Virus record (IMG/VR): IMGVR_UViG_3300017971_000295
Coordinates: 1-64,000 of that record
Origin: a virus
Strand: one strand, 5' to 3'
DNA: 64,000 nucleotides
The notes below the pieces were generated by a model, which was given only the letters and a program-made list of their open reading frames with translations, was not told the DNA's origin and made no database searches. The position numbers and the translations under genes are program-made. This document shows, piece by piece, positions 1 to 64,000 of the stretch. The first letter of the stretch is position 1. Every line of letters starts with the position of its first letter.

Positions 1-157
1 ATTCGCCCCACGGAGATCCGCCTCACGGAGATACGCCACACTGAGATACGCCCAACGGAGATACGCCTCACGGAGATCCGCCCCACTGAGATCCGCCCCA
101 CGGAGATCCGCCCCACGGAGATCCGCCTCACGGAGATACGCCCCACGGAGATCCGCC
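1..157 (-). repeat. Tandem 15-bp coding repeat (pentapeptide array)
   Basis: About ten imperfect 15-bp units with the + strand form CACGGAGATCCGCCC run from the window edge. Read on the minus strand in frame they give [10 protein letters not shown] and similar pentapeptides. The unit length of five codons and the Ala-x-Leu pattern show that this is a protein-coding pentapeptide repeat, not a CRISPR or an operator array. The array continues off the left edge. Confidence 0.9.
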
Positions 158-234
158 CTATTCTTTTCAGCGGCTTCTTTCAGCGTTACGCCCTCTCCTA
201 AAATTTCGTTTGTGTATCGGTGTTTTATTTTCAT
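1..234 (-). CDS. Pentapeptide repeat protein (partial, C-terminus outside window)
   Basis: The visible part is the first 78 residues. Residues 1-25 form a lead-in containing [15 protein letters not shown], followed by about ten A(D/Y)LxX pentapeptides. Such repeats fold as a right-handed quadrilateral beta-helix; in known proteins this fold can mimic DNA or act as a scaffold. The ATG at 234-232 follows a GAAAGGA ribosome site. The gene is cut by position 1, so length and function cannot be judged. It lies on the same strand as, and just downstream of, the DUF7666-like gene, and the two are likely one short operon. Confidence 0.8.
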
Positions 235-298
235 TTTGGGTTCCTTTCAATGGTATCGGTTTAGGTTTGTAAGCGTCTGTCATGCCGAAATGATGGTT

Positions 299-727
299 TC
301 AAACCGCTTTAAACTCCCCGTTTTTTAAACGATACCAAACATCCGGCTTTAAAATCTTTCCGTCGATCTGCGCTGATTTGACGCAAACCGGAATAAATCT
401 TTCTTTTTTATAATCAAATTTCCACTCTGCAAGCGTAATCCAACATCCAACTTTGCCTTTTACAGTTGAATCAACTCCAATTGCTGCAGCGACATCACAC
501 CTATCTATTTTGCCGGTAGACTTGACCTCGCAAAATTCAGAGTCACACAAGTCGTAGTAAGACAGCACATCAAATGGGTTTTCACAAAAATGAAAACCTC
601 TTTGGCACACCTTAACCGGTCCCTTGTGCTCGTAGGCTTTGCCCTCCTCGTACTGGAATCCATGACACGTCATATCTTTTTTAAATGCCTTGATTCCTTT
701 TATGGTTTTAGGTTTCTTGGTCGTCAT
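299..727 (-). CDS. DUF7666-like phage protein
   Basis: A 142-residue protein with the pattern IKGIKAFKKDMTCHGFQYEEG near the N-terminus followed by CQRGFHFCENPFDVLSYY. This matches what I know as the DUF7666 family, small phage or prophage proteins of unknown function, often found beside pentapeptide-repeat proteins as here. Conserved Cys/His residues (Cys41, His46, Cys48) are visible. There is no signal peptide or membrane segment. It is transcribed leftward, divergent from the XRE repressor gene, so both probably share a regulated promoter region (728-906). Confidence 0.8.
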   Translation of the reverse strand: MTTKKPKTIKGIKAFKKDMTCHGFQYEEGKAYEHKGPVKVCQRGFHFCENPFDVLSYYDLCDSEFCEVKSTGKIDRCDVAAAIGVDSTVKGKVGCWITLAEWKFDYKKERFIPVCVKSAQIDGKILKPDVWYRLKNGEFKAV

Positions 728-869
728 CGGTGGCCTCCTTTATGGTTTCTGTTTTTGATGTTAAGTCCATAATACACTACTGATTTTGTAAGTCAAGCAT
801 TTTTTTACATAAAATAGAAAAAAAACTAACAAATAAATAAACAGTTGATTTAATTAAGAATAAAAACTC

Positions 870-898
870 TTGACAAACATACAACAATTTTTTACAAT
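870..898 (+). promoter_or_regulatory. Sigma70-type promoter for the XRE repressor
   Basis: TTGACA at 870-875, a 17-bp spacer and TACAAT at 893-898. Transcription should begin near 904-906, only one to three bases before the ATG at 907. No ribosome-binding sequence precedes that ATG. The gene is therefore predicted to make a leaderless or almost leaderless mRNA, as lambda cI does from its maintenance promoter. Confidence 0.7.
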
Positions 899-906
899 GA
901 TATATC

Positions 907-1101
907 ATGTTAAAAGTGAATATCGAAAAAATAGAAAAAGAACGGCGTCGCCTAGGATGGACAAAAACAAAACTGGCACACGAGGCGGGTATAAGTAAGC
1001 AGGCCCTTAATTATATATACTCGTCTGGCAGTTTGTCCAGGGTTGAGTTGATCGCCAAAGCTTTTGGCATTGAGCCAATACACCTCATTACAACTACGTG
1101 A
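907..1101 (+). CDS. XRE-family HTH transcriptional regulator
   Basis: A 64-residue protein that is essentially one Cro/CI-type helix-turn-helix domain: KTKLAHEAGISKQALNYIYSSG forms the HTH at residues 20-41, then a helix with LSRVELIAKAFGIEP. Length fits a minimal repressor or Cro protein binding DNA as a dimer. It is divergent from the leftward DUF7666-like gene. The near-leaderless promoter upstream suggests low, self-limited expression. No integrase is in the window, so a lysogeny role is not shown. Confidence 0.85.
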   Translation: MLKVNIEKIEKERRRLGWTKTKLAHEAGISKQALNYIYSSGSLSRVELIAKAFGIEPIHLITTT

Positions 1102-1142
1102 CCCACTGTTTATGGTAGTCGTGCCACAACAAAGGAGTTATC

Positions 1143-1178
1143 ATGGCTAACTGGGACAATTTTGTCGAGGCTGGATAG
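1143..1178 (+). CDS. Possible 11-residue leader peptide
   Basis: A good ribosome site (AAAGGAG at 1132-1138) precedes an ATG at 1143 that encodes only 11 codons before TAG. The TAG overlaps the GTG start of the next small gene (TAGTG). This looks like a short leader that feeds ribosomes into the downstream membrane peptide, but a peptide this short cannot be recognised by similarity. An alternative is a frame-shifted start of the downstream peptide. Confidence 0.35.
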   Translation: MANWDNFVEAG

Positions 1179-1285
1179 TGTTTTATCTGGCAGGTGTGAT
1201 TTTAATCTATTTGTTTGAGATCGGAATGATCATGTTGTCATTCTGGATTGCGGAAAGGTTTATGCCTGATGAACCCATGCCTTAA
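1178..1285 (+). CDS. Small single-pass membrane peptide, copy 1
   Basis: A 35-residue product starting with GTG. It is mostly one hydrophobic helix, LAGVILIYLFEIGMIMLSFW, followed by the basic/acidic tail IAERFMPDE. It closely parallels the 30-residue peptide at 2057-2149: both share IYLF, then LSFW, then ERF. Each overlaps the start of a cysteine-rich gene. The GTG overlaps the previous stop, and the next gene begins inside its end. Function is unknown. Confidence 0.5.
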   Translation: MFYLAGVILIYLFEIGMIMLSFWIAERFMPDEPMP

Positions 1286-1673
1286 ATGCGATATACACTT
1301 ATCCGGCGGCAGCAAAAACAACCCTGAGTGTGAGACCTGCCAAGGCCGCATTAATTATATCGCGGGATTTGGTCACAACAGAGTCGGATCTGTGCCAATC
1401 AGGTCAACAAACTGTGGCCGCAAATTATCCAATGGATCCCACCAAACACACATTTTCAAAAACAATTTCCAACAAAAATATTCGAAAGAGGACCGAATAA
1501 AATATCTCGCAAGCCTGGGATTGATCTCAAAAAAAGCGAAAGAGATTAAATCAATCATGCATTGTTATAAATGTGGCCGGAAGCACTACGCAAAAGGGAT
1601 GTGTAAAAGATGCTACCAGGCTGATTACATGAAAAGGCGACGCCGAGAAAGACGCGAGGGGGATAAAAAATGA
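1269..1673 (+). CDS. Cysteine-rich zinc-binding-like protein
   Basis: A 134-residue basic protein from the ATG at 1269, which overlaps the preceding membrane-peptide gene. Two cysteine groups are visible: CLKC with CETC in residues 4-31, and CYKCGRKHYAKGMCKRCYQ near residue 100, the latter a treble-clef or zinc-ribbon-like site. The C-terminus is very basic (KRRRRERREG), consistent with nucleic-acid binding. An alternative TTG start at 1248 would add seven residues. I do not recognise the family. Confidence 0.65.
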   Translation: MNPCLKCDIHLSGGSKNNPECETCQGRINYIAGFGHNRVGSVPIRSTNCGRKLSNGSHQTHIFKNNFQQKYSKEDRIKYLASLGLISKKAKEIKSIMHCYKCGRKHYAKGMCKRCYQADYMKRRRRERREGDKK

Positions 1674-1735
1674 ACACACTTTTATTAATTACAGTATTTT
1701 TCCAATTTATAACGTCAGATCCATCATTTGAGTGA
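1670..1735 (+). CDS. 21-residue hydrophobic peptide
   Basis: ATGA overlap with the stop of the cysteine-rich gene gives a 21-residue product beginning MNTLLLITVFFQFIT. It could be a short membrane or toxin-like peptide. The only supports are the overlap and the hydrophobic composition, so this call is tentative. Confidence 0.35.
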   Translation: MNTLLLITVFFQFITSDPSFE

Positions 1736-1784
1736 TTAAGGCAACGTAAACAAAATTATACATTGTAAACCAAAGGGGGCCATT

Positions 1785-2057
1785 ATGTACGGTGAAAGCA
1801 ACATACCATGTCCATCCTGTTCACGCGGATTCGGCTGGCCTCTATTGAGACACACCGGCAACGTAGTTGTCAGGATTACAGTTGATACCGGGGACACAGA
1901 GACGATGGTTAGCGCCGTCCCAAAGTATATTTGTCCTGCGTGCAGGACAAAGTATTACGAACGTGATGGTAAAATTACCGATGATCCTGGTACGGGTCGG
2001 AGTGCATGGCATAAAAAGGCTGACCCTGTTGAGATATGGGCGGCGCCGGGGGCTTAA
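1785..2057 (+). CDS. Zinc-ribbon protein
   Basis: A 90-residue protein with CPSC at residues 9-12 and CPAC at 50-53, the knuckle spacing of a zinc ribbon, and a beta-rich middle (VVVRITVDTGDTETMVSAV). AAAGGGGG precedes the ATG. Its stop overlaps the ATG of the second membrane peptide (TAATG), so the two are translationally coupled. It is likely to bind nucleic acid or protein; no enzyme motif is seen. Confidence 0.65.
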   Translation: MYGESNIPCPSCSRGFGWPLLRHTGNVVVRITVDTGDTETMVSAVPKYICPACRTKYYERDGKITDDPGTGRSAWHKKADPVEIWAAPGA

Positions 2058-2149
2058 TGTTCTACATTACCTTTGTAGCCCTAATCTACCTGTTTGTTTT
2101 CGGTATAATTAAATTATCGTTTTGGGTTTGCGAGAGGTTTATACCATGA
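2057..2149 (+). CDS. Small single-pass membrane peptide, copy 2
   Basis: A 30-residue product that is nearly one membrane helix (FYITFVALIYLFVFGIIKLS) with the end FWVCERFIP. It is a clear relative of the peptide at 1178-1285. It starts in a TAATG overlap and ends in an ATGA overlap with the next zinc-ribbon gene, so it sits between two zinc-ribbon genes in a tight translational chain. Function is unknown; a membrane anchor, holin-like or host-takeover role would be guesswork. Confidence 0.55.
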   Translation: MFYITFVALIYLFVFGIIKLSFWVCERFIP

Positions 2150-2352
2150 ATCCATATTGGGGTAACTGGGGCCATTTAGCAGATGATACTGTTGTTGGTC
2201 CAATAGGATCGTTAAAGAGAAAGTCAAAAAATCTCGGTGACGGTGGGTGGTGCGTAAAATGCTTAAAAAATAAATTTTATTCTTGGGTTGATGAAAACTT
2301 TTGTCCGGGTTGCAAGACAAAGTACCCCGAAACAACAAATAAGGACAAATAA
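2146..2352 (+). CDS. Zinc-ribbon protein
   Basis: A 68-residue protein from the ATG that overlaps the previous stop, with CVKC and CPGC pairs separated by about 17 residues (WCVKCLKNKFYSWVDENFC). This is a one-domain zinc ribbon. A TTG eight codons upstream is possible, but the ATGA overlap makes 2146 the better start. It repeats the arrangement of membrane peptide followed by cysteine-rich protein. Confidence 0.6.
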   Translation: MNPYWGNWGHLADDTVVGPIGSLKRKSKNLGDGGWCVKCLKNKFYSWVDENFCPGCKTKYPETTNKDK

Positions 2353-2455
2353 GGAAACGATCTACCCGGACAATTACGGAGAAGTCAAAAACACGATGAT
2401 CCAGGCTCTCGAAAACAGGCGGGATGCTATTGCCGAGGACTTAAAATATAGTTGA
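2291..2455 (+). CDS. Small hypothetical protein overlapping the zinc-ribbon gene
   Basis: A 54-residue frame in +1 to the zinc-ribbon gene. Its second half, ETIYPDNYGEVKNTMIQALE followed by RRDAIAEDLKYS, reads like a real soluble helical protein. Its first 20 residues lie over the end of the upstream gene and look less natural. No ribosome site precedes 2291, and an inner ATG at 2396 would leave 19 residues. It may be a genuine small gene or the remnant of a longer one. Confidence 0.4.
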   Translation: MKTFVRVARQSTPKQQIRTNKETIYPDNYGEVKNTMIQALENRRDAIAEDLKYS

Positions 2456-2479
2456 CATTTTCTGAATAATATGTATAAT
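2452..2479 (+). promoter_or_regulatory. Near-perfect sigma70 promoter
   Basis: TTGACA at 2452-2457, 16-bp spacer, TATAAT at 2474-2479, both hexamers exact. Transcription should start near 2486 and run into a strongly structured stretch (2524-2600) before reaching the replication genes. It is the strongest-looking promoter in this half of the window. Confidence 0.8.
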
Positions 2480-2485
2480 GGTGGC

Positions 2486-2606
2486 ATGCTGATAACGTCA
2501 AAAAATAAAAATTTCCAATATTCAAAAAGCTTTAGGAGTCTATCGGATGGTAACACCGATAGCGGGTTTGACGGCCTGTCAGCAGCTCCTAAGGCTTTTT
2601 GTTTTT
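2486..2606 (+). ncRNA. Candidate structured small RNA / leader with three helices
   Basis: The transcript from the promoter at 2452 can form a long closing stem: arm 2524-2538 (AAAAAGCTTTAGGAG) with 2586-2600 (CTCCTAAGGCTTTTT). This encloses a perfect 7-bp hairpin (CTATCGG 2540-2546 with CCGATAG 2556-2562) and a 4-bp hairpin (TGAC 2569-2572 with GTCA 2578-2581). The closing stem ends in a T-rich tract, so it may also work as a terminator or attenuator. No long open frame fits. It resembles a three-way-junction RNA, but I cannot match it to a known riboswitch or ribozyme. Confidence 0.55.
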
Positions 2607-2618
2607 TGGAGGGCTGTT

Positions 2619-2705
2619 TTGATTGATGAAGCATTAAAAAACGGATGGAAAATCATGGCTAAAAATTACCACTTGTGTGCTGATTGTCATGGAGGTGCAA
2701 AATGA
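2619..2705 (+). CDS. 28-residue cysteine-containing peptide
   Basis: A TTG start at 2619 is preceded by GGAGGG (2608-2613). The product ends in HLCADCHGG, a small CxxC pair. Its stop overlaps the ATG of the replisome-organizer-like gene (ATGA), which also has its own GGAGG site within this ORF. It may mainly serve translational coupling. Confidence 0.4.
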   Translation: MIDEALKNGWKIMAKNYHLCADCHGGAK

Positions 2706-3109
2706 CATTCAGAAAGATAGACACATGCATTTGGAGAAAGCCCTGGTTTGAACTTTTAAACCGTGATGAAAAGTTAGCCTTCATCTACCTTTGGACAAAT
2801 GACTACTGTAACCAAGCTGGAATCTATGAAATCTCTACTAAAAGAATACAGTTTGATCTTGGATATGGTATTGATACGGTATCGGTAGCATTGAAAAACA
2901 GGGTTGAATGGTATCCAGATAAGTCGATTGTATGGGTTAAAAATTTTTTTAAACATCAGTGCCAGAACGCTAAATTTGCTATCTCAGCAATAAATTGTAT
3001 TAAAGGTGATCCTTTCAAATACGATATATTCATCGACCATAACATTAACATTTTAAAGAAGTACAAAAATGATCTGAATGGACACTTACCAGATACCATA
3101 TGGGGTTGA
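2702..3109 (+). CDS. Replisome-organizer-like protein (N-terminal winged-helix domain)
   Basis: A 135-residue protein from the ATG at 2702 (GGAGG at 2691). The pattern RKIDTCIWRKPWFELLNRDE, KLAFIYLWTNDYCNQAGIYE and then VWVKNFFKHQ is that of the N-terminal domain of phage replication-initiation/replisome-organizer proteins, which open the origin and recruit helicase. It lies directly before the helicase and primase genes. It is short: the usual low-complexity C-terminal part is missing, and a plausible continuation (VDTDTNLSDLILSYLFQPRD) sits in the +1 frame after the stop, so a frameshift is possible. Confidence 0.65.
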   Translation: MTFRKIDTCIWRKPWFELLNRDEKLAFIYLWTNDYCNQAGIYEISTKRIQFDLGYGIDTVSVALKNRVEWYPDKSIVWVKNFFKHQCQNAKFAISAINCIKGDPFKYDIFIDHNINILKKYKNDLNGHLPDTIWG

Positions 3110-3122
3110 TACCGATACCAAC

Positions 3123-3150
3123 TTATCTGATCTTATCTTATCTTATCTGT
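3123..3150 (+). repeat. TTATC pentanucleotide microsatellite
   Basis: Several copies of TTATC or close variants (TTATCTGATCTTATCTTATC and onward) lie just after the replisome-organizer-like stop. Five-base repeats are prone to slippage and would change the reading frame of any product that reads through here. It may also be the decayed low-complexity tail that such proteins normally carry. Confidence 0.6.
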
Positions 3151-3218
3151 TTCAACCAAGAGATAAATAAGTATATTAGTAGTACTAACTAATAGAGAAA
3201 AATTCACAGGGAAAAGGT

Positions 3219-4757
3219 ATGAAATTACGAGAATATCAATTATCCTTGGTTGAAGCTGTCAGGCACGAAGTAGCAAAAGGCAAAAAAAGAATCCTGATGG
3301 TTTTACCGACTGGTGGAGGCAAAAGTTTCATTATCGGTGATATAGCAAACAAAGCCATCGAGAAGGGAAACAAGGTTTTGGCCTTGATGCATCGGCGGCA
3401 GCTCGTAACTCAGCTAACCGGATTTTTAGAAAAGTCGGGTGTTAGTCCAGCCATGATAATGTCGGGAGAAGAATCGGATTTAAGCAGCTATGCCCAGGTC
3501 GCTACATGCCAAACATATCTCAGACGATTAAAATTACACCCGATAGAAGAAAATCATTGGTTTATTCCCGCCGAAGTCGTTTTTATCGATGAGGCTCACC
3601 ACGCACTGTCAAAAACCTACCAGAAAATACTCAAGAATTACGAAGAAAAAATAGTTATAGGTGTTACGGCGACCCCTGTATTGTCATCCGGTGTTGGCAT
3701 GGGAGAATATTTTGATTCGCTGGTCTCTTTGACTACGGTTCAGGATTTGATCGATGAAGGCCATTTGGTTCCGTCAGAATGTTATGGTCCGAGTGAGCCG
3801 GATTTGTCAAAGTTGAAAACGGTTGCCGGGGATTATGAAAAGAAGGGCTTAGGAAAGTTGATGAACGAGCCTAAGATCATCGGCGATGTCGTGGATAATT
3901 GGTTTAATATCGCCGGGGGCTTGCAAACGATGGTTTTTGCTGTGAACGTGAAGCACTCAAAAGCGCTGAGAGATGCATTTATTCGCCGTGGAGTGAGCGC
4001 TGAACATTTGGATGCTCACGCAGATGACGAAACGAGGTCTGATGTTTTAAGGCGGTTTGATGATGGGGACACTCAAGTCGTTTCTAATGTTGGGTTGTAT
4101 ACTGAAGGCACGGATATTCCATCAATTGAGTGTATTGTTTTGGCGAGACCAACAAAGTCTATAGGGTTGCATCTGCAGATGATTGGTAGAGGTGCAAGGC
4201 CATATCCAGGGAAAGAAAAATTCATAATTTTGGATCATGGCGGAAATATCAACAGACTGGGATTTTACGAAGATGCAATTGAATGGACTCTGGACGGCAA
4301 GAAATTAGGCTATCGTCAGAAAGTTGTTCGGAAACTGGAGAAGAAAATCAGGGTTTGTCCTGAATGCACATTCCAGCACACAGGCCCGAAGTGCCCTCAG
4401 TGTGGCTATACAATCCCAGATTGGGGCAAGATGATCAAAGCAGAGGAGGCTGAATTGATCAAATTGTCTCAACCGAAGGGAGATGCGACAATGGAGGATA
4501 AAAAACGCTTCTATGGAATGCTGATGTATTACCAAAGAGACAAGGGGTATTCTGAAGGATGGATAGCTCATAAATATAAAGCCAAGTTTAAATGCTGGCC
4601 TAAAATGATGTCTAGTGTTGGCCCGATAAAGCCGGATTTAGCGTGTTTAAGGTGGCTTAAATACCAGAACATTAAATGGGCAAAATCGAAAAGAAAGGCT
4701 GAATTAGACGAGAAACGAAAGACAGAACCTGCAAGCGTTCTCTTCGGTGTGGCGTGA
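3219..4757 (+). CDS. Superfamily II DEAH-box DNA helicase
   Basis: A 512-residue helicase of the ResIII/DEAD type. Motif I is LPTGGGKS (residues 29-36), motif II DEAH (124-127), motif III TATP (150-153), and motif VI QMIGRGARP near residue 325. After the two RecA-like domains a zinc ribbon follows (CPEC...CPQCGY, about 383-400) and then a lysine-rich tail. It should unwind DNA using ATP during phage replication or recombination, in the manner of UvsW-type phage helicases. Its last codons overlap the GTG start of the primase, so the two are coupled. Confidence 0.9.
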   Translation: MKLREYQLSLVEAVRHEVAKGKKRILMVLPTGGGKSFIIGDIANKAIEKGNKVLALMHRRQLVTQLTGFLEKSGVSPAMIMSGEESDLSSYAQVATCQTYLRRLKLHPIEENHWFIPAEVVFIDEAHHALSKTYQKILKNYEEKIVIGVTATPVLSSGVGMGEYFDSLVSLTTVQDLIDEGHLVPSECYGPSEPDLSKLKTVAGDYEKKGLGKLMNEPKIIGDVVDNWFNIAGGLQTMVFAVNVKHSKALRDAFIRRGVSAEHLDAHADDETRSDVLRRFDDGDTQVVSNVGLYTEGTDIPSIECIVLARPTKSIGLHLQMIGRGARPYPGKEKFIILDHGGNINRLGFYEDAIEWTLDGKKLGYRQKVVRKLEKKIRVCPECTFQHTGPKCPQCGYTIPDWGKMIKAEEAELIKLSQPKGDATMEDKKRFYGMLMYYQRDKGYSEGWIAHKYKAKFKCWPKMMSSVGPIKPDLACLRWLKYQNIKWAKSKRKAELDEKRKTEPASVLFGVA

Positions 4758-5689
4758 ATATAGACGCATTAAAATTAGAATGCAAGGGTAAATGGGAAGG
4801 AATTTTTAATCATTTTGGGATTGACGTTGGCAGGAGACACCAGCCATGCCCGTATTGCGGAGGGGAAGACCGCTTTAGGTTTGATAATAAATTTGGCGAT
4901 GGTAATTATTTCTGCAATCAATGCGGCGCTGGTGATGGATTATCTTTAATTCAAAAGTGTACTGGGATTCAGTTTCCCGATTTAATCAAGAGAGTATCCG
5001 GAGTTGTTGGAATGGTTGAAGAAAAAAAAGAGAACACGGTTGATGATATCGAAGCCAGAAGAAAGAACCTAAGAAGCCTCTGGTCTAAAAGCAAGAAATT
5101 AACCGGCAGCGATCCCGTCATGAATTATTTAATGTCGAGGAAAATAACGCTAACCCCTGATGACGTGATGTTTTGTCCTCAATGCTATGAATCTGAAACA
5201 AAAAAAGAAATCCCGGCCATGGTTGCGATATTTAAAAGCAAAGACGGACAGCCAATAGGAATGCACAGAACTTATTTGAATGGCCCTAAAAAAGCTGACA
5301 TAAAAAACCCTAAAAAAATGATGCCGCCTTTAGAAAACCAGGCAGGGGGGGCAGTTAGGTTACTCAGTCCTGGTGGAATGTTTGAAAAAGAAACTCTTGG
5401 GATAGCAGAGGGTATAGAGACAGCTCTATCTGCAGCTCAGATGTTTATGGTTGCAACCTGGGCATGTCTTTCAACAACGCTGCTTGAGAAGTTTGAACCC
5501 CCACCGAATGTCAGGAAATTTGTTATATTTAGCGATAATGATGCTAATTACTCAGGTCAAAAGGCTGCGTACACATTAGCGCAAAGGCTGTATCAAAAGA
5601 ATTTTATAGTTGATGTCGTTTTACCAAACCTATCAGATTTTAACGATGAATTGAAAGAAGGAATGGCACGGCAAAACCACCAAATTTAA
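4754..5689 (+). CDS. DNA primase with zinc finger and Toprim domain
   Basis: A 311-residue protein starting with GTG in a GTGA overlap with the helicase gene. A zinc-binding domain of the P4-alpha/T7 primase type is at residues 32-60 (CPYCGGEDRFRF, then FCNQCGAGDG). A middle DUF7146-like part follows, and a Toprim domain has the catalytic Glu in GIAEGIETAL (about 219-222) and the acidic pair in FSDND (261-263). It would make RNA primers; it lacks a helicase domain, which the preceding gene supplies. An extra Cys pair (CPQC, 141-144) lies between the domains. Confidence 0.9.
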   Translation: MNIDALKLECKGKWEGIFNHFGIDVGRRHQPCPYCGGEDRFRFDNKFGDGNYFCNQCGAGDGLSLIQKCTGIQFPDLIKRVSGVVGMVEEKKENTVDDIEARRKNLRSLWSKSKKLTGSDPVMNYLMSRKITLTPDDVMFCPQCYESETKKEIPAMVAIFKSKDGQPIGMHRTYLNGPKKADIKNPKKMMPPLENQAGGAVRLLSPGGMFEKETLGIAEGIETALSAAQMFMVATWACLSTTLLEKFEPPPNVRKFVIFSDNDANYSGQKAAYTLAQRLYQKNFIVDVVLPNLSDFNDELKEGMARQNHQI

Positions 5690-5712
5690 CAACCTCGCAA
5701 AGGAGGATTGAA

Positions 5713-5808
5713 ATGCCCATAGGAATTAAATTAACACAAGAACATCTTGAAGATATTGCAAAAAACAAAAGAAACGGAGGTAGAAACGAGGCATGGAACA
5801 ACCAATAG
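5713..5808 (+). CDS. 31-residue hypothetical protein
   Basis: An AAAGGAGG site sits eight bases before the ATG. The product is small, charged and soluble (MPIGIKLTQEHLEDIAKNKR, ending EAWNNQ). It overlaps the next gene's start by 16 bp. I do not recognise it; the strong ribosome site is the main support. Confidence 0.5.
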   Translation: MPIGIKLTQEHLEDIAKNKRNGGRNEAWNNQ

Positions 5809-6032
5809 AACAAATAGTATATGAAATGAGAAATTCAGGAAATACTCAGGCCGAGATAGCGTCTGAAATTGGTGTTAGTATAGCTGCTGTAAGTTTTTTT
5901 TTATCCGGAAAGATCAAGAGGATTGGTCAAAAAAAACAATTAAAAGTTATTCATAATCCATCCAGGGGGTTGATAAATTGGAACGGACATCAGAAATACA
6001 TAAAAGTTACAGGTGTAAATTTGTTTGAATAA
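5793..6032 (+). CDS. HTH-domain protein
   Basis: A 79-residue protein whose residues 16-40 (NTQAEIASEIGVSIAAVSFF) form a helix-turn-helix like those of sigma-70 region 4 or Cro-type proteins. ACGGAGG precedes the ATG. The C-terminal 30 residues are basic and polar. It sits between primase and several small unknown genes and may be a regulator of the early operon. Confidence 0.65.
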   Translation: MEQPIEQIVYEMRNSGNTQAEIASEIGVSIAAVSFFLSGKIKRIGQKKQLKVIHNPSRGLINWNGHQKYIKVTGVNLFE

Positions 6033-6047
6033 AACGAAGGCGGAAAA

Positions 6048-6269
6048 ATGATACACGATGCATTTGTTGAAGTTACTTGTGATGGTTCTTTATGTTGGTG
6101 CAGTGAGTTAATTAACCTTGAATGGAAATACACTGACTACACTGGCAATAACGGGTATTACGATTCAAACGAAAATGACATTGAGGATAAATTGAGGGAT
6201 TTGGGTTGGATTGTTGAGGGCGGTAAGCATTTTTGTTGTCAAGATTGTTATGATAACCAAGAACCTTAA
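6048..6269 (+). CDS. Cysteine-rich small hypothetical protein
   Basis: A 73-residue acidic protein with cysteines at CDGSLCWC near the N-terminus and FCCQDCY near the C-terminus, an arrangement typical of a small treble-clef or rubredoxin-like metal site. There is no family I recognise. It is in the early operon, 15 bases after the HTH gene. Confidence 0.55.
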   Translation: MIHDAFVEVTCDGSLCWCSELINLEWKYTDYTGNNGYYDSNENDIEDKLRDLGWIVEGGKHFCCQDCYDNQEP

Positions 6270-6292
6270 ATAAATTAAAAGGAGAGGAAAAA

Positions 6293-6604
6293 ATGAAAAA
6301 GAATATCGTAAGAATAACGACACAAGACACTAAAAAGACATATGACTTACCGGGTGATGGTGTTCCGCAACTTTGGGAGGTTGAATTGTTCATTAGTGCA
6401 GTTTCATCTTCTGGGTATGTTCGCAAGGATAAATATCAATATCCATCAAAAACGTTTTATTTTGAACGTAAAACATTGGAAAATATTGGTATGATTGGTG
6501 CGGAACCAAAAGAAAAACCAGTAAGAACTGCATATCTGACAACTGAAGATTTGTTGCTGGAGCTACTTGCAGAAATCGGCATTTATCCACAAGGGCCTAC
6601 ATAA
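6293..6604 (+). CDS. Hypothetical early protein
   Basis: A 103-residue soluble protein with a strong AGGAGAGG site. It has no membrane segment, cysteine cluster or recognised motif. The stop overlaps the ATG of the next gene (TAATG), so the two are coupled. Confidence 0.5.
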   Translation: MKKNIVRITTQDTKKTYDLPGDGVPQLWEVELFISAVSSSGYVRKDKYQYPSKTFYFERKTLENIGMIGAEPKEKPVRTAYLTTEDLLLELLAEIGIYPQGPT

Positions 6605-6780
6605 TGACAAAAACACAAGCCCATAAACTGGGTTTTTGCACAGCAATAAAAAAGCGCAAGCCCGAATGTGCTGCTTGGTATAATGGGCGGTGTAATTGCA
6701 TCCCGATTGATGATAATGGTAAGCTATCGGAAGAAACTATTGAAAGATGGAAAAAGGATTACAGATTAAAGGGGAGATAA
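6604..6780 (+). CDS. Small Cys-containing hypothetical protein
   Basis: A 58-residue basic protein from a TAATG overlap. Cysteines in GFCTAIKKRKPECAAWYNGR followed by CNC suggest a small metal-binding fold. The C-terminal half is a charged helix (SEETIERWKKDYRLKG). It is the last gene before the repeat-containing gene-free region. The family is not recognised. Confidence 0.5.
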   Translation: MTKTQAHKLGFCTAIKKRKPECAAWYNGRCNCIPIDDNGKLSEETIERWKKDYRLKGR

Positions 6781-6856
6781 ATCATACGGTCATTATAACA
6801 ATGGCAGACAACCATCCACTCAGAGATTTACTAAAAAAGCAGATAAAAAGCGGATA

Positions 6857-6986
6857 GGTGTTATTTCTTTGGTAATATCAAATATAACATATAAAAAATA
6901 TTGGATTTTTTGTTGGTGTTATTTCTTTGGTAAAAGGTGTTATTTCTTTGGTAAAAAACCCCCAAAAAGTGTTATTTCTTTGGTAA
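6857..6986 (+). repeat. Four 19-bp direct repeats (iteron-like), candidate origin
   Basis: GGTGTTATTTCTTTGGTAA occurs at 6857-6875, 6915-6933 and 6936-6954, and with one change in the first base at 6968-6986. Copies two and three are spaced 21 bp apart, two helical turns. An AT-rich tract with TATATTAA elements follows at 7015-7055. The gene-free span 6781-7141 lies right after the primase operon, so an origin with iterons for an initiator is the best guess; an operator cluster is the alternative. The only frame inside is an 18-codon one (6801-6857) with no ribosome site. Confidence 0.6.
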
Positions 6987-7052
6987 AAACCGTTTGAAAA
7001 CGCATAAGATTTCAATAACTTATTTTTCTTAATAATATATTAAAGATATATT

Positions 7053-7094
7053 AAGAGAGACCGCCCTTTCCCTTCGGGCGGGCGCCTCTCTTTT
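7053..7094 (+). terminator. Likely intrinsic terminator
   Basis: Arms AAGAGAG with GCCC, and GGGC with CTCTCTTTT, can form a GC-rich stem (about 7053-7067 with 7076-7092) with a small internal loop, ending in TTTT. It closes the iteron region before the resolvase-like gene. The T-run is short, so it might instead be part of the origin structure. Confidence 0.5.
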
Positions 7095-7141
7095 GAAGAT
7101 GAAAAACCGAAACCGCCCCGTGAAAAAGGATAGGTAAGGGT

Positions 7142-7477
7142 ATGGCAGACAAAGCGTGGAAGCAATTTGAACGGAGGGTAGCGCGGTTTTTTGGGTGCAA
7201 TGACCGCACTCCGTTATCAGGCAGAAACAGCAAACACACTGCATCCGATACCTTGCATGAAATTTTATTTATTGAGTGTAAACAGCGCAAAAAATATGCT
7301 ATTATCAGGTTGTGGGATGAGTGTAAGGAATTAATAAAGACAAATAGTTCCGATAAGGACAAAATACCTGTTGTTGCGGTTTCTGAAAAGGGTCGGAAGG
7401 GTTTTTGGATTTTGGTTCATTCAAGCGATTTAACAGCGGTGGCAAATCAAAGGATTAAGGCAAGAAAGGGGGGATAA
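7142..7477 (+). CDS. Holliday-junction resolvase-like PD-(D/E)XK nuclease
   Basis: A 111-residue protein with the archaeal Hjc-like layout: Glu10 in FERRVARFFG, Asp36 in SDTL, and FIECKQRKK giving Glu45-x-Lys47, followed by a helix. These are the metal and catalytic residues of the PD-(D/E)XK fold. It would cut branched DNA during recombination or before packaging. It follows the putative origin and overlaps the next gene by one base. Confidence 0.7.
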   Translation: MADKAWKQFERRVARFFGCNDRTPLSGRNSKHTASDTLHEILFIECKQRKKYAIIRLWDECKELIKTNSSDKDKIPVVAVSEKGRKGFWILVHSSDLTAVANQRIKARKGG

Positions 7478-7803
7478 TGAAAATATCAATGAGTTTTGGT
7501 AAAGTAAAGGTAAAGTTGCAATACAGCGGGCCATTGTTAATTTTGATATCGGGGTTAATCATAGTTGTTTGTGTAATATTAGGAGCAGGGAAGGAATATA
7601 TAGAACAAAATATTGTTGAACCAACCCAAAAAGAGCAAATAATAGACGATTGGATATTGTACAATTACGATGGGCAGTGGTCACGGGTTCCAGCGAGAGA
7701 AATGGTCAAATTTTCTCCAGGTTTTGCGGCCAGTGATGAAAACTCTATATATGATGGCAATATTTATTATTATCGAGAGCATATTGATTATGTGAACGAA
7801 TAA
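7477..7803 (+). CDS. Single-pass membrane protein
   Basis: A 108-residue protein. Residues 18-40 (GPLLILISGLIIVVCVILGA) form one membrane helix after a basic amphipathic start, so an N-in, C-out topology is likely. The outer part is acidic and tyrosine-rich. It overlaps the nuclease stop. I do not recognise the family. Confidence 0.55.
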   Translation: MKISMSFGKVKVKLQYSGPLLILISGLIIVVCVILGAGKEYIEQNIVEPTQKEQIIDDWILYNYDGQWSRVPAREMVKFSPGFAASDENSIYDGNIYYYREHIDYVNE

Positions 7804-7815
7804 GGAGTCAGGGAA

Positions 7816-8049
7816 ATGAAAAAGTACGAAAAGAAGGTAAAAGCATGGGTTTATGGGGAGCCTTTTGAGGGTAAAGAGTGGGGGTACAAATTAAAGGCGC
7901 GTGGGGTTTCGGTATCAAGGGAAGACATGGACGAAATAAACGGTGGTGGCCCCTATGGAATGATCATGCAAAACCCCGATAATCCAAGTGATCGATGGTA
8001 CGTAAACCATAAATATTTTAAGGAAAATTATCAGGAGGTAAAGGAATGA
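7816..8049 (+). CDS. Hypothetical protein
   Basis: A 77-residue soluble protein with a lysine-rich N-terminus and the pattern SREDMDEINGGGPYGMIMQN. AAGGAGTC precedes the ATG. It overlaps the following secreted-protein gene by four bases (ATGA). No recognised domain. Confidence 0.45.
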   Translation: MKKYEKKVKAWVYGEPFEGKEWGYKLKARGVSVSREDMDEINGGGPYGMIMQNPDNPSDRWYVNHKYFKENYQEVKE

Positions 8050-8447
8050 AAAGGTTAATTATTTTAGTAATTATCAGTATGTTTATTGCGGTGCCGGCGA
8101 TGGCACAAGATCAATTTGAATCACAAGTTATTTTAAAGGATTGGGGAGCAATGGAGTACAACACAGGAGACATAGCCCTCATTAGTGTGATAGAATGCCT
8201 ATCTGTTCATAAGGAAGGATTGTCTCCCTGGCTATCTGCGGGGATAACGCAAGGATTGGAGAATGCAACGCCAGAAAGTAAAAAACTGATGAACAATTTG
8301 TTAGGAATTCGTGGTGTAGTTGATATCAGGTTTGACAGCTATGCAATTGCAATCAAAAAAGCTCATAAATATTTTCTATGGCCTACTATGCAGGATGATA
8401 TTTTTCGGGCTTTAGACATGTGGTATTCGGAGGCGAAAGGGGAATAA
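8046..8447 (+). CDS. Secreted protein with Sec signal peptide
   Basis: A 133-residue protein with a clear signal peptide: basic MKRL, hydrophobic core IILVIISMFIAV, and cleavage AMA-Q near residue 21. The mature part is helical and ends in AIAIKKAHKYFLWPTMQDDI and a short tail. The same C-terminal module is found, fused to a different start, in the next gene. The location would be the periplasm. Function is unknown. Confidence 0.6.
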   Translation: MKRLIILVIISMFIAVPAMAQDQFESQVILKDWGAMEYNTGDIALISVIECLSVHKEGLSPWLSAGITQGLENATPESKKLMNNLLGIRGVVDIRFDSYAIAIKKAHKYFLWPTMQDDIFRALDMWYSEAKGE

Positions 8448-8449
8448 AG

Positions 8450-8599
8450 ATGAAAATATTAGGGTTTTTGGCGGTTTCTGTTTTGCGGTTTTCAACATAT
8501 CAGATCGCTATTAAGAAGGCCCACAGGCATTTTAGCTGGCCGGATATCTGGGAGCCGATTTTTAATGCAATGGATACCTGGTATTCTGAGGCGCAATAG
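8450..8599 (+). CDS. Truncated paralogue of the preceding secreted protein
   Basis: A 49-residue product. After a short hydrophobic start (MKILGFLAVSVLRF) it continues as QIAIKKAHRHFSWPDIWEPI and ends MDTWYSEAQ, which matches the last 35 residues of the 8046-8447 product. The central region of the longer copy is missing. It is probably a tandem duplication that lost its middle. Whether it still works is unclear, because the start and the C-terminal module remain in frame. Confidence 0.55.
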   Translation: MKILGFLAVSVLRFSTYQIAIKKAHRHFSWPDIWEPIFNAMDTWYSEAQ

Positions 8600-8607
8600 C
8601 GTATAGC

Positions 8608-9360
8608 GTGAACTACTACAACGATAACGATTCCTTCATTGCAAAATGGCTAAGGGAATTAATAAAAGCGGGATTGATACCCAAAGGATATGTTGATGAA
8701 AGATCGATCACAGAAATCGACGCCGAAAGTCTCAGAGCATACACACAATGCCATTTCTTCGCGGGTATCGGGGGTTGGTCATATGCGCTCCAGCTCGCTA
8801 ATTACCCAACAGATGAGCCTGTTTGGACCGGATCATGCCCATGTCAACCCCTTTCGTGCGCCGGGAAACAAAAAGGACACGAAGACGAAAGACACCTCTG
8901 GCCAATATGGTACAAACTCATCAAGGAGTTTCAACCTTCAACGATCTTTGGCGAACAGATTAGTTCAAAACTTGGACGTGAATGGCTCGCCGGATTACGC
9001 CTTGACCTGGAAAGTTTGGGATATGCAGTCGGGGCCGCCGATTTGCCGGCTGCTTGCGTCTCAGCGCCGCACAAAAGAAACAGGTTATTCTGGGTGGCCT
9101 ACAGCGAGAAGTTGTTTGGCATTGAGCGCAATTTACACGAAGGAAGCGATAGAGAATTCCAGAAAATCATTTCCAAACCTGGAAACCGTAATTCAACAAC
9201 GGTTTGGGATGAATTGCGTTGGCCTTGTGACCTCTCCCGTGTTTGTACTGAACCTGATGGGCTACCCGGCAGAGTGGGCCTACTGCGTGGTTCCGGCAAT
9301 GCAATCGTCCCACAGGTAGCAGCGGAATTTATTAAATCATTTAGGGAATCAATAAAATGA
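8608..9360 (+). CDS. C5-cytosine DNA methyltransferase
   Basis: A 250-residue Dcm-type enzyme starting with GTG. Motif I is FFAGIGG (50-56), motif IV GSCPCQPLS with catalytic Cys79 (75-83), and motif VIII-like APHKRNRLFWVA (153-164). Motifs IX/X are in GSGNAIVPQVAAEF near the end. The usual ENV of motif VI is replaced by GEQ (115-117), a variant I associate with phage enzymes. The target-recognition part is short. It would methylate phage DNA against restriction. A 210-codon open frame overlaps it in another phase. Confidence 0.9.
   Translation: MNYYNDNDSFIAKWLRELIKAGLIPKGYVDERSITEIDAESLRAYTQCHFFAGIGGWSYALQLANYPTDEPVWTGSCPCQPLSCAGKQKGHEDERHLWPIWYKLIKEFQPSTIFGEQISSKLGREWLAGLRLDLESLGYAVGAADLPAACVSAPHKRNRLFWVAYSEKLFGIERNLHEGSDREFQKIISKPGNRNSTTVWDELRWPCDLSRVCTEPDGLPGRVGLLRGSGNAIVPQVAAEFIKSFRESIK
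8690..9319 (+). CDS. Overlapping open frame nested in the methyltransferase gene
   Basis: A 209-codon frame in +1 relative to the methyltransferase, wholly inside it. It reads SPDYALTWKVWDMQSGPPIC, RLLASQRRTKETGYSGWPTA and near the end LNLMGYPAEW. From memory, similar strings occur in annotated phage proteins beside dcm genes. Part of this likeness is expected because conserved Dcm motifs, read one base over, give LTWK, GWPT and MGYPAEW. No ribosome site precedes 8690 or the inner ATG at 8813. It may be unexpressed. Confidence 0.25.
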   Translation: MLMKDRSQKSTPKVSEHTHNAISSRVSGVGHMRSSSLITQQMSLFGPDHAHVNPFRAPGNKKDTKTKDTSGQYGTNSSRSFNLQRSLANRLVQNLDVNGSPDYALTWKVWDMQSGPPICRLLASQRRTKETGYSGWPTARSCLALSAIYTKEAIENSRKSFPNLETVIQQRFGMNCVGLVTSPVFVLNLMGYPAEWAYCVVPAMQSSHR

Positions 9361-9662
9361 AAGAAATTTATTATTACGAACGCGATGAAAACAATCATCC
9401 GGTCAGGACATTTTGCATCATTGAGGCTGGTGGCAAGCTCGCCAAAGGGATATCAATTTGCAGCGCAAAGGACCAGCCACAAAAGAAAAAAGGCCGGTTG
9501 ATTGCCAAAGCGAGGGCGTTGGAGTCAATGTTGACGGAGAGTAATCGGGTTTCGCAAGCTGGCAATTATCTATTGGCTGAAACGATTGATTATAACGCGT
9601 GGCCGGATAGATTGTCATCGTTTGAAAAGGGATTGCTTAAAAAGAACGGGATGATTTATTAA
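9357..9662 (+). CDS. Hypothetical protein downstream of methyltransferase
   Basis: A 101-residue soluble protein that starts in an ATGA overlap with the methyltransferase stop. It has a beta-rich N-terminus (MKEIYYYERDENNHPVRTFC) and a charged helical C-terminus. Tight coupling suggests a partner or linked role, but no motif shows one. It ends the rightward operon before a two-way terminator. Confidence 0.5.
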   Translation: MKEIYYYERDENNHPVRTFCIIEAGGKLAKGISICSAKDQPQKKKGRLIAKARALESMLTESNRVSQAGNYLLAETIDYNAWPDRLSSFEKGLLKKNGMIY

Positions 9663-9666
9663 ATAA

Positions 9667-9735
9667 AAACCCCCTGCAGGGTGACAGGGGGATAATGTAA
9701 AATGTTGCCCAGTTTACCCACTGGGCAGGGGGTTT
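9667..9735. terminator. Bidirectional terminator between convergent genes
   Basis: Two hairpins, CCCCCTG (9670-9676) with CAGGGGG (9685-9691) and GCCCAG (9707-9712) with CTGGGC (9721-9726), can alternatively merge into one long stem, AACCCCCTGC with GCAGGGGGTT. A-rich sequence on the left side and T-rich on the right let it serve both strands. It separates the rightward gene ending at 9662 from the leftward one ending at 9738. Confidence 0.75.
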
Positions 9736-9737
9736 GT

Positions 9738-11453
9738 TTATCTGTCAATTGTTAACAGTGCGACATTTACCATAGTTTCCGATTCCTTAAATGTACCTTG
9801 TGGCAAATCCTCCCAATAAGACGCGAGGGGTTTTAGCTGTTTTTGTTGTCTCGGGCCATTGGCGCAAAGCGCGACAAGTCGGCCACCTTGCCGGAGAAAC
9901 TTAACGGCATGCTTGATATGTTTTATATCTTCTCCGTTTTTAAATGGTGGGTTCATTATGATTTTGTTAAAATTTCCAAGCTCTCCCTTCATAGAAAGAA
10001 AATCACCTTGTAAAACGTCATAGCCAAATCGCTCAAGGCACCGTGATAAATTTTGATTTAGTTCAACGCATTTTAGCGTAGGTCCAACGTTATATTTTGC
10101 GCTGTAATGAGCTATGACCTCTCTAATTAATGCCGCTATCGCTCCTTTGCCGGCGGATGGCTCAAGAATTCTTTCCCCTTCTTGGATGTCGGCATATTCT
10201 ATCATGTTTTTTGCAATATTCCAGGGTGTTTCAAAAAGTTGATTGACCACCTCAACCTTGATACCATTTTTCAATGCATTTTTCATGTCATCAAATTCTG
10301 TTTGTTTCGGAGCTTGATATTTTACCGTTCTTAGGCTATCGGGCCTAATCTTTGGTTTGACTTCAATCGGTTCGGGCTTTTTGTGAGCCTTGCTATCTGT
10401 CAGAAAAACACAATAGTTTTTCATTTTGATATAGCAGATTCTTACACGATGAGAATTTTCGACAGGTCGCGTGCCTTTGTAATCGTTATGAATTTTGGCA
10501 TATTCCGCTTTTGACATTTCAACTTGTGGATAGTGGATCATTTCGCCTTTGTGATATTTATTTTCAATGTCAATTCCCTCAGGGGCGCGGTAATTGCAAA
10601 GCGGAAACTGTTTAGGCTTGGGCTTGGGTTTCAAAAGGTCGCTTGCTCCTTGTTCCTCCAGCATAGCCTTTTCATAGATAAGGCGGTTTTTGCAGTGTTC
10701 AATCCACCTTTCGTTGTATGCGATGGATCTTTCAAGCATTGGTACGTGCTTGTTTCTTGCCTCTCTTGCCGTTATTTTTCCCTGGTCAAGATCAGACCAC
10801 ATTCCGGACACGTAACAGTAATTAGCAACAAACATTGCACGCTGTTTAGTCAAAATTGTAGGAGTCAGCCAGACATTCAACCATTGCCGACTTTCTTTGA
10901 TTTGTTTCTTGCACTTCCGTTTTTGGGCTTCAATCTTTTTAATCCGGCGTGCTCTTACATCTGGACGTTCTTTATATTTTGCGTGCCTTATAGCTCCCTT
11001 TGCGCGCGCCTTCCAGTATCCGGAGGTTTCCCACATTTTAACGGCTTTTCGCATACCGTTTTCAATCTTTTTGGCATCCCGGCGTGCTCGTTTTTCTGAG
11101 TGATGACCAACTAAAATTGGTTGACCAAGAGGGATATTTGATGCTATACTATCAACAACCTTTTTAGCTGATTCAGCATCTTTTAGTCTGTTTTCACTGT
11201 AACCCTGGAACCGATCAGCGCGAAATTCGGCACGTTCGACTAAACTTGTGTCTTCGTCTTCAATTTCGCCGCAAAATTCAAGGGCAATGTCTTCACGATC
11301 CGGCGTCCACATAGGAGCTACAAATAATTCCTGTTTGGCTGCCCATTTAAAGCCGGCTTCTTTCAACTGGTAATATTCGGCTTTGTCAAGCCTGTAGGCG
11401 GGGTAAATTCTTAATTTATTGTCTTCTGGTGAATATGTTGCTTGATGTTCCAT
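9738..11453 (-). CDS. DUF3560 / N6-adenine methyltransferase fusion protein
   Basis: A 571-residue protein. Residues 1-260 match the DUF3560 type: KLRIYPAYRLDKAEYYQLKE and GFKWAAKQELFVAPMW, then LVERAEFRADRFQGYSENRL, followed by a lysine/arginine-rich coiled region. The C-terminal 190 residues are a Rossmann methyltransferase: ILEPSAGKGAIAALI for SAM binding, and IIMNPPF as the catalytic NPPF motif of N6-adenine enzymes. It would methylate adenine in DNA, with DUF3560 as an accessory module of unknown role. It is the last gene of a leftward operon that starts near 12150. Confidence 0.8.
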   Translation of the reverse strand: MEHQATYSPEDNKLRIYPAYRLDKAEYYQLKEAGFKWAAKQELFVAPMWTPDREDIALEFCGEIEDEDTSLVERAEFRADRFQGYSENRLKDAESAKKVVDSIASNIPLGQPILVGHHSEKRARRDAKKIENGMRKAVKMWETSGYWKARAKGAIRHAKYKERPDVRARRIKKIEAQKRKCKKQIKESRQWLNVWLTPTILTKQRAMFVANYCYVSGMWSDLDQGKITAREARNKHVPMLERSIAYNERWIEHCKNRLIYEKAMLEEQGASDLLKPKPKPKQFPLCNYRAPEGIDIENKYHKGEMIHYPQVEMSKAEYAKIHNDYKGTRPVENSHRVRICYIKMKNYCVFLTDSKAHKKPEPIEVKPKIRPDSLRTVKYQAPKQTEFDDMKNALKNGIKVEVVNQLFETPWNIAKNMIEYADIQEGERILEPSAGKGAIAALIREVIAHYSAKYNVGPTLKCVELNQNLSRCLERFGYDVLQGDFLSMKGELGNFNKIIMNPPFKNGEDIKHIKHAVKFLRQGGRLVALCANGPRQQKQLKPLASYWEDLPQGTFKESETMVNVALLTIDR

Positions 11454-11493
11454 TTTGCTGACCTCCTATCGTTTAAGGGGTTTGAGGTTGGCA

Positions 11494-11523
11494 GACTCCC
11501 ATCATTGGCAGATGGTGGGAGTC
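11494..11523 (-). promoter_or_regulatory. Intergenic stem-loop in the leftward operon
   Basis: GACTCCCA (11494-11501) pairs perfectly with TGGGAGTC (11516-11523) around a 14-base loop. It lies between the small 5' genes and the DUF3560 methyltransferase gene. No T-run follows on the minus strand, so it is more likely an mRNA processing or stability element than a terminator. Confidence 0.5.
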
Positions 11524-11529
11524 AATTAA

Positions 11530-11583
11530 TTAGCATACTCGGTTAATATAGGCGGTAATTTTTTTGAATGTTTGCTCTTTCAT
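11530..11583 (-). CDS. 17-residue peptide
   Basis: An ATG at 11583, overlapping the stop of the upstream gene (ATGA) and preceded by AGGAAGG, opens 17 codons (MKEQTFKKITAYINRVC). It is small, basic and amphipathic. Support comes from the overlap and the ribosome site only. Confidence 0.35.
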   Translation of the reverse strand: MKEQTFKKITAYINRVC

Positions 11584-11840
11584 TTTCTACCTTCCTGAGC
11601 CGATGCCATTTTAACTATGCTTTTGCAAACGGCTCTGTTTAGGGATAGGGACGCAGGCGGATGAGGGCATTCGCATCCAACTTCTCCACAATGGATGCAG
11701 TTGCCGTCCGCATCCCACCCCTGTTCGGTTTCCCAATAGGGTTTTTCTGGCATGCTTTTACAAGCAGCCCTATCTAAGGATCCGGCAATCCCGCTTCTAC
11801 CTTCCTGTTTCATTTTATTCCCCTGTTGTTTTTTTGTCAT
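11580..11840 (-). CDS. Cysteine-rich hypothetical protein
   Basis: An 86-residue protein with NCIHCGEVGCECPHPP in the middle, a compact four-cysteine site. Two similar segments, SLDRAACKSM and SLNRAVCKSI, frame that site, which hints at a small internal duplication. The ATG at 11840 overlaps the upstream stop. An inner start at the Met of MPEKPYWETEQGW is possible. No family recognised. Confidence 0.45.
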   Translation of the reverse strand: MTKKQQGNKMKQEGRSGIAGSLDRAACKSMPEKPYWETEQGWDADGNCIHCGEVGCECPHPPASLSLNRAVCKSIVKMASAQEGRK

Positions 11841-12043
11841 TTCTTTTCCTCCTTCAGCCGCTGTACGGCTTTTTCGATGATTTGTGTCATTGTTTCTGGT
11901 TGTTGTTTAATCCAGGCCACCATGTCATATGGCAACCTTGCATAAACCATGTGCCGCTTTTGCTCATCGGGCCATGGTTTTCCGGTTCCTTTGGGGCGGC
12001 CAGCGCCGGGGCGTCGGCCGCCGTGGGTGGTTTTAGGTTTCAT
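11837..12043 (-). CDS. Small DNA-binding-like protein with GRPKG motif
   Basis: A 68-residue basic protein. It begins KPKTTHGGRRPGAGRPKGTG, an AT-hook-like stretch typical of many small phage proteins. A ribbon-helix-helix-like part follows (VYARLPYDMVAWIKQQPETM, then a helix). Together they suggest an Arc/MetJ-type repressor that binds AT-rich DNA, perhaps the promoter at 12195-12223. It overlaps genes on both sides. Confidence 0.65.
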   Translation of the reverse strand: MKPKTTHGGRRPGAGRPKGTGKPWPDEQKRHMVYARLPYDMVAWIKQQPETMTQIIEKAVQRLKEEKK

Positions 12044-12149
12044 AATAATGCCTTTCGATAGACCTAATCTGCTCCTCCTCTTGATTTGGATCCCACCTGT
12101 AAACTTTCTCGTAGGCGTCCAATGTTACGAATCTCCATTTTTCTGTCAT
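12033..12149 (-). CDS. 38-residue hypothetical protein
   Basis: The first gene of the leftward operon: ATG at 12149 with an AAGGAGG site seven bases upstream. The product is acidic and aromatic (MTEKWRFVTLDAYEKVYRWD). It overlaps the start of the GRPKG protein gene by 11 bp. No similarity recognised. Confidence 0.5.
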   Translation of the reverse strand: MTEKWRFVTLDAYEKVYRWDPNQEEEQIRSIERHYYET

Positions 12150-12194
12150 TTTATTGCCTCCTTTGTTTGATTGAGTATTTTATTGTTTAATTAC

Positions 12195-12223
12195 CGTATA
12201 CATCATTATAATTATTGCGTCAA
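12195..12223 (-). promoter_or_regulatory. Promoter of the leftward operon
   Basis: Read on the minus strand: TTGACG (12223-12218), 17-bp spacer, TATACG (12200-12195). The predicted transcript start is about 40 bases before the first ATG of the operon. The surroundings are extremely AT-rich, including runs of A/T at 12221-12320. Confidence 0.65.
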
Positions 12224-12323
12224 GCAAAAAAATCAAAAAGCTTGAATAAAATGAAGAATGAATAAAATAATGTCATTTTTACTATGAAATAAAGTTATTT
12301 TTACTTGCTTTTTGTAAAATAAC

Positions 12324-12598
12324 GTGGTACAGATACCGCATTGCGCCATAGGCAGGTCGATCAAGTAAGGTATTAAGCGAGCTGGTCCGACGGCGCATCT
12401 TTAATAACTCTGGGACTGCCCCCGGTCCTCATTTAATCCTGCGATGCTGGCGCCCAAAATAGCAGGATGGACGGATAAAACGAGCAAATGCTATCTGTTG
12501 GCTGGTCAACGCAGCCATTTACCAAAGATAGCGGCGAATAAACAGAGCTAATACAATGCCAGTGAATCTATGTCTCATTTCAACTTGAGACACTTTTT
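12324..12598 (+). ncRNA. Candidate large structured RNA with its own terminator
   Basis: No gene fits the 548-bp span 12150-12697. Its + strand folds into successive helices. These are GTGGTA (12324-12329)/TACCGC (12334-12339); TGCGCC (12342-12347)/GGCGCA (12392-12397); ATCCTGC (12436-12442)/GCAGGAT (12462-12468); and GCTATCT (12490-12496)/AGATAGC (12526-12532) enclosing GGCTG/CAGCC (12500-12516). The last is a terminator, TGTCTCA (12571-12577)/TGAGACA (12586-12592), followed by CTTTTT. GGCAG (12351) could pair with CTGCC (12416) as a pseudoknot. I find no tRNA, tmRNA, RNase P or group I hallmarks. A GGG-GCAA-CCC tetraloop hairpin follows at 12608-12617. Confidence 0.55.
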
Positions 12599-12629
12599 AT
12601 CAATAACGGGGCAACCCAATACAATAGCG

Positions 12630-12649
12630 GTTGTACGTATTTATACAAC
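12630..12649 (+). promoter_or_regulatory. Inverted repeat upstream of small-terminase-like gene
   Basis: GTTGTA (12630-12635) and TACAAC (12644-12649) form a 6-bp inverted repeat 49 bp before the ATG at 12698. It lies where an operator would be expected, but no clear promoter hexamers can be assigned around it. Confidence 0.35.
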
Positions 12650-12697
12650 AATGAATTCCACATGTTTAAACGATCTCACTCTGACTGATACCTGACT

Positions 12698-13183
12698 ATG
12701 GACGAAACAACAGACATTATCCCCACCGACGACGATACGTTAAATTGCGATATCCTGGTTCCCAATGCATCTAACGAAACTACACCCTATAATTATCGTA
12801 TCTCTCTAGAAGATATACTCCATTGTACTAAGGTCTTAAAACTTACCCCAGCACAAACCGCAGAACGTCTCGGTTGCACTAGATCTAATATTATCCAACG
12901 GTTAAAGGCCGCTGGCTATCATAATACGGATCTTAATAACTTTAAGCGATATAGGGCCGACGTCCATGCGCTCCGTGGCTTGATGATTAGTAAAAATCTT
13001 ACCGAGGACAAAATCAAAAAAATGTCAGCGTATCAATTACAAGGCATGCTCGCTATTAACGAAGAGTTAGAAAAGAAAGCGAGAGACGAGCAACCGCCTG
13101 ATTTTGATTGGTATTTATCATCTCAGGAAGAAGCCGAGATTGATGCAGAGCTTGAAAAAGTCGAATCTGAACTGTCTAATTAA
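12698..13183 (+). CDS. Small-terminase-like HTH protein
   Basis: A 161-residue acidic protein. Residues 50-78 (LTPAQTAERLGCTRSNIIQR) are a helix-turn-helix. Then KRYRADVHALRGLMISKNLT and a helical AYQLQGMLAINEELEKKA part follow, and the end is acidic. This HTH plus helical oligomerisation layout resembles phage small terminase subunits, which recognise the packaging site. The large subunit is 2.6 kb downstream, further away than usual. A transcription regulator is the alternative. It converges on, and overlaps by four bases, the HNH gene. Confidence 0.5.
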   Translation: MDETTDIIPTDDDTLNCDILVPNASNETTPYNYRISLEDILHCTKVLKLTPAQTAERLGCTRSNIIQRLKAAGYHNTDLNNFKRYRADVHALRGLMISKNLTEDKIKKMSAYQLQGMLAINEELEKKARDEQPPDFDWYLSSQEEAEIDAELEKVESELSN

Positions 13184-13740
13184 TCAATAAATTCATCTTT
13201 TATGTGGTCTATTTTAAATTCAGGCATAGACATGTCACCCCTCCATATCGGCTGCGCATAGTCTTTTCCGAGCCTATGGTAACGTAAATGGTCTCCCTGT
13301 GTGGCAAACACCATAAGGTTATCCCACCGGTTATTAAAACAATTCCGATCAATATGGTGTATGATATTGCCTGGTTGCAGATCAAATACAGTTGAAACCT
13401 TAAGTCTAGCAAGCCGTTGGCCGTGTCGGCTTTCCTTGTATGGCGCAAGCCCTTGATTGTGTTCAATAAACGCATAATAACAATTCATATTGCAGAAGGT
13501 TCTTTTTTGGTTTCTAAGTCGAGCCCTGTTGATAATAAGGGTCTTTTGGCAATAATCACAAGAAACCGCTATTCGGGTGTTGCCGAGGCCCTTTGAGGTA
13601 TTAACTCCTTGCTTTTTCAGCACCCTATAAATGCCCTGTCTCGTTTTATTATACCGCTTAGCGATACTAATCATAGGTTCGAGATCTTCGGTAAATGCCC
13701 TTACTATGTCAACTATGTCGGATTTAGTTAAATGTGCCAT
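13180..13740 (-). CDS. HNH endonuclease (homing-type)
   Basis: A 186-residue protein. It has an N-terminal HTH (AKRYNKTRQGIYRVLKKQG, about 28-46), a four-cysteine zinc site (CDYC...CNMNC, 61-87), and an HNH nuclease core NIIHHIDRNCFNNRWDNLMV with a final HLRYHR. This architecture fits free-standing phage HNH endonucleases that cut DNA and spread by homing. It lies on the opposite strand to its neighbours with its own promoter, as such insertions often do. Confidence 0.85.
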   Translation of the reverse strand: MAHLTKSDIVDIVRAFTEDLEPMISIAKRYNKTRQGIYRVLKKQGVNTSKGLGNTRIAVSCDYCQKTLIINRARLRNQKRTFCNMNCYYAFIEHNQGLAPYKESRHGQRLARLKVSTVFDLQPGNIIHHIDRNCFNNRWDNLMVFATQGDHLRYHRLGKDYAQPIWRGDMSMPEFKIDHIKDEFID

Positions 13741-13775
13741 GTTTGTGTCTCCTTGTTTGGTGAATTATACCTTAT

Positions 13776-13803
13776 ATAATAGACATAATATAGCAAAAGT
13801 CAA
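13776..13803 (-). promoter_or_regulatory. Promoter of the HNH endonuclease gene
   Basis: Minus-strand TTGACT (13803-13798), 16-bp spacer, TATTAT (13781-13776), about 30 bp before the ATG at 13740 with AAGGAG in between. This supports independent expression of the HNH gene. Confidence 0.6.
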
Positions 13804-13867
13804 CATAAAAAATAGTAGATGGATTATATATTATCGGATGTTACGATAATTAATATAGGTTAACACC

Positions 13868-14056
13868 ATGTCTCATCCTGCCATAGCATATTCATTGTAT
13901 CCCTGGTGGACCTGGGAGCCGTGGGTAATCCCTCCTGACATCCAACTCATGTCTATCGAGTGGTTAACTGCTGAATTTATTGAAAATCTAAATGAATCTG
14001 AGGAAACCGCCCCCCCCCACCCCCCAAAAAACGGAATTGAGATTTTTTATCTATAA
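13868..14056 (+). CDS. Tryptophan-rich small hypothetical protein
   Basis: A 62-residue product with an aromatic N-terminal half (AYSLYPWWTWEPWVIPP) and an acidic, proline-rich second half. The codons around residue 50 include a run of nine C followed by A and six C. No family is recognised and the ribosome site is weak. In other phages similar W-rich segments occur in small proteins encoded near the terminase genes, but this is only an impression. Confidence 0.4.
   Translation: MSHPAIAYSLYPWWTWEPWVIPPDIQLMSIEWLTAEFIENLNESEETAPPHPPKNGIEIFYL
14010..14028 (+). repeat. Poly-C tract
   Basis: A run of nine C, one A and six C lies in an otherwise AT-rich region within the C-terminal codons of the 13868-14056 frame. 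Length changes here would alter the last 16 codons of that product. Confidence 0.6.
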
Positions 14057-14098
14057 CCCCTCTGCCAAATTTTTTTCACAAAAGGGTATTTACAAATG

Positions 14099-14160
14099 TA
14101 CGTATACGTACTAATGTACGTATGCATACAAAGGTAAATATGCATACAAAGGTACGTACA
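14099..14160 (+). promoter_or_regulatory. Palindromic operator-like tract before the RHH gene
   Basis: GTACGTATACGTAC is a perfect 14-bp palindrome. A near-palindrome GTACGTATGCATAC follows, then two direct copies of ATGCATACAAAGGTA and a final GTACGTAC. The tract ends immediately before the start of a ribbon-helix-helix protein. Arc/MetJ-type repressors bind such short tandem palindromes, so autoregulation is likely. Confidence 0.65.
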
Positions 14161-14487
14161 ATGAGAAAAACGATATATGTAAAAGATGAAAAGCGTTGGG
14201 CTGAGATTGGTCAGGCGGCGATGAAGGATAATAAGTCGGTGTCTGAATATTTATTGGGCGGATCTTCGTCGGGGTCTTTTGGTTCGGTAGATGGGAAAAT
14301 TTTAAGGTTGTTGGAATTGATTGACAGGAAGCTTGATTTGGTGTTAAAGGGGTTTGAATCTACGGATATTGTGGTTAATAAATCAGAGAAACGGGCGAAG
14401 GTCGAGAGGGTTAGTGATGAGATCCCAGAAACCGCTGGAGTTTTTTTCAATCCACAGCCGAAGGGTTCCGAGAAAGGAGGGAAATGA
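14161..14487 (+). CDS. Ribbon-helix-helix DNA-binding protein
   Basis: A 108-residue protein from the ATG at 14161. MRKTIYVKDEKRWAEIGQAA, then DNKSVSEYLL, is the beta-strand, helix, helix of a CopG/Arc-type domain that binds DNA as a dimer. The remaining 70 residues include a leucine-rich helix (ILRLLELIDRKLDLVLKG) and a charged tail. Starts at 14122 and 14140 would lie in the operator repeats and are less likely. It probably represses its own promoter. Confidence 0.7.
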   Translation: MRKTIYVKDEKRWAEIGQAAMKDNKSVSEYLLGGSSSGSFGSVDGKILRLLELIDRKLDLVLKGFESTDIVVNKSEKRAKVERVSDEIPETAGVFFNPQPKGSEKGGK

Positions 14488-14534
14488 TAGTTCGTTATAA
14501 AGAAGATTTTATTTTTGATATGTTTGAGGATTAG
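14484..14534 (+). CDS. 16-residue peptide
   Basis: An ATGA overlap with the RHH gene and an AAAGGAGGG site precede a 16-codon frame (MIVRYKEDFIFDMFED). Its TAG overlaps the GTG of the next gene. It could be a coupling peptide rather than a functional protein. Confidence 0.35.
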   Translation: MIVRYKEDFIFDMFED

Positions 14535-14782
14535 TGTATTTTATGAAATATCCTGGAGAGATAAAACGTGATCATGACGAATATTTGTTAAGAAAGTTGG
14601 AGCATGAGCTTTCAAAGGATTGTTGGTGCGAGCCTTATTTAGATTACAAAGGCCCTGAGACGGGTGGGTTCACAGGGATTTGCAGTGAGATACACGACGA
14701 AGACAGGTTCCAGGGGCAGTCTCAGCGTAGAGGATGCGTGGGAGAAGGTCGAAAAAACGAAAGCGGCATTGCGTCGGCCTAA
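14534..14782 (+). CDS. Hypothetical protein
   Basis: An 82-residue product starting with GTG in a TAGTG overlap. The first half (GEIKRDHDEYLLRKLEHELS, then CWCEPYL) looks like a genuine soluble helical protein. The second half runs over the start of the next gene and is glycine/arginine-rich and less natural. The true protein may once have ended earlier. No family recognised. Confidence 0.45.
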   Translation: MYFMKYPGEIKRDHDEYLLRKLEHELSKDCWCEPYLDYKGPETGGFTGICSEIHDEDRFQGQSQRRGCVGEGRKNESGIASA

Positions 14783-14966
14783 TGGAGTCACAAGACGCGA
14801 GCTTGCCGAGATTTTAGGATTAGCGATCAACAAAAAGCGTGACATGCGCAGTGTTCAGCGTTGGATAGATGCTGCCGGCGATTGGATGCCTGTTGTTGAG
14901 GTTGGTTTACGCGAGCCTGTGGGGGATCGTGGGAATTATTCTGTGGTATACGGGTTAATGAAATAG
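14685..14966 (+). CDS. HTH-containing hypothetical protein
   Basis: A 93-residue product from the GTG at 14685, chosen because AGGGA lies seven bases upstream; a GTG at 14664 is also open. Residues about 36-60 (VTRRELAEILGLAINKKRDM followed by RSVQRWIDAAGD) look like a winged-helix or HTH segment. It overlaps the previous frame by about 98 bp. A DNA-binding role is inferred only from the HTH-like pattern. Confidence 0.5.
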   Translation: MRYTTKTGSRGSLSVEDAWEKVEKTKAALRRPNGVTRRELAEILGLAINKKRDMRSVQRWIDAAGDWMPVVEVGLREPVGDRGNYSVVYGLMK

Positions 14967-14977
14967 GGGGAACAAAA

Positions 14978-15214
14978 ATGAATGTTGATCTTGAAAAACA
15001 AATAGTAGAGCACATAAAAATCATGATGGAAGAATTGTGCAAGGAATTTAATGTATTGCACAATAGATTAAATGAGTTAGAAAGCGCTTTGAAGGATGAG
15101 TACGACGATGAATGGCGAGACATAAACTGGTTGGAACCTCATCCAGGTCAAGTTGATTATGGGCTATATAATGACAAGAGCGAATTCCCGAAATGGAGGG
15201 GGATAGATGGCTGA
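14978..15214 (+). CDS. Coiled-coil hypothetical protein
   Basis: A 78-residue acidic protein. Residues 1-42 form a regular helix with heptad-like hydrophobics (IVEHIKIMMEELCKEFNVLH), followed by an acidic aromatic tail. A GGGGGAAC ribosome site precedes the ATG. The stop region overlaps the next gene. Function unknown. Confidence 0.5.
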   Translation: MNVDLEKQIVEHIKIMMEELCKEFNVLHNRLNELESALKDEYDDEWRDINWLEPHPGQVDYGLYNDKSEFPKWRGIDG

Positions 15215-15341
15215 AAATTTATATATAGGATCTCACAGAACCACAAACAAGAAATGGCGTGATGGGTGGGATAGGGTTTTTAAGAAGAAACCCAAGAAAT
15301 CGGATTGTGAAAGGAGCAAGGATAATTGCAAGAAGAAATAA
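15207..15341 (+). CDS. 44-residue basic protein
   Basis: Starts within the end of the preceding gene behind GGAGGGGG. The product is strongly basic (RDGWDRVFKKKPKKSDCERS and a KKK end), which suggests binding to nucleic acid. No family recognised. Confidence 0.45.
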   Translation: MAENLYIGSHRTTNKKWRDGWDRVFKKKPKKSDCERSKDNCKKK

Positions 15342-15529
15342 CAGAGGGTCAACCATTTGACGTAATAAGAGGAAACCCGAAACACACAGTTGTTACTATC
15401 AAATATCGGATACCGTTTAATGACACAGATCATGCCATGTTAAAGAGCGCGAAGAAAGAGAATCGTTTTTCGGATATTGAGAATTTTTGCTTGCGGTATA
15501 TTCCGACTATTGAGGTTGAAAAGATTTAA
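15326..15529 (+). CDS. Hypothetical protein
   Basis: A 67-residue protein beginning with TTG; AAGGAG lies about ten bases upstream, inside the overlapping basic gene. It contains a beta-strand, helix and charged pattern (TVVTIKYRIPFNDTDHAMLK) that could be a ribbon-helix-helix-like fold. It is the last gene before the large-terminase promoter region. Confidence 0.45.
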   Translation: MQEEITEGQPFDVIRGNPKHTVVTIKYRIPFNDTDHAMLKSAKKENRFSDIENFCLRYIPTIEVEKI

Positions 15530-15537
15530 AATAAAGT

Positions 15538-15592
15538 AATCAACAATATTGTTAACAATTTTATTGACAATATTGTTGATTTTTGATACTGA
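15538..15592 (+). promoter_or_regulatory. Inverted repeat overlapping a likely late promoter
   Basis: Perfect 15-bp arms, AATCAACAATATTGT (15538-15552) and ACAATATTGTTGATT (15567-15581), flank a 14-bp centre. A consensus TTGACA (15564-15569) overlaps the right arm, with GATACT (15585-15590) as a poor -10 at 15-bp spacing. The layout suggests an operator-controlled promoter for terminase and the virion operon. An AT-rich terminator for the upstream genes, using the TTTTT at 15580, is the alternative. Confidence 0.55.
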
Positions 15593-15651
15593 GCAATGTG
15601 AGGCTCAAAATATTCCGTTTTTTTAAAACACAAATTACATAGTTAAACGTT

Positions 15652-15757
15652 CGGTTCGCTACCGGCCGTTAGCAATTAACCGACCAGGGTGGGTCACCCC
15701 AGTGAGTTTTCTCCTCTTTTCACTCACTGCCTTTTCTGAGTCGGCTTTTTGCATTTT
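15652..15757 (+). other. Hairpin-rich leader before terminase (possible packaging or control site)
   Basis: Three hairpins lie head to tail in 100 bp. The first is TTCGGTT with AACCGA, containing GCTA/TAGC. The second is GGGTG-GGT-CACCC. The third is CAGTGAG with CTCACTG over a pyrimidine-rich loop. A last T-rich stretch (GGCTTTTTGC) precedes the terminase ATG. The region is GC-richer than its flanks. It could be a cos/pac site, an attenuator, or a structured 5' leader; the sequence does not decide between them. Confidence 0.45.
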
Positions 15758-15763
15758 TAAGAT

Positions 15764-17245
15764 ATGCTATCAGAAAAACGTCGAGCGGAATTAATAGAGA
15801 AAAGGAAAGAATTAAAGCGCAGAAAGCGGGATATCTCTGTTGCAAAGAGGGATTATCGTAATGCGAATTTAATTAAGTTTTTCAACAAGCCGAAAGAGGA
15901 GTACGGATTGCCGGCGAATCCCTTGCAGTCTGAGTTGTTAGAGGCATGGGACAATTTGATGTATAAGGTTTTCGTATATTCGGGCGCCAACAGAACAGGT
16001 AAAACCACAATCCTGACCATAATAACCTTTAGCGTTATATTTGGCAAATGGTTGTGGAACGACAAGAAATTGTGGTTTCCGCACAACCATCCAAGAAAGT
16101 GTAGGATTTTAGGACAGGCGTGGGAACAGCACATTAAGACGGTTTTAATTCCTGAACTAAAAAAATGGTGGCCCAAAGAGCGTAAGTTAAAGACCAAAAA
16201 GAACAACAATGGTGTTGAGTATTTTTGGGAAGACGTAGCTACGGGAAGCACCCTTGAAATTATGTCAAATCAGCAAGATAGCGATGTGATGGAGGGGTGG
16301 AGCGGTGATTTCATTGGGTACGACGAACCCCCCAACAGGGCTAATAGGGTTGCATGTGCAAGGGGTTTGATAGATCGTCAGGGTCGTGAGCTTTTTGCGA
16401 TGACCTTATTAAAGGAGGCGTGGGTTCATCGGGATGTAATTAAAGCTGTTGACGAAAACGGCAGACCCGATATGACGGTGTTTGCTGTAAATGGTGATAT
16501 TTCTGTTAATGTCGGGTTTGGTATTACGCAAGAGGGCGTAAACCAATTTGCCAAAACCTTGACAGATGAAGAAAAGCAAGCCCGTTTAATGGGTGTTCCG
16601 TCTTACATGAGCGGTCTTGTTTGTCCTTATTTTAAAAGGTCGATTCATGTTAAAGAAAGGTTTGGCGTACCGTCGAACTGGATAGTTGATATTGCCATAG
16701 ACATTCATCCAAGAAAAGAACAGGCTGTTTTATTTGTTGCGGTAAGTCCACAGCAAATAAAATATGGGTGTTATGAGATTTGGATGCATGGAGATGGACC
16801 CCAGACTGCTGATCGGATAATGAAAGCGGTTAACCATTATAATTATCGTGTTGGTAGAATAATATGCGATCCTTTAGCGAAGGGTGACAGCAACAATGAG
16901 AACACGACCTATGACAAGATGAAGCTCATTTTTGCTCGTCATGGGTACATTTTGGAAACCGCCAGCAAAGATAAACAAAGCGGTATCATCGAGATTAATA
17001 ATCATTTAAGGGGTCCAAACAAAGAGCCGTCGATTTTCTTTTTCAGGGATTTGGTAAGGACAATTCACGACATCGAGGGGTGGATATATGACGAGGACAC
17101 CCAGAAACCTCAGAAAGTGGACGACGACATGTGCGAAAACCTTTACCGGATTCTCTTATTAGACACAAAATATGTAGATCCTGAAGACGAAGAGTGGGAA
17201 GACGAATATCAGGATTTTGAAACAAATGCGGTAACTGGATATTAG
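15764..17245 (+). CDS. terL: Terminase large subunit
   Basis: A 493-residue packaging motor. The ATPase domain has Walker A SGANRTGKTT (73-82) and a Walker B-like DFIGYDEPP near residue 185. The nuclease domain has VDIAIDIHPRKEQAVL (about 306-321, first catalytic Asp), RIICDPLAKGDS and DDDMCENLYR near the C-terminus, which supply the acidic triad of the RNase H-like fold. It pumps DNA into the prohead and cuts it. The start has no good ribosome site but follows the structured leader. It begins the virion operon. Confidence 0.92.
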   Translation: MLSEKRRAELIEKRKELKRRKRDISVAKRDYRNANLIKFFNKPKEEYGLPANPLQSELLEAWDNLMYKVFVYSGANRTGKTTILTIITFSVIFGKWLWNDKKLWFPHNHPRKCRILGQAWEQHIKTVLIPELKKWWPKERKLKTKKNNNGVEYFWEDVATGSTLEIMSNQQDSDVMEGWSGDFIGYDEPPNRANRVACARGLIDRQGRELFAMTLLKEAWVHRDVIKAVDENGRPDMTVFAVNGDISVNVGFGITQEGVNQFAKTLTDEEKQARLMGVPSYMSGLVCPYFKRSIHVKERFGVPSNWIVDIAIDIHPRKEQAVLFVAVSPQQIKYGCYEIWMHGDGPQTADRIMKAVNHYNYRVGRIICDPLAKGDSNNENTTYDKMKLIFARHGYILETASKDKQSGIIEINNHLRGPNKEPSIFFFRDLVRTIHDIEGWIYDEDTQKPQKVDDDMCENLYRILLLDTKYVDPEDEEWEDEYQDFETNAVTGY

Positions 17246-17256
17246 AAAGGGGTGCG

Positions 17257-17313
17257 ATGCCTATTATAACAAAAGGTGGAATCATGCGTGGAATAGATTT
17301 TAATGCCAAATAA
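17257..17313 (+). CDS. 18-residue peptide
   Basis: GAAAGGGGTG precedes an ATG opening 18 codons (MPIITKGGIMRGIDFNAK). It overlaps the portal start by 11 bp and may help ribosomes reach the portal ATG. No further evidence. Confidence 0.35.
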   Translation: MPIITKGGIMRGIDFNAK

Positions 17314-19324
17314 ACTATCAGAAAAATATACACTACCCTACGATGATGTAAACGCATTCAACCAGATTGCTAATTTTGCGAATGATTTAAGCAAAGACGA
17401 CAGGACTTTTATAGCCACAAAGGTACTTGAGGGTTATGAAGTCGATAAAAATAGTCGTGACGGGTGGGAGCAATCGAACAAAGAGTTTATGGAGCTTGCC
17501 AAGCAGATTGGTGGTGAGAGAACCTATGGTGGGGAGAAGGTTTCCAATGTAAGGTATCCAATTCTTGCTACCGCTGCTATTCAGTTTTCGGCAAGAGCCT
17601 ATCCTAATATTGTAAAGGGAACTGATGTTGTAAAGTGTCAAACTGTTGGCAACGACGCTTCTGGGGAAAAAACCAAGAAAGGCAACAGAATCAGACGGCA
17701 CATGAGCTATCAGATTCTAAACCGGATGGATTCTTGGGAAGAGGATATGGATCAGCTTTTAATGACGCTTGCTTTAGTGGGGTGTCATTTTAAGAAAACC
17801 TATTATGATCCTAACGCAGAGAAGCCGGTTTGCGAGGGTGTGTTTGCAGAAGACCTTGTGGTTCATTACAATGCGAAATCCTTAGAAAAAGCGGCGAGGA
17901 TTACCCATGTTATCGAGCTTTCTGAAAACGAAATTGTGGAGCGCATAAGAAAAGAGGTTTTCAGGGAGTTTGACCATAAGTCCGCCAAGGGTGATGACGA
18001 TAAAAAAGACACCGAAGACGAAGATGCACCTCACACATTTTTAGAGCAACATTGTTGGTTTGATCTTGACGATGATGGTTACAAAGAACCGTATATTGTT
18101 ACGGTCCATAAAGGTAGCGAGGAATTAGTCAGGATTGTTCCCCGTTACGATATTGATGGGATAAAAACTAGCGACAAAAAAGAAATCATAAAAATAGAGC
18201 CTAATCATCATTTTACTCAGTATTGGTTTATGCCGTCTTTCGATGGTGGTTTTTATAAAATGGGGTTCGGCGCGCTTCTCACTTCACCGATACACATTGT
18301 AAACACAATTTTTAATCAGCTCCTTGACGCCGGGACTCTTGCAAATAGACAGGGTGGGTTTCTTGGCCCTGGTATTAATCTTAAAAAAGGTGGTGCAAGC
18401 GGGTCTTTGGTATTTAAACAGGGTGAATGGAAAAAGATTTCATATCTTGGAGATGATATTCGTAAGGCGATATTCGCCCTCCCCGTTAAAGAACCGTCTA
18501 ATGTGTTATTTCAGTTGTTGGGGTTGATGCTCGATGCTATTAAAGAGCTGTCATCTCAGGCTGAAGTTCTAAGTGGCGAACAGTCTAAGGCAAATGTGCC
18601 GGCCACTACGACATTGGCTCTAATTGAACAGGGTTTGGCCGTATTCTCTGCTATATATAAAAGGATATACCGTTCTTTGAAGTCTGAGTTTGCAAAAATC
18701 AGACGCTTGAACATGATGTATCTTTCCAAAAGAGAATACAACATAGTTTTAGATGAGGTTGATGAAAACGGTCAGCCGGTTCAGTTCGATCCTAAAGAAG
18801 ATTATAATGATGTCATGATGGATGTTGTTCCGGTTTCCAATGCTGCGGATATTTCGGACACTCAGAGAATCTTAAAGTCTCAGGCGTTAATGGAAATAAG
18901 GGGTCAGGGTCTAAATGACATGGAGATTATGCGAAGGCACTTGGTTGCGATGGGAATTGAGGATATTGCCGGGCTGTTGCCTGATCCGAATCAACCGCCT
19001 CCACCTGATCCAAAAATTGAAGTCGAAAAAGAAAAGTTAAGATTGAAATCAGTTGAGCTTCAAATTGAAATTCAACGTTCGGTAATTGAAGAAAAGGAGA
19101 AAATGAGCAAGATTTTGAAAAACTGGAGTGGTGCTGTTAAAGATCTTGCTCAAGCCGAAGCCGCTGAAGAGGGTGCTCAATTAGAAATGTATAAACTACA
19201 GGTGCAGGAGCTTTCGGATAAATTGGGATTTTTCTCAAATATGATGGGGCAATTGCAGAAAGGACAAAATGAACAGGGAAGAGTTCGAGGCGTGGAAAGC
19301 GCTCAAAACAACCAGAGAGGTTGA
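17303..19324 (+). CDS. Portal protein
   Basis: A 673-residue protein directly after terminase. Typical portal features are a long N-terminal helical/beta part, the segment GFGALLTSPIHIVNTIFNQL, the long central helix region around LLGLMLDAIKELSSQAEVLS, and a C-terminal 120-residue coiled coil (KIEVEKEKLRLKSVELQIEI). It should form the dodecameric ring at the capsid vertex for DNA entry and exit. Its length is close to P22-type portals. The last 56 bp overlap the next gene. Confidence 0.88.
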   Translation: MPNKLSEKYTLPYDDVNAFNQIANFANDLSKDDRTFIATKVLEGYEVDKNSRDGWEQSNKEFMELAKQIGGERTYGGEKVSNVRYPILATAAIQFSARAYPNIVKGTDVVKCQTVGNDASGEKTKKGNRIRRHMSYQILNRMDSWEEDMDQLLMTLALVGCHFKKTYYDPNAEKPVCEGVFAEDLVVHYNAKSLEKAARITHVIELSENEIVERIRKEVFREFDHKSAKGDDDKKDTEDEDAPHTFLEQHCWFDLDDDGYKEPYIVTVHKGSEELVRIVPRYDIDGIKTSDKKEIIKIEPNHHFTQYWFMPSFDGGFYKMGFGALLTSPIHIVNTIFNQLLDAGTLANRQGGFLGPGINLKKGGASGSLVFKQGEWKKISYLGDDIRKAIFALPVKEPSNVLFQLLGLMLDAIKELSSQAEVLSGEQSKANVPATTTLALIEQGLAVFSAIYKRIYRSLKSEFAKIRRLNMMYLSKREYNIVLDEVDENGQPVQFDPKEDYNDVMMDVVPVSNAADISDTQRILKSQALMEIRGQGLNDMEIMRRHLVAMGIEDIAGLLPDPNQPPPPDPKIEVEKEKLRLKSVELQIEIQRSVIEEKEKMSKILKNWSGAVKDLAQAEAAEEGAQLEMYKLQVQELSDKLGFFSNMMGQLQKGQNEQGRVRGVESAQNNQRG

Positions 19325-19502
19325 AGCGGCTGTTGCGAGTGAAATAAAAGCGATAATGGAATCATGGCACAATTTGGGGATGATAAATTTTGATTCCCCG
19401 AATGAAACCGCTATGAAAAACGCATATTGGTTAGGTAAAGTTCATGGGTTAAAATCGTTTTTAGACATTCAATTTGATGAAAGGGAAGAAGATGGATTAT
19501 AA
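19269..19502 (+). CDS. Hypothetical protein overlapping portal gene
   Basis: A 77-residue acidic helical protein beginning with NREEFEAWKALKTTREVEAA. It starts inside the portal gene and ends inside the GroES gene, which supports a real coupled gene. Similar small proteins often follow podovirus portals; their role is unknown to me. Confidence 0.55.
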   Translation: MNREEFEAWKALKTTREVEAAVASEIKAIMESWHNLGMINFDSPNETAMKNAYWLGKVHGLKSFLDIQFDEREEDGL

Positions 19503-19881
19503 GCCAAAGGGTAATAAGGTTTTAATCAAGCCAGATACAATTGAAGAGTTTACAAGAGGGGGGTTGGTTATCCCTGATAGGGTGCGAGAGGATCATGGTA
19601 GGGCGATTACAAGGGGGGAGATAGTTGCCATAGGGCCGGATGCATCCATTCAATTTTCGAGCAATGGCGTTGATGCACAGGAAGCGAAGATTGGTGATCG
19701 GGTTATTTACGCAAAGTATTCCGGTGCGGAGTTCAGGTATGACAACGAGATATATCGTGTGATATTTGACGATGACATTCTTCTTTTGATTGGTGACGAA
19801 AAAGAGCCTCTTGCCGATTCGAGAAAGATAGTGGAAGGTAGGTTTGTTGAAGATGAATGTAAGGCTTTTAAGGGGAAATAA
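19492..19881 (+). CDS. groES: GroES-like co-chaperonin
   Basis: A 129-residue Cpn10 homologue from the ATG at 19492 (AAGGGAAGAAG upstream). The order NKVLIKPDTIEEFTRGGLVI, then GEIVAIGPD, KIGDRVIYAKYSGAEFRYDN and DDDILLLIG is the GroES beta-barrel. The mobile-loop segment around TRGGLVIPDRVREDHGRA is present. It would cap host GroEL to fold the capsid protein, as T4 gp31 does. It sits between portal and scaffold, in line with a capsid-assembly role. A 30-residue C-terminal extension goes beyond the usual fold. Confidence 0.85.
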   Translation: MDYKPKGNKVLIKPDTIEEFTRGGLVIPDRVREDHGRAITRGEIVAIGPDASIQFSSNGVDAQEAKIGDRVIYAKYSGAEFRYDNEIYRVIFDDDILLLIGDEKEPLADSRKIVEGRFVEDECKAFKGK

Positions 19882-19889
19882 AGGGCGAT

Positions 19890-20060
19890 ATGACTGAAAC
19901 CGAAGCACGACAATTCATAAAAAGGTTTGAGAGTCTTTGCTCTGAGTTTGAGCGAGATTGTAATTGCAGAATTGAATTTAATATAAAGGAGACAAGAAAA
20001 GGCGTAAGAAATTTGAAATGGATAACAATTGAATCCATTTCTTTAAAAATCGATAGATAA
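19890..20060 (+). CDS. 56-residue hypothetical protein
   Basis: A small charged protein (ARQFIKRFESLCSEFERDCN, then a beta-rich end WITIESISLKIDR) between groES and a terminator. The ribosome site is AAGGGCG. No family recognised. Confidence 0.45.
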   Translation: MTETEARQFIKRFESLCSEFERDCNCRIEFNIKETRKGVRNLKWITIESISLKIDR

Positions 20061-20077
20061 ACAATACGAGCACTAAT

Positions 20078-20118
20078 AAGGCCGATTGTAGCGTGATGCG
20101 TTATGTCGGCCTTTTTTT
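20078..20118 (+). terminator. Intrinsic terminator
   Basis: AAGGCCGA (20078-20085) and TCGGCCTT (20106-20113) form a perfect 8-bp stem, followed by a run of seven T (20112-20118). It divides the terminase-portal-groES genes from the scaffold-capsid genes and may only partly stop transcription. Confidence 0.85.
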
Positions 20119-20134
20119 GTTCAAAGGAGAGGAA

Positions 20135-20965
20135 ATGGAAAAAGAAGAAAAAGTTGATGAGTCAGAAATTGATGAAAAAGACGAAAGCGGGGGGGATCAA
20201 GAAAAAGCTGATGCCGTTTTAGAGCTTGCAGTTAAGATGGGGTACAACCCGAATTACGATGGTGTTGATAGGGAATTTAAATCACCTGAAGAGTTTATTT
20301 TAAATTCCAAGAACATCCAAAACACCATGTCAAAGCAAATGAAAGCGCTTAAAGCCGAAGTGGAAGATCATAAAATTGGTTTAAAGCAACTGCAAAAGCA
20401 CAATGAAACGGTCTATAAAGCTCAAATTGCTCAGATGGAAAACAGGATTGCCGAACTAAAGGCTCAAAAAAAAGAAGCCATAAGAGACGAAGACCCCGAA
20501 AGGGCAATGGAACTCGATGAGCAAATTGGCAAATTAGAAAAGACATCTAAAGAAAAACCACCGGAAGTTACGGAAGTAAACCCTGAGTTTAAAAAGTGGG
20601 TTGCTGAAAATGAATGGTATACGGAAGATGACGAACTTTGTGAATACGCAAATATACAGGCGGCAAACAACCCGAAATACAAGGGGCTTTCTGCCAAGCG
20701 GTTGTATGCGATGATTACAAAGGACGTTAAAAAAATGTTTCCCGAAAAATTTGAACAAAAGGAAGAAAAATCTCCTGATCCTCCCAAACCTAAAGCGGCT
20801 GTTGTGGAGAGTTCATCGAGAAAATCTTCCAGCAAGTCAAAATTTACGGAAAAAGATTTAAGTGATAATCAAAGAGAAACCATGAAGCGGTTCATCAGAT
20901 TAGGTGCGGTAAAAAAGAAACAAGATTACATAGATGAACTGGCCAGAATTGGAGAACTGTCATAG
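20135..20965 (+). CDS. Scaffolding protein
   Basis: A 276-residue, very charged, mostly helical protein from the ATG at 20135 (AAAGGAGAGG). The acidic N-terminus, long coiled coil (about 85-150), a middle folded patch (EFKKWVAENEWYTEDDELCE) and a Ser/Lys-rich end match phage scaffolds, which template the prohead and leave before packaging. Its position before the capsid genes supports this. No protease motif is present. Confidence 0.75.
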   Translation: MEKEEKVDESEIDEKDESGGDQEKADAVLELAVKMGYNPNYDGVDREFKSPEEFILNSKNIQNTMSKQMKALKAEVEDHKIGLKQLQKHNETVYKAQIAQMENRIAELKAQKKEAIRDEDPERAMELDEQIGKLEKTSKEKPPEVTEVNPEFKKWVAENEWYTEDDELCEYANIQAANNPKYKGLSAKRLYAMITKDVKKMFPEKFEQKEEKSPDPPKPKAAVVESSSRKSSSKSKFTEKDLSDNQRETMKRFIRLGAVKKKQDYIDELARIGELS

Positions 20966-20979
20966 GACGGAGGTAAATT

Positions 20980-21513
20980 ATGGATTTTATTTTAAGGGAT
21001 GATGAGACACCATTTGCAACTCCTGAAGCTGCGAAAAGTAAGCGCACTAAAATGGGAAACGATGGTCTGAGTTTTAAGGTTGTTTCGGTTGAGGGGGGTT
21101 TCGCTCTTCAACGTAAAAGCAGGTCTACAAAGCGAATTCCGATTCATTCAAGAAATCGGTTGACCGTAGACCCGAAGGATAAAGACCAGAATTTCGAGTA
21201 CAGGATTGTAAATGACGAACCAGGAAGGATTCAAATGTTCCTTGATGCTGGCTATGAGATTGTCAAAAACAACGTTCCAATTGGCGATCCACAGGTTGGT
21301 GAAGGTGAACAAGTTGGAAAAATAGCTTCTAAGCATGTTGGCTCCGGCAGGAAGGGGTATTTAATGAGAATCCCCAAAGAGTTTTATGAGGAAGATCAGC
21401 AACTAAAAGCTGATAAAATTAAAGATCAGGAGTCGCATATAAAGCGTGGACCTAATAAAAATGAAGGCCAATATGGAGAGGTAAAGATTGGTCGGAGGAC
21501 TCCTACTTACTAA
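20980..21513 (+). CDS. Virion-region hypothetical protein
   Basis: A 177-residue basic protein between scaffold and capsid genes. It has a central beta-rich stretch (RIPIHSRNRLTVDPKDKDQN) and a charged C-terminus. Its position suggests a minor capsid or assembly protein. I know of unannotated proteins at the same place in related podoviruses but not their function. Confidence 0.55.
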   Translation: MDFILRDDETPFATPEAAKSKRTKMGNDGLSFKVVSVEGGFALQRKSRSTKRIPIHSRNRLTVDPKDKDQNFEYRIVNDEPGRIQMFLDAGYEIVKNNVPIGDPQVGEGEQVGKIASKHVGSGRKGYLMRIPKEFYEEDQQLKADKIKDQESHIKRGPNKNEGQYGEVKIGRRTPTY

Positions 21514-21560
21514 TCTAATGCCTGTCCGTAGAGCCTATTAATTTTGGAGGTAATTTAAAT

Positions 21561-22211
21561 ATGGCGAATGCAGATAGACCGCGAGGCTTTACTCCGGTCA
21601 GGCATCTCAATGGTTCGCCCTGGAATGGTGCTGTTGAGGTATTTTATCATTCTACGGCGGACGCAACGGCCATTTATAAAGGTGAACTGGTGATTGGAAT
21701 TGTCGGTCTTGCCGGTGCGGGTTCTGACCCGTTAGGCAAATTCCCCGGCTGTATTGCGGCTTCTAAGGCTGCTCAAGACACCCAACACCTTTTGGGCGTT
21801 GCTTGGACTTTTGGCAACACGCCTGATGTTGCTGCCAGAGTGGATAATCTTAATGCGGCAAATTATTGCCCTGCATCCACAGGTATGTATATCGGCGTTA
21901 TAACTGATCCCTCTACTGTTTTTTCGATTCAAGACAGCGGTGGAACCGCATTAACTGCGGTGCAGATTGGTTCTTACATTGACATTTCAACCTTTACTTC
22001 TGCCACTGCATGTGGAAGCACTACAACGGGCAGGAGTTATATGGAAGTGGACACTTCTTCAATTGGGGCTTCAAATGCTCATATGTGTCGGGTTTTAAGA
22101 CTTTCTCCGAGACCTGATAACGAACTGAGTTCTTGGGCTGATTGGGAAGTTATTATTAATTATCACATTGACAAGCAGATTCCGGCTAGCACCGGCTACG
22201 CATCCACTTAA
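21561..22211 (+). CDS. Head decoration-like structural protein
   Basis: A 216-residue beta-rich protein beginning ANADRPRGFTPVRHLNGSPW, a start I associate with phage structural proteins coded just before the capsid gene. It is rich in Ala, Gly, Thr and Ser and has few charges, as expected for a capsid-binding decoration or stabilising protein. GGAGG precedes the ATG. It is 13 bp before the major capsid gene, which implies co-expression. Confidence 0.65.
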   Translation: MANADRPRGFTPVRHLNGSPWNGAVEVFYHSTADATAIYKGELVIGIVGLAGAGSDPLGKFPGCIAASKAAQDTQHLLGVAWTFGNTPDVAARVDNLNAANYCPASTGMYIGVITDPSTVFSIQDSGGTALTAVQIGSYIDISTFTSATACGSTTTGRSYMEVDTSSIGASNAHMCRVLRLSPRPDNELSSWADWEVIINYHIDKQIPASTGYAST

Positions 22212-22224
22212 TAGGAGGTAAACT

Positions 22225-23133
22225 ATGGGAGTTATAAATACCGGATCGTTTGCCAAGGATTTGTGGCCAGGTGTCCGGAGCTGGTATGGGATGAAATACA
22301 AAGAATATCCCGTGGAACACCTGCAAATCTTTGACAAATACACTTCAGACAAAGCGTTTGAGGAAGACGTTGGATCAGCAGGATTTGGGCTTGCTGTGCA
22401 GAAAACGGAAGGTGGCACTATCACCTACGATGATGCAGAACAGGCTTTCATTGATCGCTACACTCACGCTACCTATGCACTTGGTTTTATCATCACAAGA
22501 GAAATGCATGATGATGGTATTTCCGCAACGGTGGCTTTGAGGCGCGCCGGAGCATTGGCCTTTAGTATTCGCCAGACTCAGGAAACAATCGGCGCAAACG
22601 TCTTAAATCGAGCGTTTAATTCTAGTTATACATTTGGTGATGGTGTCGAGCTTTGTTCTACTGCCCACCCGAATCAGAAGGGTGGAACCTGGAGAAATGA
22701 GCTTGCAACTGCTTCTGACCTTAACGAAGCATCTTTAGAACAGGCATGTATTGATATTGCCGACCTTGAAACGGACAGTGGGCTTAAGATTGCCGTAAGA
22801 CCGAAAAAACTGATTATTCCGAAAGAATTGGTTTTTGAAGCCGAAAGGTATCTTAAAACTACCCTGCGTCCTGGCATGGCCGACAATGATATTAATGCTG
22901 TACGGTCTTTGGGTGTAATCCCCGAAGTTGTAGCCAATCATTATCTAACTGATACTGATGCCTGGTTTATCAAAACGGACTGCCCTGATGGGATGAAATA
23001 TTTTTCCAGAAGGGAACCGGATTTTGATACTGACAACGACTTCGATACGGAGAATGCTCGCTTTAAAGCAGTCTTCCGTGGAAGTTGGGGATGTACGGAT
23101 AAGCGGGGGATCTTCGGATCACCTGGAGCTTAA
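22225..23133 (+). CDS. Major capsid protein (HK97/Mu gpT-like)
   Basis: A 302-residue protein with the pattern of Mu-like major head subunits: YPVEHLQIFDKYTSDKAFEE, then LGFIITREMHDDGISATVAL, and the C-terminal DGMKYFSRREPDFDTDNDFD. This matches the HK97 fold family as used by Mu gpT. It would form the icosahedral shell. There is no signal of a cleaved delta domain. AGGAGG precedes the start. A stable hairpin follows the gene. Confidence 0.85.
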   Translation: MGVINTGSFAKDLWPGVRSWYGMKYKEYPVEHLQIFDKYTSDKAFEEDVGSAGFGLAVQKTEGGTITYDDAEQAFIDRYTHATYALGFIITREMHDDGISATVALRRAGALAFSIRQTQETIGANVLNRAFNSSYTFGDGVELCSTAHPNQKGGTWRNELATASDLNEASLEQACIDIADLETDSGLKIAVRPKKLIIPKELVFEAERYLKTTLRPGMADNDINAVRSLGVIPEVVANHYLTDTDAWFIKTDCPDGMKYFSRREPDFDTDNDFDTENARFKAVFRGSWGCTDKRGIFGSPGA

Positions 23134-23148
23134 TTAGAAACAACAAAA

Positions 23149-23188
23149 AATAGATGGGGTGTTTGATCGGATTAACACTCCATCTATT
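23149..23188 (+). promoter_or_regulatory. Long stem-loop after the capsid gene, no U-tract
   Basis: AATAGATGGGGTGTT (23149-23163) and AACACTCCATCTATT (23174-23188) pair over 15 bp with one G-T wobble and a 10-base loop. On the + strand A residues, not T, follow, so it is unlikely to be an intrinsic terminator for the capsid mRNA. On the minus strand a T-run would follow. A role in mRNA 3'-end stabilisation or RNase III cutting is plausible. Confidence 0.65.
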
Positions 23189-23251
23189 AAAAGTGCTTCA
23201 TGGCTTGTCCGATTCAGGCTGTACCGAAAGGGATGGAGCAGGGAGTAAAAT

Positions 23252-24157
23252 ATGACTACATTTGGAGATCAAGTTTATCAATACGGTGGAATGCCTGTTG
23301 GTGGCGTAATGACTACGGGGAACGTGTTTTTTGTAAGTTCCGTAACCGGGTCTGATGGCAACAACGGCAAGAAACCCTCACAGGCGTTTGCCACTCTTGA
23401 CAAGGCAACTAACGCTTGTACTGCCAACAAGAACGATATTGTTTACATTATGCCGAATCATGCCGAAACAATTTCTGGGTCTACTACGTGGGTTCCTGAC
23501 ATTGCCGGCGTTCAGTACATTGGTGTGGGTTTGGGTGCGGATGCTCCTGAACTTACCTTTAGCGCAACAGGTAGCACGATTGACGTAACGGGTGCTAATA
23601 GCCTGTTTAAAAATATTCGGTTTATCGCAGGAATCAGCGCGGTTGTAGAGGGAATTGATGTAGGCGCGAATCACGTAACCTTTGAAAATTGTACGTGGGA
23701 TTTTTCTTCAACCGGATATGATTTTGTTAAAATGATTGATTTTACGTCTGCTGATTATTGCACCGTAAAAAATTGTCGGTTTATTGCAGAGAACGCAACT
23801 GCTGGATCTGAAAGAGGTGTTCATTTTGAAGCCGCAGATCATTTAATTGTGGAAGGCTGTCTTTTTACCGGTGATTATTCCGCTGCACCAATTACCAGCA
23901 CGGATGCTGATGTTAGCAAGAGTGTGCTGATTCTTAACAACAGGATTTACAATGATGATACCGCCTCAACAAATGGAGGTATCCGGCTGATTGCCGCAAG
24001 TACGGGTATGATTGCACATAACATGATTGCTTGGTTAAATGATGACGAGGGAGATAAGGTTATTGATCCTGGTAGCTGTATAATGTTTGAAAATTACACG
24101 GCAACCGCAATTGATACTTATGCGCTTGCCACATTGCATGGAACGGCAGCAAGTTAA
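23252..24157 (+). CDS. Right-handed beta-helix virion protein
   Basis: A 301-residue protein with repeats of the pectate-lyase/PbH1 type: VTFENCTWDF, CTVKNCRFIA, LIVEGCLFTG, LILNNRIYND and IAHNMIAWLN at about 25-residue spacing. An N-terminal SSVTGSDGNNGKKPSQAFAT resembles the start of many such enzymes or spikes. No signal peptide is present, unlike the beta-helix protein at 52743. Between hairpins and next to the capsid gene it may be a head decoration or fibre. Confidence 0.7.
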   Translation: MTTFGDQVYQYGGMPVGGVMTTGNVFFVSSVTGSDGNNGKKPSQAFATLDKATNACTANKNDIVYIMPNHAETISGSTTWVPDIAGVQYIGVGLGADAPELTFSATGSTIDVTGANSLFKNIRFIAGISAVVEGIDVGANHVTFENCTWDFSSTGYDFVKMIDFTSADYCTVKNCRFIAENATAGSERGVHFEAADHLIVEGCLFTGDYSAAPITSTDADVSKSVLILNNRIYNDDTASTNGGIRLIAASTGMIAHNMIAWLNDDEGDKVIDPGSCIMFENYTATAIDTYALATLHGTAAS

Positions 24158-24160
24158 TGT

Positions 24161-24191
24161 TAAAGGGTCTGTGTTTCGTGCAGACCCTTTA
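24161..24191 (+). promoter_or_regulatory. Perfect 11-bp stem-loop upstream of sugar-gene island
   Basis: TAAAGGGTCTG (24161-24171) pairs exactly with CAGACCCTTTA (24181-24191) across a 9-base loop. No U-run follows; the ribosome site of the next gene comes straight after. It resembles the hairpin at 23149 and probably processes or insulates mRNA between the beta-helix gene and the glycan genes. Confidence 0.65.
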
Positions 24192-24204
24192 GAAAGGAAA
24201 AAGG

Positions 24205-25440
24205 ATGAAACAGATTGTCTATTTTACGGACAGTATGCTTGAGGAGGAATTAGCAGAGGCGACAAGGAAACAAATTTTAAAGGCAGCAAACGGGATACCG
24301 ATTATAAGTGTATCTCAAAAACCGTTGGTCTTTGGCAAGAACATTTGTGTTGGTTACAAACCAATATGCTATCTCAATCTTTACGAAGCCCTTTTGACGG
24401 GTCTTGAAGCCACACCCGAAGATAGCATTATTTATGTGTGTGAACACGACGTATTTTATCATCCGAGTCATTTTGAGTTTGTTCCATCCAGAAAGAACAG
24501 GATTTATTACAATTTAAATCGGTACTACTGGAAACAAAACGAAACCTTTTATTTAAAGACAATAGGCAAGAGGGCATTAAGTCAAGCGGTGGCATGTAGG
24601 GATGTTTTGATAGACCATGTTCGTGATCAGGTCAGCAAAAGAAGGGCGGGAATTTCAGCGCCATGTGAGGGCCCGTTTACGAATTTTACATCAGAATATC
24701 CGAACATTGACATAAGGCATCGCAGCAACTTTTCCAGATCGGGTTCTTACAAGAATTCAAACAAATCAAGACGGTATTGGGATTTGGATTATTGGGGAAC
24801 TCCCAGAGAGTTTCAGAATAAAACTGGATACAAAAACAAAGACATCGAAACCGATGTTCATCTTCATCGGTTGTTTAACAATGACAAAAAAGACAGTCCT
24901 GTTATCATTCCGAAGTTCAACAGATGGTATTTGGTCGGGTTATTTCATTCTCTTGGTTTTAAAAAAGGTGCGGAAATCGGTGTCAAGCGAGGGGATTATT
25001 CTCACCAAATTTGTAAGGGCATGAAAGATGTTCATTTAAAGTGTGTTGATAATTATTTACCTGGACCGAATTTAGCATGGGACGAATCGGAGGGGTTTAT
25101 AAACGAGGTAAGGTTTAGGCTTAAAGACTTTGATGTGCAACACATTATAAAATCGAGTATGCACGCTGCTGAAATGGATGTTGCCAAGGGTTCTTTGGAT
25201 TTTGTTTACATCGATGCTGATCATTCATTTGATTCTGTTATGCAGGATATCATTGTTTGGGCTCAACGGGTGAGGGTTGGCGGGATTGTAAGTGGGCATG
25301 ATTACGATCTTCCCGGTGTAAAAGAAGCGGTGGATGTTTATACAAAAGTGCATGATCTTGAATATTTTGTAACTGAAACAGGGGAATCGTATCCCGATAG
25401 TTCTCCGTCTTGGTTTTTTGCGATAAAGGAGGAAGGATGA
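24205..25440 (+). CDS. Glycosyltransferase-like / SAM methyltransferase fusion
   Basis: A 411-residue protein of two parts. The N-terminal 200 residues look like a GT-A-type glycosyltransferase-related domain (QKPLVFGKNICVGYKPICYL, then YVCEHDVFYHP with a DxD-like EHD). The C-terminal 170 residues are a class I methyltransferase of the Methyltransf_24 type: KKGAEIGVKRGDYSHQICKG for SAM binding, then LDFVYIDADHSFDSVMQDI and GGIVSGHDY. It likely builds or methylates a surface or capsid sugar. It overlaps the epimerase gene. Confidence 0.7.
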   Translation: MKQIVYFTDSMLEEELAEATRKQILKAANGIPIISVSQKPLVFGKNICVGYKPICYLNLYEALLTGLEATPEDSIIYVCEHDVFYHPSHFEFVPSRKNRIYYNLNRYYWKQNETFYLKTIGKRALSQAVACRDVLIDHVRDQVSKRRAGISAPCEGPFTNFTSEYPNIDIRHRSNFSRSGSYKNSNKSRRYWDLDYWGTPREFQNKTGYKNKDIETDVHLHRLFNNDKKDSPVIIPKFNRWYLVGLFHSLGFKKGAEIGVKRGDYSHQICKGMKDVHLKCVDNYLPGPNLAWDESEGFINEVRFRLKDFDVQHIIKSSMHAAEMDVAKGSLDFVYIDADHSFDSVMQDIIVWAQRVRVGGIVSGHDYDLPGVKEAVDVYTKVHDLEYFVTETGESYPDSSPSWFFAIKEEG

Positions 25441-26441
25441 AGGTTTTAATAACAGGAGGTTGCGGTTTCGTAGGGCATCACGCTGTCGAGTATTACTTAA
25501 AAAATACCGATTGGGATATTCTGATATTCGACAAAATGACATATGCTTCTTACGGGCTTGACAGAATAAGAGACATTGAAGCGTTTGACAGCAAGAGGAT
25601 AAACTTTTTTTCGGTAGATTTAACAAGACCGATTTCAATCGGGTTGCTTCAAGAGTGTGGGGATGTTGACTACATTCTTCATATGGCGGCAGAAACGCAT
25701 GTAGACAGGTCAATAGAAAATCCTTCAAGCTTTGTTTATTCCAATGTTGTCGGCACAATGAATATGTTGGAATTTGCCAAGCAGGTTATTCCCAAAGCGT
25801 TTGTTTATTTTAGTACGGATGAGGTTTACGGTCCGACAAGTATCAGCCCTGTTACCCCACATATTTTACATTCACATAAACAAGATTTTAAAGAATGGGA
25901 CAGATACAACTGTACGAACCCGTATTCCGCAACTAAAGCAGGGGCAGAGCAACTAACATTATCTTACATGAATACCTATGGATTAAAAGGATTCATCGTT
26001 AATTGTATGAACATTTTCGGTGAGAGACAGCACCCTGAAAAGTTTATACCGCTTTGCATCAGAAAAATATTAAACAACGAAACAATTTACATTCACGGCA
26101 GTGTTGAGGGAATAAGCGGTTCCCGATTTTATATTCATGCCAGAAACGTTGCGTATGCGGTTCACTGGCTATTGGATAAATTTACACAGAGAGACAAATA
26201 CAATATCGTGGGGGAAAAGGAAATCACCAATCTTGAGCTTGCAAAAAGTATTGCGGATATCATTGGTGGGAAACTTAAGTATGAGATTGTTGATTTTCAT
26301 TCAAGCCGGCCTGGGCATGATTTGCGGTATGCGCTTGACGGCAAGAAAATGCGAGACATGGGGTATACAATTCCGGTGTCAATCGAGCAATCCTTAAAGA
26401 AAACTGTTGAGTGGACATTAAAAAATCAGAAATGGTTATAG
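25437..26441 (+). CDS. NAD-dependent nucleotide-sugar epimerase/dehydratase (RmlB-like)
   Basis: A 334-residue extended SDR enzyme from the ATGA overlap at 25437 with AAGGAGGAAGG. It has Rossmann GGCGFVGHH (about 7-15), AAETHVDRS, the STDEVYG catalytic Thr-Asp-Glu typical of dTDP-glucose 4,6-dehydratase, and YSATKAGAEQL with the active Tyr and Lys. It would convert an NDP-sugar to a 4-keto-6-deoxy or epimerised form, supplying the neighbouring transferases. Confidence 0.88.
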   Translation: MKVLITGGCGFVGHHAVEYYLKNTDWDILIFDKMTYASYGLDRIRDIEAFDSKRINFFSVDLTRPISIGLLQECGDVDYILHMAAETHVDRSIENPSSFVYSNVVGTMNMLEFAKQVIPKAFVYFSTDEVYGPTSISPVTPHILHSHKQDFKEWDRYNCTNPYSATKAGAEQLTLSYMNTYGLKGFIVNCMNIFGERQHPEKFIPLCIRKILNNETIYIHGSVEGISGSRFYIHARNVAYAVHWLLDKFTQRDKYNIVGEKEITNLELAKSIADIIGGKLKYEIVDFHSSRPGHDLRYALDGKKMRDMGYTIPVSIEQSLKKTVEWTLKNQKWL

Positions 26442-26455
26442 GAAAGGATAACAAA

Positions 26456-27061
26456 ATGAAAAGGGTAAATATAATGGGAAGCGCGCCGGGGTGGGAGGAA
26501 GTTCCCGAAGACAACGGCGCAATTTGGGGTGTTAATAATACTCACATCCTAAGAGATGTTGACCTTATTATAGATATTCACCAATCCAGGTTACAGCCCA
26601 CAGAAGAAAAAGATTTGGTTCATTTAAAACTTTTAAGAGAAAAAGACATACCGACATACGCAATTGAAAAAATGGAGGGTTTTCCTAACGTAAGAAGGTA
26701 TCCCATAGAAGAAATCAAAAAGGAGTTTAACACGGATTATTTTGGAAGCGGGATAGATTTTCTTATTGCGTTAGCTATTCATAAGGGTGCAACAGACATT
26801 CATATGTACGGAGTATGGATGAAAAAAGGTGGGGAGTATGATCTTCAAAAACCCAGTGTAGAATTTTGGATAGGGTACGCAATGGGTAGGGGGATAAACT
26901 TTGAAGTTCATGGCAATACGGAGATTTTAAGAACCCACAACGGTCTGGTTTATGGTTATCAAACCCCTCAGAAGTGGGTCGATAAAGAAATCCCAAACCA
27001 TATCAGCCTAAAAGAGTTGATAGAAAGGTTTGAAAACAATGAAGATCTTATTCACGGTTAG
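26456..27061 (+). CDS. Unknown phage protein of the IWGxNxxH family, copy 1
   Basis: A 201-residue protein. RVNIMGSAPGWEEVPEDNGA followed by IWGVNNTHILRDVDLIIDIH, then YFGSGIDFLIALAIHKGATD, EYDLQKPSVEFWIGYAMGRG and a final YGYQTPQKW. It is a clear paralogue of the 28340-28954 product. The family is widespread in phages and often beside glycosyltransferases. A Rossmann-like nucleotide-binding fold related to MptE/DUF115 is possible. Function is unproven. Confidence 0.6.
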   Translation: MKRVNIMGSAPGWEEVPEDNGAIWGVNNTHILRDVDLIIDIHQSRLQPTEEKDLVHLKLLREKDIPTYAIEKMEGFPNVRRYPIEEIKKEFNTDYFGSGIDFLIALAIHKGATDIHMYGVWMKKGGEYDLQKPSVEFWIGYAMGRGINFEVHGNTEILRTHNGLVYGYQTPQKWVDKEIPNHISLKELIERFENNEDLIHG

Positions 27062-28355
27062 AGCGCTATCGCATTTTTCTTATATTGAGCCTATTGCAAA
27101 AGAGCTTAATAGAAAGGGCCATAGTGTAGATCTTTTGTTTGATAAAAAGTGGAGTGGCAGGGACAGTGATCACACAGTTAAGTGGTTTATAACATATCAT
27201 AAATTTGTTCGTGTTGGCTGGTTGTCTTATAGAAAAGATTTTTGGCGCAGGATAATTTTCTTGTGGCGGGAAATAAAAAGTTATCTGAGCTACACCGATA
27301 GAAATCAGTCGGAATATTATTTGAACAGGTGGAACGGGTATCTTCCGTTTCTAATTAAACATATAGTAAAAATAAAGTTAATACAGCTAATCTTAAAAAG
27401 AATTAATCTGGAAGGTATCGTTCCACCTGATACTGGGATATCTTCTAAGGTTCGTGATTATGACATGGTAATAGCAACACCATGTAATCACAGGTTTTCA
27501 GAGGAAATTGAGTACATAAAAGCTGCTAAAGTCGTTGGGGTTCCTACCGCGATAGTGGTTTTAAGTTGGGATAATTTAACTACCAAGGGTTTGTTCCATG
27601 TTGTGCCTGATGTGCTTTTAGTCTGGAACGAATCTCAGTTGTGGGAATCGGTTAGGATTCACGATATTCCATACGATAAGATAAAAATTATTGGCGCACC
27701 GTTTTTTGAGAAATGGGCTTATATGTTGGGGAGAGCTGAAAGCCGCAAGTTGTTTTGTAGTCGGGTGGGAATGGACCCTGAAAGAAAATTTTTTATGTAT
27801 GCAGGATCTTCATCCAAGATTGCAAAAGACGAAAAATGGCTAATTGAAAAACTTCATAAGGCGCTACCGGAATATCAGATATTATTTAGACCGCACCCTG
27901 CTAATCATAGGCAGTATTTTAATTTAAATATGAAAGACGTTTTTGTGTTTCCCCAGACAGGCGCACTTCCTGAATGTTGGTCGAGGCAACGTGAGCTTTA
28001 TAATTCTATAAGACATTGTGAATTTGTAATTGGTATCAATACAAGTGCAATGCTTGATGCCATTATTCACGATAAACCAACGATAGCTTTCATTACTGAA
28101 AAGTATGAAGACACCCAAATCAAAGCAAGTCATTTTAAGCCGTTATCAAAAGCAATGTATTTATGCCACTGTGTTAACGATGTAAAGATTTTGGTTTCGG
28201 ACCTATCGGATTTTTATGGAGCGACCAGGAGAGAGTTTGTTAAAGATTACATTTTTCCAGAGGGTAAGCTTGTTGGAGAGAATGCAGTTAATGTGATTGA
28301 AAGCCAATCCAAACATATCGGTATCGGAAAGGGCCAGCTATGCGGCAAAGGATAA
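27039..28355 (+). CDS. GT-B-type glycosyltransferase
   Basis: A 438-residue protein from the ATG at 27039 (GAAAGG upstream). The N-terminal Rossmann domain starts KILFTVRALSHFSYIEPIAK. The C-terminal domain has KFFMYAGSSSK, LFRPHPANHRQYF, and SIRHCEFVIGINTSAMLDAI followed by DKPTIAF, the layout of CDP-glycerol or capsule-type GT-B enzymes. It would transfer sugar or glycerol-phosphate. Overlaps of 22 and 15 bp tie it to the two paralogous genes around it. Confidence 0.75.
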   Translation: MKILFTVRALSHFSYIEPIAKELNRKGHSVDLLFDKKWSGRDSDHTVKWFITYHKFVRVGWLSYRKDFWRRIIFLWREIKSYLSYTDRNQSEYYLNRWNGYLPFLIKHIVKIKLIQLILKRINLEGIVPPDTGISSKVRDYDMVIATPCNHRFSEEIEYIKAAKVVGVPTAIVVLSWDNLTTKGLFHVVPDVLLVWNESQLWESVRIHDIPYDKIKIIGAPFFEKWAYMLGRAESRKLFCSRVGMDPERKFFMYAGSSSKIAKDEKWLIEKLHKALPEYQILFRPHPANHRQYFNLNMKDVFVFPQTGALPECWSRQRELYNSIRHCEFVIGINTSAMLDAIIHDKPTIAFITEKYEDTQIKASHFKPLSKAMYLCHCVNDVKILVSDLSDFYGATRREFVKDYIFPEGKLVGENAVNVIESQSKHIGIGKGQLCGKG

Positions 28356-28954
28356 ACATATTAGGTTGTGCGCCTGGATGGGAAAAAGCCCCGCTTGACG
28401 GTAGCAACGGGGAGATTTGGGGTTTAAACGATGTCCACCTTTGCACAAAGGTTGATGTTGTAGTTGATGTTCATAATCTTCAAAGAATTATAAAAGGCAA
28501 GGAAAAAATAAGGCGTAGTCCCGAAGTTATAAAAAAGTGCCTTAAGAACCTTAAGAAAACAAAAACGATTTGTTACAGCACTAAAGAAATAAAAAACATT
28601 CCGAACATAAAAAAATACCCTTATAAGGAAATCGTAAAGAAATACGATTCTGATTATTTCGGGAGTGGGCCTGACTATGCTGTGGCATTAGCTATTTATA
28701 AAGGTGCAACTGAGATTCATACCTACGGTATTTTAATGTGCATTGATGAAGAGTACGCACACCAAAAACCAACATTTGAACATTGGTTGGGGATAGCAAA
28801 GGGCGCGGGGGTAAAGGTAATAATTCACGATTCTAATAATATGTCCTCTATTCTTAGGACAAAAAATGGGTTTATTTATGGGTATAACACTCCCCAAAGA
28901 TGGAAGGAAATGGTTATGCAATATCCAACCCAATTTATAGAGAGCTATTCGTAA
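28340..28954 (+). CDS. Unknown phage protein of the IWGxNxxH family, copy 2
   Basis: A 204-residue paralogue of the 26456 product: RINILGCAPGWEKAPLDGSN, then IWGLNDVHLCTKVDVVVDVH, DYFGSGPDYAVALAIYKGAT, a QKPTFEHWLGIAKG segment and YGYNTPQRWKE. The two copies flank the GT-B gene, so a tandem duplication happened around it or on each side. It overlaps the next gene start (TAATG). Function unproven. Confidence 0.6.
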   Translation: MRQRINILGCAPGWEKAPLDGSNGEIWGLNDVHLCTKVDVVVDVHNLQRIIKGKEKIRRSPEVIKKCLKNLKKTKTICYSTKEIKNIPNIKKYPYKEIVKKYDSDYFGSGPDYAVALAIYKGATEIHTYGILMCIDEEYAHQKPTFEHWLGIAKGAGVKVIIHDSNNMSSILRTKNGFIYGYNTPQRWKEMVMQYPTQFIESYS

Positions 28955-29265
28955 TGTATATACCTGGAGACCATTGGCTTATCTGTGATCGATGCGGCTT
29001 CAAAACACGCAGATCGCAAGCGCAAAAAACATGGGACGGGTTAATGGTGTGCTTTAAAGATTGGGAACCGCGACATCCACAAGATTATATGGTTAAGGGT
29101 GTTCCTGATGGAAAGTTTGTGGTGGATGCAAGGCCAAGACCGGCTGATGTTTTTAGAACAGCTACAGGGGTGCAGCAATCTATCGGAACTGAAGACCACC
29201 TTGAAATTGAAGAATCTGAAGACCCTTTTCTGACAGAGGATGGGGATTTTCTGGAGTTAGAATAA
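28954..29265 (+). CDS. Zinc-finger-like virion-region protein
   Basis: A 103-residue protein from the TAATG overlap at 28954. WLICDRCGFKTRRSQAQKTW then DGLMVCFKDWEPRHPQDY is a pattern I know from many podovirus genomes between capsid and connector genes; it likely binds zinc through CxxC and later residues. The acidic C-terminus is variable. It might act at the head-tail connection, judged from position only. Confidence 0.65.
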   Translation: MYIPGDHWLICDRCGFKTRRSQAQKTWDGLMVCFKDWEPRHPQDYMVKGVPDGKFVVDARPRPADVFRTATGVQQSIGTEDHLEIEESEDPFLTEDGDFLELE

Positions 29266-29266
29266 T

Positions 29267-30214
29267 ATGGCAAGATCGGGTTCAACTGATTTTAATTTAG
29301 AACAGAGCCAAATTTTAAACGGGGCTATCAGGATAATTCAGGGCATGGGAGGTAAGCTTCCCGGTGGCAGAAAAACAGCCATGTCTGAACTTCAAGATGC
29401 CGCCCAGGCTCTTAATATGATGCTTAAGCAATGGCAGGGTGAGGGGGTTGGGCTTTGGTTAAACAAAGAAATTAATGTATTTCCCGCTTATCAAACTGGA
29501 AGTTATTCATTAGGGTCAAGTGGTGATCACGCAGCTATTTCAATAATAAAAACAGAGCTTTCTTCAAGCGTTTCTGCGTCAGGAACTTCTCTTACGGTAG
29601 ATAGCATAACAGGAATATCTGATGCAGATGCAATCGGGATAGAACTTGATGATAACACCCTTGATTGGACAACTGTAAACGGTGCTCCGTCTGGTAGTAC
29701 GATTACGATAACAACTGGTTTAACAAGTGCCGCTGCTACCGATAATAATGTGTATACCTATACAACAAAAAGTGGGAGACCACTTTCTATCACAGAAGCA
29801 AGGCTCCATAGAGATAGTGCAACTGACACTCCGCTTACTCTGTTAAATCGTGACGAGTGGATGGAGATTGCCTCAAAAGAAACAAACGGAACTCCGACCT
29901 GTGTTTATTATGATCCGCAATTAGACAGTGGGGTTTTGTATGTTTGGCCCCGTCCTTCCACAGTGGATAACTGGATAAAGCTTACCGCAAGAATGCCCAT
30001 TCAGGATTTTGATGCCGCTGAAAATGATCCTGATTTTCCAACAGAATGCATGAGAGCGGTTAAATACAACTTGGCTGTAGAATTAAGCCATGAATATACG
30101 GGGATTGATTTGGGGCGATACGACAGAACAAAAAAAATGGCAGATAACTTATATCGATCTTTGGTAATGGTCGATGCTGAATACAGTTCCTATCAATTCA
30201 AGGCGTGGGATTAA
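29267..30214 (+). CDS. gp4-like head-completion / tail accessory protein
   Basis: A 315-residue protein. The N-terminal helix region ALNMMLKQWQGEGVGLWLNK, then GVLYVWPRPSTVDNWIKLTA and the C-terminal helices (CMRAVKYNLAVELSHEYTGI) are those of P22 gp4-type adaptors that bind under the portal and close the packaged head. A beta-rich insert (about 95-165) breaks the usual fold. Its start is two bases after the previous gene. A second related gene follows. Confidence 0.75.
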   Translation: MARSGSTDFNLEQSQILNGAIRIIQGMGGKLPGGRKTAMSELQDAAQALNMMLKQWQGEGVGLWLNKEINVFPAYQTGSYSLGSSGDHAAISIIKTELSSSVSASGTSLTVDSITGISDADAIGIELDDNTLDWTTVNGAPSGSTITITTGLTSAAATDNNVYTYTTKSGRPLSITEARLHRDSATDTPLTLLNRDEWMEIASKETNGTPTCVYYDPQLDSGVLYVWPRPSTVDNWIKLTARMPIQDFDAAENDPDFPTECMRAVKYNLAVELSHEYTGIDLGRYDRTKKMADNLYRSLVMVDAEYSSYQFKAWD

Positions 30215-30217
30215 TAA

Positions 30218-30955
30218 ATGGCAACTTCTTCAACATATACAGAAACAAGAACCGCAACCCAGCTAATTACTGATGCTCATTTTGAGATCGGGATAGTAGA
30301 TGCTGAAGAAGCGATTGATTCTGATCATCTTGAGTTTGGCATCAGGTTTTTAAATGATTTGATTTATCAGTTAAAGGGGCCGGCAAGTGGGTATGCGAAA
30401 TCAATTAAGATGTGGCAATTGGAAACCGCAAGCTTAACACTTGTCGCAAATCAATATTCATACAGCCTCAAACCTTCTGGTGGGGATTTGGCTATCCAGA
30501 TACCCGAAGAAATCGTTGCTGCCAATATGCAAGTGACTTCAACCACTTCTGACACGCCGATGAACCCGATGACGCTCGATGAGTACGAGGCAATAACCGA
30601 TAAGACCGAAACTGGAACTGCCACACGATTTTATTACGAAAGAAAGACATCAGAGGGTACGTTTAAGATTAACAAAGCACCTACTTCTGCAATAGCTTCT
30701 GCCAATACGATACAGTTAAAATATCGTCAACCGATTGAGATTGTGTCGGCTGGAACGAATGAATTGGATTTTCCGAATCATTGGTGGAGGGCAATAAAGT
30801 TTCAGTTAGCTTTAGACTTAGGATGTGGATATTCGATTGATGAGAAAACATGGCAGAGAGTGTTTTTTTTAACAAAACAGTCGATGGCCTTAACTAACAT
30901 ATTCGATACTGAATTTATTAACATATATGACATGCCAGTGAGAAATATAGAATGA
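30218..30955 (+). CDS. Second gp4-like adaptor protein
   Basis: A 245-residue relative of the preceding gene: RTATQLITDAHFEIGIVDAE, HLEFGIRFLNDLIYQL, a central beta part and WWRAIKFQLALDLGCGYSID near the end. Having two adaptor-like proteins suggests a two-layer connector between portal and tail hub. The stop overlaps the following gene (ATGA). Confidence 0.68.
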   Translation: MATSSTYTETRTATQLITDAHFEIGIVDAEEAIDSDHLEFGIRFLNDLIYQLKGPASGYAKSIKMWQLETASLTLVANQYSYSLKPSGGDLAIQIPEEIVAANMQVTSTTSDTPMNPMTLDEYEAITDKTETGTATRFYYERKTSEGTFKINKAPTSAIASANTIQLKYRQPIEIVSAGTNELDFPNHWWRAIKFQLALDLGCGYSIDEKTWQRVFFLTKQSMALTNIFDTEFINIYDMPVRNIE

Positions 30956-32250
30956 CAACGAGAGCACAACAATTTGACGTATTAAGAGCGCCTGTAATTG
31001 ATTACAGAGATGGTTCTGTAGCAGCGGGGTTTGTTGTTTATTTTTACGAAGGGGGAGGGACATCAACCTCGAAAAGCGTGTGGACGGAGAAGGAAAAAAC
31101 AAACTCTTATACCACAAGAACATTGGGTTCTGATGGAACAGTAACAGTATATGGGGATGGGGTTTATAGGCTTGCTATCTATGATGGCGATACGTTGGTT
31201 TATGATTGGGACAACATAAAATGTCAGGCTACTACCTATACTGTTGAAGCGAAGTCTGGAGACTATACAGCTACTCCTGATGATGATTTTATAAAGGTCG
31301 ATACCTCAAGTGACGATGTTACCATAAGCATTCAAACGGTTGCTAACTTTGAGCGTCCATTAACGTTTAAGAATGTGGGTGGTGGTGCAGGGAATTCTCT
31401 AATAATAGATCCATATTCTACCGAAACAATTGATGGGGATAGTACCTATACGATTACTGGAGACAAAGAATCGATCACCCTTTATCCCGATACAGCGTCG
31501 AGTACATGGAGAAAAGGGGAAAGCAAGGCTCTATACAACCTTCATCTTGGGGGGTTGAATCGTCCTCAATTTACGTGGAATTCTACTTCAAATATTGTAG
31601 TGGGCGCAGGGTCTTACGATGTAGACGGTAAGCTTGCAAGGTTTAATTCAACTGTGGCGACTGCTGCGATTTCAAGTGGTGGGACTGATTGGCATTATCT
31701 TTACATAGATTACAGTGGTGTTCCATCTAATGCTATTATGGTTTCTACCGCTATGTATTGGAGTTCATCTGAACCTTCCTTTAGCGGAACGAAGCTTGGG
31801 TATTATCACGGCAGCAATACAAGCGACAGGTGTATTTTTGCTGTTTATACGTACTCTGATGATATTTTAGAATTTTGGCACAATGGCAATTACGTGTCTT
31901 TTGCTGTATCGGTATCAGTTCAGGGAGAAACTGATTATGACACTACGTTTACGGATTCAAGCGCTTTTCGTGTTCCGGTTTTTGCAGAACGTGTTGACAC
32001 GAGAGTAACGTTGGATGCGGCGGGCTCAACTAATTCGGCATTTGGATATTGGAGACCAAACGGGTCTACTGCAACAGGAAATCAAATAGGGCAATCAATT
32101 CAAGATGCAGACGGAGAGTTTAGCGATTACACTATATCACAAACAATGATTGTAGGAACAGACGATAAAGTAGAATTAAAATATTCGTCTGCGGGTGATC
32201 ACAAAATGGGTGTTTATCAAGATGGTTGGTATTTGGGGAGAGGTATGTAA
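30952..32250 (+). CDS. Tail/fibre structural protein
   Basis: A 432-residue beta-rich protein. The N-terminal 80 residues (APVIDYRDGSVAAGFVVYFY, then TLGSDGTVTVYGDGVYRLAI) resemble the anchoring domain seen at the start of many phage tail fibres. The rest is Ser/Thr/Gly-rich with repeats of beta-strands and a C-terminal jelly-roll-like end. No signal peptide is present. It likely attaches to the tail hub. Confidence 0.65.
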   Translation: MTTRAQQFDVLRAPVIDYRDGSVAAGFVVYFYEGGGTSTSKSVWTEKEKTNSYTTRTLGSDGTVTVYGDGVYRLAIYDGDTLVYDWDNIKCQATTYTVEAKSGDYTATPDDDFIKVDTSSDDVTISIQTVANFERPLTFKNVGGGAGNSLIIDPYSTETIDGDSTYTITGDKESITLYPDTASSTWRKGESKALYNLHLGGLNRPQFTWNSTSNIVVGAGSYDVDGKLARFNSTVATAAISSGGTDWHYLYIDYSGVPSNAIMVSTAMYWSSSEPSFSGTKLGYYHGSNTSDRCIFAVYTYSDDILEFWHNGNYVSFAVSVSVQGETDYDTTFTDSSAFRVPVFAERVDTRVTLDAAGSTNSAFGYWRPNGSTATGNQIGQSIQDADGEFSDYTISQTMIVGTDDKVELKYSSAGDHKMGVYQDGWYLGRGM

Positions 32251-32666
32251 TGGAAAAGTTTTTTATAATTTATGATGTTAACACTGGGTATCAAACATCC
32301 GGCAGTGGAATGGTTAATACTGGTGAGTCTTCTGATGGCACAACTGTAGCAGAATGGATTGCAAGGATGCTTGCTAAAGACTCAGACAATAGAGTTGCGT
32401 ATTTTGAAAAGGACACCAGTTTTGATCCGAGCACCCAAAAGATTTTAGATGATAGGATTGTTTTAAAGGAGCAAGGCGAAGTGCAGAAAGAATTAAAGGC
32501 AAAGACTGCAAACAGGCAGTTAAAAGGTAAGGTGTTGGAGTTGTTTGAAATGCTTTTAGCGGTTTGGGAAGTAGGGGTTGAAAAAGAGTTGTGGTCAGCC
32601 ACAGATTTAACTCCAGAGCTAAGAGTAAAAGCTACTGAATGGAAAAAATATTTGGCGGATTTATAA
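32250..32666 (+). CDS. Hypothetical protein, possible fibre-assembly partner
   Basis: A 138-residue protein from the TAATG overlap at 32250. The N-terminal half is beta-like (YDVNTGYQTSGSGMVNTGES) and the C-terminal half is helical and charged (ELKAKTANRQLKGKVLELFE). Small genes directly after fibre genes are often chaperones, which would fit, but the sequence does not prove it. Confidence 0.5.
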   Translation: MEKFFIIYDVNTGYQTSGSGMVNTGESSDGTTVAEWIARMLAKDSDNRVAYFEKDTSFDPSTQKILDDRIVLKEQGEVQKELKAKTANRQLKGKVLELFEMLLAVWEVGVEKELWSATDLTPELRVKATEWKKYLADL

Positions 32667-34099
32667 TGCCGATAGCAAACATACCATTATTTTCTGGTCA
32701 AGACGCTGCGATTATCATGGGGGATGAGTCCGGCGAAAAAGAACATCACGGTTCATTGAGAGATGTTTATGTCGATGAGCTTGGGACTATTCATCGAAGA
32801 CCGGGGTTAACTGAATATTCGGATTTATCAACATCCTCTCCCATTGACGGGTTGTTTTGGTGGAACGCACAGGATTGGGTATTGTCTGCGTCTAATGGAA
32901 ACACCTATAAGGTTACAGACAAAAACGGGTCCAATACTCAAATCACACATGATAACACGGATTGGGCTAAATCCGGTAGGGTGGTATTCGCTGATTTTAA
33001 AACAGCAATTTACGGCGCAGATCGGTTTAAAATAAAAAAGATAACGAGCTCCGCGAATGTCATTGACATGGCAGATTCAAGTGCGCCCACCACGGTTTCT
33101 CATGTGGCATTTATTGATAAGTATCTTCTTGCAAACAACTTAAATTCTGCACAATGCCACAGGTCGGACGTAAACGATCCCGATACATGGGGTTCTAACT
33201 ATTTTAGTCCCGAAACCCAAAATGACTACCTAAACTCTGTGATTGTTGCCAACCAGGAAGTCTACCTTATGGGGGAGCGAACCTTAGAGTTCTGGTATGA
33301 TGATGGTGCAACACCGTTTATCAGAGAAGAGGGCGGGTTTATTAATAGCGGTACAAACGCAAGGTATAGTTTCGGTTATTGTGAACCGCCGATTGATAAC
33401 TTTTGTTGGTTGGATCATAACAGAGTTCCGGTAATGATCAGTGGGAGAAACACCACACCGATAAGCGGCACAATTGCCAAGTACATACAAGACTTTGATT
33501 ATGTGGATGATTGCAGGGGTGACTATATTGTAATCGACGGTAGACCTTATTATATATTTTCGTTTCCATCAGAAAACGAGTGTCTTGTTTGGGATTTTGG
33601 GTCAAAGCTTTGGTACAAGTGGGGTTATTGGAATTCGGTAAAAGCGGGGTATGATCGCTGGAGAGCGAATTGCTTTTGTTCTGTTCCTGAGTGGGATTAC
33701 CTTTTAGCTGGAGACGGGGCTAATGGAAAAATTTACAGGATAGACAACAGCGTGTATCAGGATGATAGCGATACAATAAGAAGCCTTGTTAGAACCGGAA
33801 GAGTTACACATGAATATTCGGGAAGAAAGAAAAAGTGCAAGGGCATAAATCTGAGAGTAAAGAGGTCTGCCTTATCAACGGGTACAAAGAAAATTCTAAT
33901 TCGATACAGAAATGATGGGCAAACCGATTGGCATAACTGGAAAGAAATATCCTTAACGCAGAATACCGGAACTACCGAATCGATTATAACGTATCGCAAG
34001 CCGTTGGGAATGTATTACAACCGGCAGTGGGAAATTGTAGTGACGGACAACATTGGAATTTCAATTGTTGGTATGCAGGAAGATTTTGATTATCTATGA
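32666..34099 (+). CDS. P22 gp10-like tail hub / packaged-DNA stabilisation protein
   Basis: A 477-residue protein with blades typical of the gp10 family: HRRPGLTEYSDL, GLFWWNAQDWVLSASNGNTY, YLMGERTLEFWYDDGATPF, YFGYCEPPIDNFCWLDHNRV-type strands and CLVWDFGSKLWYKWG. In P22 this protein closes the portal channel and carries the needle. It starts in a one-base overlap with the previous gene. The assignment rests on overall pattern and position after the gp4-like genes. Confidence 0.75.
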   Translation: MPIANIPLFSGQDAAIIMGDESGEKEHHGSLRDVYVDELGTIHRRPGLTEYSDLSTSSPIDGLFWWNAQDWVLSASNGNTYKVTDKNGSNTQITHDNTDWAKSGRVVFADFKTAIYGADRFKIKKITSSANVIDMADSSAPTTVSHVAFIDKYLLANNLNSAQCHRSDVNDPDTWGSNYFSPETQNDYLNSVIVANQEVYLMGERTLEFWYDDGATPFIREEGGFINSGTNARYSFGYCEPPIDNFCWLDHNRVPVMISGRNTTPISGTIAKYIQDFDYVDDCRGDYIVIDGRPYYIFSFPSENECLVWDFGSKLWYKWGYWNSVKAGYDRWRANCFCSVPEWDYLLAGDGANGKIYRIDNSVYQDDSDTIRSLVRTGRVTHEYSGRKKKCKGINLRVKRSALSTGTKKILIRYRNDGQTDWHNWKEISLTQNTGTTESIITYRKPLGMYYNRQWEIVVTDNIGISIVGMQEDFDYL

Positions 34100-34311
34100 G
34101 TATCGTTCGCCAAATAAGACTCCCGCGTGTTGATAATGATCCAGAGTGGATTAAAAGATTGATGGATCTTTTGTCTTATCAGACATATGCAGGAGACCCA
34201 ACCAATAATGCGGAGCCGAGATGGATAAGAGATTGGTGTCATGATACTACCAATGACAACTGGTATATATCTCACGGTACGGACTCTTCGGATTGGCAGG
34301 TTGTAACATGA
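34096..34311 (+). CDS. Small virion-region hypothetical protein
   Basis: A 71-residue acidic, Trp-rich protein overlapping genes on both sides by four bases. The pattern LPRVDNDPEWIKRLMDLLSY is not one I can assign. It is in the tail operon and may be a minor structural or assembly factor. Confidence 0.45.
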   Translation: MSIVRQIRLPRVDNDPEWIKRLMDLLSYQTYAGDPTNNAEPRWIRDWCHDTTNDNWYISHGTDSSDWQVVT

Positions 34312-34763
34312 TAGTTGAAGCAACTGATAAAGACCTGAGAACGATTTCAGTTATGGGTGGGTCTTTTATAAACGACTCTGTTAGTTCAAAGTATATTTGT
34401 TTTAATGCCGACAGATTTTATAAAGTGCTTAACGAATTGACAAAGTCAGGTGGATTGAAGGTCTGGGTCGCAAAAGAAGATGGTTTAATTGTTGGTGCAG
34501 TTGGGCTTTTGATTACACCTAACGTATATGATTATAAACAGATGTTGGCAGACATTTATTTTATAGATGTAATTCCAAAATTTAGAAACAAAGGAATTGC
34601 AAGTGGTTTTATGGATGTGTGCGAATGGTATTGTTCCAAAAATAAAATAACAGCCTTAACCGTTTCTTTCAAAAATCAAAAGATTGCAGATAACATTGCA
34701 AGAAAGAGAGGGTATCAAAAAATAGAATACAAATTAATTAAAGAGGTTTCAAGATGGCAATAG
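34308..34763 (+). CDS. GNAT-family N-acetyltransferase
   Basis: A 151-residue protein from the ATGA overlap at 34308. LKVWVAKEDGLIVGAVGLLI, then the acetyl-CoA pyrophosphate loop VIPKFRNKGIASGFMDVCEW (motif A, R-x-x-G-x-A/G) and NIARKRGYQKIEYKLIKE (motif B) define the GNAT fold. Similar genes lie near tail genes of many podoviruses. It would acetylate a small molecule or protein; the target is unknown. Confidence 0.8.
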   Translation: MIVEATDKDLRTISVMGGSFINDSVSSKYICFNADRFYKVLNELTKSGGLKVWVAKEDGLIVGAVGLLITPNVYDYKQMLADIYFIDVIPKFRNKGIASGFMDVCEWYCSKNKITALTVSFKNQKIADNIARKRGYQKIEYKLIKEVSRWQ

Positions 34764-36376
34764 GTGCAACAGCGGGTTCTCTTGTTGGTGCTGGCATTTC
34801 TGCCCTGACACAATCAAGTTCGGCTGATAAGGCGGGCAAAGCCGCTCAAGATGCAGCGAAGTATCAAACCGATGCAATCATGGAGATGTTCAATCTCACA
34901 CGGGAGGACTTTGCGCCTTTTCAAGAAATAGGATTGCAGGGTCTTTTCGGGTTAACGGGATATGAACCTGTATCTTCAGTTACCGAAGAACAAAACGCGC
35001 AGTATCAAACGGATCTTGCCAAGTATGAAGCTGATATGGCTGAATACCAGGCCAACTTGGCTGATTGGCAAATGGGCGGGGGCGCGAGAGCAGAGATTCC
35101 TGAGTATGATCAGTATGGTAGATACATAAGTGCCGCTCGTCGCCAAAGTATGGAAAGAGCGCAAAGGGGGGAACGACCTGTTGAACCCGTTAAGCCGCTT
35201 TCGCCTCAAGAACTTCAAGAAGAAACCATAACCTACGAAAGAACCGGAGAGCCAATTGACATAACCGGTGGTGCGGGAAAGTATCTTGAACAATTAGAAT
35301 CAATGGATCTCACTGGTCCTGATGGTCGGGCGTTGGCAGATGTTAGCAGGGCTGATCTTGAAAAACAACTTCAGTCTTTAAGAGATTTTGACACCTCTTT
35401 ACCGGAGCAATATCGACAAAGACTTGAAAATTTCGACATGAGCGCCCCCCAAAAATATTTGGGGCAACTGGAACAGGTTGATGTAAACGCGCCTAATAAA
35501 TATTTGGAAGCTTATGAAGGAATCAATGTTAGAGAACCCGAACAGTACCGTCGAGCGCTTGAAGAACTTGACACTGAATTTAAGTTTGATCCCAACGATG
35601 AAGTTTATAAGTGGAGACACGAACAGGGCCAGGAAGCGATTAATCAGGCGTTAGCCGCAAGGGGTATCCATGATTCTTCTCATGCTGTGGACAGGTTGGC
35701 GCAATATACAGGTGATTTAACTGCTGATGAAGTTGACAGGCAACGTCAACGATTTCAGGAAGATTACATGCGGCAATCCGGTCAAATATCCGACCTTTAT
35801 AATATGGCGGTATCTGATGTTGGTCGTAGGGGTGGGCAACAGTTAGACCTTTATGATTTGGCATCACAGGGAGTGGGCCGGCAGCAAGGTCAATTATCGA
35901 ATCTTTTCGGGCTTTCATCTGGGGATGTGGCGCAAAGATACGGTAGGGAAATGGATTTATACAATCTTGCCAATCAGGATGTTGCTCGAAGGTATGGTCA
36001 ACAGATGGATGTACTTGGTGCAACCGGGGAAGATTATTCCCGAAGATACGGTCAACAGATGGACCTTTATAATATAGCAAACCAAAAGCTTGATAGAAAC
36101 TATGGCAGAACAATGGATCTGTATAACATGGCGTCTAACATTGGTGGCAAACAATACGGCGCTGCTATGGATTTGGCTAATATCGGAATGGGTGCTGCGG
36201 GTTCGTCTGGAAGTGCTGCACAAAATGCAGGAAGCCAGCTTTCTTCCGCATATGGAAACCTTGGGCAAAACCTTGTCAGTAACGAACAGGCGAAAGGCGC
36301 GATACAGGGATCTTTCTGGAGTGGAGCTGGTGGGCTTCCCTGGCAATACATGGCGGCATCTAATTATATGAAGTAG
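34754..36376 (+). CDS. DNA ejection / internal virion protein with 18-residue repeats
   Basis: A 540-residue protein. The N-terminal small-residue stretch (GATAGSLVGAGISALTQSSS) is hydrophobic enough to insert in membranes. The centre is Gln/Tyr-rich and helical. At 35766-36190 eight units of about 18 residues repeat, e.g. RRYGQQMDLYNIANQKLD. The C-terminus is Gly/Ala-rich. These are features of P22 gp7/gp20-like ejection proteins that enter the cell with the DNA. Confidence 0.72.
   Translation: MAIGATAGSLVGAGISALTQSSSADKAGKAAQDAAKYQTDAIMEMFNLTREDFAPFQEIGLQGLFGLTGYEPVSSVTEEQNAQYQTDLAKYEADMAEYQANLADWQMGGGARAEIPEYDQYGRYISAARRQSMERAQRGERPVEPVKPLSPQELQEETITYERTGEPIDITGGAGKYLEQLESMDLTGPDGRALADVSRADLEKQLQSLRDFDTSLPEQYRQRLENFDMSAPQKYLGQLEQVDVNAPNKYLEAYEGINVREPEQYRRALEELDTEFKFDPNDEVYKWRHEQGQEAINQALAARGIHDSSHAVDRLAQYTGDLTADEVDRQRQRFQEDYMRQSGQISDLYNMAVSDVGRRGGQQLDLYDLASQGVGRQQGQLSNLFGLSSGDVAQRYGREMDLYNLANQDVARRYGQQMDVLGATGEDYSRRYGQQMDLYNIANQKLDRNYGRTMDLYNMASNIGGKQYGAAMDLANIGMGAAGSSGSAAQNAGSQLSSAYGNLGQNLVSNEQAKGAIQGSFWSGAGGLPWQYMAASNYMK
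35766..36190 (+). repeat. Tandem 18-residue (54-bp) coding repeats
   Basis: About eight degenerate units with consensus RRYGQQMDLYNLANQDVx, each probably one amphipathic helix. The repeat lies within the ejection protein gene. DNA identity between units is moderate, so the array is old rather than freshly expanded. Confidence 0.75.
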
Positions 36377-36384
36377 GAGTTAAA

Positions 36385-37308
36385 ATGTATCAAATAGTAG
36401 ACCCGTGGGGGGGAACAAAAGACGCTTTAAAATATTATGCTCGTTCCAAAGAATATCAGGACACAAAAGACCGAACTGAACTGATGCGTAAAGGAATGGA
36501 GTATGAAAAACAAAGAACAGAGTCTCAAATAGCAGCACGAAAGGCTCAAGAAAAACGTGCTGAAAAAAGTTTGAAAATACAAAAAGGGATAGCACAATCT
36601 ACTCATTTTCAAAATTATATAACTTATGCGGATACGATGCTACAGGCGTTGGGGAAAGAACGTTATCCTTATTTTTATAAAAACTTTGTTGGAAAGAAAC
36701 AGCCCATGTTTGGGGATGTTATGTTGCCAGAAGGTATTTTGCCGACCCCAAAAGAAACAGCCGGATACACAGACAAACAATGGGAAGTTTTGCTCGACGG
36801 TATTAGTTCTAAGCGGCGCGATCTTAATAGAAAGCTTGAGGAAAATGCTGCTCTTGCAACTCAGCAATATAACCTTGAGTATGATTTTAAAAAAAGGTCA
36901 AATGAATTAGCGTTAACTCAAAAAAAAGCTATTGCTGATGCGGATGCAATCAAAGCAAAAAAACTTGCAGACATAGAAATTGAAAAAGCAAGAAAAAAAC
37001 AAGAGATGGGTGATTCGGATCGAAAGTATTCTGATAAACTTAATCAGCAAAAATTTGAAGCTTATGATGCTTTTTTAAAGGGTGAAGCAACTCCTGAACA
37101 AATTAAAGCATACGGTCTTGACAAAGATGTGTATCTTGCTCAAGCCGCAAAATTTATTAGCGAAGATCCTGAAAAGAGTTTTTTGCCTGCTGATGAAAAA
37201 ATCAAAGAAATTATCAAACTGGCTGAGACGATTCGAGAAGCGTCAATGAAAAAACAAAATGATCCACATGGCATAAGAGAGTTACTTTTTAGAAAAGATG
37301 AGCCTTAA
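36385..37308 (+). CDS. Coiled-coil internal virion protein
   Basis: A 307-residue, highly charged helical protein with two long coiled-coil stretches (about 25-70 and 145-225; RTELMRKGMEYEKQRTESQI). It sits between two ejection-protein genes and overlaps the giant gene by 11 bp. It is likely a second ejection protein or a scaffold for the trans-envelope channel. Confidence 0.6.
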   Translation: MYQIVDPWGGTKDALKYYARSKEYQDTKDRTELMRKGMEYEKQRTESQIAARKAQEKRAEKSLKIQKGIAQSTHFQNYITYADTMLQALGKERYPYFYKNFVGKKQPMFGDVMLPEGILPTPKETAGYTDKQWEVLLDGISSKRRDLNRKLEENAALATQQYNLEYDFKKRSNELALTQKKAIADADAIKAKKLADIEIEKARKKQEMGDSDRKYSDKLNQQKFEAYDAFLKGEATPEQIKAYGLDKDVYLAQAAKFISEDPEKSFLPADEKIKEIIKLAETIREASMKKQNDPHGIRELLFRKDEP

Positions 37309-40300
37309 AGATTACAGAAAAAAATTTCCTCAATATGATGATCTTCCTGATGATCTGTTAGCAAAAGGGTTGTATCTAAAATATGGGGAAGCCGAAACGC
37401 CTGAATACTTTGCTGAAAAGATTGGGTTTAGTGGGGTTATTGATGTTGAGCCACATCTAACGGAAGAAGTGGGATTTGTTCAGCAAGACGCTCCGATTGA
37501 AGAAGGTATAAAAGCTTTAGGTGAGTTTCGTAAAGACCCTGCTTCATCATATACCCCTGAGTTGGTTGAGGGGGCAAAGTCTACTGCCAGGAGTGTCCTA
37601 AAATTTGCTGCAGATATAATTGAACCTGCGGCGCGTGGCTATAGCGAGAGTTTAAAATTTAAATCTAATATAACGGATAAAGATATAGATGTAAATCCTA
37701 AAGAACCTCCAGAACCATTGGTTGACAAATTAAAAAAGCTATATAATGCAGATATATTAAAAGAAAAAGAAACACCTGAAAGAAATGGAATTGTTGATAG
37801 TTATACGGCTGATTTTGTTAGAATGTTTCCGCAAATGGCGACAATGCTTGGTTCTGCTGCTGTTGGTGGTCCTATAGCGGGTGGAATGGCAATAGCTATA
37901 CAAATAGCAGGCGGAACAAGTGAAGAACTTGAGAAGAAAGGTGTTCCGAAAGAAAAAGCGGTTCCTTTAGGTATTGCCAATGCGATCATGCAAGCACCGT
38001 TAGAGGCTATTGGTGCCGGAAAAATTTTAAGTGTTTGGAAACCTCAGAAGACCATACTTCAAAAGCTCAAAAAAATAACGGCGGCGGGATTCACGGAATG
38101 GTTTACGGAGCTTGTGCAAAGCTATCCGGACAAAGCAGTACATCTTATCGCAGAAAACCCCGATTTAAACGAGCTGAAAAAATGGGATAGATTTGTATCT
38201 GAGGTTTGGGATGCAACAAAGCAGGGAGCCTACGAAGGCACGCTGACCGCACCGTGGGCATTATTGGGGTTAGCAGGTCCGTCAAAGGCGATGCGGGAGG
38301 ATGTCAAAGAAGACCAACCGCCAGAGACGCAACAGCGGGAAGATGGACTCCCGATGTCGATTAACAAGAGGATCATTGCCCAAAGAGCCGAAGCTTTGCA
38401 GTCCGTTCCCGCTTTGCCCACCGGTCAAGGTTTTGAGTATCAAAATTTGCAACGTGACAAGGCAAAAAGAGTAGCCAACCAGGAATACATTGACAGTCAA
38501 CAGGCGGCGGTCGAAACGGAACTGATGCAAAATGAATCTGCCCGCGAAGCAATGCGTCGTGATGCCGAAAAGCGCAGAAAAGAGTTTGTCGAAAAGGACA
38601 TGGTGAAACCGTGGGGCAAAAACGAAAGGCGCATAGCGCGACAAATCAAGCTTGAATATGGCAATGATTACAGCATTGATACTGAACAGATGAAGAGGCT
38701 TGTATCAAATCGCAAGTTTTTTGATATGGAGGCGAAGCGTTTTGGGATTGAACAATACGAAAAGCCCAAAACCCCGGCTGAAAATTTAACATCTGCTATT
38801 GAAGCTGTCATTGATGCAAAATTAACACAGAGAGGTATTCCCGATGAAAAATTGTCAGAACAGAAACCAGAATTGTCAGAAAGCGCAGAATTGCCAGGGC
38901 AACAAGCACAACAAGAGTTGCCAGAAAAGGCAAGGCTGTCAGAACAACCCGAAAAAATAAGGGAGGAAAAAGTTGCCGAAAGCATACGAAAAGATGAGGG
39001 ACAAGTTCAAGAAGCAGGGGTTGAGCGACAAAGCCGCGAAGAAAAAAGCAGCCAGGATTTACAAATCGAAAAACCCCAAAAGGCCGGTGACGAGAAAGCG
39101 GCACAGGTAGAATCCGATATATCCGAAAAAGTTAAAAAGCGTATTCAGGGATTTGACAAAAGGCGCAATGAGCTTGAAAAAGAGGCTGCTGAGATTGAAT
39201 CTGAGTTGTCGAAGAAAGAGCCTTGGGAGATGACTTATGATGAATATCGAAAATCATTGCGCGGAAAGCCAGATGAGTTTGGAATACATGGGAAATTTTC
39301 CGAAAAAGACCATAAGTATGCTCACAAAATTATAGTAACGGGTGCCATCCAAGAAGGCAAAATAGACAGCCATCCCGATTATCCGGAGTTGACGAAGAAG
39401 GCCGGGAAGCGTTCGGTTTCACGTGAAACGACGGCTCCGAAACCAACGGCCATCGGAACCGCATGGGTAGGAAATCAGTGGAAACCAATTCTAAGCGCAA
39501 CCGAAATAAAGCGGGGTAAAAATAAGGGAAAATTTAGGGTTGCTCTGCCTCAAAAAACATCTGCCGGCAATCAGAAAACGAAGATTGTTGATAGTGACGC
39601 TGTCCGTTTAAAAACAACGGCAGAACAGGTTATCAAAACCATAAAATCCCAATCCGGTGAAGCCCAAATAATAAACGATCTCGCTTCCTACGGCGCAGAC
39701 CTAATCAAAAAAGGTCACGACACCTTTGCAAAATTCAAAACAGAAATGAAACGGCAGTTCGCAGAGGTTTGGGATAAGATAAGAAAATACATTCGCAGGG
39801 CGTATGGTTCAGCTAAGAAGATACTGAAATCTGAAAGGGGAGAGGTTACAGCATGGCATGGTTCTCCCCATAAATTTGAAAAGTTTTCGCTTGATAAGGT
39901 TGGAACCGGAGAAGGGGCGCAGGCTTTTGGATGGGGGCTTTATTTTACGGAAAAGAAAAATATTGCAAGACACTATGCGAATACCTTGAGTAGACGTAAT
40001 AAACCAGACAGGGCTTATGAAACCGCTAAAAAACTGGATGGCGAACTAAGAACAGCATTCAATTGGGCATTTGAGGACTTGGCTACTTACCAAGATGTAG
40101 ACCATGCGGATGTGTTAACAGAAATCAACAATGTCGTATCCGGTTATGATAACAAATATTTTACTGATGATACGGTAGAACTTATCAATAAAAATAAGGA
40201 CAAATTTAAAAATATTTTAGAAAGTGATTCCAACCTCTACCGAGTCAAACTATTCAAAGGCAAAGACCCATCTGAATATACTTGGCTGGATTGGGATAAG

Positions 40301-43300
40301 CCGGTTGATGATGGATTGCTACGTAAAATTAAAAAAGCAGGGTTAGATGTATTTGACCCAAAAAACGATACGAGAATATCAAAAATTGATTTTGATAGGA
40401 TGGCTGATCTTGGTAGCAAGATGGCAACAAAAGGAAATTTGCCACCGGCTGAAATGGCAGAATGGAAAAAATTAAGAGAAACATACAAAAAAGATAGATA
40501 CCGTTTGTATCCTGGTGAAAGTGGCGAGGACATTTACAGAAAACTTTCGCAAATAGCAGGTGGCAAGAAAGAAGCCTCCCTATTCCTCCAAAGAGCAGGT
40601 ATAGACGGTATTCGTTATCCTGCCGGTTCCCTGTCTGGAATAAAAGACACCGGGGCTAAAAACTATGTGGTGTTTGATGAAAATGCGGTTGATATTGTCA
40701 AAGATAAGATTCTAAATAACGAATCCGGCCAATCAGAGTTGATATCGGACTTGGTTTTTGTCGGTGCGGAATACATTAGAAAAGGGGCAGATACCTTTAC
40801 AAAATTCAGAGCTAAAATGAAGTCTGAGTTTGCTCCTGTCTGGGACCGGATAAAAAAATACATCAAGCAAGCCTGGGATGCCGCAAAGAAAGTTATATCA
40901 AACGAACGTGGTGAAATAAAAATCGGAAGTGGTCGATTTAAAGAACCCTATAAAAAGATACGTGAATACCTGAAAGACAATCCAGAAGCTACTAATGAAG
41001 ACATTAAAAAAGCTACTGGCATTGAATCTGAAACAATTAAGACGTTTCGTGAAACTGAAGAAACGCAGGGTGCGCCTGATATTTTAGACAAAAGCGAAAA
41101 AACCGTAGAAAAGAACACACAAGAACACAAAAAAGAATTAAAAGATTCAGAATCGGCTTTTGTCAGAACTATTATATCATATTTGCCCAAAAATCTTCAA
41201 AAATTAACTTGGTTAGAAAAGGCTTTAAAATCCCCTGAATATTATACCCACAAAGTCGCAAGAAAAATAGTCAGGGTTGCGATAGAAAGACACGATTTGT
41301 TTTCTGAAAATTTTAATGATTTTAACAATGCCGAAGATTCATTTAGTGAAGAACCTACTGTTATTCAGGCAACTCAAAATTTAAAGCACAAAGGTTTAAG
41401 GTGGAGAGATATCGTAAGGGGGAAAGTATCAGAAGAATATAAAACTCTACTTGATATGGTTGATGATGGGGATACGACTTTTGAAAAGCCAAAAGACGCT
41501 ACGATAGATGAAGCTTTAAAGCTGTTTGAAGAAAAGTGGAAAGCGTTGGGAGCAACTGATGATGTAATAAATGTTTGGAAATTACAAAGAAAGGCATACG
41601 ACAAAGCTCTTGAACGTATGATAAAGCCGATGCGCGAATTGCTTGCAAAAAAACAGGAGCAATCGGGTTTCAGCGGAGAAGACGTTTCTAAAGTTGATAT
41701 CCCAGAATTTATGAATTTCAGAGACGAAGACGGCAAGTTAAACAAAATGTCCCTGAAAGAAGTCATAAAAATGATGGAGTCTTGGAGAGGATTTTATGCG
41801 CCAAGATTAAGGGTTGGCAATTGGGTTGTCAGAGCAACGAAAGGAGCAGGAGTTAACAGGGAATATATTAGGGAACACAGGTTTACTAAATTATCTGCCA
41901 ACAAACTTGCCAATAAATTAAAAAAAGAAGGTTGGGATATTACCAAAGATGATAAGGGTAACTGGGTAACTGAGGATACTAAATTTCGTGAAAGTGTTAT
42001 GCAGCATATAAAAGTTGCCGATACCGCAAAACTCCTTGAAGCTGCAAGCAATAATATAAAGGATGTAGACCCTGAATTAAGAATAAAATTTGCAGAGGAT
42101 TTAATTCAGCAAACAGCCGACCTTATAAGAGCAAGGGGCTTTAGGTCTACCATGATTCACCGTAAAACAGGTGATGTTGTTAAGGGATATATTGAAGATC
42201 CTTTAGAAAGGTTTACCCGTTATATATCCAATACGGCTGCGGGGTTGGCTAAAAATGAATCAGCGTCAAAAATGGTCAAGATTTTATTGGGTAGATACAA
42301 TGCTAAAGGAGAGAAAGAAGGGGGTATTGATCCAGAAAAAGAACATCGTGTCTACGCTACGATGCAAAAATATATTGATGAGCAATTAAGAAATGCCGAC
42401 TTGTCAGATAGAGTTGTTGGTATGGCTAAATCATTGGCAACATTTAAATATCTTGGCTTGCCAAATGTCAGAGCACCGTTTATCAACAAAACTGCAATGC
42501 TTACTACCGTACCCGCTGCAATACATGAATATGTCGGAAAGGGCAAGGTTCCGTTTAGAAAGATTTTAACTGAAATCTTAAAAGCTGAAAAAGATTATGA
42601 TGCGTTCATGATAAAAGGAACCTCAAAAAATCTTAGCAGGGACGAAAAAATCTGGTTAGAAGAAATCAAGCAAAAGGGTTATGACGATCCACAGTATACA
42701 AGAGATGCTATCGGAACTATTCAGTCTTTACACGGGCGAGCATGGTCAAAAGCAATGCAGGGATCTATGTGGCTTTTTGGTAAAACAGAGATGTCTAACC
42801 GTGGGGCGACGTTGCTTGCGGGATACCGTATAGCTAAAAAAGCAGGAGAAGCATCAGTGGATTCTCAGGCATTAGCTAAAAAAGCAATGGAAAGGGCACA
42901 TGCGCTTTATGGTAAGGCCACCCTACCTGAATGGGCGCAGGGACCGCACCTTGCTGCGAAAGTGGGTCAGATGCTTTATGTGTATGGGAAGTTCGGACAT
43001 AACTATGCTCAGATGCTTTACAACCTTGGAGTCAAGAAAAAAAACATAAAAGCTTTGATGTGGGGGTTGTCTTCCAATGTTGTCCTTGGTGGAGCTAAGT
43101 CGTTTATTCTTATAAATTTTATAGCTGGCATGGCTAAGTTTTTAATGCCTGATGAAAGGGATCCTGAAAAGATTTTTTGGGATGGTGTTAGGGAAAATTT
43201 AGGTGATACGGGGGAAAGGGTTCTACGGTATGGTGCAGTGGGGGCGTTAGGCGGCGATATTTCAGGTTCATTGTCATTTGATCCTGCGGTTCCCAAAAAC

Positions 43301-43831
43301 TTTCTTGAATTAACAGGTGCAATTGGTGGGGTTATAAATGACGCTATTCAGGCAAAAGAATACATAACAACTGGAAATGTCTATAGGTCTTTTGAGGTTT
43401 TGCTTCCTACCGGAATGGGTAACGTTTTAAAAGCAGCAAGAGAAAGCAAGTATGGTGCAATCACAAAGTATGGGAACGTAATTTGGGATGAAAATGGAAA
43501 ACCCTATCGACCGTCTGCGGCAGAAACAGCTTTGAAAGTTGTAGGGTTCAGGTCTGCAAGAAGGGCAACTGTTCAAGATAGGCAATGGGAACAAAAAAAG
43601 GAACAATATAATTTTTCTGAAACAAGAAATAAAATATACAAAGAATACCGCGATTATATTTTAAACCCCGAAAAAGAAAAGTTAAAGAAAATCTATAAGA
43701 AAATACATGAATATAATGAAAGAGTGAAGTCTCTTGGAAGGCAAAGAACAATACCACCAATAACCAAAAGATCTTTAAAAGCGCAACTAAGAAAAATGAA
43801 AAAGCCGACTAAACGAGAAAGGCTTAAATAA
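37298..43831 (+). CDS. Giant internal virion (polyvalent-type) protein with ADP-ribosyltransferase-like domain
   Basis: A 2177-residue protein. The N-terminus reads SLKDYRKKFPQYDDLPDDLL; residues about 175-205 hold a membrane-prone stretch (TMLGSAAVGGPIAGGMAIAI). A Glu/Lys/Gln-rich linker lies near 510-620. At about 850-1140 is an ART-like domain: TAWHGSPHKFEKFSLDKVGT, then QAFGWGLYFTEKKNIARHYA and RAGIDGIRYPAG, as in the polyvalent-protein ART family. It is flanked on both sides by a copied segment of about 68 residues. The C-terminal 700 residues contain GKTEMSNRGATLLAGYRIAK. It is probably ejected with DNA and could modify host proteins. Confidence 0.75.
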   Translation: MSLKDYRKKFPQYDDLPDDLLAKGLYLKYGEAETPEYFAEKIGFSGVIDVEPHLTEEVGFVQQDAPIEEGIKALGEFRKDPASSYTPELVEGAKSTARSVLKFAADIIEPAARGYSESLKFKSNITDKDIDVNPKEPPEPLVDKLKKLYNADILKEKETPERNGIVDSYTADFVRMFPQMATMLGSAAVGGPIAGGMAIAIQIAGGTSEELEKKGVPKEKAVPLGIANAIMQAPLEAIGAGKILSVWKPQKTILQKLKKITAAGFTEWFTELVQSYPDKAVHLIAENPDLNELKKWDRFVSEVWDATKQGAYEGTLTAPWALLGLAGPSKAMREDVKEDQPPETQQREDGLPMSINKRIIAQRAEALQSVPALPTGQGFEYQNLQRDKAKRVANQEYIDSQQAAVETELMQNESAREAMRRDAEKRRKEFVEKDMVKPWGKNERRIARQIKLEYGNDYSIDTEQMKRLVSNRKFFDMEAKRFGIEQYEKPKTPAENLTSAIEAVIDAKLTQRGIPDEKLSEQKPELSESAELPGQQAQQELPEKARLSEQPEKIREEKVAESIRKDEGQVQEAGVERQSREEKSSQDLQIEKPQKAGDEKAAQVESDISEKVKKRIQGFDKRRNELEKEAAEIESELSKKEPWEMTYDEYRKSLRGKPDEFGIHGKFSEKDHKYAHKIIVTGAIQEGKIDSHPDYPELTKKAGKRSVSRETTAPKPTAIGTAWVGNQWKPILSATEIKRGKNKGKFRVALPQKTSAGNQKTKIVDSDAVRLKTTAEQVIKTIKSQSGEAQIINDLASYGADLIKKGHDTFAKFKTEMKRQFAEVWDKIRKYIRRAYGSAKKILKSERGEVTAWHGSPHKFEKFSLDKVGTGEGAQAFGWGLYFTEKKNIARHYANTLSRRNKPDRAYETAKKLDGELRTAFNWAFEDLATYQDVDHADVLTEINNVVSGYDNKYFTDDTVELINKNKDKFKNILESDSNLYRVKLFKGKDPSEYTWLDWDKPVDDGLLRKIKKAGLDVFDPKNDTRISKIDFDRMADLGSKMATKGNLPPAEMAEWKKLRETYKKDRYRLYPGESGEDIYRKLSQIAGGKKEASLFLQRAGIDGIRYPAGSLSGIKDTGAKNYVVFDENAVDIVKDKILNNESGQSELISDLVFVGAEYIRKGADTFTKFRAKMKSEFAPVWDRIKKYIKQAWDAAKKVISNERGEIKIGSGRFKEPYKKIREYLKDNPEATNEDIKKATGIESETIKTFRETEETQGAPDILDKSEKTVEKNTQEHKKELKDSESAFVRTIISYLPKNLQKLTWLEKALKSPEYYTHKVARKIVRVAIERHDLFSENFNDFNNAEDSFSEEPTVIQATQNLKHKGLRWRDIVRGKVSEEYKTLLDMVDDGDTTFEKPKDATIDEALKLFEEKWKALGATDDVINVWKLQRKAYDKALERMIKPMRELLAKKQEQSGFSGEDVSKVDIPEFMNFRDEDGKLNKMSLKEVIKMMESWRGFYAPRLRVGNWVVRATKGAGVNREYIREHRFTKLSANKLANKLKKEGWDITKDDKGNWVTEDTKFRESVMQHIKVADTAKLLEAASNNIKDVDPELRIKFAEDLIQQTADLIRARGFRSTMIHRKTGDVVKGYIEDPLERFTRYISNTAAGLAKNESASKMVKILLGRYNAKGEKEGGIDPEKEHRVYATMQKYIDEQLRNADLSDRVVGMAKSLATFKYLGLPNVRAPFINKTAMLTTVPAAIHEYVGKGKVPFRKILTEILKAEKDYDAFMIKGTSKNLSRDEKIWLEEIKQKGYDDPQYTRDAIGTIQSLHGRAWSKAMQGSMWLFGKTEMSNRGATLLAGYRIAKKAGEASVDSQALAKKAMERAHALYGKATLPEWAQGPHLAAKVGQMLYVYGKFGHNYAQMLYNLGVKKKNIKALMWGLSSNVVLGGAKSFILINFIAGMAKFLMPDERDPEKIFWDGVRENLGDTGERVLRYGAVGALGGDISGSLSFDPAVPKNFLELTGAIGGVINDAIQAKEYITTGNVYRSFEVLLPTGMGNVLKAARESKYGAITKYGNVIWDENGKPYRPSAAETALKVVGFRSARRATVQDRQWEQKKEQYNFSETRNKIYKEYRDYILNPEKEKLKKIYKKIHEYNERVKSLGRQRTIPPITKRSLKAQLRKMKKPTKRERLK

Positions 43832-43845
43832 ATGGAGAAATAATC

Positions 43846-44271
43846 ATGGCAGGAACAGTAACGGAAACCGGTAGAGCATCAAATGTTTTCAACGAAATTA
43901 TAGTAACGCTTGCGTGTACGTCAGATGCTTCTGCGGGTACAATCCCAGACACTAATTTAACAGGTTTGGAAAAATACGAATTAAAAGAAGTTGTCAACAT
44001 CAACCCTGCGTCTGCGCAACCGTCTACTGCTTATTTGATAGCGATAGAAGATGCTGATGGGTTGAGGATGTTCACTTCTCCGACATCGAGAAGCGTAACG
44101 GCAAGTGCGGCGGAAAGTACCGGTGGACACGAAACTTTGGGGTGGTATCCCCGTGTAGACGGTACTATCACGGTGAAGTTTAGAACTGCCGCTGATGACG
44201 GAGCCGCAGATGTTGGCAATTCTAAAACGCTAACTGTAAGGCTACGTTTTGAACGCAAACGGGGTAACTAA
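43846..44271 (+). CDS. Small beta-rich structural protein
   Basis: A 141-residue Thr/Ala/Ser-rich protein with alternating hydrophobic pattern (TVRLRFERKR at the end) and no cysteine or signal peptide. It looks like a virion surface or fibre protein. It follows the giant ejection gene and starts the fibre-like block. AAATGGAGAAA precedes the ATG. Confidence 0.55.
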   Translation: MAGTVTETGRASNVFNEIIVTLACTSDASAGTIPDTNLTGLEKYELKEVVNINPASAQPSTAYLIAIEDADGLRMFTSPTSRSVTASAAESTGGHETLGWYPRVDGTITVKFRTAADDGAADVGNSKTLTVRLRFERKRGN

Positions 44272-44272
44272 T

Positions 44273-44749
44273 ATGAAACGATTGCTTGTTATATTAATAT
44301 TGTTATGTGCGTCCGTTGCTTTTGCGGCTCCCCCTGGAACCGTGTCAAAGGGGGATATTGTATATCCTATCAGCAAAAAGACATTCTCTGCACGTAAAAC
44401 AGGTGTTGAAATCACCACCGACACGACATTAACTGAAAATCAATGTTTGTCAACGTATATTACCAATCAGGGCGCATCCGGTGAGGTAGATATAACTTTA
44501 GATGATTTGTCATATCGTGTTGCGGTTATGTTTATTGTGGAAGAGGAACAGGTCATTGAGATAAATCCGCCAAGTGGGGAAGCGTTTGACTTAAACGGTA
44601 CGGCTTTGGATGCCAATGATTGTGTGGATTCTGATACAACTGTGGGTTCAAAGATTATGGCTGTTCGCATGAAAAACGCTTCCGGTACGTGGGTTTGGAG
44701 TCTTGATTCTATAAGAGGAGCGTGGGTTGATACCGGTGCTTCGGATTAA
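44273..44749 (+). CDS. Exported beta-rich protein with Sec signal peptide
   Basis: A 158-residue protein from the ATG at 44273. The signal peptide is MKRLLVILILLCASVAFAAP with cleavage after AFA. The mature part is acidic and beta-rich with two cysteines (about 57 and 115) that could form a disulfide outside the cytoplasm. It begins two bases after the previous stop. No enzyme motif is seen. Confidence 0.6.
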   Translation: MKRLLVILILLCASVAFAAPPGTVSKGDIVYPISKKTFSARKTGVEITTDTTLTENQCLSTYITNQGASGEVDITLDDLSYRVAVMFIVEEEQVIEINPPSGEAFDLNGTALDANDCVDSDTTVGSKIMAVRMKNASGTWVWSLDSIRGAWVDTGASD

Positions 44750-44759
44750 GGGGGATATA

Positions 44760-45302
44760 ATGAAAAAGATATTTCTTTCAATTATTTTGCTGTTTTTGTT
44801 TTCCGCTTTCGCACATGCTGGACAGTTCCATTTATTTTTTATCGCACAGCAGACCGCAGACAAACCGGCCGAGGGTTACTCGTGTTGGGTGATCAATTCC
44901 GGTGGTCAGGAATACTATTTTGCCGAACACGGCGTTGAAATGCCGGAGGGTTACACGGTTAGACGGGCTTATTTGTTAGCTTCGTCTGGTGCTAATGATA
45001 TGATCTATTATTTTACGAGAAACGCACAGGCGGCACAGATCGGCAGCGTAGCCACAGAATATGCCGGTGGTAGCAAGACCACAACGTCAGCAGCCTGGGT
45101 TGATTTTACTTTCAGAAGCTATGAACAGGTCGGAATTCACTCAGGATTTCCGGCAGGGGCAGCGGCCAGACTGGTATTAAACGCTTCATGGAAAGAAGAA
45201 GGCGAGTGGGTTTTCGGAACCGCTGGCGATTGGAAAACAGCGGGATTTCCGGCTGATTCAGCCACAGTAAATATCGGGATGCAAATTCTTGGAGCAGATT
45301 GA
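44760..45302 (+). CDS. Exported hypothetical protein with Sec signal peptide
   Basis: A 180-residue protein from the ATG at 44760. The signal peptide KKIFLSIILLFLFSAFAHA ends in AHA-G. The mature protein has ADKPAEGYSCWVINSGGQEY and AAWVDFTFRSYEQVGIHSGF and looks beta-sandwich-like. Its stop overlaps the next gene by one base. Part of the run of exported proteins. Confidence 0.6.
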   Translation: MKKIFLSIILLFLFSAFAHAGQFHLFFIAQQTADKPAEGYSCWVINSGGQEYYFAEHGVEMPEGYTVRRAYLLASSGANDMIYYFTRNAQAAQIGSVATEYAGGSKTTTSAAWVDFTFRSYEQVGIHSGFPAGAAARLVLNASWKEEGEWVFGTAGDWKTAGFPADSATVNIGMQILGAD

Positions 45303-48184
45303 TGAAGCTCATTAAATATATTGCCATAGTTTTACTACTTGTCTCACCTTGTTTTGCGGCCAACAAGGTCGTTGACATTGATTTTTCCCAGGGTCAGGCA
45401 CATGATCGAATGTCAGGCGTGTCCGCAAATCAGCTATCGACCATCGGTGCGTCGACTGGCACTTTGCAAGGTGTTTTGACAACGTTTCATCCCGAAATGG
45501 ATCAGTTGATTGATACCTCTGCAATCAATGATATTACTACGTGGTGGACGTTATCTGGTGCTGCGAATAGTACATATAATTCATTTATATCAGATAATCA
45601 GACACAGGGATATTCTTCCATTAAATATGATGGAGTGTTTTTATCTTCAGGTCAAACTTACATGGTTGTATGGGAGGCAAAGGCCGGGGCTGATGGTTGG
45701 GTTAGTCTTTATATCAGGAATGGAGTTACATCCGCCACCCCCGAAGGCGGGTTTAATCTATCTGCTGGCACTCTTGGCACGCAGGATGCTTTATTTTCTT
45801 CTTCAATCTCCTCAGTTGGTGACGGATGGTATAGGTGCGCGGTTTGCTTTACAAAAACAGATGCCAATTCTGACGATAGGTTTAGGCTTTATGCCGCAGA
45901 AGGTGATGGAGATCGGACTGTTGATGGAGATGGCACTTCTGCATCTTTTTACATCCGCAACATCAACGTCGTAAAACTCCCTTCCGGCAACGTCATAGGG
46001 TCGGACCTGTTTGATCAGGAGTCCACGACTTCAATAACTTCCGGATCAGATACAGCGGTTGGAAGTATTTACCGCATAGTATCCCAAAGCACATTAGATT
46101 TTACCACGGTTGGCGCTCCTGACAATGATGCTGATACGGTGTTTATAGCAACGGCAGTGGATACGCTTGGTTCGGGTGATGAGTTAGATAGAATAGACTC
46201 CCCCCACAAAGGCACGTACGGCAACCCTTACAGCCTGGGCACCGAAGCAATCACGGCGCAAAATGACCGGGATTTTAGCTCCGGGACTATTGGGAATTGG
46301 GTTATCTATGACGATTCTACTGATTCCACGGTGACATATTCTACCGCAGACCTGGACGGCGCAGACGACAAACAAGCATTAATTACGGTAGACGAGACAA
46401 CCGATGCTTGTACTTACGCCTACGCCCAAATACCATCGACGGCACTTAGCTTAACTGCGAATAAGCTCCACACAATTTCAGCATGGGTTCATACCCCTGC
46501 TGCAAACACTTTACAGGATGCCCATATCACAGTCACCAATATGACGGGTGCGATTGTGGTAGACGGCAGCACGACCATCGGTGATGACGATTATACCAAG
46601 ATAACCGCCTACGTTTACCTTGCCGCCGATATTGTGGGTGAGGTCAACATCGGTTTTGACGGTGATCCGGCAGACGGCGACTTGATGTATATAGATGATA
46701 ATTCAGTTCGTGCGGTTCAGACTTCATGGGCTCCAACAGGCACGAACACCCTTTCTATAGACGCCGACGAAGACCAGATGGTATTTACCTATGTTGATAC
46801 CGACACCCTTGCTACTTTGACTTTGGCTGATGCTGCTGACCAGTCAGACGATCTCACAGTAGGCAAATGGTATCAAGTGACCTGTACCGATTGCGAAGCT
46901 GATAACGGCGACATAGACATAGAAATAGCCGAGTCAGACGACACCGAGCTTCAAAGCATTACTTTAACCGGAGATGCGGCGGCAGATGATTACGAGATAG
47001 TTTTCAGATGCACAAATGCCACCACAAATAAAATCCAGTTTGATAATGCGGCGGCAACTGAGATAGCAAGAATCGGGAAACTGGAGATCAAAGAAATCCC
47101 CGACTACGCATATCTAAGCCCGCCCCCTGTCACCCTGACCGACACTTCTCCAGCGCAACCCGTCTTTGATGAGAGCATAGACGGTACAAGGCGGTTGGTG
47201 GGTGAGGGATCGGGGGTTAATCTGATTTGGTATTCGGAGGATTTTTCATACTGGACAAACTCTAACACCACGGACACGGCAGACGTAACAGGCCCGGACG
47301 GAACGGCTAATTCCGCAACTACCCTGACAGCGACCGATGCCAATGGGACATTAAAATATACCGTAGCCCCGACTTTAGACGGCTCGACTTACACCTATTC
47401 TATCTGGATGAAAAGACTTTCAGGAACAGGCAATATCGACCTGACGGAAGATGACGGATCAACCTGGACCACCAAGACTCTAACTTCCTCATGGCAGAGA
47501 TTTTCTATTACTGGAACCGAGACTTCTCCGGTTGTTGGAATCCGAATAGTAACGAACGGAGACTCAATAGCGATATTCGGTGCACAGCTTGAACCTTCTG
47601 CTTTTATGACTTCTTATATTAAATCTAACGGATGCCCTACAGCCAGAGCGACAAAAGCGGCGGACGGCACGATAGGGTATCAGTGGACACAAAGCACCCG
47701 CTGGAAAACCGCCTTAAGCTCAAGTTCAGAATTTACTTTAGCCGTCAATTGGACTCCCATGTTTGATGCAGGGGATTGCTCCGGTGAAATCGGAATTGTT
47801 TCGGTTTCCGAGTCAGCTAATTCAGTGATTACATACGACTGCGACAACACCCAATTTGAGATCCACGATGGCACGAATACGGCTTTTGTTGATTGCACAA
47901 TCGTAGCAGAGACCGAATATAATATAGTCGGTAGGGGCGATTATGATGCAGATGGCGGATCGGGGTATCTCGCCATCTCAGAAGGTCATGGTGGAAGCTA
48001 TACCCACGGAAGCACAACCGCTTATGATGGCTCTATGGGGCCTGGCAATGAAATGTGGCTTGCATGGTCAAATGAGTATCCAGGGCATTATGGCGGAATT
48101 TACGGGTTAATAGGATACCTTTCTAACGCTCAGATTGAGGCAGAAATCTGGGACAATGCTCCTGCCATTACAATGGGGTTTTAA
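45302..48184 (+). CDS. Large exported fibre-like protein with carbohydrate-binding-type modules
   Basis: A 960-residue protein starting at the TGATG overlap. The signal peptide is MKLIKYIAIVLLLVSPCFAA. Three or more beta-sandwich modules are apparent. One around 640-770 begins GVNLIWYSEDFSYWTNSNTT and ends AIFGAQLEPS, a lectin/CBM-like module common in phage fibres. Another near 850-950 resembles LamG (FEIHDGTNTAFVDCTIVAET). It probably binds polysaccharide. The signal peptide is odd for a virion protein. Confidence 0.65.
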   Translation: MKLIKYIAIVLLLVSPCFAANKVVDIDFSQGQAHDRMSGVSANQLSTIGASTGTLQGVLTTFHPEMDQLIDTSAINDITTWWTLSGAANSTYNSFISDNQTQGYSSIKYDGVFLSSGQTYMVVWEAKAGADGWVSLYIRNGVTSATPEGGFNLSAGTLGTQDALFSSSISSVGDGWYRCAVCFTKTDANSDDRFRLYAAEGDGDRTVDGDGTSASFYIRNINVVKLPSGNVIGSDLFDQESTTSITSGSDTAVGSIYRIVSQSTLDFTTVGAPDNDADTVFIATAVDTLGSGDELDRIDSPHKGTYGNPYSLGTEAITAQNDRDFSSGTIGNWVIYDDSTDSTVTYSTADLDGADDKQALITVDETTDACTYAYAQIPSTALSLTANKLHTISAWVHTPAANTLQDAHITVTNMTGAIVVDGSTTIGDDDYTKITAYVYLAADIVGEVNIGFDGDPADGDLMYIDDNSVRAVQTSWAPTGTNTLSIDADEDQMVFTYVDTDTLATLTLADAADQSDDLTVGKWYQVTCTDCEADNGDIDIEIAESDDTELQSITLTGDAAADDYEIVFRCTNATTNKIQFDNAAATEIARIGKLEIKEIPDYAYLSPPPVTLTDTSPAQPVFDESIDGTRRLVGEGSGVNLIWYSEDFSYWTNSNTTDTADVTGPDGTANSATTLTATDANGTLKYTVAPTLDGSTYTYSIWMKRLSGTGNIDLTEDDGSTWTTKTLTSSWQRFSITGTETSPVVGIRIVTNGDSIAIFGAQLEPSAFMTSYIKSNGCPTARATKAADGTIGYQWTQSTRWKTALSSSSEFTLAVNWTPMFDAGDCSGEIGIVSVSESANSVITYDCDNTQFEIHDGTNTAFVDCTIVAETEYNIVGRGDYDADGGSGYLAISEGHGGSYTHGSTTAYDGSMGPGNEMWLAWSNEYPGHYGGIYGLIGYLSNAQIEAEIWDNAPAITMGF

Positions 48185-48210
48185 AATTTAACTAATCGAG
48201 ACTTAATCTT

Positions 48211-51200
48211 ATGAAAAAGATCGTTATTATTTTTTGTGTTTTGTTGATTGCCAAATTTAGTTTTGGAGCTGGTGTAAAGCTATCAGAAATGGATGCGCTT
48301 ACGTCTCCATCTATTGCAGCTCAATTATATATAGTTCAGGGAGGCAGTAATTATAGCATAACACGTTTGGAATTATTGAAAGCTTTGCCGACATTAACGG
48401 GGGATATTACATTAAATGACAATGATGGTGCTCCCCCGAATGTTATATTTATAAATGAAAACAATGTTGAATGGCAACTTACCCTACATAGCGATAATAC
48501 ATTTTATTATTATACCGATTATGCTTCTGATTTGGATTTTAAATTTAGCAATATCGGTGATGGTAATATAGATGTTTATATTGACGGGGATAGCTATACT
48601 GCTGGAACTATTTATGAAGGAGGTACGGCGTTAAGTACTCTTTATGCTACAGATGTTGGAGATTGCACTGGAGGAGCGTGTCTTGATGGATCAGCAACCG
48701 GTGGAGAAACTATCAGTTTATATGATGGTGATTCTAATAAAGGTACACTTGACATGCCTGACTTATCAGGTGACATTACCATAACATTTCCCTCTTCAAC
48801 TTCAACCTTGCTTGCCACAGATGGAGTTGGAACGAGTCTCACGGCACTTAATGGTGAAAACATTCAAGACGATACCATCGATGACGATTCTATCGACTTC
48901 ACAGACGTAACCCTTACAGACCTTACTTTTGATGTGGGTTCTGTCAGCAAAACAGAATATGGATATTTAGATGGTGTAACATCTGCTATTCAAACACAAA
49001 TCGATGGTAAAGAACCTTTAGATGCAGACATAGCAAAGGTTAATGAAGTTGAAACTTTAACGGCAAATTGGGTGAATACGGCCAATCCTTGGGCCGATAA
49101 CGAGGTAGCAAATGCCTTAACGGTGACAGCTCAATCGGGTTCAACATGGGATATAGCCGACTCTGTTACTGAAACTTCGGTTTATTCGGGTACGACCTCA
49201 TTGGATGAAACAACTGCTGCCGATGATTCAGGAGCTTCTATTGTCGGCGTCTTTGATGAGTTTGATAACAGTAGTTCCGCTAATGTTCAGGATGTTTTAG
49301 ACGATTTGGATGCTGCAATTACTGCGGCTGGTGGTGGAGATGTTACTGGAGTTGGGAATTGTAGCGGCGGCGCGTGTTTGGATGGAACTGATGACGGCGG
49401 CACAACCCTTAGCCTTTATGACGGTGATAGTCATAAAGGAACCATCGATGTTCCCGACATAACAGGTGATGTCACTTATACCCTTCCTGCTGCAACCTGT
49501 ACTCTTCTTGCCACAGACGGTGTCGGAACAAATCTTACGGCGCTTGATGGTGAAAATATTCAGGACGATACTATTGACGATGATTCCATTGATTTCACAG
49601 ATGTAACTCTTACCGATCTTACTTTTGATGTTGGATCTGTTGACACCACTGAGTTTGGTTATCTCGATGGTGTGACATCTGCCATCCAGACTCAATTAAA
49701 CGCCAAAGAGTCGGCAGATGCTAACATTACAAAGGATGATGAAGTTGAAACTTTAACGGCAAACTGGGTGAATACGGCCAATCCTTGGGCAGACAATGAG
49801 GTGGCAGATACTTTGACCGTGACCGCACAGGCGGGTTCGACATGGGATGTTGCGGATTCAATTACTAATACCTCCGTGTATTCCGGCACAACTTCTTTAG
49901 ATGAATCCACTGCTGCTGATGATTCGGGTGCTTATATAATAGGTGTGTTTGACGAATTCGACAATTCAGACGCAACTAATCTTCAAGACGTGCTTGATGA
50001 CTTAGATGCTGCAATTACGGGTGGTGGAGGTGACGTTACGGGAGTCGGCAACTGTGCTTCTGGAGCTTGTTTAGACGGAACCTCTGATGGCGGAACCACA
50101 ATAAGTCTTTATGATGGTGATTCTCACAAGGGAACAATAGATGTCCCTGACATATCGGAGGATGTGACTTACACCCTACCGTCTTCAACTTCGACCTTAC
50201 TCGCTACAGACGGTGACGGTTCGAGCCTAACTAATGTGGTAACAGCCGCAACGGTTGGTGCGGTATCTGCGAGTCTTGACGATACAGACGCAACGGTAGA
50301 ATGGGAAGACGCCACAGACCTTGACGAAAATGGAGCTTTAAATACGGGTAGTGTTGCGGATAATGAAATAGATTATTCAGAGGTAACACTAACAGATTTT
50401 GATTACCAAACCGCATGGAGAATTTTTTATTCTAATGGAAGTGGGGATGTTACCGAACTGGCATTCGGAGCCAATGGAACATTTCTTGAATCAAATGGTA
50501 CAACTTCTGCTCCTGCTTTTAGGGCGTTGGTTGAAGCAGACATTTCAAATGCTGGAACTACATTTCTTTTACATTCTGATGTTGATGATACGCCTGTGAA
50601 CGGAGAAACTACAGTTCCAATTAGTTCAAATTGGGCTTATGATCTTGAGAACGCTGCTGACCCATTTTCTGTTTACAAGCTTGAATCTGAAATGGGAACA
50701 GCCTCCACAAGAGACGCGGAAGACACCTTAACAGAAGGGTCTAATCTACCTGATGGCCTTGCAGTTGCAAATTATGTTGCCAGTGAAATATCGGGTTTTA
50801 TTACCTCAGTGAATGCAGACACAACCCCTGATTTGGGTGGACCTTTAAATCTTAATAACCAAATTATTTATGATGCGCATAATTCCATATCAGATGGAGA
50901 TACAACTCCTGATGTAAGCGGGGGTACTAACTTTATAACTGCGAATGGTGGTCCTAGTGATACGACGATAACCAATTTTGATGCTGGTGGTGGGTCACTT
51001 CAAGACGGACAATTTGTTTTTGTGACGATTAACGACAGCTATACCAAAATAGGGTTTTCTGCTGCTGGCTTAAGTGGGCATGATGAAAATGATTGGGAAC
51101 CATCAGCGGGTGACTGGATGATGTGTCAGTACCATACTTCTGGAACTGTATGGGATTGTATGGTTTCTAGATGGACTTATTATGACGGTATTACAATCGG

Positions 51201-51654
51201 GGGATTTGGAACCGCAAACAGAGTAATATACAGTGATGCTTCCCAAAATGCTGCGGTTGCCGACAATTCAGCGGCAGAGCTTCATACATCAGGGTCAATT
51301 ACAGGCGGAATTGAAGTGGTTTCCAAAACGGGAGACTATACTATCGGAAGTACCAATGCATACGAAGCTTATGGTGGTCTAATCTTTAACCTTACTGACA
51401 GTACACGAACCTTTACCTTGCCAAGTGCGGTAGGAGGTATGAGTGTTTGTGTCTTAAATGGTCAAGGGGTGTCGTCAATTCTTAGGTTAGATGCGGCATC
51501 CGGTGATTATATCGTGTTAGATGGAACAAAGCCAGGAACTGCGGGTGAATACATTGGTTCTTCGGGCGCGGCGGCAGACCAAGTGTGTGTTGTTGCAAGA
51601 AATACTGAAGATTGGTACGTAACTTCAAAAATAGGAACATGGACGGCAGAATAA
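48211..51654 (+). CDS. Giant exported repeat fibre protein
   Basis: A 1147-residue protein. The signal peptide MKKIVIIFCVLLIAKFSFGA precedes KLSEMDALTSPSIAAQLYIV, a start typical of collar-type fibre proteins. Two full copies and a partial third of a ~232-residue repeat follow; each has a Cys pair (NCSGGACLDGT), a strand-rich DIPDITGDVTYTLP-like segment and TVTLTDLTFDVGS-type strands. The C-terminal 250 residues form a different beta domain. It likely forms a trimeric fibre. The repeats are nearly the same in protein but differ in codons. Confidence 0.65.
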   Translation: MKKIVIIFCVLLIAKFSFGAGVKLSEMDALTSPSIAAQLYIVQGGSNYSITRLELLKALPTLTGDITLNDNDGAPPNVIFINENNVEWQLTLHSDNTFYYYTDYASDLDFKFSNIGDGNIDVYIDGDSYTAGTIYEGGTALSTLYATDVGDCTGGACLDGSATGGETISLYDGDSNKGTLDMPDLSGDITITFPSSTSTLLATDGVGTSLTALNGENIQDDTIDDDSIDFTDVTLTDLTFDVGSVSKTEYGYLDGVTSAIQTQIDGKEPLDADIAKVNEVETLTANWVNTANPWADNEVANALTVTAQSGSTWDIADSVTETSVYSGTTSLDETTAADDSGASIVGVFDEFDNSSSANVQDVLDDLDAAITAAGGGDVTGVGNCSGGACLDGTDDGGTTLSLYDGDSHKGTIDVPDITGDVTYTLPAATCTLLATDGVGTNLTALDGENIQDDTIDDDSIDFTDVTLTDLTFDVGSVDTTEFGYLDGVTSAIQTQLNAKESADANITKDDEVETLTANWVNTANPWADNEVADTLTVTAQAGSTWDVADSITNTSVYSGTTSLDESTAADDSGAYIIGVFDEFDNSDATNLQDVLDDLDAAITGGGGDVTGVGNCASGACLDGTSDGGTTISLYDGDSHKGTIDVPDISEDVTYTLPSSTSTLLATDGDGSSLTNVVTAATVGAVSASLDDTDATVEWEDATDLDENGALNTGSVADNEIDYSEVTLTDFDYQTAWRIFYSNGSGDVTELAFGANGTFLESNGTTSAPAFRALVEADISNAGTTFLLHSDVDDTPVNGETTVPISSNWAYDLENAADPFSVYKLESEMGTASTRDAEDTLTEGSNLPDGLAVANYVASEISGFITSVNADTTPDLGGPLNLNNQIIYDAHNSISDGDTTPDVSGGTNFITANGGPSDTTITNFDAGGGSLQDGQFVFVTINDSYTKIGFSAAGLSGHDENDWEPSAGDWMMCQYHTSGTVWDCMVSRWTYYDGITIGGFGTANRVIYSDASQNAAVADNSAAELHTSGSITGGIEVVSKTGDYTIGSTNAYEAYGGLIFNLTDSTRTFTLPSAVGGMSVCVLNGQGVSSILRLDAASGDYIVLDGTKPGTAGEYIGSSGAAADQVCVVARNTEDWYVTSKIGTWTAE
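48664..50230 (+). repeat. Long coding repeats of about 695 bp
   Basis: The Cys codons that open each unit lie at 48664, 49360 and 50053, giving periods of 696 and 693 bp. Units 1 and 2 share long identical peptides (e.g. FTDVTLTDLTFDVGSV, TANWVNTANPWADNEVA) while many third codon positions differ. Unit 3 is partial. Confidence 0.8.
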
Positions 51655-52106
51655 TGAAAAAACTAATTTTATTTCTTTTTATTTTAATTCCTGTTTTCGC
51701 AATGGCAGGACAGGTAAGAGACATCCCCAACAATAAAGAAATTGTATTTGGTGATCCTACTAATCACACCTATGAGTTGGTTAGTATTAAATACAGCCAG
51801 GATTCAAACAACTTTGCGGAAATTATATTTTATGTGATTTCCTCTTCGGGGAAAAGATTAAACAAACACAGAATCAGAATTCAAAACGCGTTGGACAACC
51901 CAAACTCTATTGCGGAAAATTGTACGGGTGAGGGTGAACCTTGGCCGCTTTGTACTGGAGAAGGGACTTGTGCGAATAACTGCGATGAATCCACTTCGGA
52001 TTTTACGGACTTTGTTCAAGGTTACATTTCAACTGTTTTAACCCGTACTGATGCTGCTGTCGGAGCCTTTATCAATGAACACTATCCTACGCAAGATCGT
52101 CCTTAG
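51654..52106 (+). CDS. Exported protein with Sec signal peptide and cysteines
   Basis: A 150-residue protein from the TAATG overlap. The signal peptide KKLILFLFILIPVFAMAGQ is cut near AMA. The mature part is beta-like and then has four cysteines in ENCTGEGEPWPLCTGEGTCA and NNC, likely disulfides in the periplasm or outside. No known family. Confidence 0.6.
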   Translation: MKKLILFLFILIPVFAMAGQVRDIPNNKEIVFGDPTNHTYELVSIKYSQDSNNFAEIIFYVISSSGKRLNKHRIRIQNALDNPNSIAENCTGEGEPWPLCTGEGTCANNCDESTSDFTDFVQGYISTVLTRTDAAVGAFINEHYPTQDRP

Positions 52107-52746
52107 TATTTTAATTCTATCCATACCTTTGTTGTGTCATGCGAGAATGTCATGTCTTCATTGGGGTGGTGGTACGGAAGAATCTTCACTGACCTGTTCG
52201 TCTGATGAGGATTTTACAGATGTTTCTGTCGACGCTCAGTGGGTGTTTGGGAGATATGCAACTGAAGCCGCGGCAGGCTGGGAAGTTCCCGCAGGATTGT
52301 CCGGAACTGATGTCTGTGAAATGATCCTACAGTTAACGGAAGCGGTTGGGGATATACAAGCAACTGGTTATGGTGGTGGTCCAAAGCTTTATTATGTTTC
52401 TTTTTATACGTTAGATGGCAATTATGATTTAGATACGGAGTTATGCAGATCAGAGGCCATAAATGGAAGTAACTGGAACCATACCGATGTTACCTGGGAT
52501 GGTGGGGATTTTGACGGTGGATGCGATATTTCGAGTGCCGATGTCTGGATAATTTACATGGATGACGATAACAATCCAGATGATTTCGATATTGATGGAT
52601 CAAATGCTGCGGCCATCCTATATGATAACGAAGGTGGTGGGAAAAGCGTTGACCGATATTTTTTTTCCACAGCAGGTGCTTCAGAAGGTGATGGACCATC
52701 CGATGATAACGATGACCCTTATATGAAACTATCTACAATGCAATGA
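52075..52746 (+). CDS. Exported acidic beta-rich protein
   Basis: A 223-residue protein from the ATG at 52075, which has GGAG upstream and overlaps the previous gene by 32 bp. The signal peptide is NTILRKIVLSILILSIPLLC with cleavage at CHA-R. The mature part is rich in Asp/Gly/Ser with several cysteines and a DDDNNPDDFDIDG stretch that could bind calcium. It may be a beta-sandwich lectin. Confidence 0.58.
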   Translation: MNTILRKIVLSILILSIPLLCHARMSCLHWGGGTEESSLTCSSDEDFTDVSVDAQWVFGRYATEAAAGWEVPAGLSGTDVCEMILQLTEAVGDIQATGYGGGPKLYYVSFYTLDGNYDLDTELCRSEAINGSNWNHTDVTWDGGDFDGGCDISSADVWIIYMDDDNNPDDFDIDGSNAAAILYDNEGGGKSVDRYFFSTAGASEGDGPSDDNDDPYMKLSTMQ

Positions 52747-54695
52747 AAAAAATAATTTTATTAATATTACTGTTTCCTTCTTTGGTATTTGCCGGAACTG
52801 CCTATTATGTTGATTTGGATGCTGGTTCGTCAGGAACCGGGACATACGCCTCCCCTTGGAATAAAATTAGTGATGTTGAAGGAGCAGGGTTGTCTGCTGG
52901 CGATGATGTTTATTTCAAGCATGGAACAAGCAATGCCGATGGCAATCAGGAGGACTTTGATGTAACTTGGGCATCTTCAAAAGAAGATCCAGTTGTAATT
53001 GGATGCTATGATGGTGATGGGGATTTTGATTGTACGGGGAGAACTTTACCAATTATTGACGGTGATACCCATAATATCGGTTTAGTTGATATTTATGATT
53101 CTCTTATCATGATTAATGGAAGCAACGGGGCTTCTGGTGGTTACTATACTGTGCAAGATCTTGACTTCCGCAATTCAGGATGGAACGCAGTTACGATAGA
53201 TGATTGCGGGGATTATAATACAATTCAGCGGTGTAAAGCTGATTACCAAAATGGAAATACATTCGTTCTGAGTGAGGTTCAGCATTCTACTGTAGATAAT
53301 AATACTGTAACTCGCTCCAGTTATGGAGGCCAAAGAAGAAATCATCCTGACTATTGTTATGCCGGGGATGGAGATAATTGTTCAGATTCAGAAGCCTGTC
53401 CATATGGGTGTTGGGGTTGGGGAGGAGCAGCAATTACCGTAATTGATGGCAACAATAATGAGACGGGAACTCTTTATAATACTGTTAGCAATAATAGTGT
53501 ATCTGGAGGATATGAAGGTATAGGGGCATATATGGGAGGTAGCTATACAATCATAGAGAACAATAAGGTATTTGATAATCGTTCTTATCATATATACATG
53601 GGTAATTCTACTCACAATATTGTAAGAGGAAATCTTGTTTTTGAAAGTGATGCTGACCCAGACAATAACGATGCAGGAATATTTATAGGATGTGAATCTT
53701 GGGAATCTTGGCCCCTGAAGGTCAATGGAAGCAACGAAGTTTATAACAATTTTGTTGTGGGGATGCGTTGGGGAATTACAATGACTTCAAGTTGTTATGA
53801 AACTTCTAGCGAGGCACCCGTAAGTAATAACAAGGTTTATAACAACACTATTATCGATTGTACAGAATATAACATTCGTCTTGCAAAAACCGGTGGAGCT
53901 TCGGGAAATGTTATCAAAAATAATATCAGTTGGATTTTAAATAGGGGCGGAAGTCATATTACTGGATGTTCTGATGGCAGTGTAACATGGGCAGACAATC
54001 TTTGGGACACAGACCCTGGAAGTGGGGGTTGTGATTCTGGCACGGACCCCGCAAACGAAGATCCCCAGTTATCAAAAACAAATTGGTCTTCTATAACAAC
54101 GTCTCTTGATGAAACCGATTTTCATTTTACCTCAAGTGGTTCTCCTGGCGTGGGTGACGGGGGGGATTTGGGAGATGGTTGTGTTGATTGGTCGGGTTAT
54201 TGTGATCAAGATTATCTTGGAACCGACAGAGATCCCACATGGGATTGTGGTGGTTATCAGCTAACTGCCAGTGGGGATAAGGTTGTTACGATTACTGCAT
54301 CAGATGACACGGCCACAGAATCAGGCCCGACTACAGGTGAATTCACCATTTCATGTTCTCCCAATTGCGCCTCAGAATCGATTAATTGGTCACTATCAGG
54401 GTCTTCCGCAACAATTGATACCGATTATAATATGGACGATGAAGACGGTGTCAGTAGCTTTTCAGGTGCTTCTACCACAATTACAGTAACACCTGTAGAC
54501 GATGACGATATAGAAAACAATGAAACGGTTTTAATTACCTTACAAACTGGAACGGGGTACACTATAGGAAGTCCTTCATCCGCCTACGTAACCATCGTTT
54601 CGGATGACGTTGCGGATGTGTCCAATACAATATCATTTGATGGTTCAACGACTTTTACTCAGGGTGGATCAAATACTTTAGACTTTACGGATTAA
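52743..54695 (+). CDS. Exported beta-helix tailspike-like protein with Calx-beta domain
   Basis: A 650-residue protein in an ATGA overlap. The signal peptide MKKIILLILLFPSLVFAG is cut near VFA. It then has TAYYVDLDAGSSGTGTYASP, a common opening of right-handed beta-helix proteins. PbH1-like turns (NTVSNNSVSGGYEGIGAYMG, NKVYNNTIIDCTEYNIRLAK) fill residues 120-420. The C-terminal 100 residues (TVTPVDDDDIENNETVLITL) are a Calx-beta module. Many cysteines suggest disulfides. It could bind or cut a polysaccharide; no catalytic residue can be assigned. Confidence 0.68.
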   Translation: MKKIILLILLFPSLVFAGTAYYVDLDAGSSGTGTYASPWNKISDVEGAGLSAGDDVYFKHGTSNADGNQEDFDVTWASSKEDPVVIGCYDGDGDFDCTGRTLPIIDGDTHNIGLVDIYDSLIMINGSNGASGGYYTVQDLDFRNSGWNAVTIDDCGDYNTIQRCKADYQNGNTFVLSEVQHSTVDNNTVTRSSYGGQRRNHPDYCYAGDGDNCSDSEACPYGCWGWGGAAITVIDGNNNETGTLYNTVSNNSVSGGYEGIGAYMGGSYTIIENNKVFDNRSYHIYMGNSTHNIVRGNLVFESDADPDNNDAGIFIGCESWESWPLKVNGSNEVYNNFVVGMRWGITMTSSCYETSSEAPVSNNKVYNNTIIDCTEYNIRLAKTGGASGNVIKNNISWILNRGGSHITGCSDGSVTWADNLWDTDPGSGGCDSGTDPANEDPQLSKTNWSSITTSLDETDFHFTSSGSPGVGDGGDLGDGCVDWSGYCDQDYLGTDRDPTWDCGGYQLTASGDKVVTITASDDTATESGPTTGEFTISCSPNCASESINWSLSGSSATIDTDYNMDDEDGVSSFSGASTTITVTPVDDDDIENNETVLITLQTGTGYTIGSPSSAYVTIVSDDVADVSNTISFDGSTTFTQGGSNTLDFTD

Positions 54696-54699
54696 TACC

Positions 54700-54906
54700 A
54701 TGCCGGAGAACGGAAATATTTGCAAGGCGCACTCTGGATGCATTTCCGATATTGATCATCTTAAATCCGAAAACCTGGCTCAATGGAAGGAACTTAGTAA
54801 GGTGCAGGAAAAACAAGACCAGTTATTAATGCGTATGAATGTTTTGCTTGGCGGGATAGCGGTTGCGTGTGTTCTTTTGGTTATCAATATTGCCATAAAG
54901 ATATGA
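54700..54906 (+). CDS. Holin-like / XhlA-type membrane protein
   Basis: A 68-residue protein: an N-terminal soluble helical part with CKAHSGCISDIDHLKSENLA, a coiled segment, and a C-terminal membrane helix (LLGGIAVACVLLVINIAIKI). This is the layout of XhlA/hemolysin-like holin helper proteins. It comes right after the spike gene, at the start of the lysis region. Confidence 0.6.
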   Translation: MPENGNICKAHSGCISDIDHLKSENLAQWKELSKVQEKQDQLLMRMNVLLGGIAVACVLLVINIAIKI

Positions 54907-54940
54907 AAAAATGTTATAGTAAATGAGCTTAACTTGTAAT

Positions 54941-54960
54941 AAAAGTCATTTGACTTTTTA
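54941..54960 (+). terminator. Intrinsic terminator
   Basis: AAAAGTC (54941-54947) and GACTTTT (54952-54958) form a 7-bp AT-rich stem with a 4-base loop, and the 3' arm runs into TTTTT. It lies between the end of the fibre/holin-like operon and the next genes. The stem is weak. Confidence 0.55.
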
Positions 54961-55015
54961 ATCATGTGTTTTTATAATGAAAGCAACCATAGATCTGCAA
55001 CAAAAGGAGTCCAGT

Positions 55016-55252
55016 ATGTTAACTGAGACTCAAAAACAGCAGTTTTCTGATTGTCAATTCACGATTGAGAACATGGCGCTTTCCTGCAAGGCCTGACATT
55101 CCTATTGTCCCATCGATTGCCCATTAAGAATACCAATTACTATTTTACACGCTAAACATGTATTCACAAAAAAAATGAACAAGGAATATGATGAGCTGTG
55201 TAATGGTTACACAGCAAAGGACCGGCTTATTGCCGGTATTGATACTATATAA
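55016..55252 (+). CDS. ORF interrupted by an in-frame UGA at a CxxC-type site
   Basis: AAAAGGAG precedes an ATG at 55016. The frame runs 26 codons (MLTETQKQQFSDCQFTIENM, ALSCKA), then TGA (55094-55096), then 51 more codons (HSYCPIDCPLRIPITILHAK ... RLIAGIDTI) to a TAA that overlaps the next ATG (TAATG). With Cys in place of UGA the site would read CKACHSYC. UGA is one base from the Cys codon TGC. Possibilities are selenocysteine, stop readthrough, or a recent nonsense mutation. I see no clear bacterial SECIS hairpin after the UGA. Confidence 0.5.
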
Positions 55253-55269
55253 TGGAAAGGAAGTCAAAA

Positions 55270-56001
55270 ATGAAAGCAACTACCGTATTAGCCGTAATCG
55301 TGGTGCTGGTGGGTTGCGCTGCCACCCAAACGCCTACCGTACAAACAACCCCACAAGAAATCATTGTAAAAGTCGAAGCCGCTGAGCCGACTAAGCTCAC
55401 CGTTGAAGACGGGCAGAAGGAAAGAATTGTCAAGTCTATGGAGGTCAAATCACACGACCTTGATCTTTCCGATACCACCTTTTTGTGCAAAGGGAAAGCC
55501 TATTGTAAGCTGTCAAGTTACATATCTTCTTATGGTGCAAAGGATTTCTGGAGTGACATTCTTTACCTAAAAGAAAACACAGATGTTAGAGAACTCCACA
55601 TGTATATCAATAGCGGTGGTGGAAGTGTTTTTGCAGGTCTATCGCTTGCAGACCAAATTGATCGAGCTGAAAGAGAAGGGTTTACCATAGTTGCGCATGC
55701 TTCTGGCATTATTGCCAGCGCAACAGTTCCGATTTATGCATCATGCACAAAACGACTTGCCCTTGAATCTACGATGTGGATGGTGCATGAGGCATCGCTC
55801 TTTAAGTATTTGGCGAATGAAAGTTCTTCTGCTATTCGAGCACAACATGAAATGATGGAGCTGATTCGAAACAGGTATTTGGGGATTCTCGCAAATAATT
55901 CAAATTTGCAAAAAGAAGAATGGGAAAGAATGGAAGGTCGAACGACTTGGTTTACAACCCACCAAGCTATTGAATATGGAATTGTTGATTCAATCGAATA
56001 G
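55270..56001 (+). CDS. ClpP-like serine protease with lipoprotein signal
   Basis: A 243-residue protein from the ATG at 55270 (GGAAAGGAAG). The N-terminus MKATTVLAVIVVLVGC is a signal with lipobox LVGC, so Cys16 would be lipidated. The C-terminal 150 residues match the ClpP/crotonase fold: HMYINSGGGSVFAGLSLADQ (oxyanion loop), Ser150 in SGIIASATVP, His173 in TMWMVHEAS, and a final TTWFTTHQAIEYGIVDSIE. The third catalytic residue, usually Asp, is not clear. Phage ClpP-like proteins are normally cytoplasmic head proteases near the portal; a membrane-anchored one by the lysis genes is unusual. Confidence 0.78.
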   Translation: MKATTVLAVIVVLVGCAATQTPTVQTTPQEIIVKVEAAEPTKLTVEDGQKERIVKSMEVKSHDLDLSDTTFLCKGKAYCKLSSYISSYGAKDFWSDILYLKENTDVRELHMYINSGGGSVFAGLSLADQIDRAEREGFTIVAHASGIIASATVPIYASCTKRLALESTMWMVHEASLFKYLANESSSAIRAQHEMMELIRNRYLGILANNSNLQKEEWERMEGRTTWFTTHQAIEYGIVDSIE

Positions 56002-56009
56002 GAAAAATT

Positions 56010-56348
56010 ATGAAAAAATTTATCGTGTGTCTATTTTTAATTGTTGGCGTGACATTTATTTTCCGGAACACCTCAGATAGAACAATGGTTTGCAGCATTG
56101 ATTGGTATGACCATAATTTTGATTATCCTTATGCGGCAACTATGATGGCTGCTGAACTAAAACCGGGAACGGAATTTAGAAACAGTGAACCGTATAGCGG
56201 AAAGATTTGGGAAATTCATTGGTATTCAGTTCCACGAACATATGATGAAAATGATTTTGAGCGCGATGAATTTGTGGAAATAACTGATGGGACAACCATT
56301 GTTATCAGTGAACCGGAATCCGAAGCGGTGCAGTTGCCGGGTATATGA
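56010..56348 (+). CDS. Membrane-anchored or exported hypothetical protein
   Basis: A 112-residue protein with one N-terminal hydrophobic helix (MKKFIVCLFLIVGVTFIF) and an acidic, aromatic outer part. It has no clear cleavage site, so an uncleaved anchor is likely. It lies eight bases after the ClpP-like gene and overlaps the next small gene (ATGA). Confidence 0.5.
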   Translation: MKKFIVCLFLIVGVTFIFRNTSDRTMVCSIDWYDHNFDYPYAATMMAAELKPGTEFRNSEPYSGKIWEIHWYSVPRTYDENDFERDEFVEITDGTTIVISEPESEAVQLPGI

Positions 56349-56440
56349 AAGAAAGTTTAATTTGGTTCGGAATCTGTTTAACCATTATACTAATCATGCC
56401 AGTTTTAATGGCGTTAACCTATGGATACCTATGGGATTAA
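56345..56440 (+). CDS. 31-residue membrane peptide
   Basis: An ATGA overlap with the previous gene opens a peptide that is one long membrane helix (SLIWFGICLTIILIMPVLMA, then LTYGYLWD). It stops at TAA (56438-56440), and the next frame starts at once in the same phase with GTG. The two may be separate proteins or halves of one. Confidence 0.5.
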   Translation: MKESLIWFGICLTIILIMPVLMALTYGYLWD

Positions 56441-56617
56441 GTGGGGACCTGTCACATATGGGACGGGCAGTTAAATTATTGTAAAGAGCAGAAGTGGAAG
56501 GATCAAAAAAACTGTCAGTTCTCAGATAAATCCAAGCTGGGAGACAAATGTATCTATTGCCGAGAGGACGGGATATGCGACTGTATTAAGATTAAAAACA
56601 AAGAGATGGCTAAGTAA
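56441..56617 (+). CDS. Cysteine-rich small protein
   Basis: A 58-residue product starting with GTG directly after the TAA of the membrane peptide and in the same frame. Eight cysteines are spread as GTCHIWDGQLNYCKEQKW, KNCQFSD, DKCIYCREDGICDC. Such density suggests metal binding or disulfides. The GTG has only a weak ribosome site, so reinitiation or readthrough from the upstream peptide is possible. Confidence 0.45.
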   Translation: MGTCHIWDGQLNYCKEQKWKDQKNCQFSDKSKLGDKCIYCREDGICDCIKIKNKEMAK

Positions 56618-56631
56618 AAAGGAATTTAAAA

Positions 56632-57144
56632 ATGCGAAAAATTTTAAATCAACACATTAAAATTCTGGTACTTTTATTTTTTGTGCCGTTGATTATGACG
56701 AGTTGTTTTGACACAGCGATTGTCAAGCAACCTCCTGTTGACCCTGTATGCCCTAAAGAAGGGTCGTGGTTATGTGAAAAAAGTGCCGAATTGGGGATAG
56801 AACTCGAAACCCTGTATGACTGGATTTATTCAGCTACAGCACTTTCTGCCCTTGTTCCCGATGGGCCCGAGATAGCTGAAATCTGCAGATTCGAGAAGGA
56901 AATTGCCGACTTCTATGAGAGGAGTTACCCTATATCCACTGACTATTTAATTAACGAAATCATACGCCGATCCAAAGCCGTTGACGACACGGCGAAAGCC
57001 GTGTTGATCAAAAATATTATCAATAAAAACTTGGTGCAGTTCCGCAGTCTTTCACTCATAACGCCGGCAGACGATGAAATCTTAAGAAAGGGTCATCGGG
57101 CATTCCGTATGGATATGATGTGTGATGCGTTTGAGGAGGATTAA
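56632..57144 (+). CDS. Lipoprotein of the lysis region
   Basis: A 170-residue protein with hydrophobic KILVLLFFVPLIMTSC, where MTSC is a lipobox-like site (Cys25). The mature part has a cysteine pair (CPKEGSWLC) and is then mostly helical. AAAGGAAT precedes the ATG. A spanin-like or envelope role fits its place before the holin-like genes, but it is longer than typical o-spanins. Confidence 0.6.
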   Translation: MRKILNQHIKILVLLFFVPLIMTSCFDTAIVKQPPVDPVCPKEGSWLCEKSAELGIELETLYDWIYSATALSALVPDGPEIAEICRFEKEIADFYERSYPISTDYLINEIIRRSKAVDDTAKAVLIKNIINKNLVQFRSLSLITPADDEILRKGHRAFRMDMMCDAFEED

Positions 57145-57145
57145 T

Positions 57146-57370
57146 ATGTCAAAAGGACAAGCCACATTGGGTGTTGCCCTGACAGTTGGTTTTATCGCGC
57201 TCACTGCGTTTTATTTCTTCGGGCCAAGTGAGATAAAGCCTGTTTTAAAAGAACCGCTCATGCTCGTTACAGGCTGTTGGATAGCCAATTTTACAACGGT
57301 TGTTAATTGGTTTTTTGGATCTTCAAAGGGAAGTTCAGACAAAAATGCGCTTCTTAAAAAACAGCCTTGA
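57146..57370 (+). CDS. Holin-like two-helix membrane protein
   Basis: A 74-residue protein from the ATG at 57146 (GAGGAGG). It has two hydrophobic helices (ATLGVALTVGFIALTAFYFF and LMLVTGCWIANFTTVVNW) and the tail WFFGSSKGSSDKNALLKKQP. The FGSS-x-GS-x-K end is one I associate with small phage holins. It would form the membrane lesions that free the endolysin. No endolysin is recognisable nearby. Confidence 0.65.
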   Translation: MSKGQATLGVALTVGFIALTAFYFFGPSEIKPVLKEPLMLVTGCWIANFTTVVNWFFGSSKGSSDKNALLKKQP

Positions 57371-57521
57371 TAATTTTATCACCATATTTGCCGTACCTGT
57401 CGGTATTTTTATTGGTGGGATAATAGGCGTCGCTATTTTTATACTTGGCAGACCGTTAAATTGGATAGTTTCTAAAATATTTCCTGTGAGACAAACAAAA
57501 AAAACGGTGGACACACATTAA
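57345..57521 (+). CDS. 58-residue membrane protein
   Basis: Starts at 57345 inside the end of the holin-like gene. One long hydrophobic helix (FITIFAVPVGIFIGGIIGVA, then IFILG) is flanked by basic residues. It may be an antiholin or a second holin component. The stop overlaps the next start by one base. Confidence 0.5.
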   Translation: MRFLKNSLDNFITIFAVPVGIFIGGIIGVAIFILGRPLNWIVSKIFPVRQTKKTVDTH

Positions 57522-57835
57522 TGTACGAACAACTAGAACGAGAATTAACAGAAGCCATAGACCGCGCAACCGGCTATGGACAAAAGCAGCATGGGAACGG
57601 AAAAGATTTCCAGGATCAACCCATATGCGAAGCGCAAAGAATGTTTGGCAAATCGCAAATGGGGCCTGCTTTATTTCAAATCTGGAAAAAAGTCATGGAG
57701 ATACCAAAATACGAACACGACAGGCCAGAAAAAGCTCTGAAGTGGCTTGATGACATTATTGTGTATGCCGCCGCCGCCAAAGTTGTGTTACGTGAGGGGA
57801 TAAATATTGAATGTCAGCCATCATCGGGAAAATAG
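57521..57835 (+). CDS. Hypothetical soluble protein
   Basis: A 104-residue helical protein: RELTEAIDRATGYGQKQHGN, then QRMFGKSQMGPALFQIWKKV and KALKWLDDIIVYAAAAKVVL. The all-helical pattern with conserved-looking Asp/Glu residues recalls MazG-like or DUF1599-like nucleotide-metabolism folds, but I cannot support a function. It overlaps the next gene by 25 bp. Confidence 0.45.
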   Translation: MYEQLERELTEAIDRATGYGQKQHGNGKDFQDQPICEAQRMFGKSQMGPALFQIWKKVMEIPKYEHDRPEKALKWLDDIIVYAAAAKVVLREGINIECQPSSGK

Positions 57836-58056
57836 AGTTTGACCTAACAGACCCACATGCCGCTCGAATGCATGAGCTGGCTGTAAAATATATTGATGCG
57901 TATCTATGTCTATTCAATGTAGATCAAGCCCTCAGAAGCGTTGTGAAATACGATTCATTCCGAAGTGAGGAGTTTATTAGGGGAGTTGAGCACGCAAGGG
58001 ATTTATTACATAATTCCATAATAGAGAAGGGAATCGATTTAGACGAGATACCGTAA
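57811..58056 (+). CDS. Hypothetical soluble protein
   Basis: An 81-residue helical protein with HAARMHELAVKYIDAYLCLF and a C-terminal DLLHNSIIEKGIDLDEIP. It resembles small early phage proteins I have seen described only as hypothetical. The ATG lies inside the previous gene. Confidence 0.45.
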   Translation: MSAIIGKIEFDLTDPHAARMHELAVKYIDAYLCLFNVDQALRSVVKYDSFRSEEFIRGVEHARDLLHNSIIEKGIDLDEIP

Positions 58057-58077
58057 CTCGAATGTGAGGCAATATGA

Positions 58078-58884
58078 ATGAAAATTCTTATAGCTGGAGA
58101 TATGCACACGGGTAGTCTTGCAGGGCTAAATCCTCCTGCATATCAATCAGGGCCAAGGGATAAAGTAAGAAAACAAATGAAAAAATGGGTATGGTGGCTC
58201 GAATTAATAGAGCATCATGGCCCCTTTGACATGCACATAAACACAGGAGATGTTATAGACGGATTAGGGGTAAAAGACGGAACGGAATGTATTATTCCCG
58301 ATCCCAACAGGCAAATTGAAGCCGCAATTGAGTGTATCAAAGCAATCAAAGCCCCTGAGAACTTATTTGTGGCCGGCACAAGGGCGCATACCATCACAAG
58401 AGACGGTCTTGAAATGGATAAAATGGTTGCCAACGAATTTAAAACAGCCAGAACACCTAAAAATTTCAAGGGGCAACTATTTATTCATATCGATGTTCCC
58501 GGTCATAAAGGATGGGAACTCAATGTCAGACATGCTCCTGGTTCAAGGTCAGGGGTTAAATCGACAAGAGCGATGCCTATCGGGAAAGAGCGCGACGCCA
58601 ATGTCGAATGGCACAGGAGAGGGCAGGAGCCGTTAGGTGATTTGTATTTCAGGGGGCATCTTCACTATTCTTATAACGCCGGTGTTCCTGGAAGGTGGCA
58701 GGGTTATATTTTACCAAGCATCCAAAGTCCTGATACTAAATATGGCAGAATATTATCAAGAGGAACAGACACAGGCGCAGGATATTTAACGATTACTAAA
58801 GATGGAGATTGGCCTATATGGACACCGATACCGTACCAAGAAGAAATGGTGGAGGTTTTACAGTATACGATTCCGGCGACGTAA
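58078..58884 (+). CDS. Calcineurin-like metallophosphoesterase
   Basis: A 268-residue enzyme. Metal-binding motifs are in order: GDMHTG (7-12, first Asp and His), NTGDVID (about 57-63), an RAHT segment in place of GNHE/GNHD near 100, RHAPGS, and GHLHYS (about 207-212). It would hydrolyse a phosphoester, perhaps DNA, RNA or a nucleotide. The weak GN(H/D) motif sets it apart from typical members. It overlaps the next gene. Confidence 0.8.
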   Translation: MKILIAGDMHTGSLAGLNPPAYQSGPRDKVRKQMKKWVWWLELIEHHGPFDMHINTGDVIDGLGVKDGTECIIPDPNRQIEAAIECIKAIKAPENLFVAGTRAHTITRDGLEMDKMVANEFKTARTPKNFKGQLFIHIDVPGHKGWELNVRHAPGSRSGVKSTRAMPIGKERDANVEWHRRGQEPLGDLYFRGHLHYSYNAGVPGRWQGYILPSIQSPDTKYGRILSRGTDTGAGYLTITKDGDWPIWTPIPYQEEMVEVLQYTIPAT

Positions 58885-59114
58885 AGCTACCATCAAAAAC
58901 CTGTAATAAATGCGGAACAACCTACACCGGCAAAGAAATAGCCACCAATTTTGCCAAGCGCAGCGATGCGTCCGATGGATACCGTAGCGGATGCAAAGCA
59001 TGTGATAACGAGGCTCAACGTGATCGGCGGCGGAAAGCAAAACAAAACGATATGGTGCAGGAATCATTAGATAGGGTGATGGAAAAACTTATTCGTGAAA
59101 AACTTGGTTGGTAA
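58818..59114 (+). CDS. Small zinc-finger protein
   Basis: A 98-residue protein from the ATG at 58818 with GGAG upstream, inside the phosphoesterase 3' end. SKTCNKCGTTYTGKEIATNF then GCKACDNEAQRDRRRK is a CxxC...CxxC zinc finger with a basic helix, a pattern frequent in phage genomes. DNA or RNA binding is likely. The stop overlaps the next ATG. Confidence 0.6.
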   Translation: MDTDTVPRRNGGGFTVYDSGDVKLPSKTCNKCGTTYTGKEIATNFAKRSDASDGYRSGCKACDNEAQRDRRRKAKQNDMVQESLDRVMEKLIREKLGW

Positions 59115-59362
59115 TGGCCGAAATAAAACACATATCAGACTATATATTTTCACAGAACAACATCAAAGAAACCATTGAGAAAATTGGTGAATATATAGAC
59201 GAAAACGGTCTGCCAGAAAGGATGGCTGTTTTGATCGTGTACCAGGGCGAACCTTTTGTGCTTTGTGGGTCAGAAAATAGAAACTATGATGTTCCACAGG
59301 TTGCCATGGACATGCAAAGAGTGTTGAGCGCAATCTATGCGGATGATTATGAATATGAATAG
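59114..59362 (+). CDS. Hypothetical acidic protein
   Basis: An 82-residue acidic protein from the TAATG overlap at 59114. The N-terminus is helical and the C-terminal half is beta/alpha (RMAVLIVYQGEPFVLCGSEN). No family recognised. It ends the rightward transcription unit, which meets the leftward recombination operon. Confidence 0.45.
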   Translation: MAEIKHISDYIFSQNNIKETIEKIGEYIDENGLPERMAVLIVYQGEPFVLCGSENRNYDVPQVAMDMQRVLSAIYADDYEYE

Positions 59363-59403
59363 CGCCTCAACACTACAATCGGCAAAAGCAATCCAAGGAA
59401 CAA

Positions 59404-59904
59404 TTAAAAAGCTCTTTCTGAAGCGAGGCCCCAATACTTGAACATCAGGGTTCTCAGCATAGCTATGATGCCTTTTTCGGTCTGCTTTTGGCCGTGAATC
59501 CGTTTTGGTTTCTGGACCTCAACGAAATTTAATTTGTGAGCATAACTTTTGTCGATATCAACCAAAATCAGACCGGCATAATCAGGAATACAAATCGGAA
59601 CAGCTTCTAAAGGCGCAACATAGCTAAAATAATTTGGTATCCTAATTTCCTTCCAATTAACTGAGGAATAATCCCTTCTTAGGCTATAGTGTTTCCTTTT
59701 CCTGAAATCCGCCTTAAAATCCTGATGACTGATCTTGATTTCGTATTCATACATATAAAAAGATTTCGTGATACTTATGAGGTCGGCTTCCCAGTAAAGC
59801 CATGACCAGCTCACATTGGGGATCACACAATACTGTCCTCTGCGCATTAATTCACAGTGCAGGGCGTATTGGATTTTGGTTTCATCGAGGGGGTTGGTTG
59901 TCAA
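59404..59904 (-). CDS. PD-(D/E)XK-like nuclease-fold protein
   Basis: A 166-residue protein starting with TTG (AGGAAT upstream). EADLISITKSFYMYEYEIKI followed by SHQDFKADFRKRKH holds a conserved Glu/Asp, then a strand ending in E-x-K, then a helix with Asp and Lys, as in MmcB-type PD-(D/E)XK proteins. It may process DNA together with the recombination genes upstream in this leftward operon, being its last member. Confidence 0.6.
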   Translation of the reverse strand: MTTNPLDETKIQYALHCELMRRGQYCVIPNVSWSWLYWEADLISITKSFYMYEYEIKISHQDFKADFRKRKHYSLRRDYSSVNWKEIRIPNYFSYVAPLEAVPICIPDYAGLILVDIDKSYAHKLNFVEVQKPKRIHGQKQTEKGIIAMLRTLMFKYWGLASERAF

Positions 59905-60023
59905 TTATTATTCCTGATGTGATGGTTTCATAGGATGTTCATGGTTCGGGACCGACTCTCGCCGGCCCCTTCAATATCAATTTTAGAAAGTTATTAATTC
60001 TACCGCCATTTTTTATCTAAAGG

Positions 60024-60212
60024 TTACGCATCACCTTCCTTTACCCACCTCCCGCCACTCTGTTGAGGATTATCGATTTCAAACATCGTATATTTTGTTC
60101 CACAGACCCCGCATTGCCATTCTCTGCCGATTGACATTTTCTTGACGGTGGCTTTGCATTTATTGCATGTCACTTTGTACCATCCGGATTTTGTTTGCTT
60201 GGCGGTTATCAT
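60024..60212 (-). CDS. Zinc-ribbon protein
   Basis: A 62-residue protein with CNKC (16-19) and CGVC (34-37), one small zinc ribbon (TCNKCKATVKKMSIGREWQC). It starts two bases after the previous gene on the minus strand. The role is likely nucleic-acid binding; not assigned further. The stretch 59905-60023 downstream holds only a weak GC stem (GGGACCG/CCGGCCC). Confidence 0.55.
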   Translation of the reverse strand: MITAKQTKSGWYKVTCNKCKATVKKMSIGREWQCGVCGTKYTMFEIDNPQQSGGRWVKEGDA

Positions 60213-60213
60213 T

Positions 60214-60564
60214 TCATTGCCTCAAATCAACGCAGTAAAAGTTTTCCTCGATGTGCTCCAACCTTTTCTTGAATGGCTTTATGCCGAAAAACTTTGCAAA
60301 ACCACTGCAATGAAAACGCAACATTGAACAATCTCTCGATAGGGAATATATTTCATTCCCCTGTTTATTTACAAAGTTCATACCAATTTTCTGCCTTTCT
60401 TCGTCAAAAAATACTTCGACCCCCTTATATTTAAAAAGGTTGTATTTTTTGGCAGCGGCAGTATTTAAGGTTAATTGTCCGTCTTTGTTCATCCTAACCA
60501 TCGGATGGCCAGATCCCCCGCCCATGCGATTTGTGTACTTAGTAAACCCGTTTCTTTTTGACAA
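60214..60564 (-). CDS. Hypothetical protein
   Basis: A 116-residue basic protein. I place the start at the TTG at 60564 because AGGGGGAAG lies just upstream; a longer frame to 60711 is open but overlaps the upstream gene fully. The sequence has NGQLTLN-like strands (MVRMNKDGQLTLNTAAAKKY) and KGVEVFFDEERQKIGM, similar to small phage beta-barrel proteins. Function unknown. Confidence 0.45.
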   Translation of the reverse strand: MSKRNGFTKYTNRMGGGSGHPMVRMNKDGQLTLNTAAAKKYNLFKYKGVEVFFDEERQKIGMNFVNKQGNEIYSLSRDCSMLRFHCSGFAKFFGIKPFKKRLEHIEENFYCVDLRQ

Positions 60565-60832
60565 TTTTCTTCCCCCTAAAACCACCAACACTGATAGCGT
60601 TTGGAGTGGCTTTCCGATTTTGGAAATCTCGCAATATTTTGGCGACAATGACAAGAGCCGTATCAGTATCGATCTGGAATCGATACGCAGTGTAGATTGA
60701 TAAACACCCAAGGAGTCTATAATCTATGTCTTCATGGTCCCTGGGGCTGTTGTCATCGCTGGTAGATTCCACCCTGATATTTAATAGCCCTATAGCGTCG
60801 TATTTGTTTGGAACATCAAAACGCGATATCAT
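60539..60832 (-). CDS. Hypothetical protein
   Basis: A 97-residue protein from the ATG at 60832 with AGGAGG upstream. It has an acidic N-terminus (NKYDAIGLLNIRVESTSDDN), a helical middle and a very basic tail (GGFRGKKIVKKKRVY). It overlaps genes on both sides. No recognised domain. Confidence 0.48.
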   Translation of the reverse strand: MISRFDVPNKYDAIGLLNIRVESTSDDNSPRDHEDIDYRLLGCLSIYTAYRFQIDTDTALVIVAKILRDFQNRKATPNAISVGGFRGKKIVKKKRVY

Positions 60833-60920
60833 CTTTGCCTCCTGTCAAAATGCAACCTTTCCATTTCTTTTTGTGACACTTGAAACATTCCTTGAATAGT
60901 GGTACTGCAAAATCGTCCAT
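60816..60920 (-). CDS. 34-residue cysteine-containing protein
   Basis: An ATG at 60920 behind AGGAGATG opens 34 codons with ECFKCHKKKWKGC, a mini zinc-site pattern. Its end overlaps the start of the next gene by 17 bp, and the next gene's ribosome site lies within it. The overlap and ribosome site support a real gene. Confidence 0.48.
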   Translation of the reverse strand: MDDFAVPLFKECFKCHKKKWKGCILTGGKDDIAF

Positions 60921-60956
60921 AAAAATTCATCTCCTATGTGGTTTTTTGTGGGCTTT

Positions 60957-60990
60957 GGGGTAACGAGGTGGTGGCTCACTCCGTTACCCC
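60957..60990 (-). promoter_or_regulatory. Stem-loop just after the SSB gene
   Basis: GGGGTAACG (60957-60965) and CGTTACCCC (60982-60990) pair exactly over 9 bp around a 16-base loop. On the minus strand it lies directly after the SSB stop, with no U-tract. It may protect or process the SSB mRNA end. Confidence 0.6.
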
Positions 60991-60991
60991 T

Positions 60992-61387
60992 TCAACTAAA
61001 AGGGATGTCACCGTCATCATCAGGTTCAGGGGCCGATGGCTTCTGGTAGTCGTTTTGAGACCGTTCGCTTTTACTTCCAAGCATAAGCATCTGACCGGCA
61101 ACAATTTCGGTTGTGTACCGCTTGACTCCGTTTTGGTCTTCCCATGATCTGGTTTGCATTCGGCCGGATATAAATATTTGCTTGCCCTTGGTTAAATATT
61201 GCCCCATAATTTCAGCAAGATTTGAAAATGCCACCACTCTTACCCATTCTGTATGTTCAGTTTCCTTGTATTTGTAACCTACTGCCATCGATAGATTCGC
61301 TACTGCCATTCCTGACGGCGTATATTTTACTTCTGGGTCTTTCCCGCACCGTCCAATAAAGTTACATTGGTTTAGATCATTTGCCAT
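60992..61387 (-). CDS. ssb: Single-stranded DNA-binding protein
   Basis: A 131-residue OB-fold SSB: NDLNQCNFIGRCGKDPEVKY, then VANLSMAVGYKY, EWVRVVAFSNLAEIMGQYLT, and GKQIFISGRMQTRSWEDQNG. The tail ends PDDDGDIPFS, like the acidic DDDIPF tip that recruits host proteins, with one Ser added. It coats single-stranded DNA during replication and recombination. It overlaps the HNH gene by 11 bp. Confidence 0.93.
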   Translation of the reverse strand: MANDLNQCNFIGRCGKDPEVKYTPSGMAVANLSMAVGYKYKETEHTEWVRVVAFSNLAEIMGQYLTKGKQIFISGRMQTRSWEDQNGVKRYTTEIVAGQMLMLGSKSERSQNDYQKPSAPEPDDDGDIPFS

Positions 61388-61670
61388 TGTTCAAATACTC
61401 CGTTAAATATTGTATGATTAACATTTCAGGGTTATATCCCCGCCAAAAGGTTTCCCTGCCCTTATTGTGGCGCTCTACATGATGCGGATGACAAAGAGGC
61501 AAACATTGACTGTCAGGACATTTAATAGCCAATCCACCTTTGCCAAGCGGCTCATGATGCGGATCACAGGGCGATTTACCGCATATCACACATGGATGAC
61601 TGCTTATCCATGTTCGATATTTTTTACTGCGCATTACTTTGTGTTTCGGTTGTGGCCTGTAATAATTCAT
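61377..61670 (-). CDS. HNH-type nuclease / recombination protein
   Basis: A 97-residue protein with HPCVICGKSPCDPHHEPLGK, then CLPLCHPHHVERHN. The paired cysteines and HH...H order match small HNH (DUF968-like) phage proteins encoded beside SSB and recombinases. It may cut branched DNA. The N-terminus is basic. Confidence 0.7.
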   Translation of the reverse strand: MNYYRPQPKHKVMRSKKYRTWISSHPCVICGKSPCDPHHEPLGKGGLAIKCPDSQCLPLCHPHHVERHNKGRETFWRGYNPEMLIIQYLTEYLNNGK

Positions 61671-61706
61671 TTTGTTCCCTATCCTATGTGGTCGATTGGT
61701 TCCATC

Positions 61707-61934
61707 TTAAAGCTCCTCAATTTTTTTTATAGCTTGATCAGCAAGGAAACAGACATTTCCGGTCAATGTGTAGATTATTTCACGTACCTGCAAATCCTGA
61801 ATTTTGTCCAGACCTTCCAGGGAATAGTCAGTGACCCGATTGACGATCTCAAATGCCATCTTTTTATCTGCCCTGCCCTGCGGAGTGTCCATCTCCCGCA
61901 CAACTTTTTTTATGGTCGTGTTTATTGCGTCCAT
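61707..61934 (-). CDS. Hypothetical protein
   Basis: A 75-residue helical protein (MDAINTTIKKVVREMDTPQG, then KIQDLQVREIIYTLTGNVCF). Its start overlaps the upstream gene by 13 bp. No recognised motif; it is in the recombination operon. Confidence 0.45.
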   Translation of the reverse strand: MDAINTTIKKVVREMDTPQGRADKKMAFEIVNRVTDYSLEGLDKIQDLQVREIIYTLTGNVCFLADQAIKKIEEL

Positions 61935-62215
61935 TTTTCAAATCCTAATAACGATACTTTTAGTATTCCTTGTAAAACAAGAGACCCAATTGTCAATTTG
62001 TGCCATTGCCTTGCTTTAGATTCAAGCTCCCACAATGGATAATCGTCATAAATTGGCTTATTGTCTTTGGATCTCCTGTAGTTGTTGAGTTTACAGGTTA
62101 CTTTTGTGTTCATGATATTATCTATGTAAAAATCAAAAGCTTCATCGTCGTCAAGCAGTCTACCTTTGGATTCTATTGTATTTAAAAACTTTTTTTGTTT
62201 ATGGTTGAGTCTCAT
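61922..62215 (-). CDS. Hypothetical protein
   Basis: A 97-residue basic protein with a helical N-terminus (HKQKKFLNTIESKGRLLDDD) and a C-terminal amphipathic part (KLTIGSLVLQGILKVSLLGF). No membrane helix is certain. In the recombination operon; function unknown. Confidence 0.45.
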   Translation of the reverse strand: MRLNHKQKKFLNTIESKGRLLDDDEAFDFYIDNIMNTKVTCKLNNYRRSKDNKPIYDDYPLWELESKARQWHKLTIGSLVLQGILKVSLLGFEKWTQ

Positions 62216-62224
62216 ATTTAGTAC

Positions 62225-62449
62225 CTATAATGTCTGATTATACTCCAAATATTCCCAACACTCTTCTTCGAGGTAGTCTTTGTGGTTTTTGAAAATCCAT
62301 GATTTTACGTCACCAGGAAGCTCTATGTCTTCGATATCGATAGACGGTGGACACCCAGGGTAATAAACTGTTGGTCTTTCCCTTCCTTGGTATTTAAATT
62401 CAACCATGACAGGGATCTCTATCCACGTTTTAATTTTGTGGTTGCTCAT
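62225..62449 (-). CDS. Hypothetical protein
   Basis: A 74-residue protein from the ATG at 62449, chosen because AAGGAGAAAC lies upstream; a start at 62473 would add eight residues. VMVEFKYQGRERPTVYYPGC and PSIDIEDIELPGDVKSWIFK suggest a small beta/alpha fold. Unknown family. Confidence 0.48.
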   Translation of the reverse strand: MSNHKIKTWIEIPVMVEFKYQGRERPTVYYPGCPPSIDIEDIELPGDVKSWIFKNHKDYLEEECWEYLEYNQTL

Positions 62450-62476
62450 TAGTTTCTCCTTCCTTCCATTCATCGA

Positions 62477-62872
62477 CTACACATTGATGATTTTTCCTTC
62501 TTGAGCGGCTTTTCTGAGAACCCACTCGATAAATCTTTTCTTTTCACTAATTGGGAGGGTTGACTTGTCGGCAAAGACGTGGGGAACTTTTCGATAGATT
62601 CCTTTTTTGTCTGGTTTGATTTGGAAAAATACGATTTTAAGTTGCCGATGAAACAAGAGATTTTCGTCAGGGTCATATCCTAAATGCCTCGCAAATTCTG
62701 GGAGAATGGCGGCAAAATACATTTTTCGCATCGGGTCTGATTTTGTTTTCTGCTTGCGGGTAATCTCAAGATTAAGAACAGTTCCAGGTTTCCACTTTTT
62801 GCAATATTCATTAACAAGATCCCACCGACATTCGAGTTTACGGTTATCATCTGTTCTGGCTACAAATTTCAT
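62477..62872 (-). CDS. Recombination-operon protein (NinB-like layout)
   Basis: A 131-residue protein. KPGTVLNLEITRKQKTKSDP then MRKMYFAAILPEFARHLGYD is a pattern I associate with small phage proteins coded beside YqaJ exonucleases and, more loosely, with NinB. It would assist recombination. It overlaps the exonuclease gene by four bases. Confidence 0.55.
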   Translation of the reverse strand: MKFVARTDDNRKLECRWDLVNEYCKKWKPGTVLNLEITRKQKTKSDPMRKMYFAAILPEFARHLGYDPDENLLFHRQLKIVFFQIKPDKKGIYRKVPHVFADKSTLPISEKKRFIEWVLRKAAQEGKIINV

Positions 62873-63483
62873 CTCATTGCCTTCAACTTTCGTACCATTT
62901 CATTCAGCCCATCGCAAAAATCATCAAGCATTACTTTCATTTTTTTGATGTACTCAGCATCCGGCAGAACCTTGACTATCAGCGGCTTAATGCTCGGATA
63001 GTGGCTATGAAAATACCAGTGAGACAGACCAGTAACAAGTAACGATCCCTGCACTTGAGCGATATATTCCGTGGGAAGCTTGCCACCTAATAAATATTTG
63101 ATATGAGTTTTCATCTTGGGGCATTTGATTTCAAGCCCGCCACCATCGGAGGTAAGACCATCAGGAGAGCAGTGGAAACGCTTATTATCATCGGGATAGC
63201 ACAGCGCGACCTGTCTAACTGTCAAATCGGTCTCCCACTCAAATTCGTCTCTTGCGTCCTGCTCTCTCTGGTTGCCGATTTCCATATGGTGATTAGTGTA
63301 TCCTGCCTCTGATTGACCTGATATGATTTCGCCGGCCAATTCCATCATGTAGCCCTCGGCGCTCTTGCTTGGCTTACCTGTCGCATTGGTAATTATTTGA
63401 TCGAAACTTGAAGCCCCTGGGTTGCCAAGCCTGGCAGCGAACCATTCATCAGACTGTTGCTGAAAGTCATCAATTACTATCAC
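62869..63483 (-). CDS. YqaJ-family viral exonuclease
   Basis: A 204-residue lambda-exonuclease-fold protein. QQSDEWFAARLGNPGASSFD is the conserved N-terminal Trp/Arg/Gly-Ser motif. The catalytic set follows: Asp108 in HCSPDGLT and Glu118-x-Lys120 in GGGLEIKCPK, then EYIAQVQGSLLVTGLSHWYF. It digests one strand of duplex DNA to give 3' overhangs for the annealing protein. It overlaps the ERF-like gene by 14 bp. Confidence 0.9.
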   Translation of the reverse strand: MIVIDDFQQQSDEWFAARLGNPGASSFDQIITNATGKPSKSAEGYMMELAGEIISGQSEAGYTNHHMEIGNQREQDARDEFEWETDLTVRQVALCYPDDNKRFHCSPDGLTSDGGGLEIKCPKMKTHIKYLLGGKLPTEYIAQVQGSLLVTGLSHWYFHSHYPSIKPLIVKVLPDAEYIKKMKVMLDDFCDGLNEMVRKLKAMR

Positions 63484-64000
63484 GCTTTTGCTCCAATTTT
63501 TTGATTGCGGTTTCGTACATTGTGGACGGCATCTTGTCCACGCTTTCGATCTTCATATATTTGCAAAAAGCTTTTTCATTTGCGTCTACTTCTGCGATCA
63601 GACTTTGAATGTCTGCAAACTGTTGATCGGTAATGTATTCAACAGGACTCCCCGCTGAATTTCCATCGTCGTCAGAACCTTTGTCTGTTGTAGCAATCCC
63701 GGTAACAGCTTCAAATGTCGCTTTTCGTAGATAGGTAACTGTTGACTTTATTTGTTGTAAAGGATTCTTTGAGCCAGATGTGTCAGGTGGGCCAAGCAAT
63801 GTTACCTCTTGGCTATGTCCCAATTCGTGTGTGAGAATACAAGTAACAGCTAATCCACCTTCCACTTTTGGGAAATCAAAACTTGCCTCAAGACCATGCT
63901 TTGACAGAATAGGATTGACGGTATTTAACAGGGAGTCCTCAGAGGCATATTTTGATTCGTACTGTTTATTCATTTTATCTCTGATGACTTTAAAATCTTC
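63470..64000 (-). CDS. ERF-type single-strand annealing protein (partial, N-terminus outside window)
   Basis: A frame that stays open to the window edge: nine codons precede the Met at 63973 with no stop, and the pattern YESKYASEDSLLNTVNPILS followed by KHGLEASFDFP is usual about 30-40 residues into ERF proteins. Then VTCILTHELGHSQEVTLLGP and the conserved QQIKSTVTYLRKATFEAVTG match the ERF core. It anneals strands made by the exonuclease. The C-terminal part is acidic. The true start lies beyond position 64000. Confidence 0.8.
   Translation of the reverse strand, partial: EDFKVIRDKMNKQYESKYASEDSLLNTVNPILSKHGLEASFDFPKVEGGLAVTCILTHELGHSQEVTLLGPPDTSGSKNPLQQIKSTVTYLRKATFEAVTGIATTDKGSDDDGNSAGSPVEYITDQQFADIQSLIAEVDANEKAFCKYMKIESVDKMPSTMYETAIKKLEQKRDSN

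What the first reader, a model, noticed from the sequence alone, without database searches (positions are those of the whole stretch)
12324..12617. Large hairpin-rich intergenic region ending in a terminator: candidate novel RNA gene
A 548-bp gap has no plausible gene, yet about 270 bp of it is GC-richer than the flanks and folds into at least four perfect stems of 6-7 bp, one with an inner 5-bp stem. A possible GGCAG/CTGCC pseudoknot and a true intrinsic terminator are also present. Complexity exceeds that of a leader. It lacks signs of tRNA, tmRNA, RNase P or group I introns. It lies between a leftward operon and a small-terminase-like gene, so roles in packaging, regulation or host interference are open.
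Basis: partly seen in the sequence, partly recalled or inferred. Interest (0 to 1): 0.7.

Follow-up and report, generated by a model that had tools for sequence, protein, structure and literature searches.

The report
Unmatched hairpin-rich phage leader RNA candidate
A roughly 275-base non-coding stretch in a phage genome folds somewhat better than chance and ends in a plausible transcription stop just before the DNA-packaging genes, but no relative of it was found in any collection searched, so it is at best a plausible and unproven leader or small RNA.

Summary
Window 12150-12697 is a 548-bp gap between a leftward gene group and a TerS-like gene. It is AT-rich to about 12320, GC-richer from 12324 to 12550, and has a terminator-like hairpin at 12571-12598. 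Perfect stems of 6 bp or more number 8, against 2.7 in shuffles (p about 0.003). Whole-region folding is only modest (z about -2; 12 of 200 control folds from the same phage are as low). No Rfam, tRNA or tmRNA match exists.

The 'novel RNA gene' reading is not established. Searches of phage records, about 234 related loci, three whole Deltaproteobacteria assemblies and 85 same-class genomes, by sequence and with structure models, found no homologue, so covariation is untestable. One apparent homologue (L177) looked convincing by eye; it proved to be a small protein gene, conserved as protein in L219, and was rejected.

Position favours a late-operon leader: divergent AT-rich control region, folded transcript, terminator, then terminase genes, as in lambda's late leader. 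A trans-acting sRNA, a DNA element, or mostly chance folding remain open. A gap upstream of TerL (15530-15763) has a much stronger fold (z -5.9). Interest is low to moderate.

The parts
12150..12323 (.). AT-rich divergent control region: two 22-nt tandem direct repeats (12262-12283, 12284-12305) and inverted repeat GTTATTTT (12294-12301)/AAAATAAC (12316-12323); likely promoters and operators (inferred)
   Evidence: promoter consensus matches near chance level
12324..12339 (+). 5' hairpin GTGGTA/TACCGC
   Evidence: p 0.95
12342..12397 (+). long interrupted stem-loop closed by TGCGCC/GGCGCA
   Evidence: z -1.9; p 0.77
12408..12547 (+). multi-branch domain closed by CTCTG/CAGAG (p 0.56) holding three hairpins (12413-12428, 12436-12468, 12489-12533)
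   Evidence: (z -2.6)
12571..12598 (+). terminator-like hairpin TGTCTCA-8 nt-TGAGACA followed by CTTTTTA
   Evidence: (z -4.3)
12698..13183 (+). TerS-like gene (161 aa), first gene after the terminator; weak relatives (27-40% identity) in related phages

Best explanation
The stretch is the folded leader of the rightward late (terminase and structural) operon. Transcription starts in the AT-rich divergent control region just left of 12324, makes an RNA of about 275 nt, and mostly stops at the hairpin plus T-run at 12571-12598. Late genes are switched on when polymerase is made to read through, by a phage or host factor or by the leader RNA itself, as with lambda's PR' leader and tR' (protein Q) or HK022 put RNA. 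Shown here: the stems, the terminator-like hairpin, the position and the lack of coding. Inferred: the promoter, the transcript, its ends, and any read-through control.
For: It sits between a leftward gene group and the TerS-like gene, with TerL and portal further downstream on +. The terminator-like hairpin lies about 100 bp before TerS. There are more perfect stems than chance (8 against 2.7). Folding is slightly better on + than on -, and the T-run makes sense only on +. Direct and inverted repeats in the AT-rich part suggest operators. Published precedent for terminators passed by modified polymerase: Q at a late promoter followed by tR' (PMC6606751) and put RNA acting alone (PMC9378689).
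Against: No transcript data. No antiterminator gene was recognised among the window proteins tested, only a possible HTH regulator at 5793-6032. No sigma-70 consensus match at 12290-12323. Relatives with a TerS gene do not carry this element, so it would be private to this phage lineage. Folding energy is only modestly unusual.
Confidence: 0.4

Rival explanations
1. An independent trans-acting small RNA of about 275 nt, with its own promoter and terminator, acting on host or phage targets.
For: Self-contained unit with a terminator; multi-branch core with several stems of pairing probability 0.73-0.97; possible separate weak promoter match for TerS after the terminator (12597-12625).
Against: No homologue anywhere searched; no target known; promoter matches near chance.
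Confidence: 0.22
2. A DNA element rather than an RNA: operator array, packaging start (pac/cos) or replication origin, where inverted repeats are protein-binding sites.
For: AT-rich stretch with 22-nt repeats beside inverted repeats; it lies directly upstream of TerS, where related phages carry repeated operator-like motifs (L121, L171, L126, L159).
Against: The stems differ in sequence from one another instead of repeating one motif; no GC-skew reversal beyond that of gene direction.
Confidence: 0.17
3. Mostly chance folding in non-coding spacer or a decayed gene, with perhaps one real terminator or operator.
For: Energy z about -2, matched by 12 of 200 control folds in the same phage; no conservation found; similar-looking folds occur by chance, as the false L177 match shows.
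Against: Perfect-stem count p about 0.003; GC island inside AT-rich flanks; orderly stems with high pairing probability.
Confidence: 0.21

Closest known systems
Lambdoid PR' late leader with terminator tR' (Q-dependent antitermination)
   Same: Layout: short leader ended by an intrinsic terminator just ahead of late genes
   Different: No Q gene or Q-binding element identified; host group, sequence and length differ; no transcript shown
HK022 put RNA
   Same: Structured phage leader RNA made of stem-loops, as a possible mode of action
   Different: put is about 70 nt with two stem-loops in early operons and acts on RNAP directly (PMC9378689); this is about 275 nt with more stems and no Rfam match
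Large structured RNAs of phages and metagenomes (GOLLD, ROOL type; from general knowledge)
   Same: Non-coding and hairpin-rich
   Different: Much shorter, no Rfam match, no conserved family found

Membership tests
Any of the 4227 Rfam 15 families | Covariance-model match | tested here: not met
   No match at gathering score over the window nor at E up to 5 over 12050-12750
Novel structured RNA class | Homologues with covarying base pairs | tested here: not met
   No homologue by blastn, nhmmer or two structure models in about 234 loci, three whole Deltaproteobacteria assemblies and 85 same-class genomes; covariation therefore untestable
Late leader with intrinsic terminator (PR'-tR' type) | Terminator-like hairpin between leader and late operon | tested here: met
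   12571-12598, 7 pairs plus five T; activity not tested
Late leader with intrinsic terminator (PR'-tR' type) | Promoter upstream | tested here: inconclusive
   Consensus scan near chance; no site at the expected place
Late leader with intrinsic terminator (PR'-tR' type) | Antiterminator factor encoded by the phage | tested here: inconclusive
   None recognised among the window proteins scanned; not every ORF was scanned
Late leader with intrinsic terminator (PR'-tR' type) | Regulated read-through of the terminator | not testable with these tools
   Needs a transcription assay
tRNA or tmRNA | ARAGORN hit | tested here: not met

The most novel reading that the evidence does not exclude
A previously undescribed phage RNA class of about 275 nt encoded at the junction before the terminase genes, acting in cis on late transcription or in trans on host or packaging; the TerS-upstream slot of this phage clade may repeatedly host unrelated structured RNAs (another conserved noncoding stretch lies there in L031/L032).
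Probability: 0.15. Interest if true: 0.55.

Novelty: new member of a known kind. Interest (0 to 1): 0.27.

Why it matters
If real, it would give an entry point to late-gene control in poorly known phages whose TerL relatives lie in Deltaproteobacteria assemblies, and would extend the list of structured phage leader RNAs. As it stands it is a one-sequence candidate, useful mainly as a target for metatranscriptome reads.

Tried and rejected
(1) L177 as homologue. By eye, a CTCTG/CAGAG closing stem, a second hairpin with one inserted pair, a third stem with two compensatory changes, and GGATAAA all matched window 12408-12547; the window-only model R1 hit it at 11.7 bits in a 2-kb search. A pattern scan then found L219, which showed that both L177 and L219 encode a small protein there (..DNPGSPGWK.HQ..RINS.PDHVA..). 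Rejected as coincidence. The notebook idea entries on L177 are superseded by the one. (2) First joint pattern CTCTG..GGATAAA..AAACAGAG: 22 loci; apart from L203 (the same record as L177), none showed the window's fold. (3) TerS-upstream regions of 46 loci: several fold strongly, but with unrelated sequences and often operator-like repeats; no shared RNA with the window. (4) L156 weak translated match: has a stop inside and is not a gene. (5) Rfam int-alpA in this phage: absent; over cut-off only in L019. (6) Replication origin by GC skew: no support.

Full report
What is there. The window is part of an IMG/VR virus record of 64,307 bases. Between the start of a leftward gene group (a 38-aa ORF read by eye starting at 12149, and the 68-aa ORF starting at 12043) and the TerS-like gene at 12698 lies a 548-bp gap. 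Its left third is very AT-rich (GC 0.20-0.27) and holds two 22-nt tandem repeats and an inverted repeat. From 12324 to about 12550 it is GC-richer (0.41-0.53) and folds into ordered stems; a terminator-like hairpin with a T-run lies at 12571-12598.

Is it more than chance? By count of perfect stems of at least 6 bp, yes: 8 against 2.7 in dinucleotide shuffles, p about 0.003. By folding energy, only modestly: z -2.0 on +, -1.6 on -, and 12 of 200 same-length control folds in the same phage are as low.

Relatives. No Rfam family matches, even at E 5. Direct search found nothing in 50,697 phage records. To reach diverged relatives I collected phages by methyltransferase, portal, TerS and TerL queries. 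TerL relatives occur in MAGs of Deltaproteobacteria, including Desulfarculaceae, which suggests the host group. The RNA stretch was searched in about 234 loci with blastn and nhmmer, in 41 whole viral records and three phage genomes, in the three whole Deltaproteobacteria assemblies that hold those TerL relatives and 85 genomes of the class of the first of them, and with covariance models of the core (R1) and of the 5' part (R2). Nothing but the window itself matched.

A false lead, kept on record. L177 has a related TerS and HNH gene, and the stretch just upstream of its TerS appeared to share the closing stem, two hairpins with compensating changes and the joining sequence GGATAAA. A pattern scan for further members found L219, and the comparison showed a conserved small protein in both. 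The match with the window is therefore judged coincidence. It shows how easily such structure-by-eye homology arises.

What it most likely is. The order AT-rich divergent control region, folded transcript, terminator, late operon fits a late-operon leader whose terminator is passed under control, comparable in layout to lambdoid PR'-tR' (PMC6606751) or to cis-acting put RNA (PMC9378689). Only the layout is shown; transcription and control are inferred. A trans-acting sRNA, a DNA element and chance folding are live rivals with confidences 0.22, 0.17 and 0.21.

Verdict. A plausible but unproven structured leader or small RNA, unmatched in the collections searched. Near relatives of the record may be left out of these searches (stated in several outputs), so 'orphan' means not found here, not absent in nature. 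The region upstream of TerL in the same window (15530-15763) has a clearly stronger fold (z -5.9) and would be the better RNA candidate.

Noticed in passing
window 15530-15763: Gap directly upstream of TerL folds far better than chance (z -5.9, 0 of 200 shuffles): an 18-bp near-perfect palindrome at about 15538-15581, then a stem ending GTCGGCTTTTTGC like a terminator.
   Followed up: partly
L031:5327-5835, L032:5639-6200, also L030: A noncoding stretch of about 510-560 nt directly upstream of TerS is conserved (69% identity, many indels); 7 of 95 predicted pairs change on both sides in the two-sequence alignment; no Rfam or phage-record match. Coding was not excluded as carefully as for L177.
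   Followed up: partly
L177:4421-4594 and L219 near 7578: A small protein (..DNPGSPGWK.HQ..RINS.PDHVA..) conserved between two phages, upstream of TerS in L177.
   Followed up: partly
L177:13768-14004: Group I intron (Rfam RF00028, 114 bits).
   Followed up: no
L019:6384-6450: int-alpA RNA (RF02996) directly upstream of TerL; weaker match in the L020 record; not found in the other related phages searched.
   Followed up: partly
L121, L126, L159, L171 upstream of TerS: Repeated operator-like motifs: 8 copies around TACCCTTAA (L121), AAAGTTCAATATTTTGAACC (L126), 4 TGAGACA (L159), 4 ATTCGACA (L171).
   Followed up: partly
window 12262-12305: Two tandem 22-nt repeats, 86% alike, beside an inverted repeat in the AT-rich control region; possible regulator sites.
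   Followed up: no
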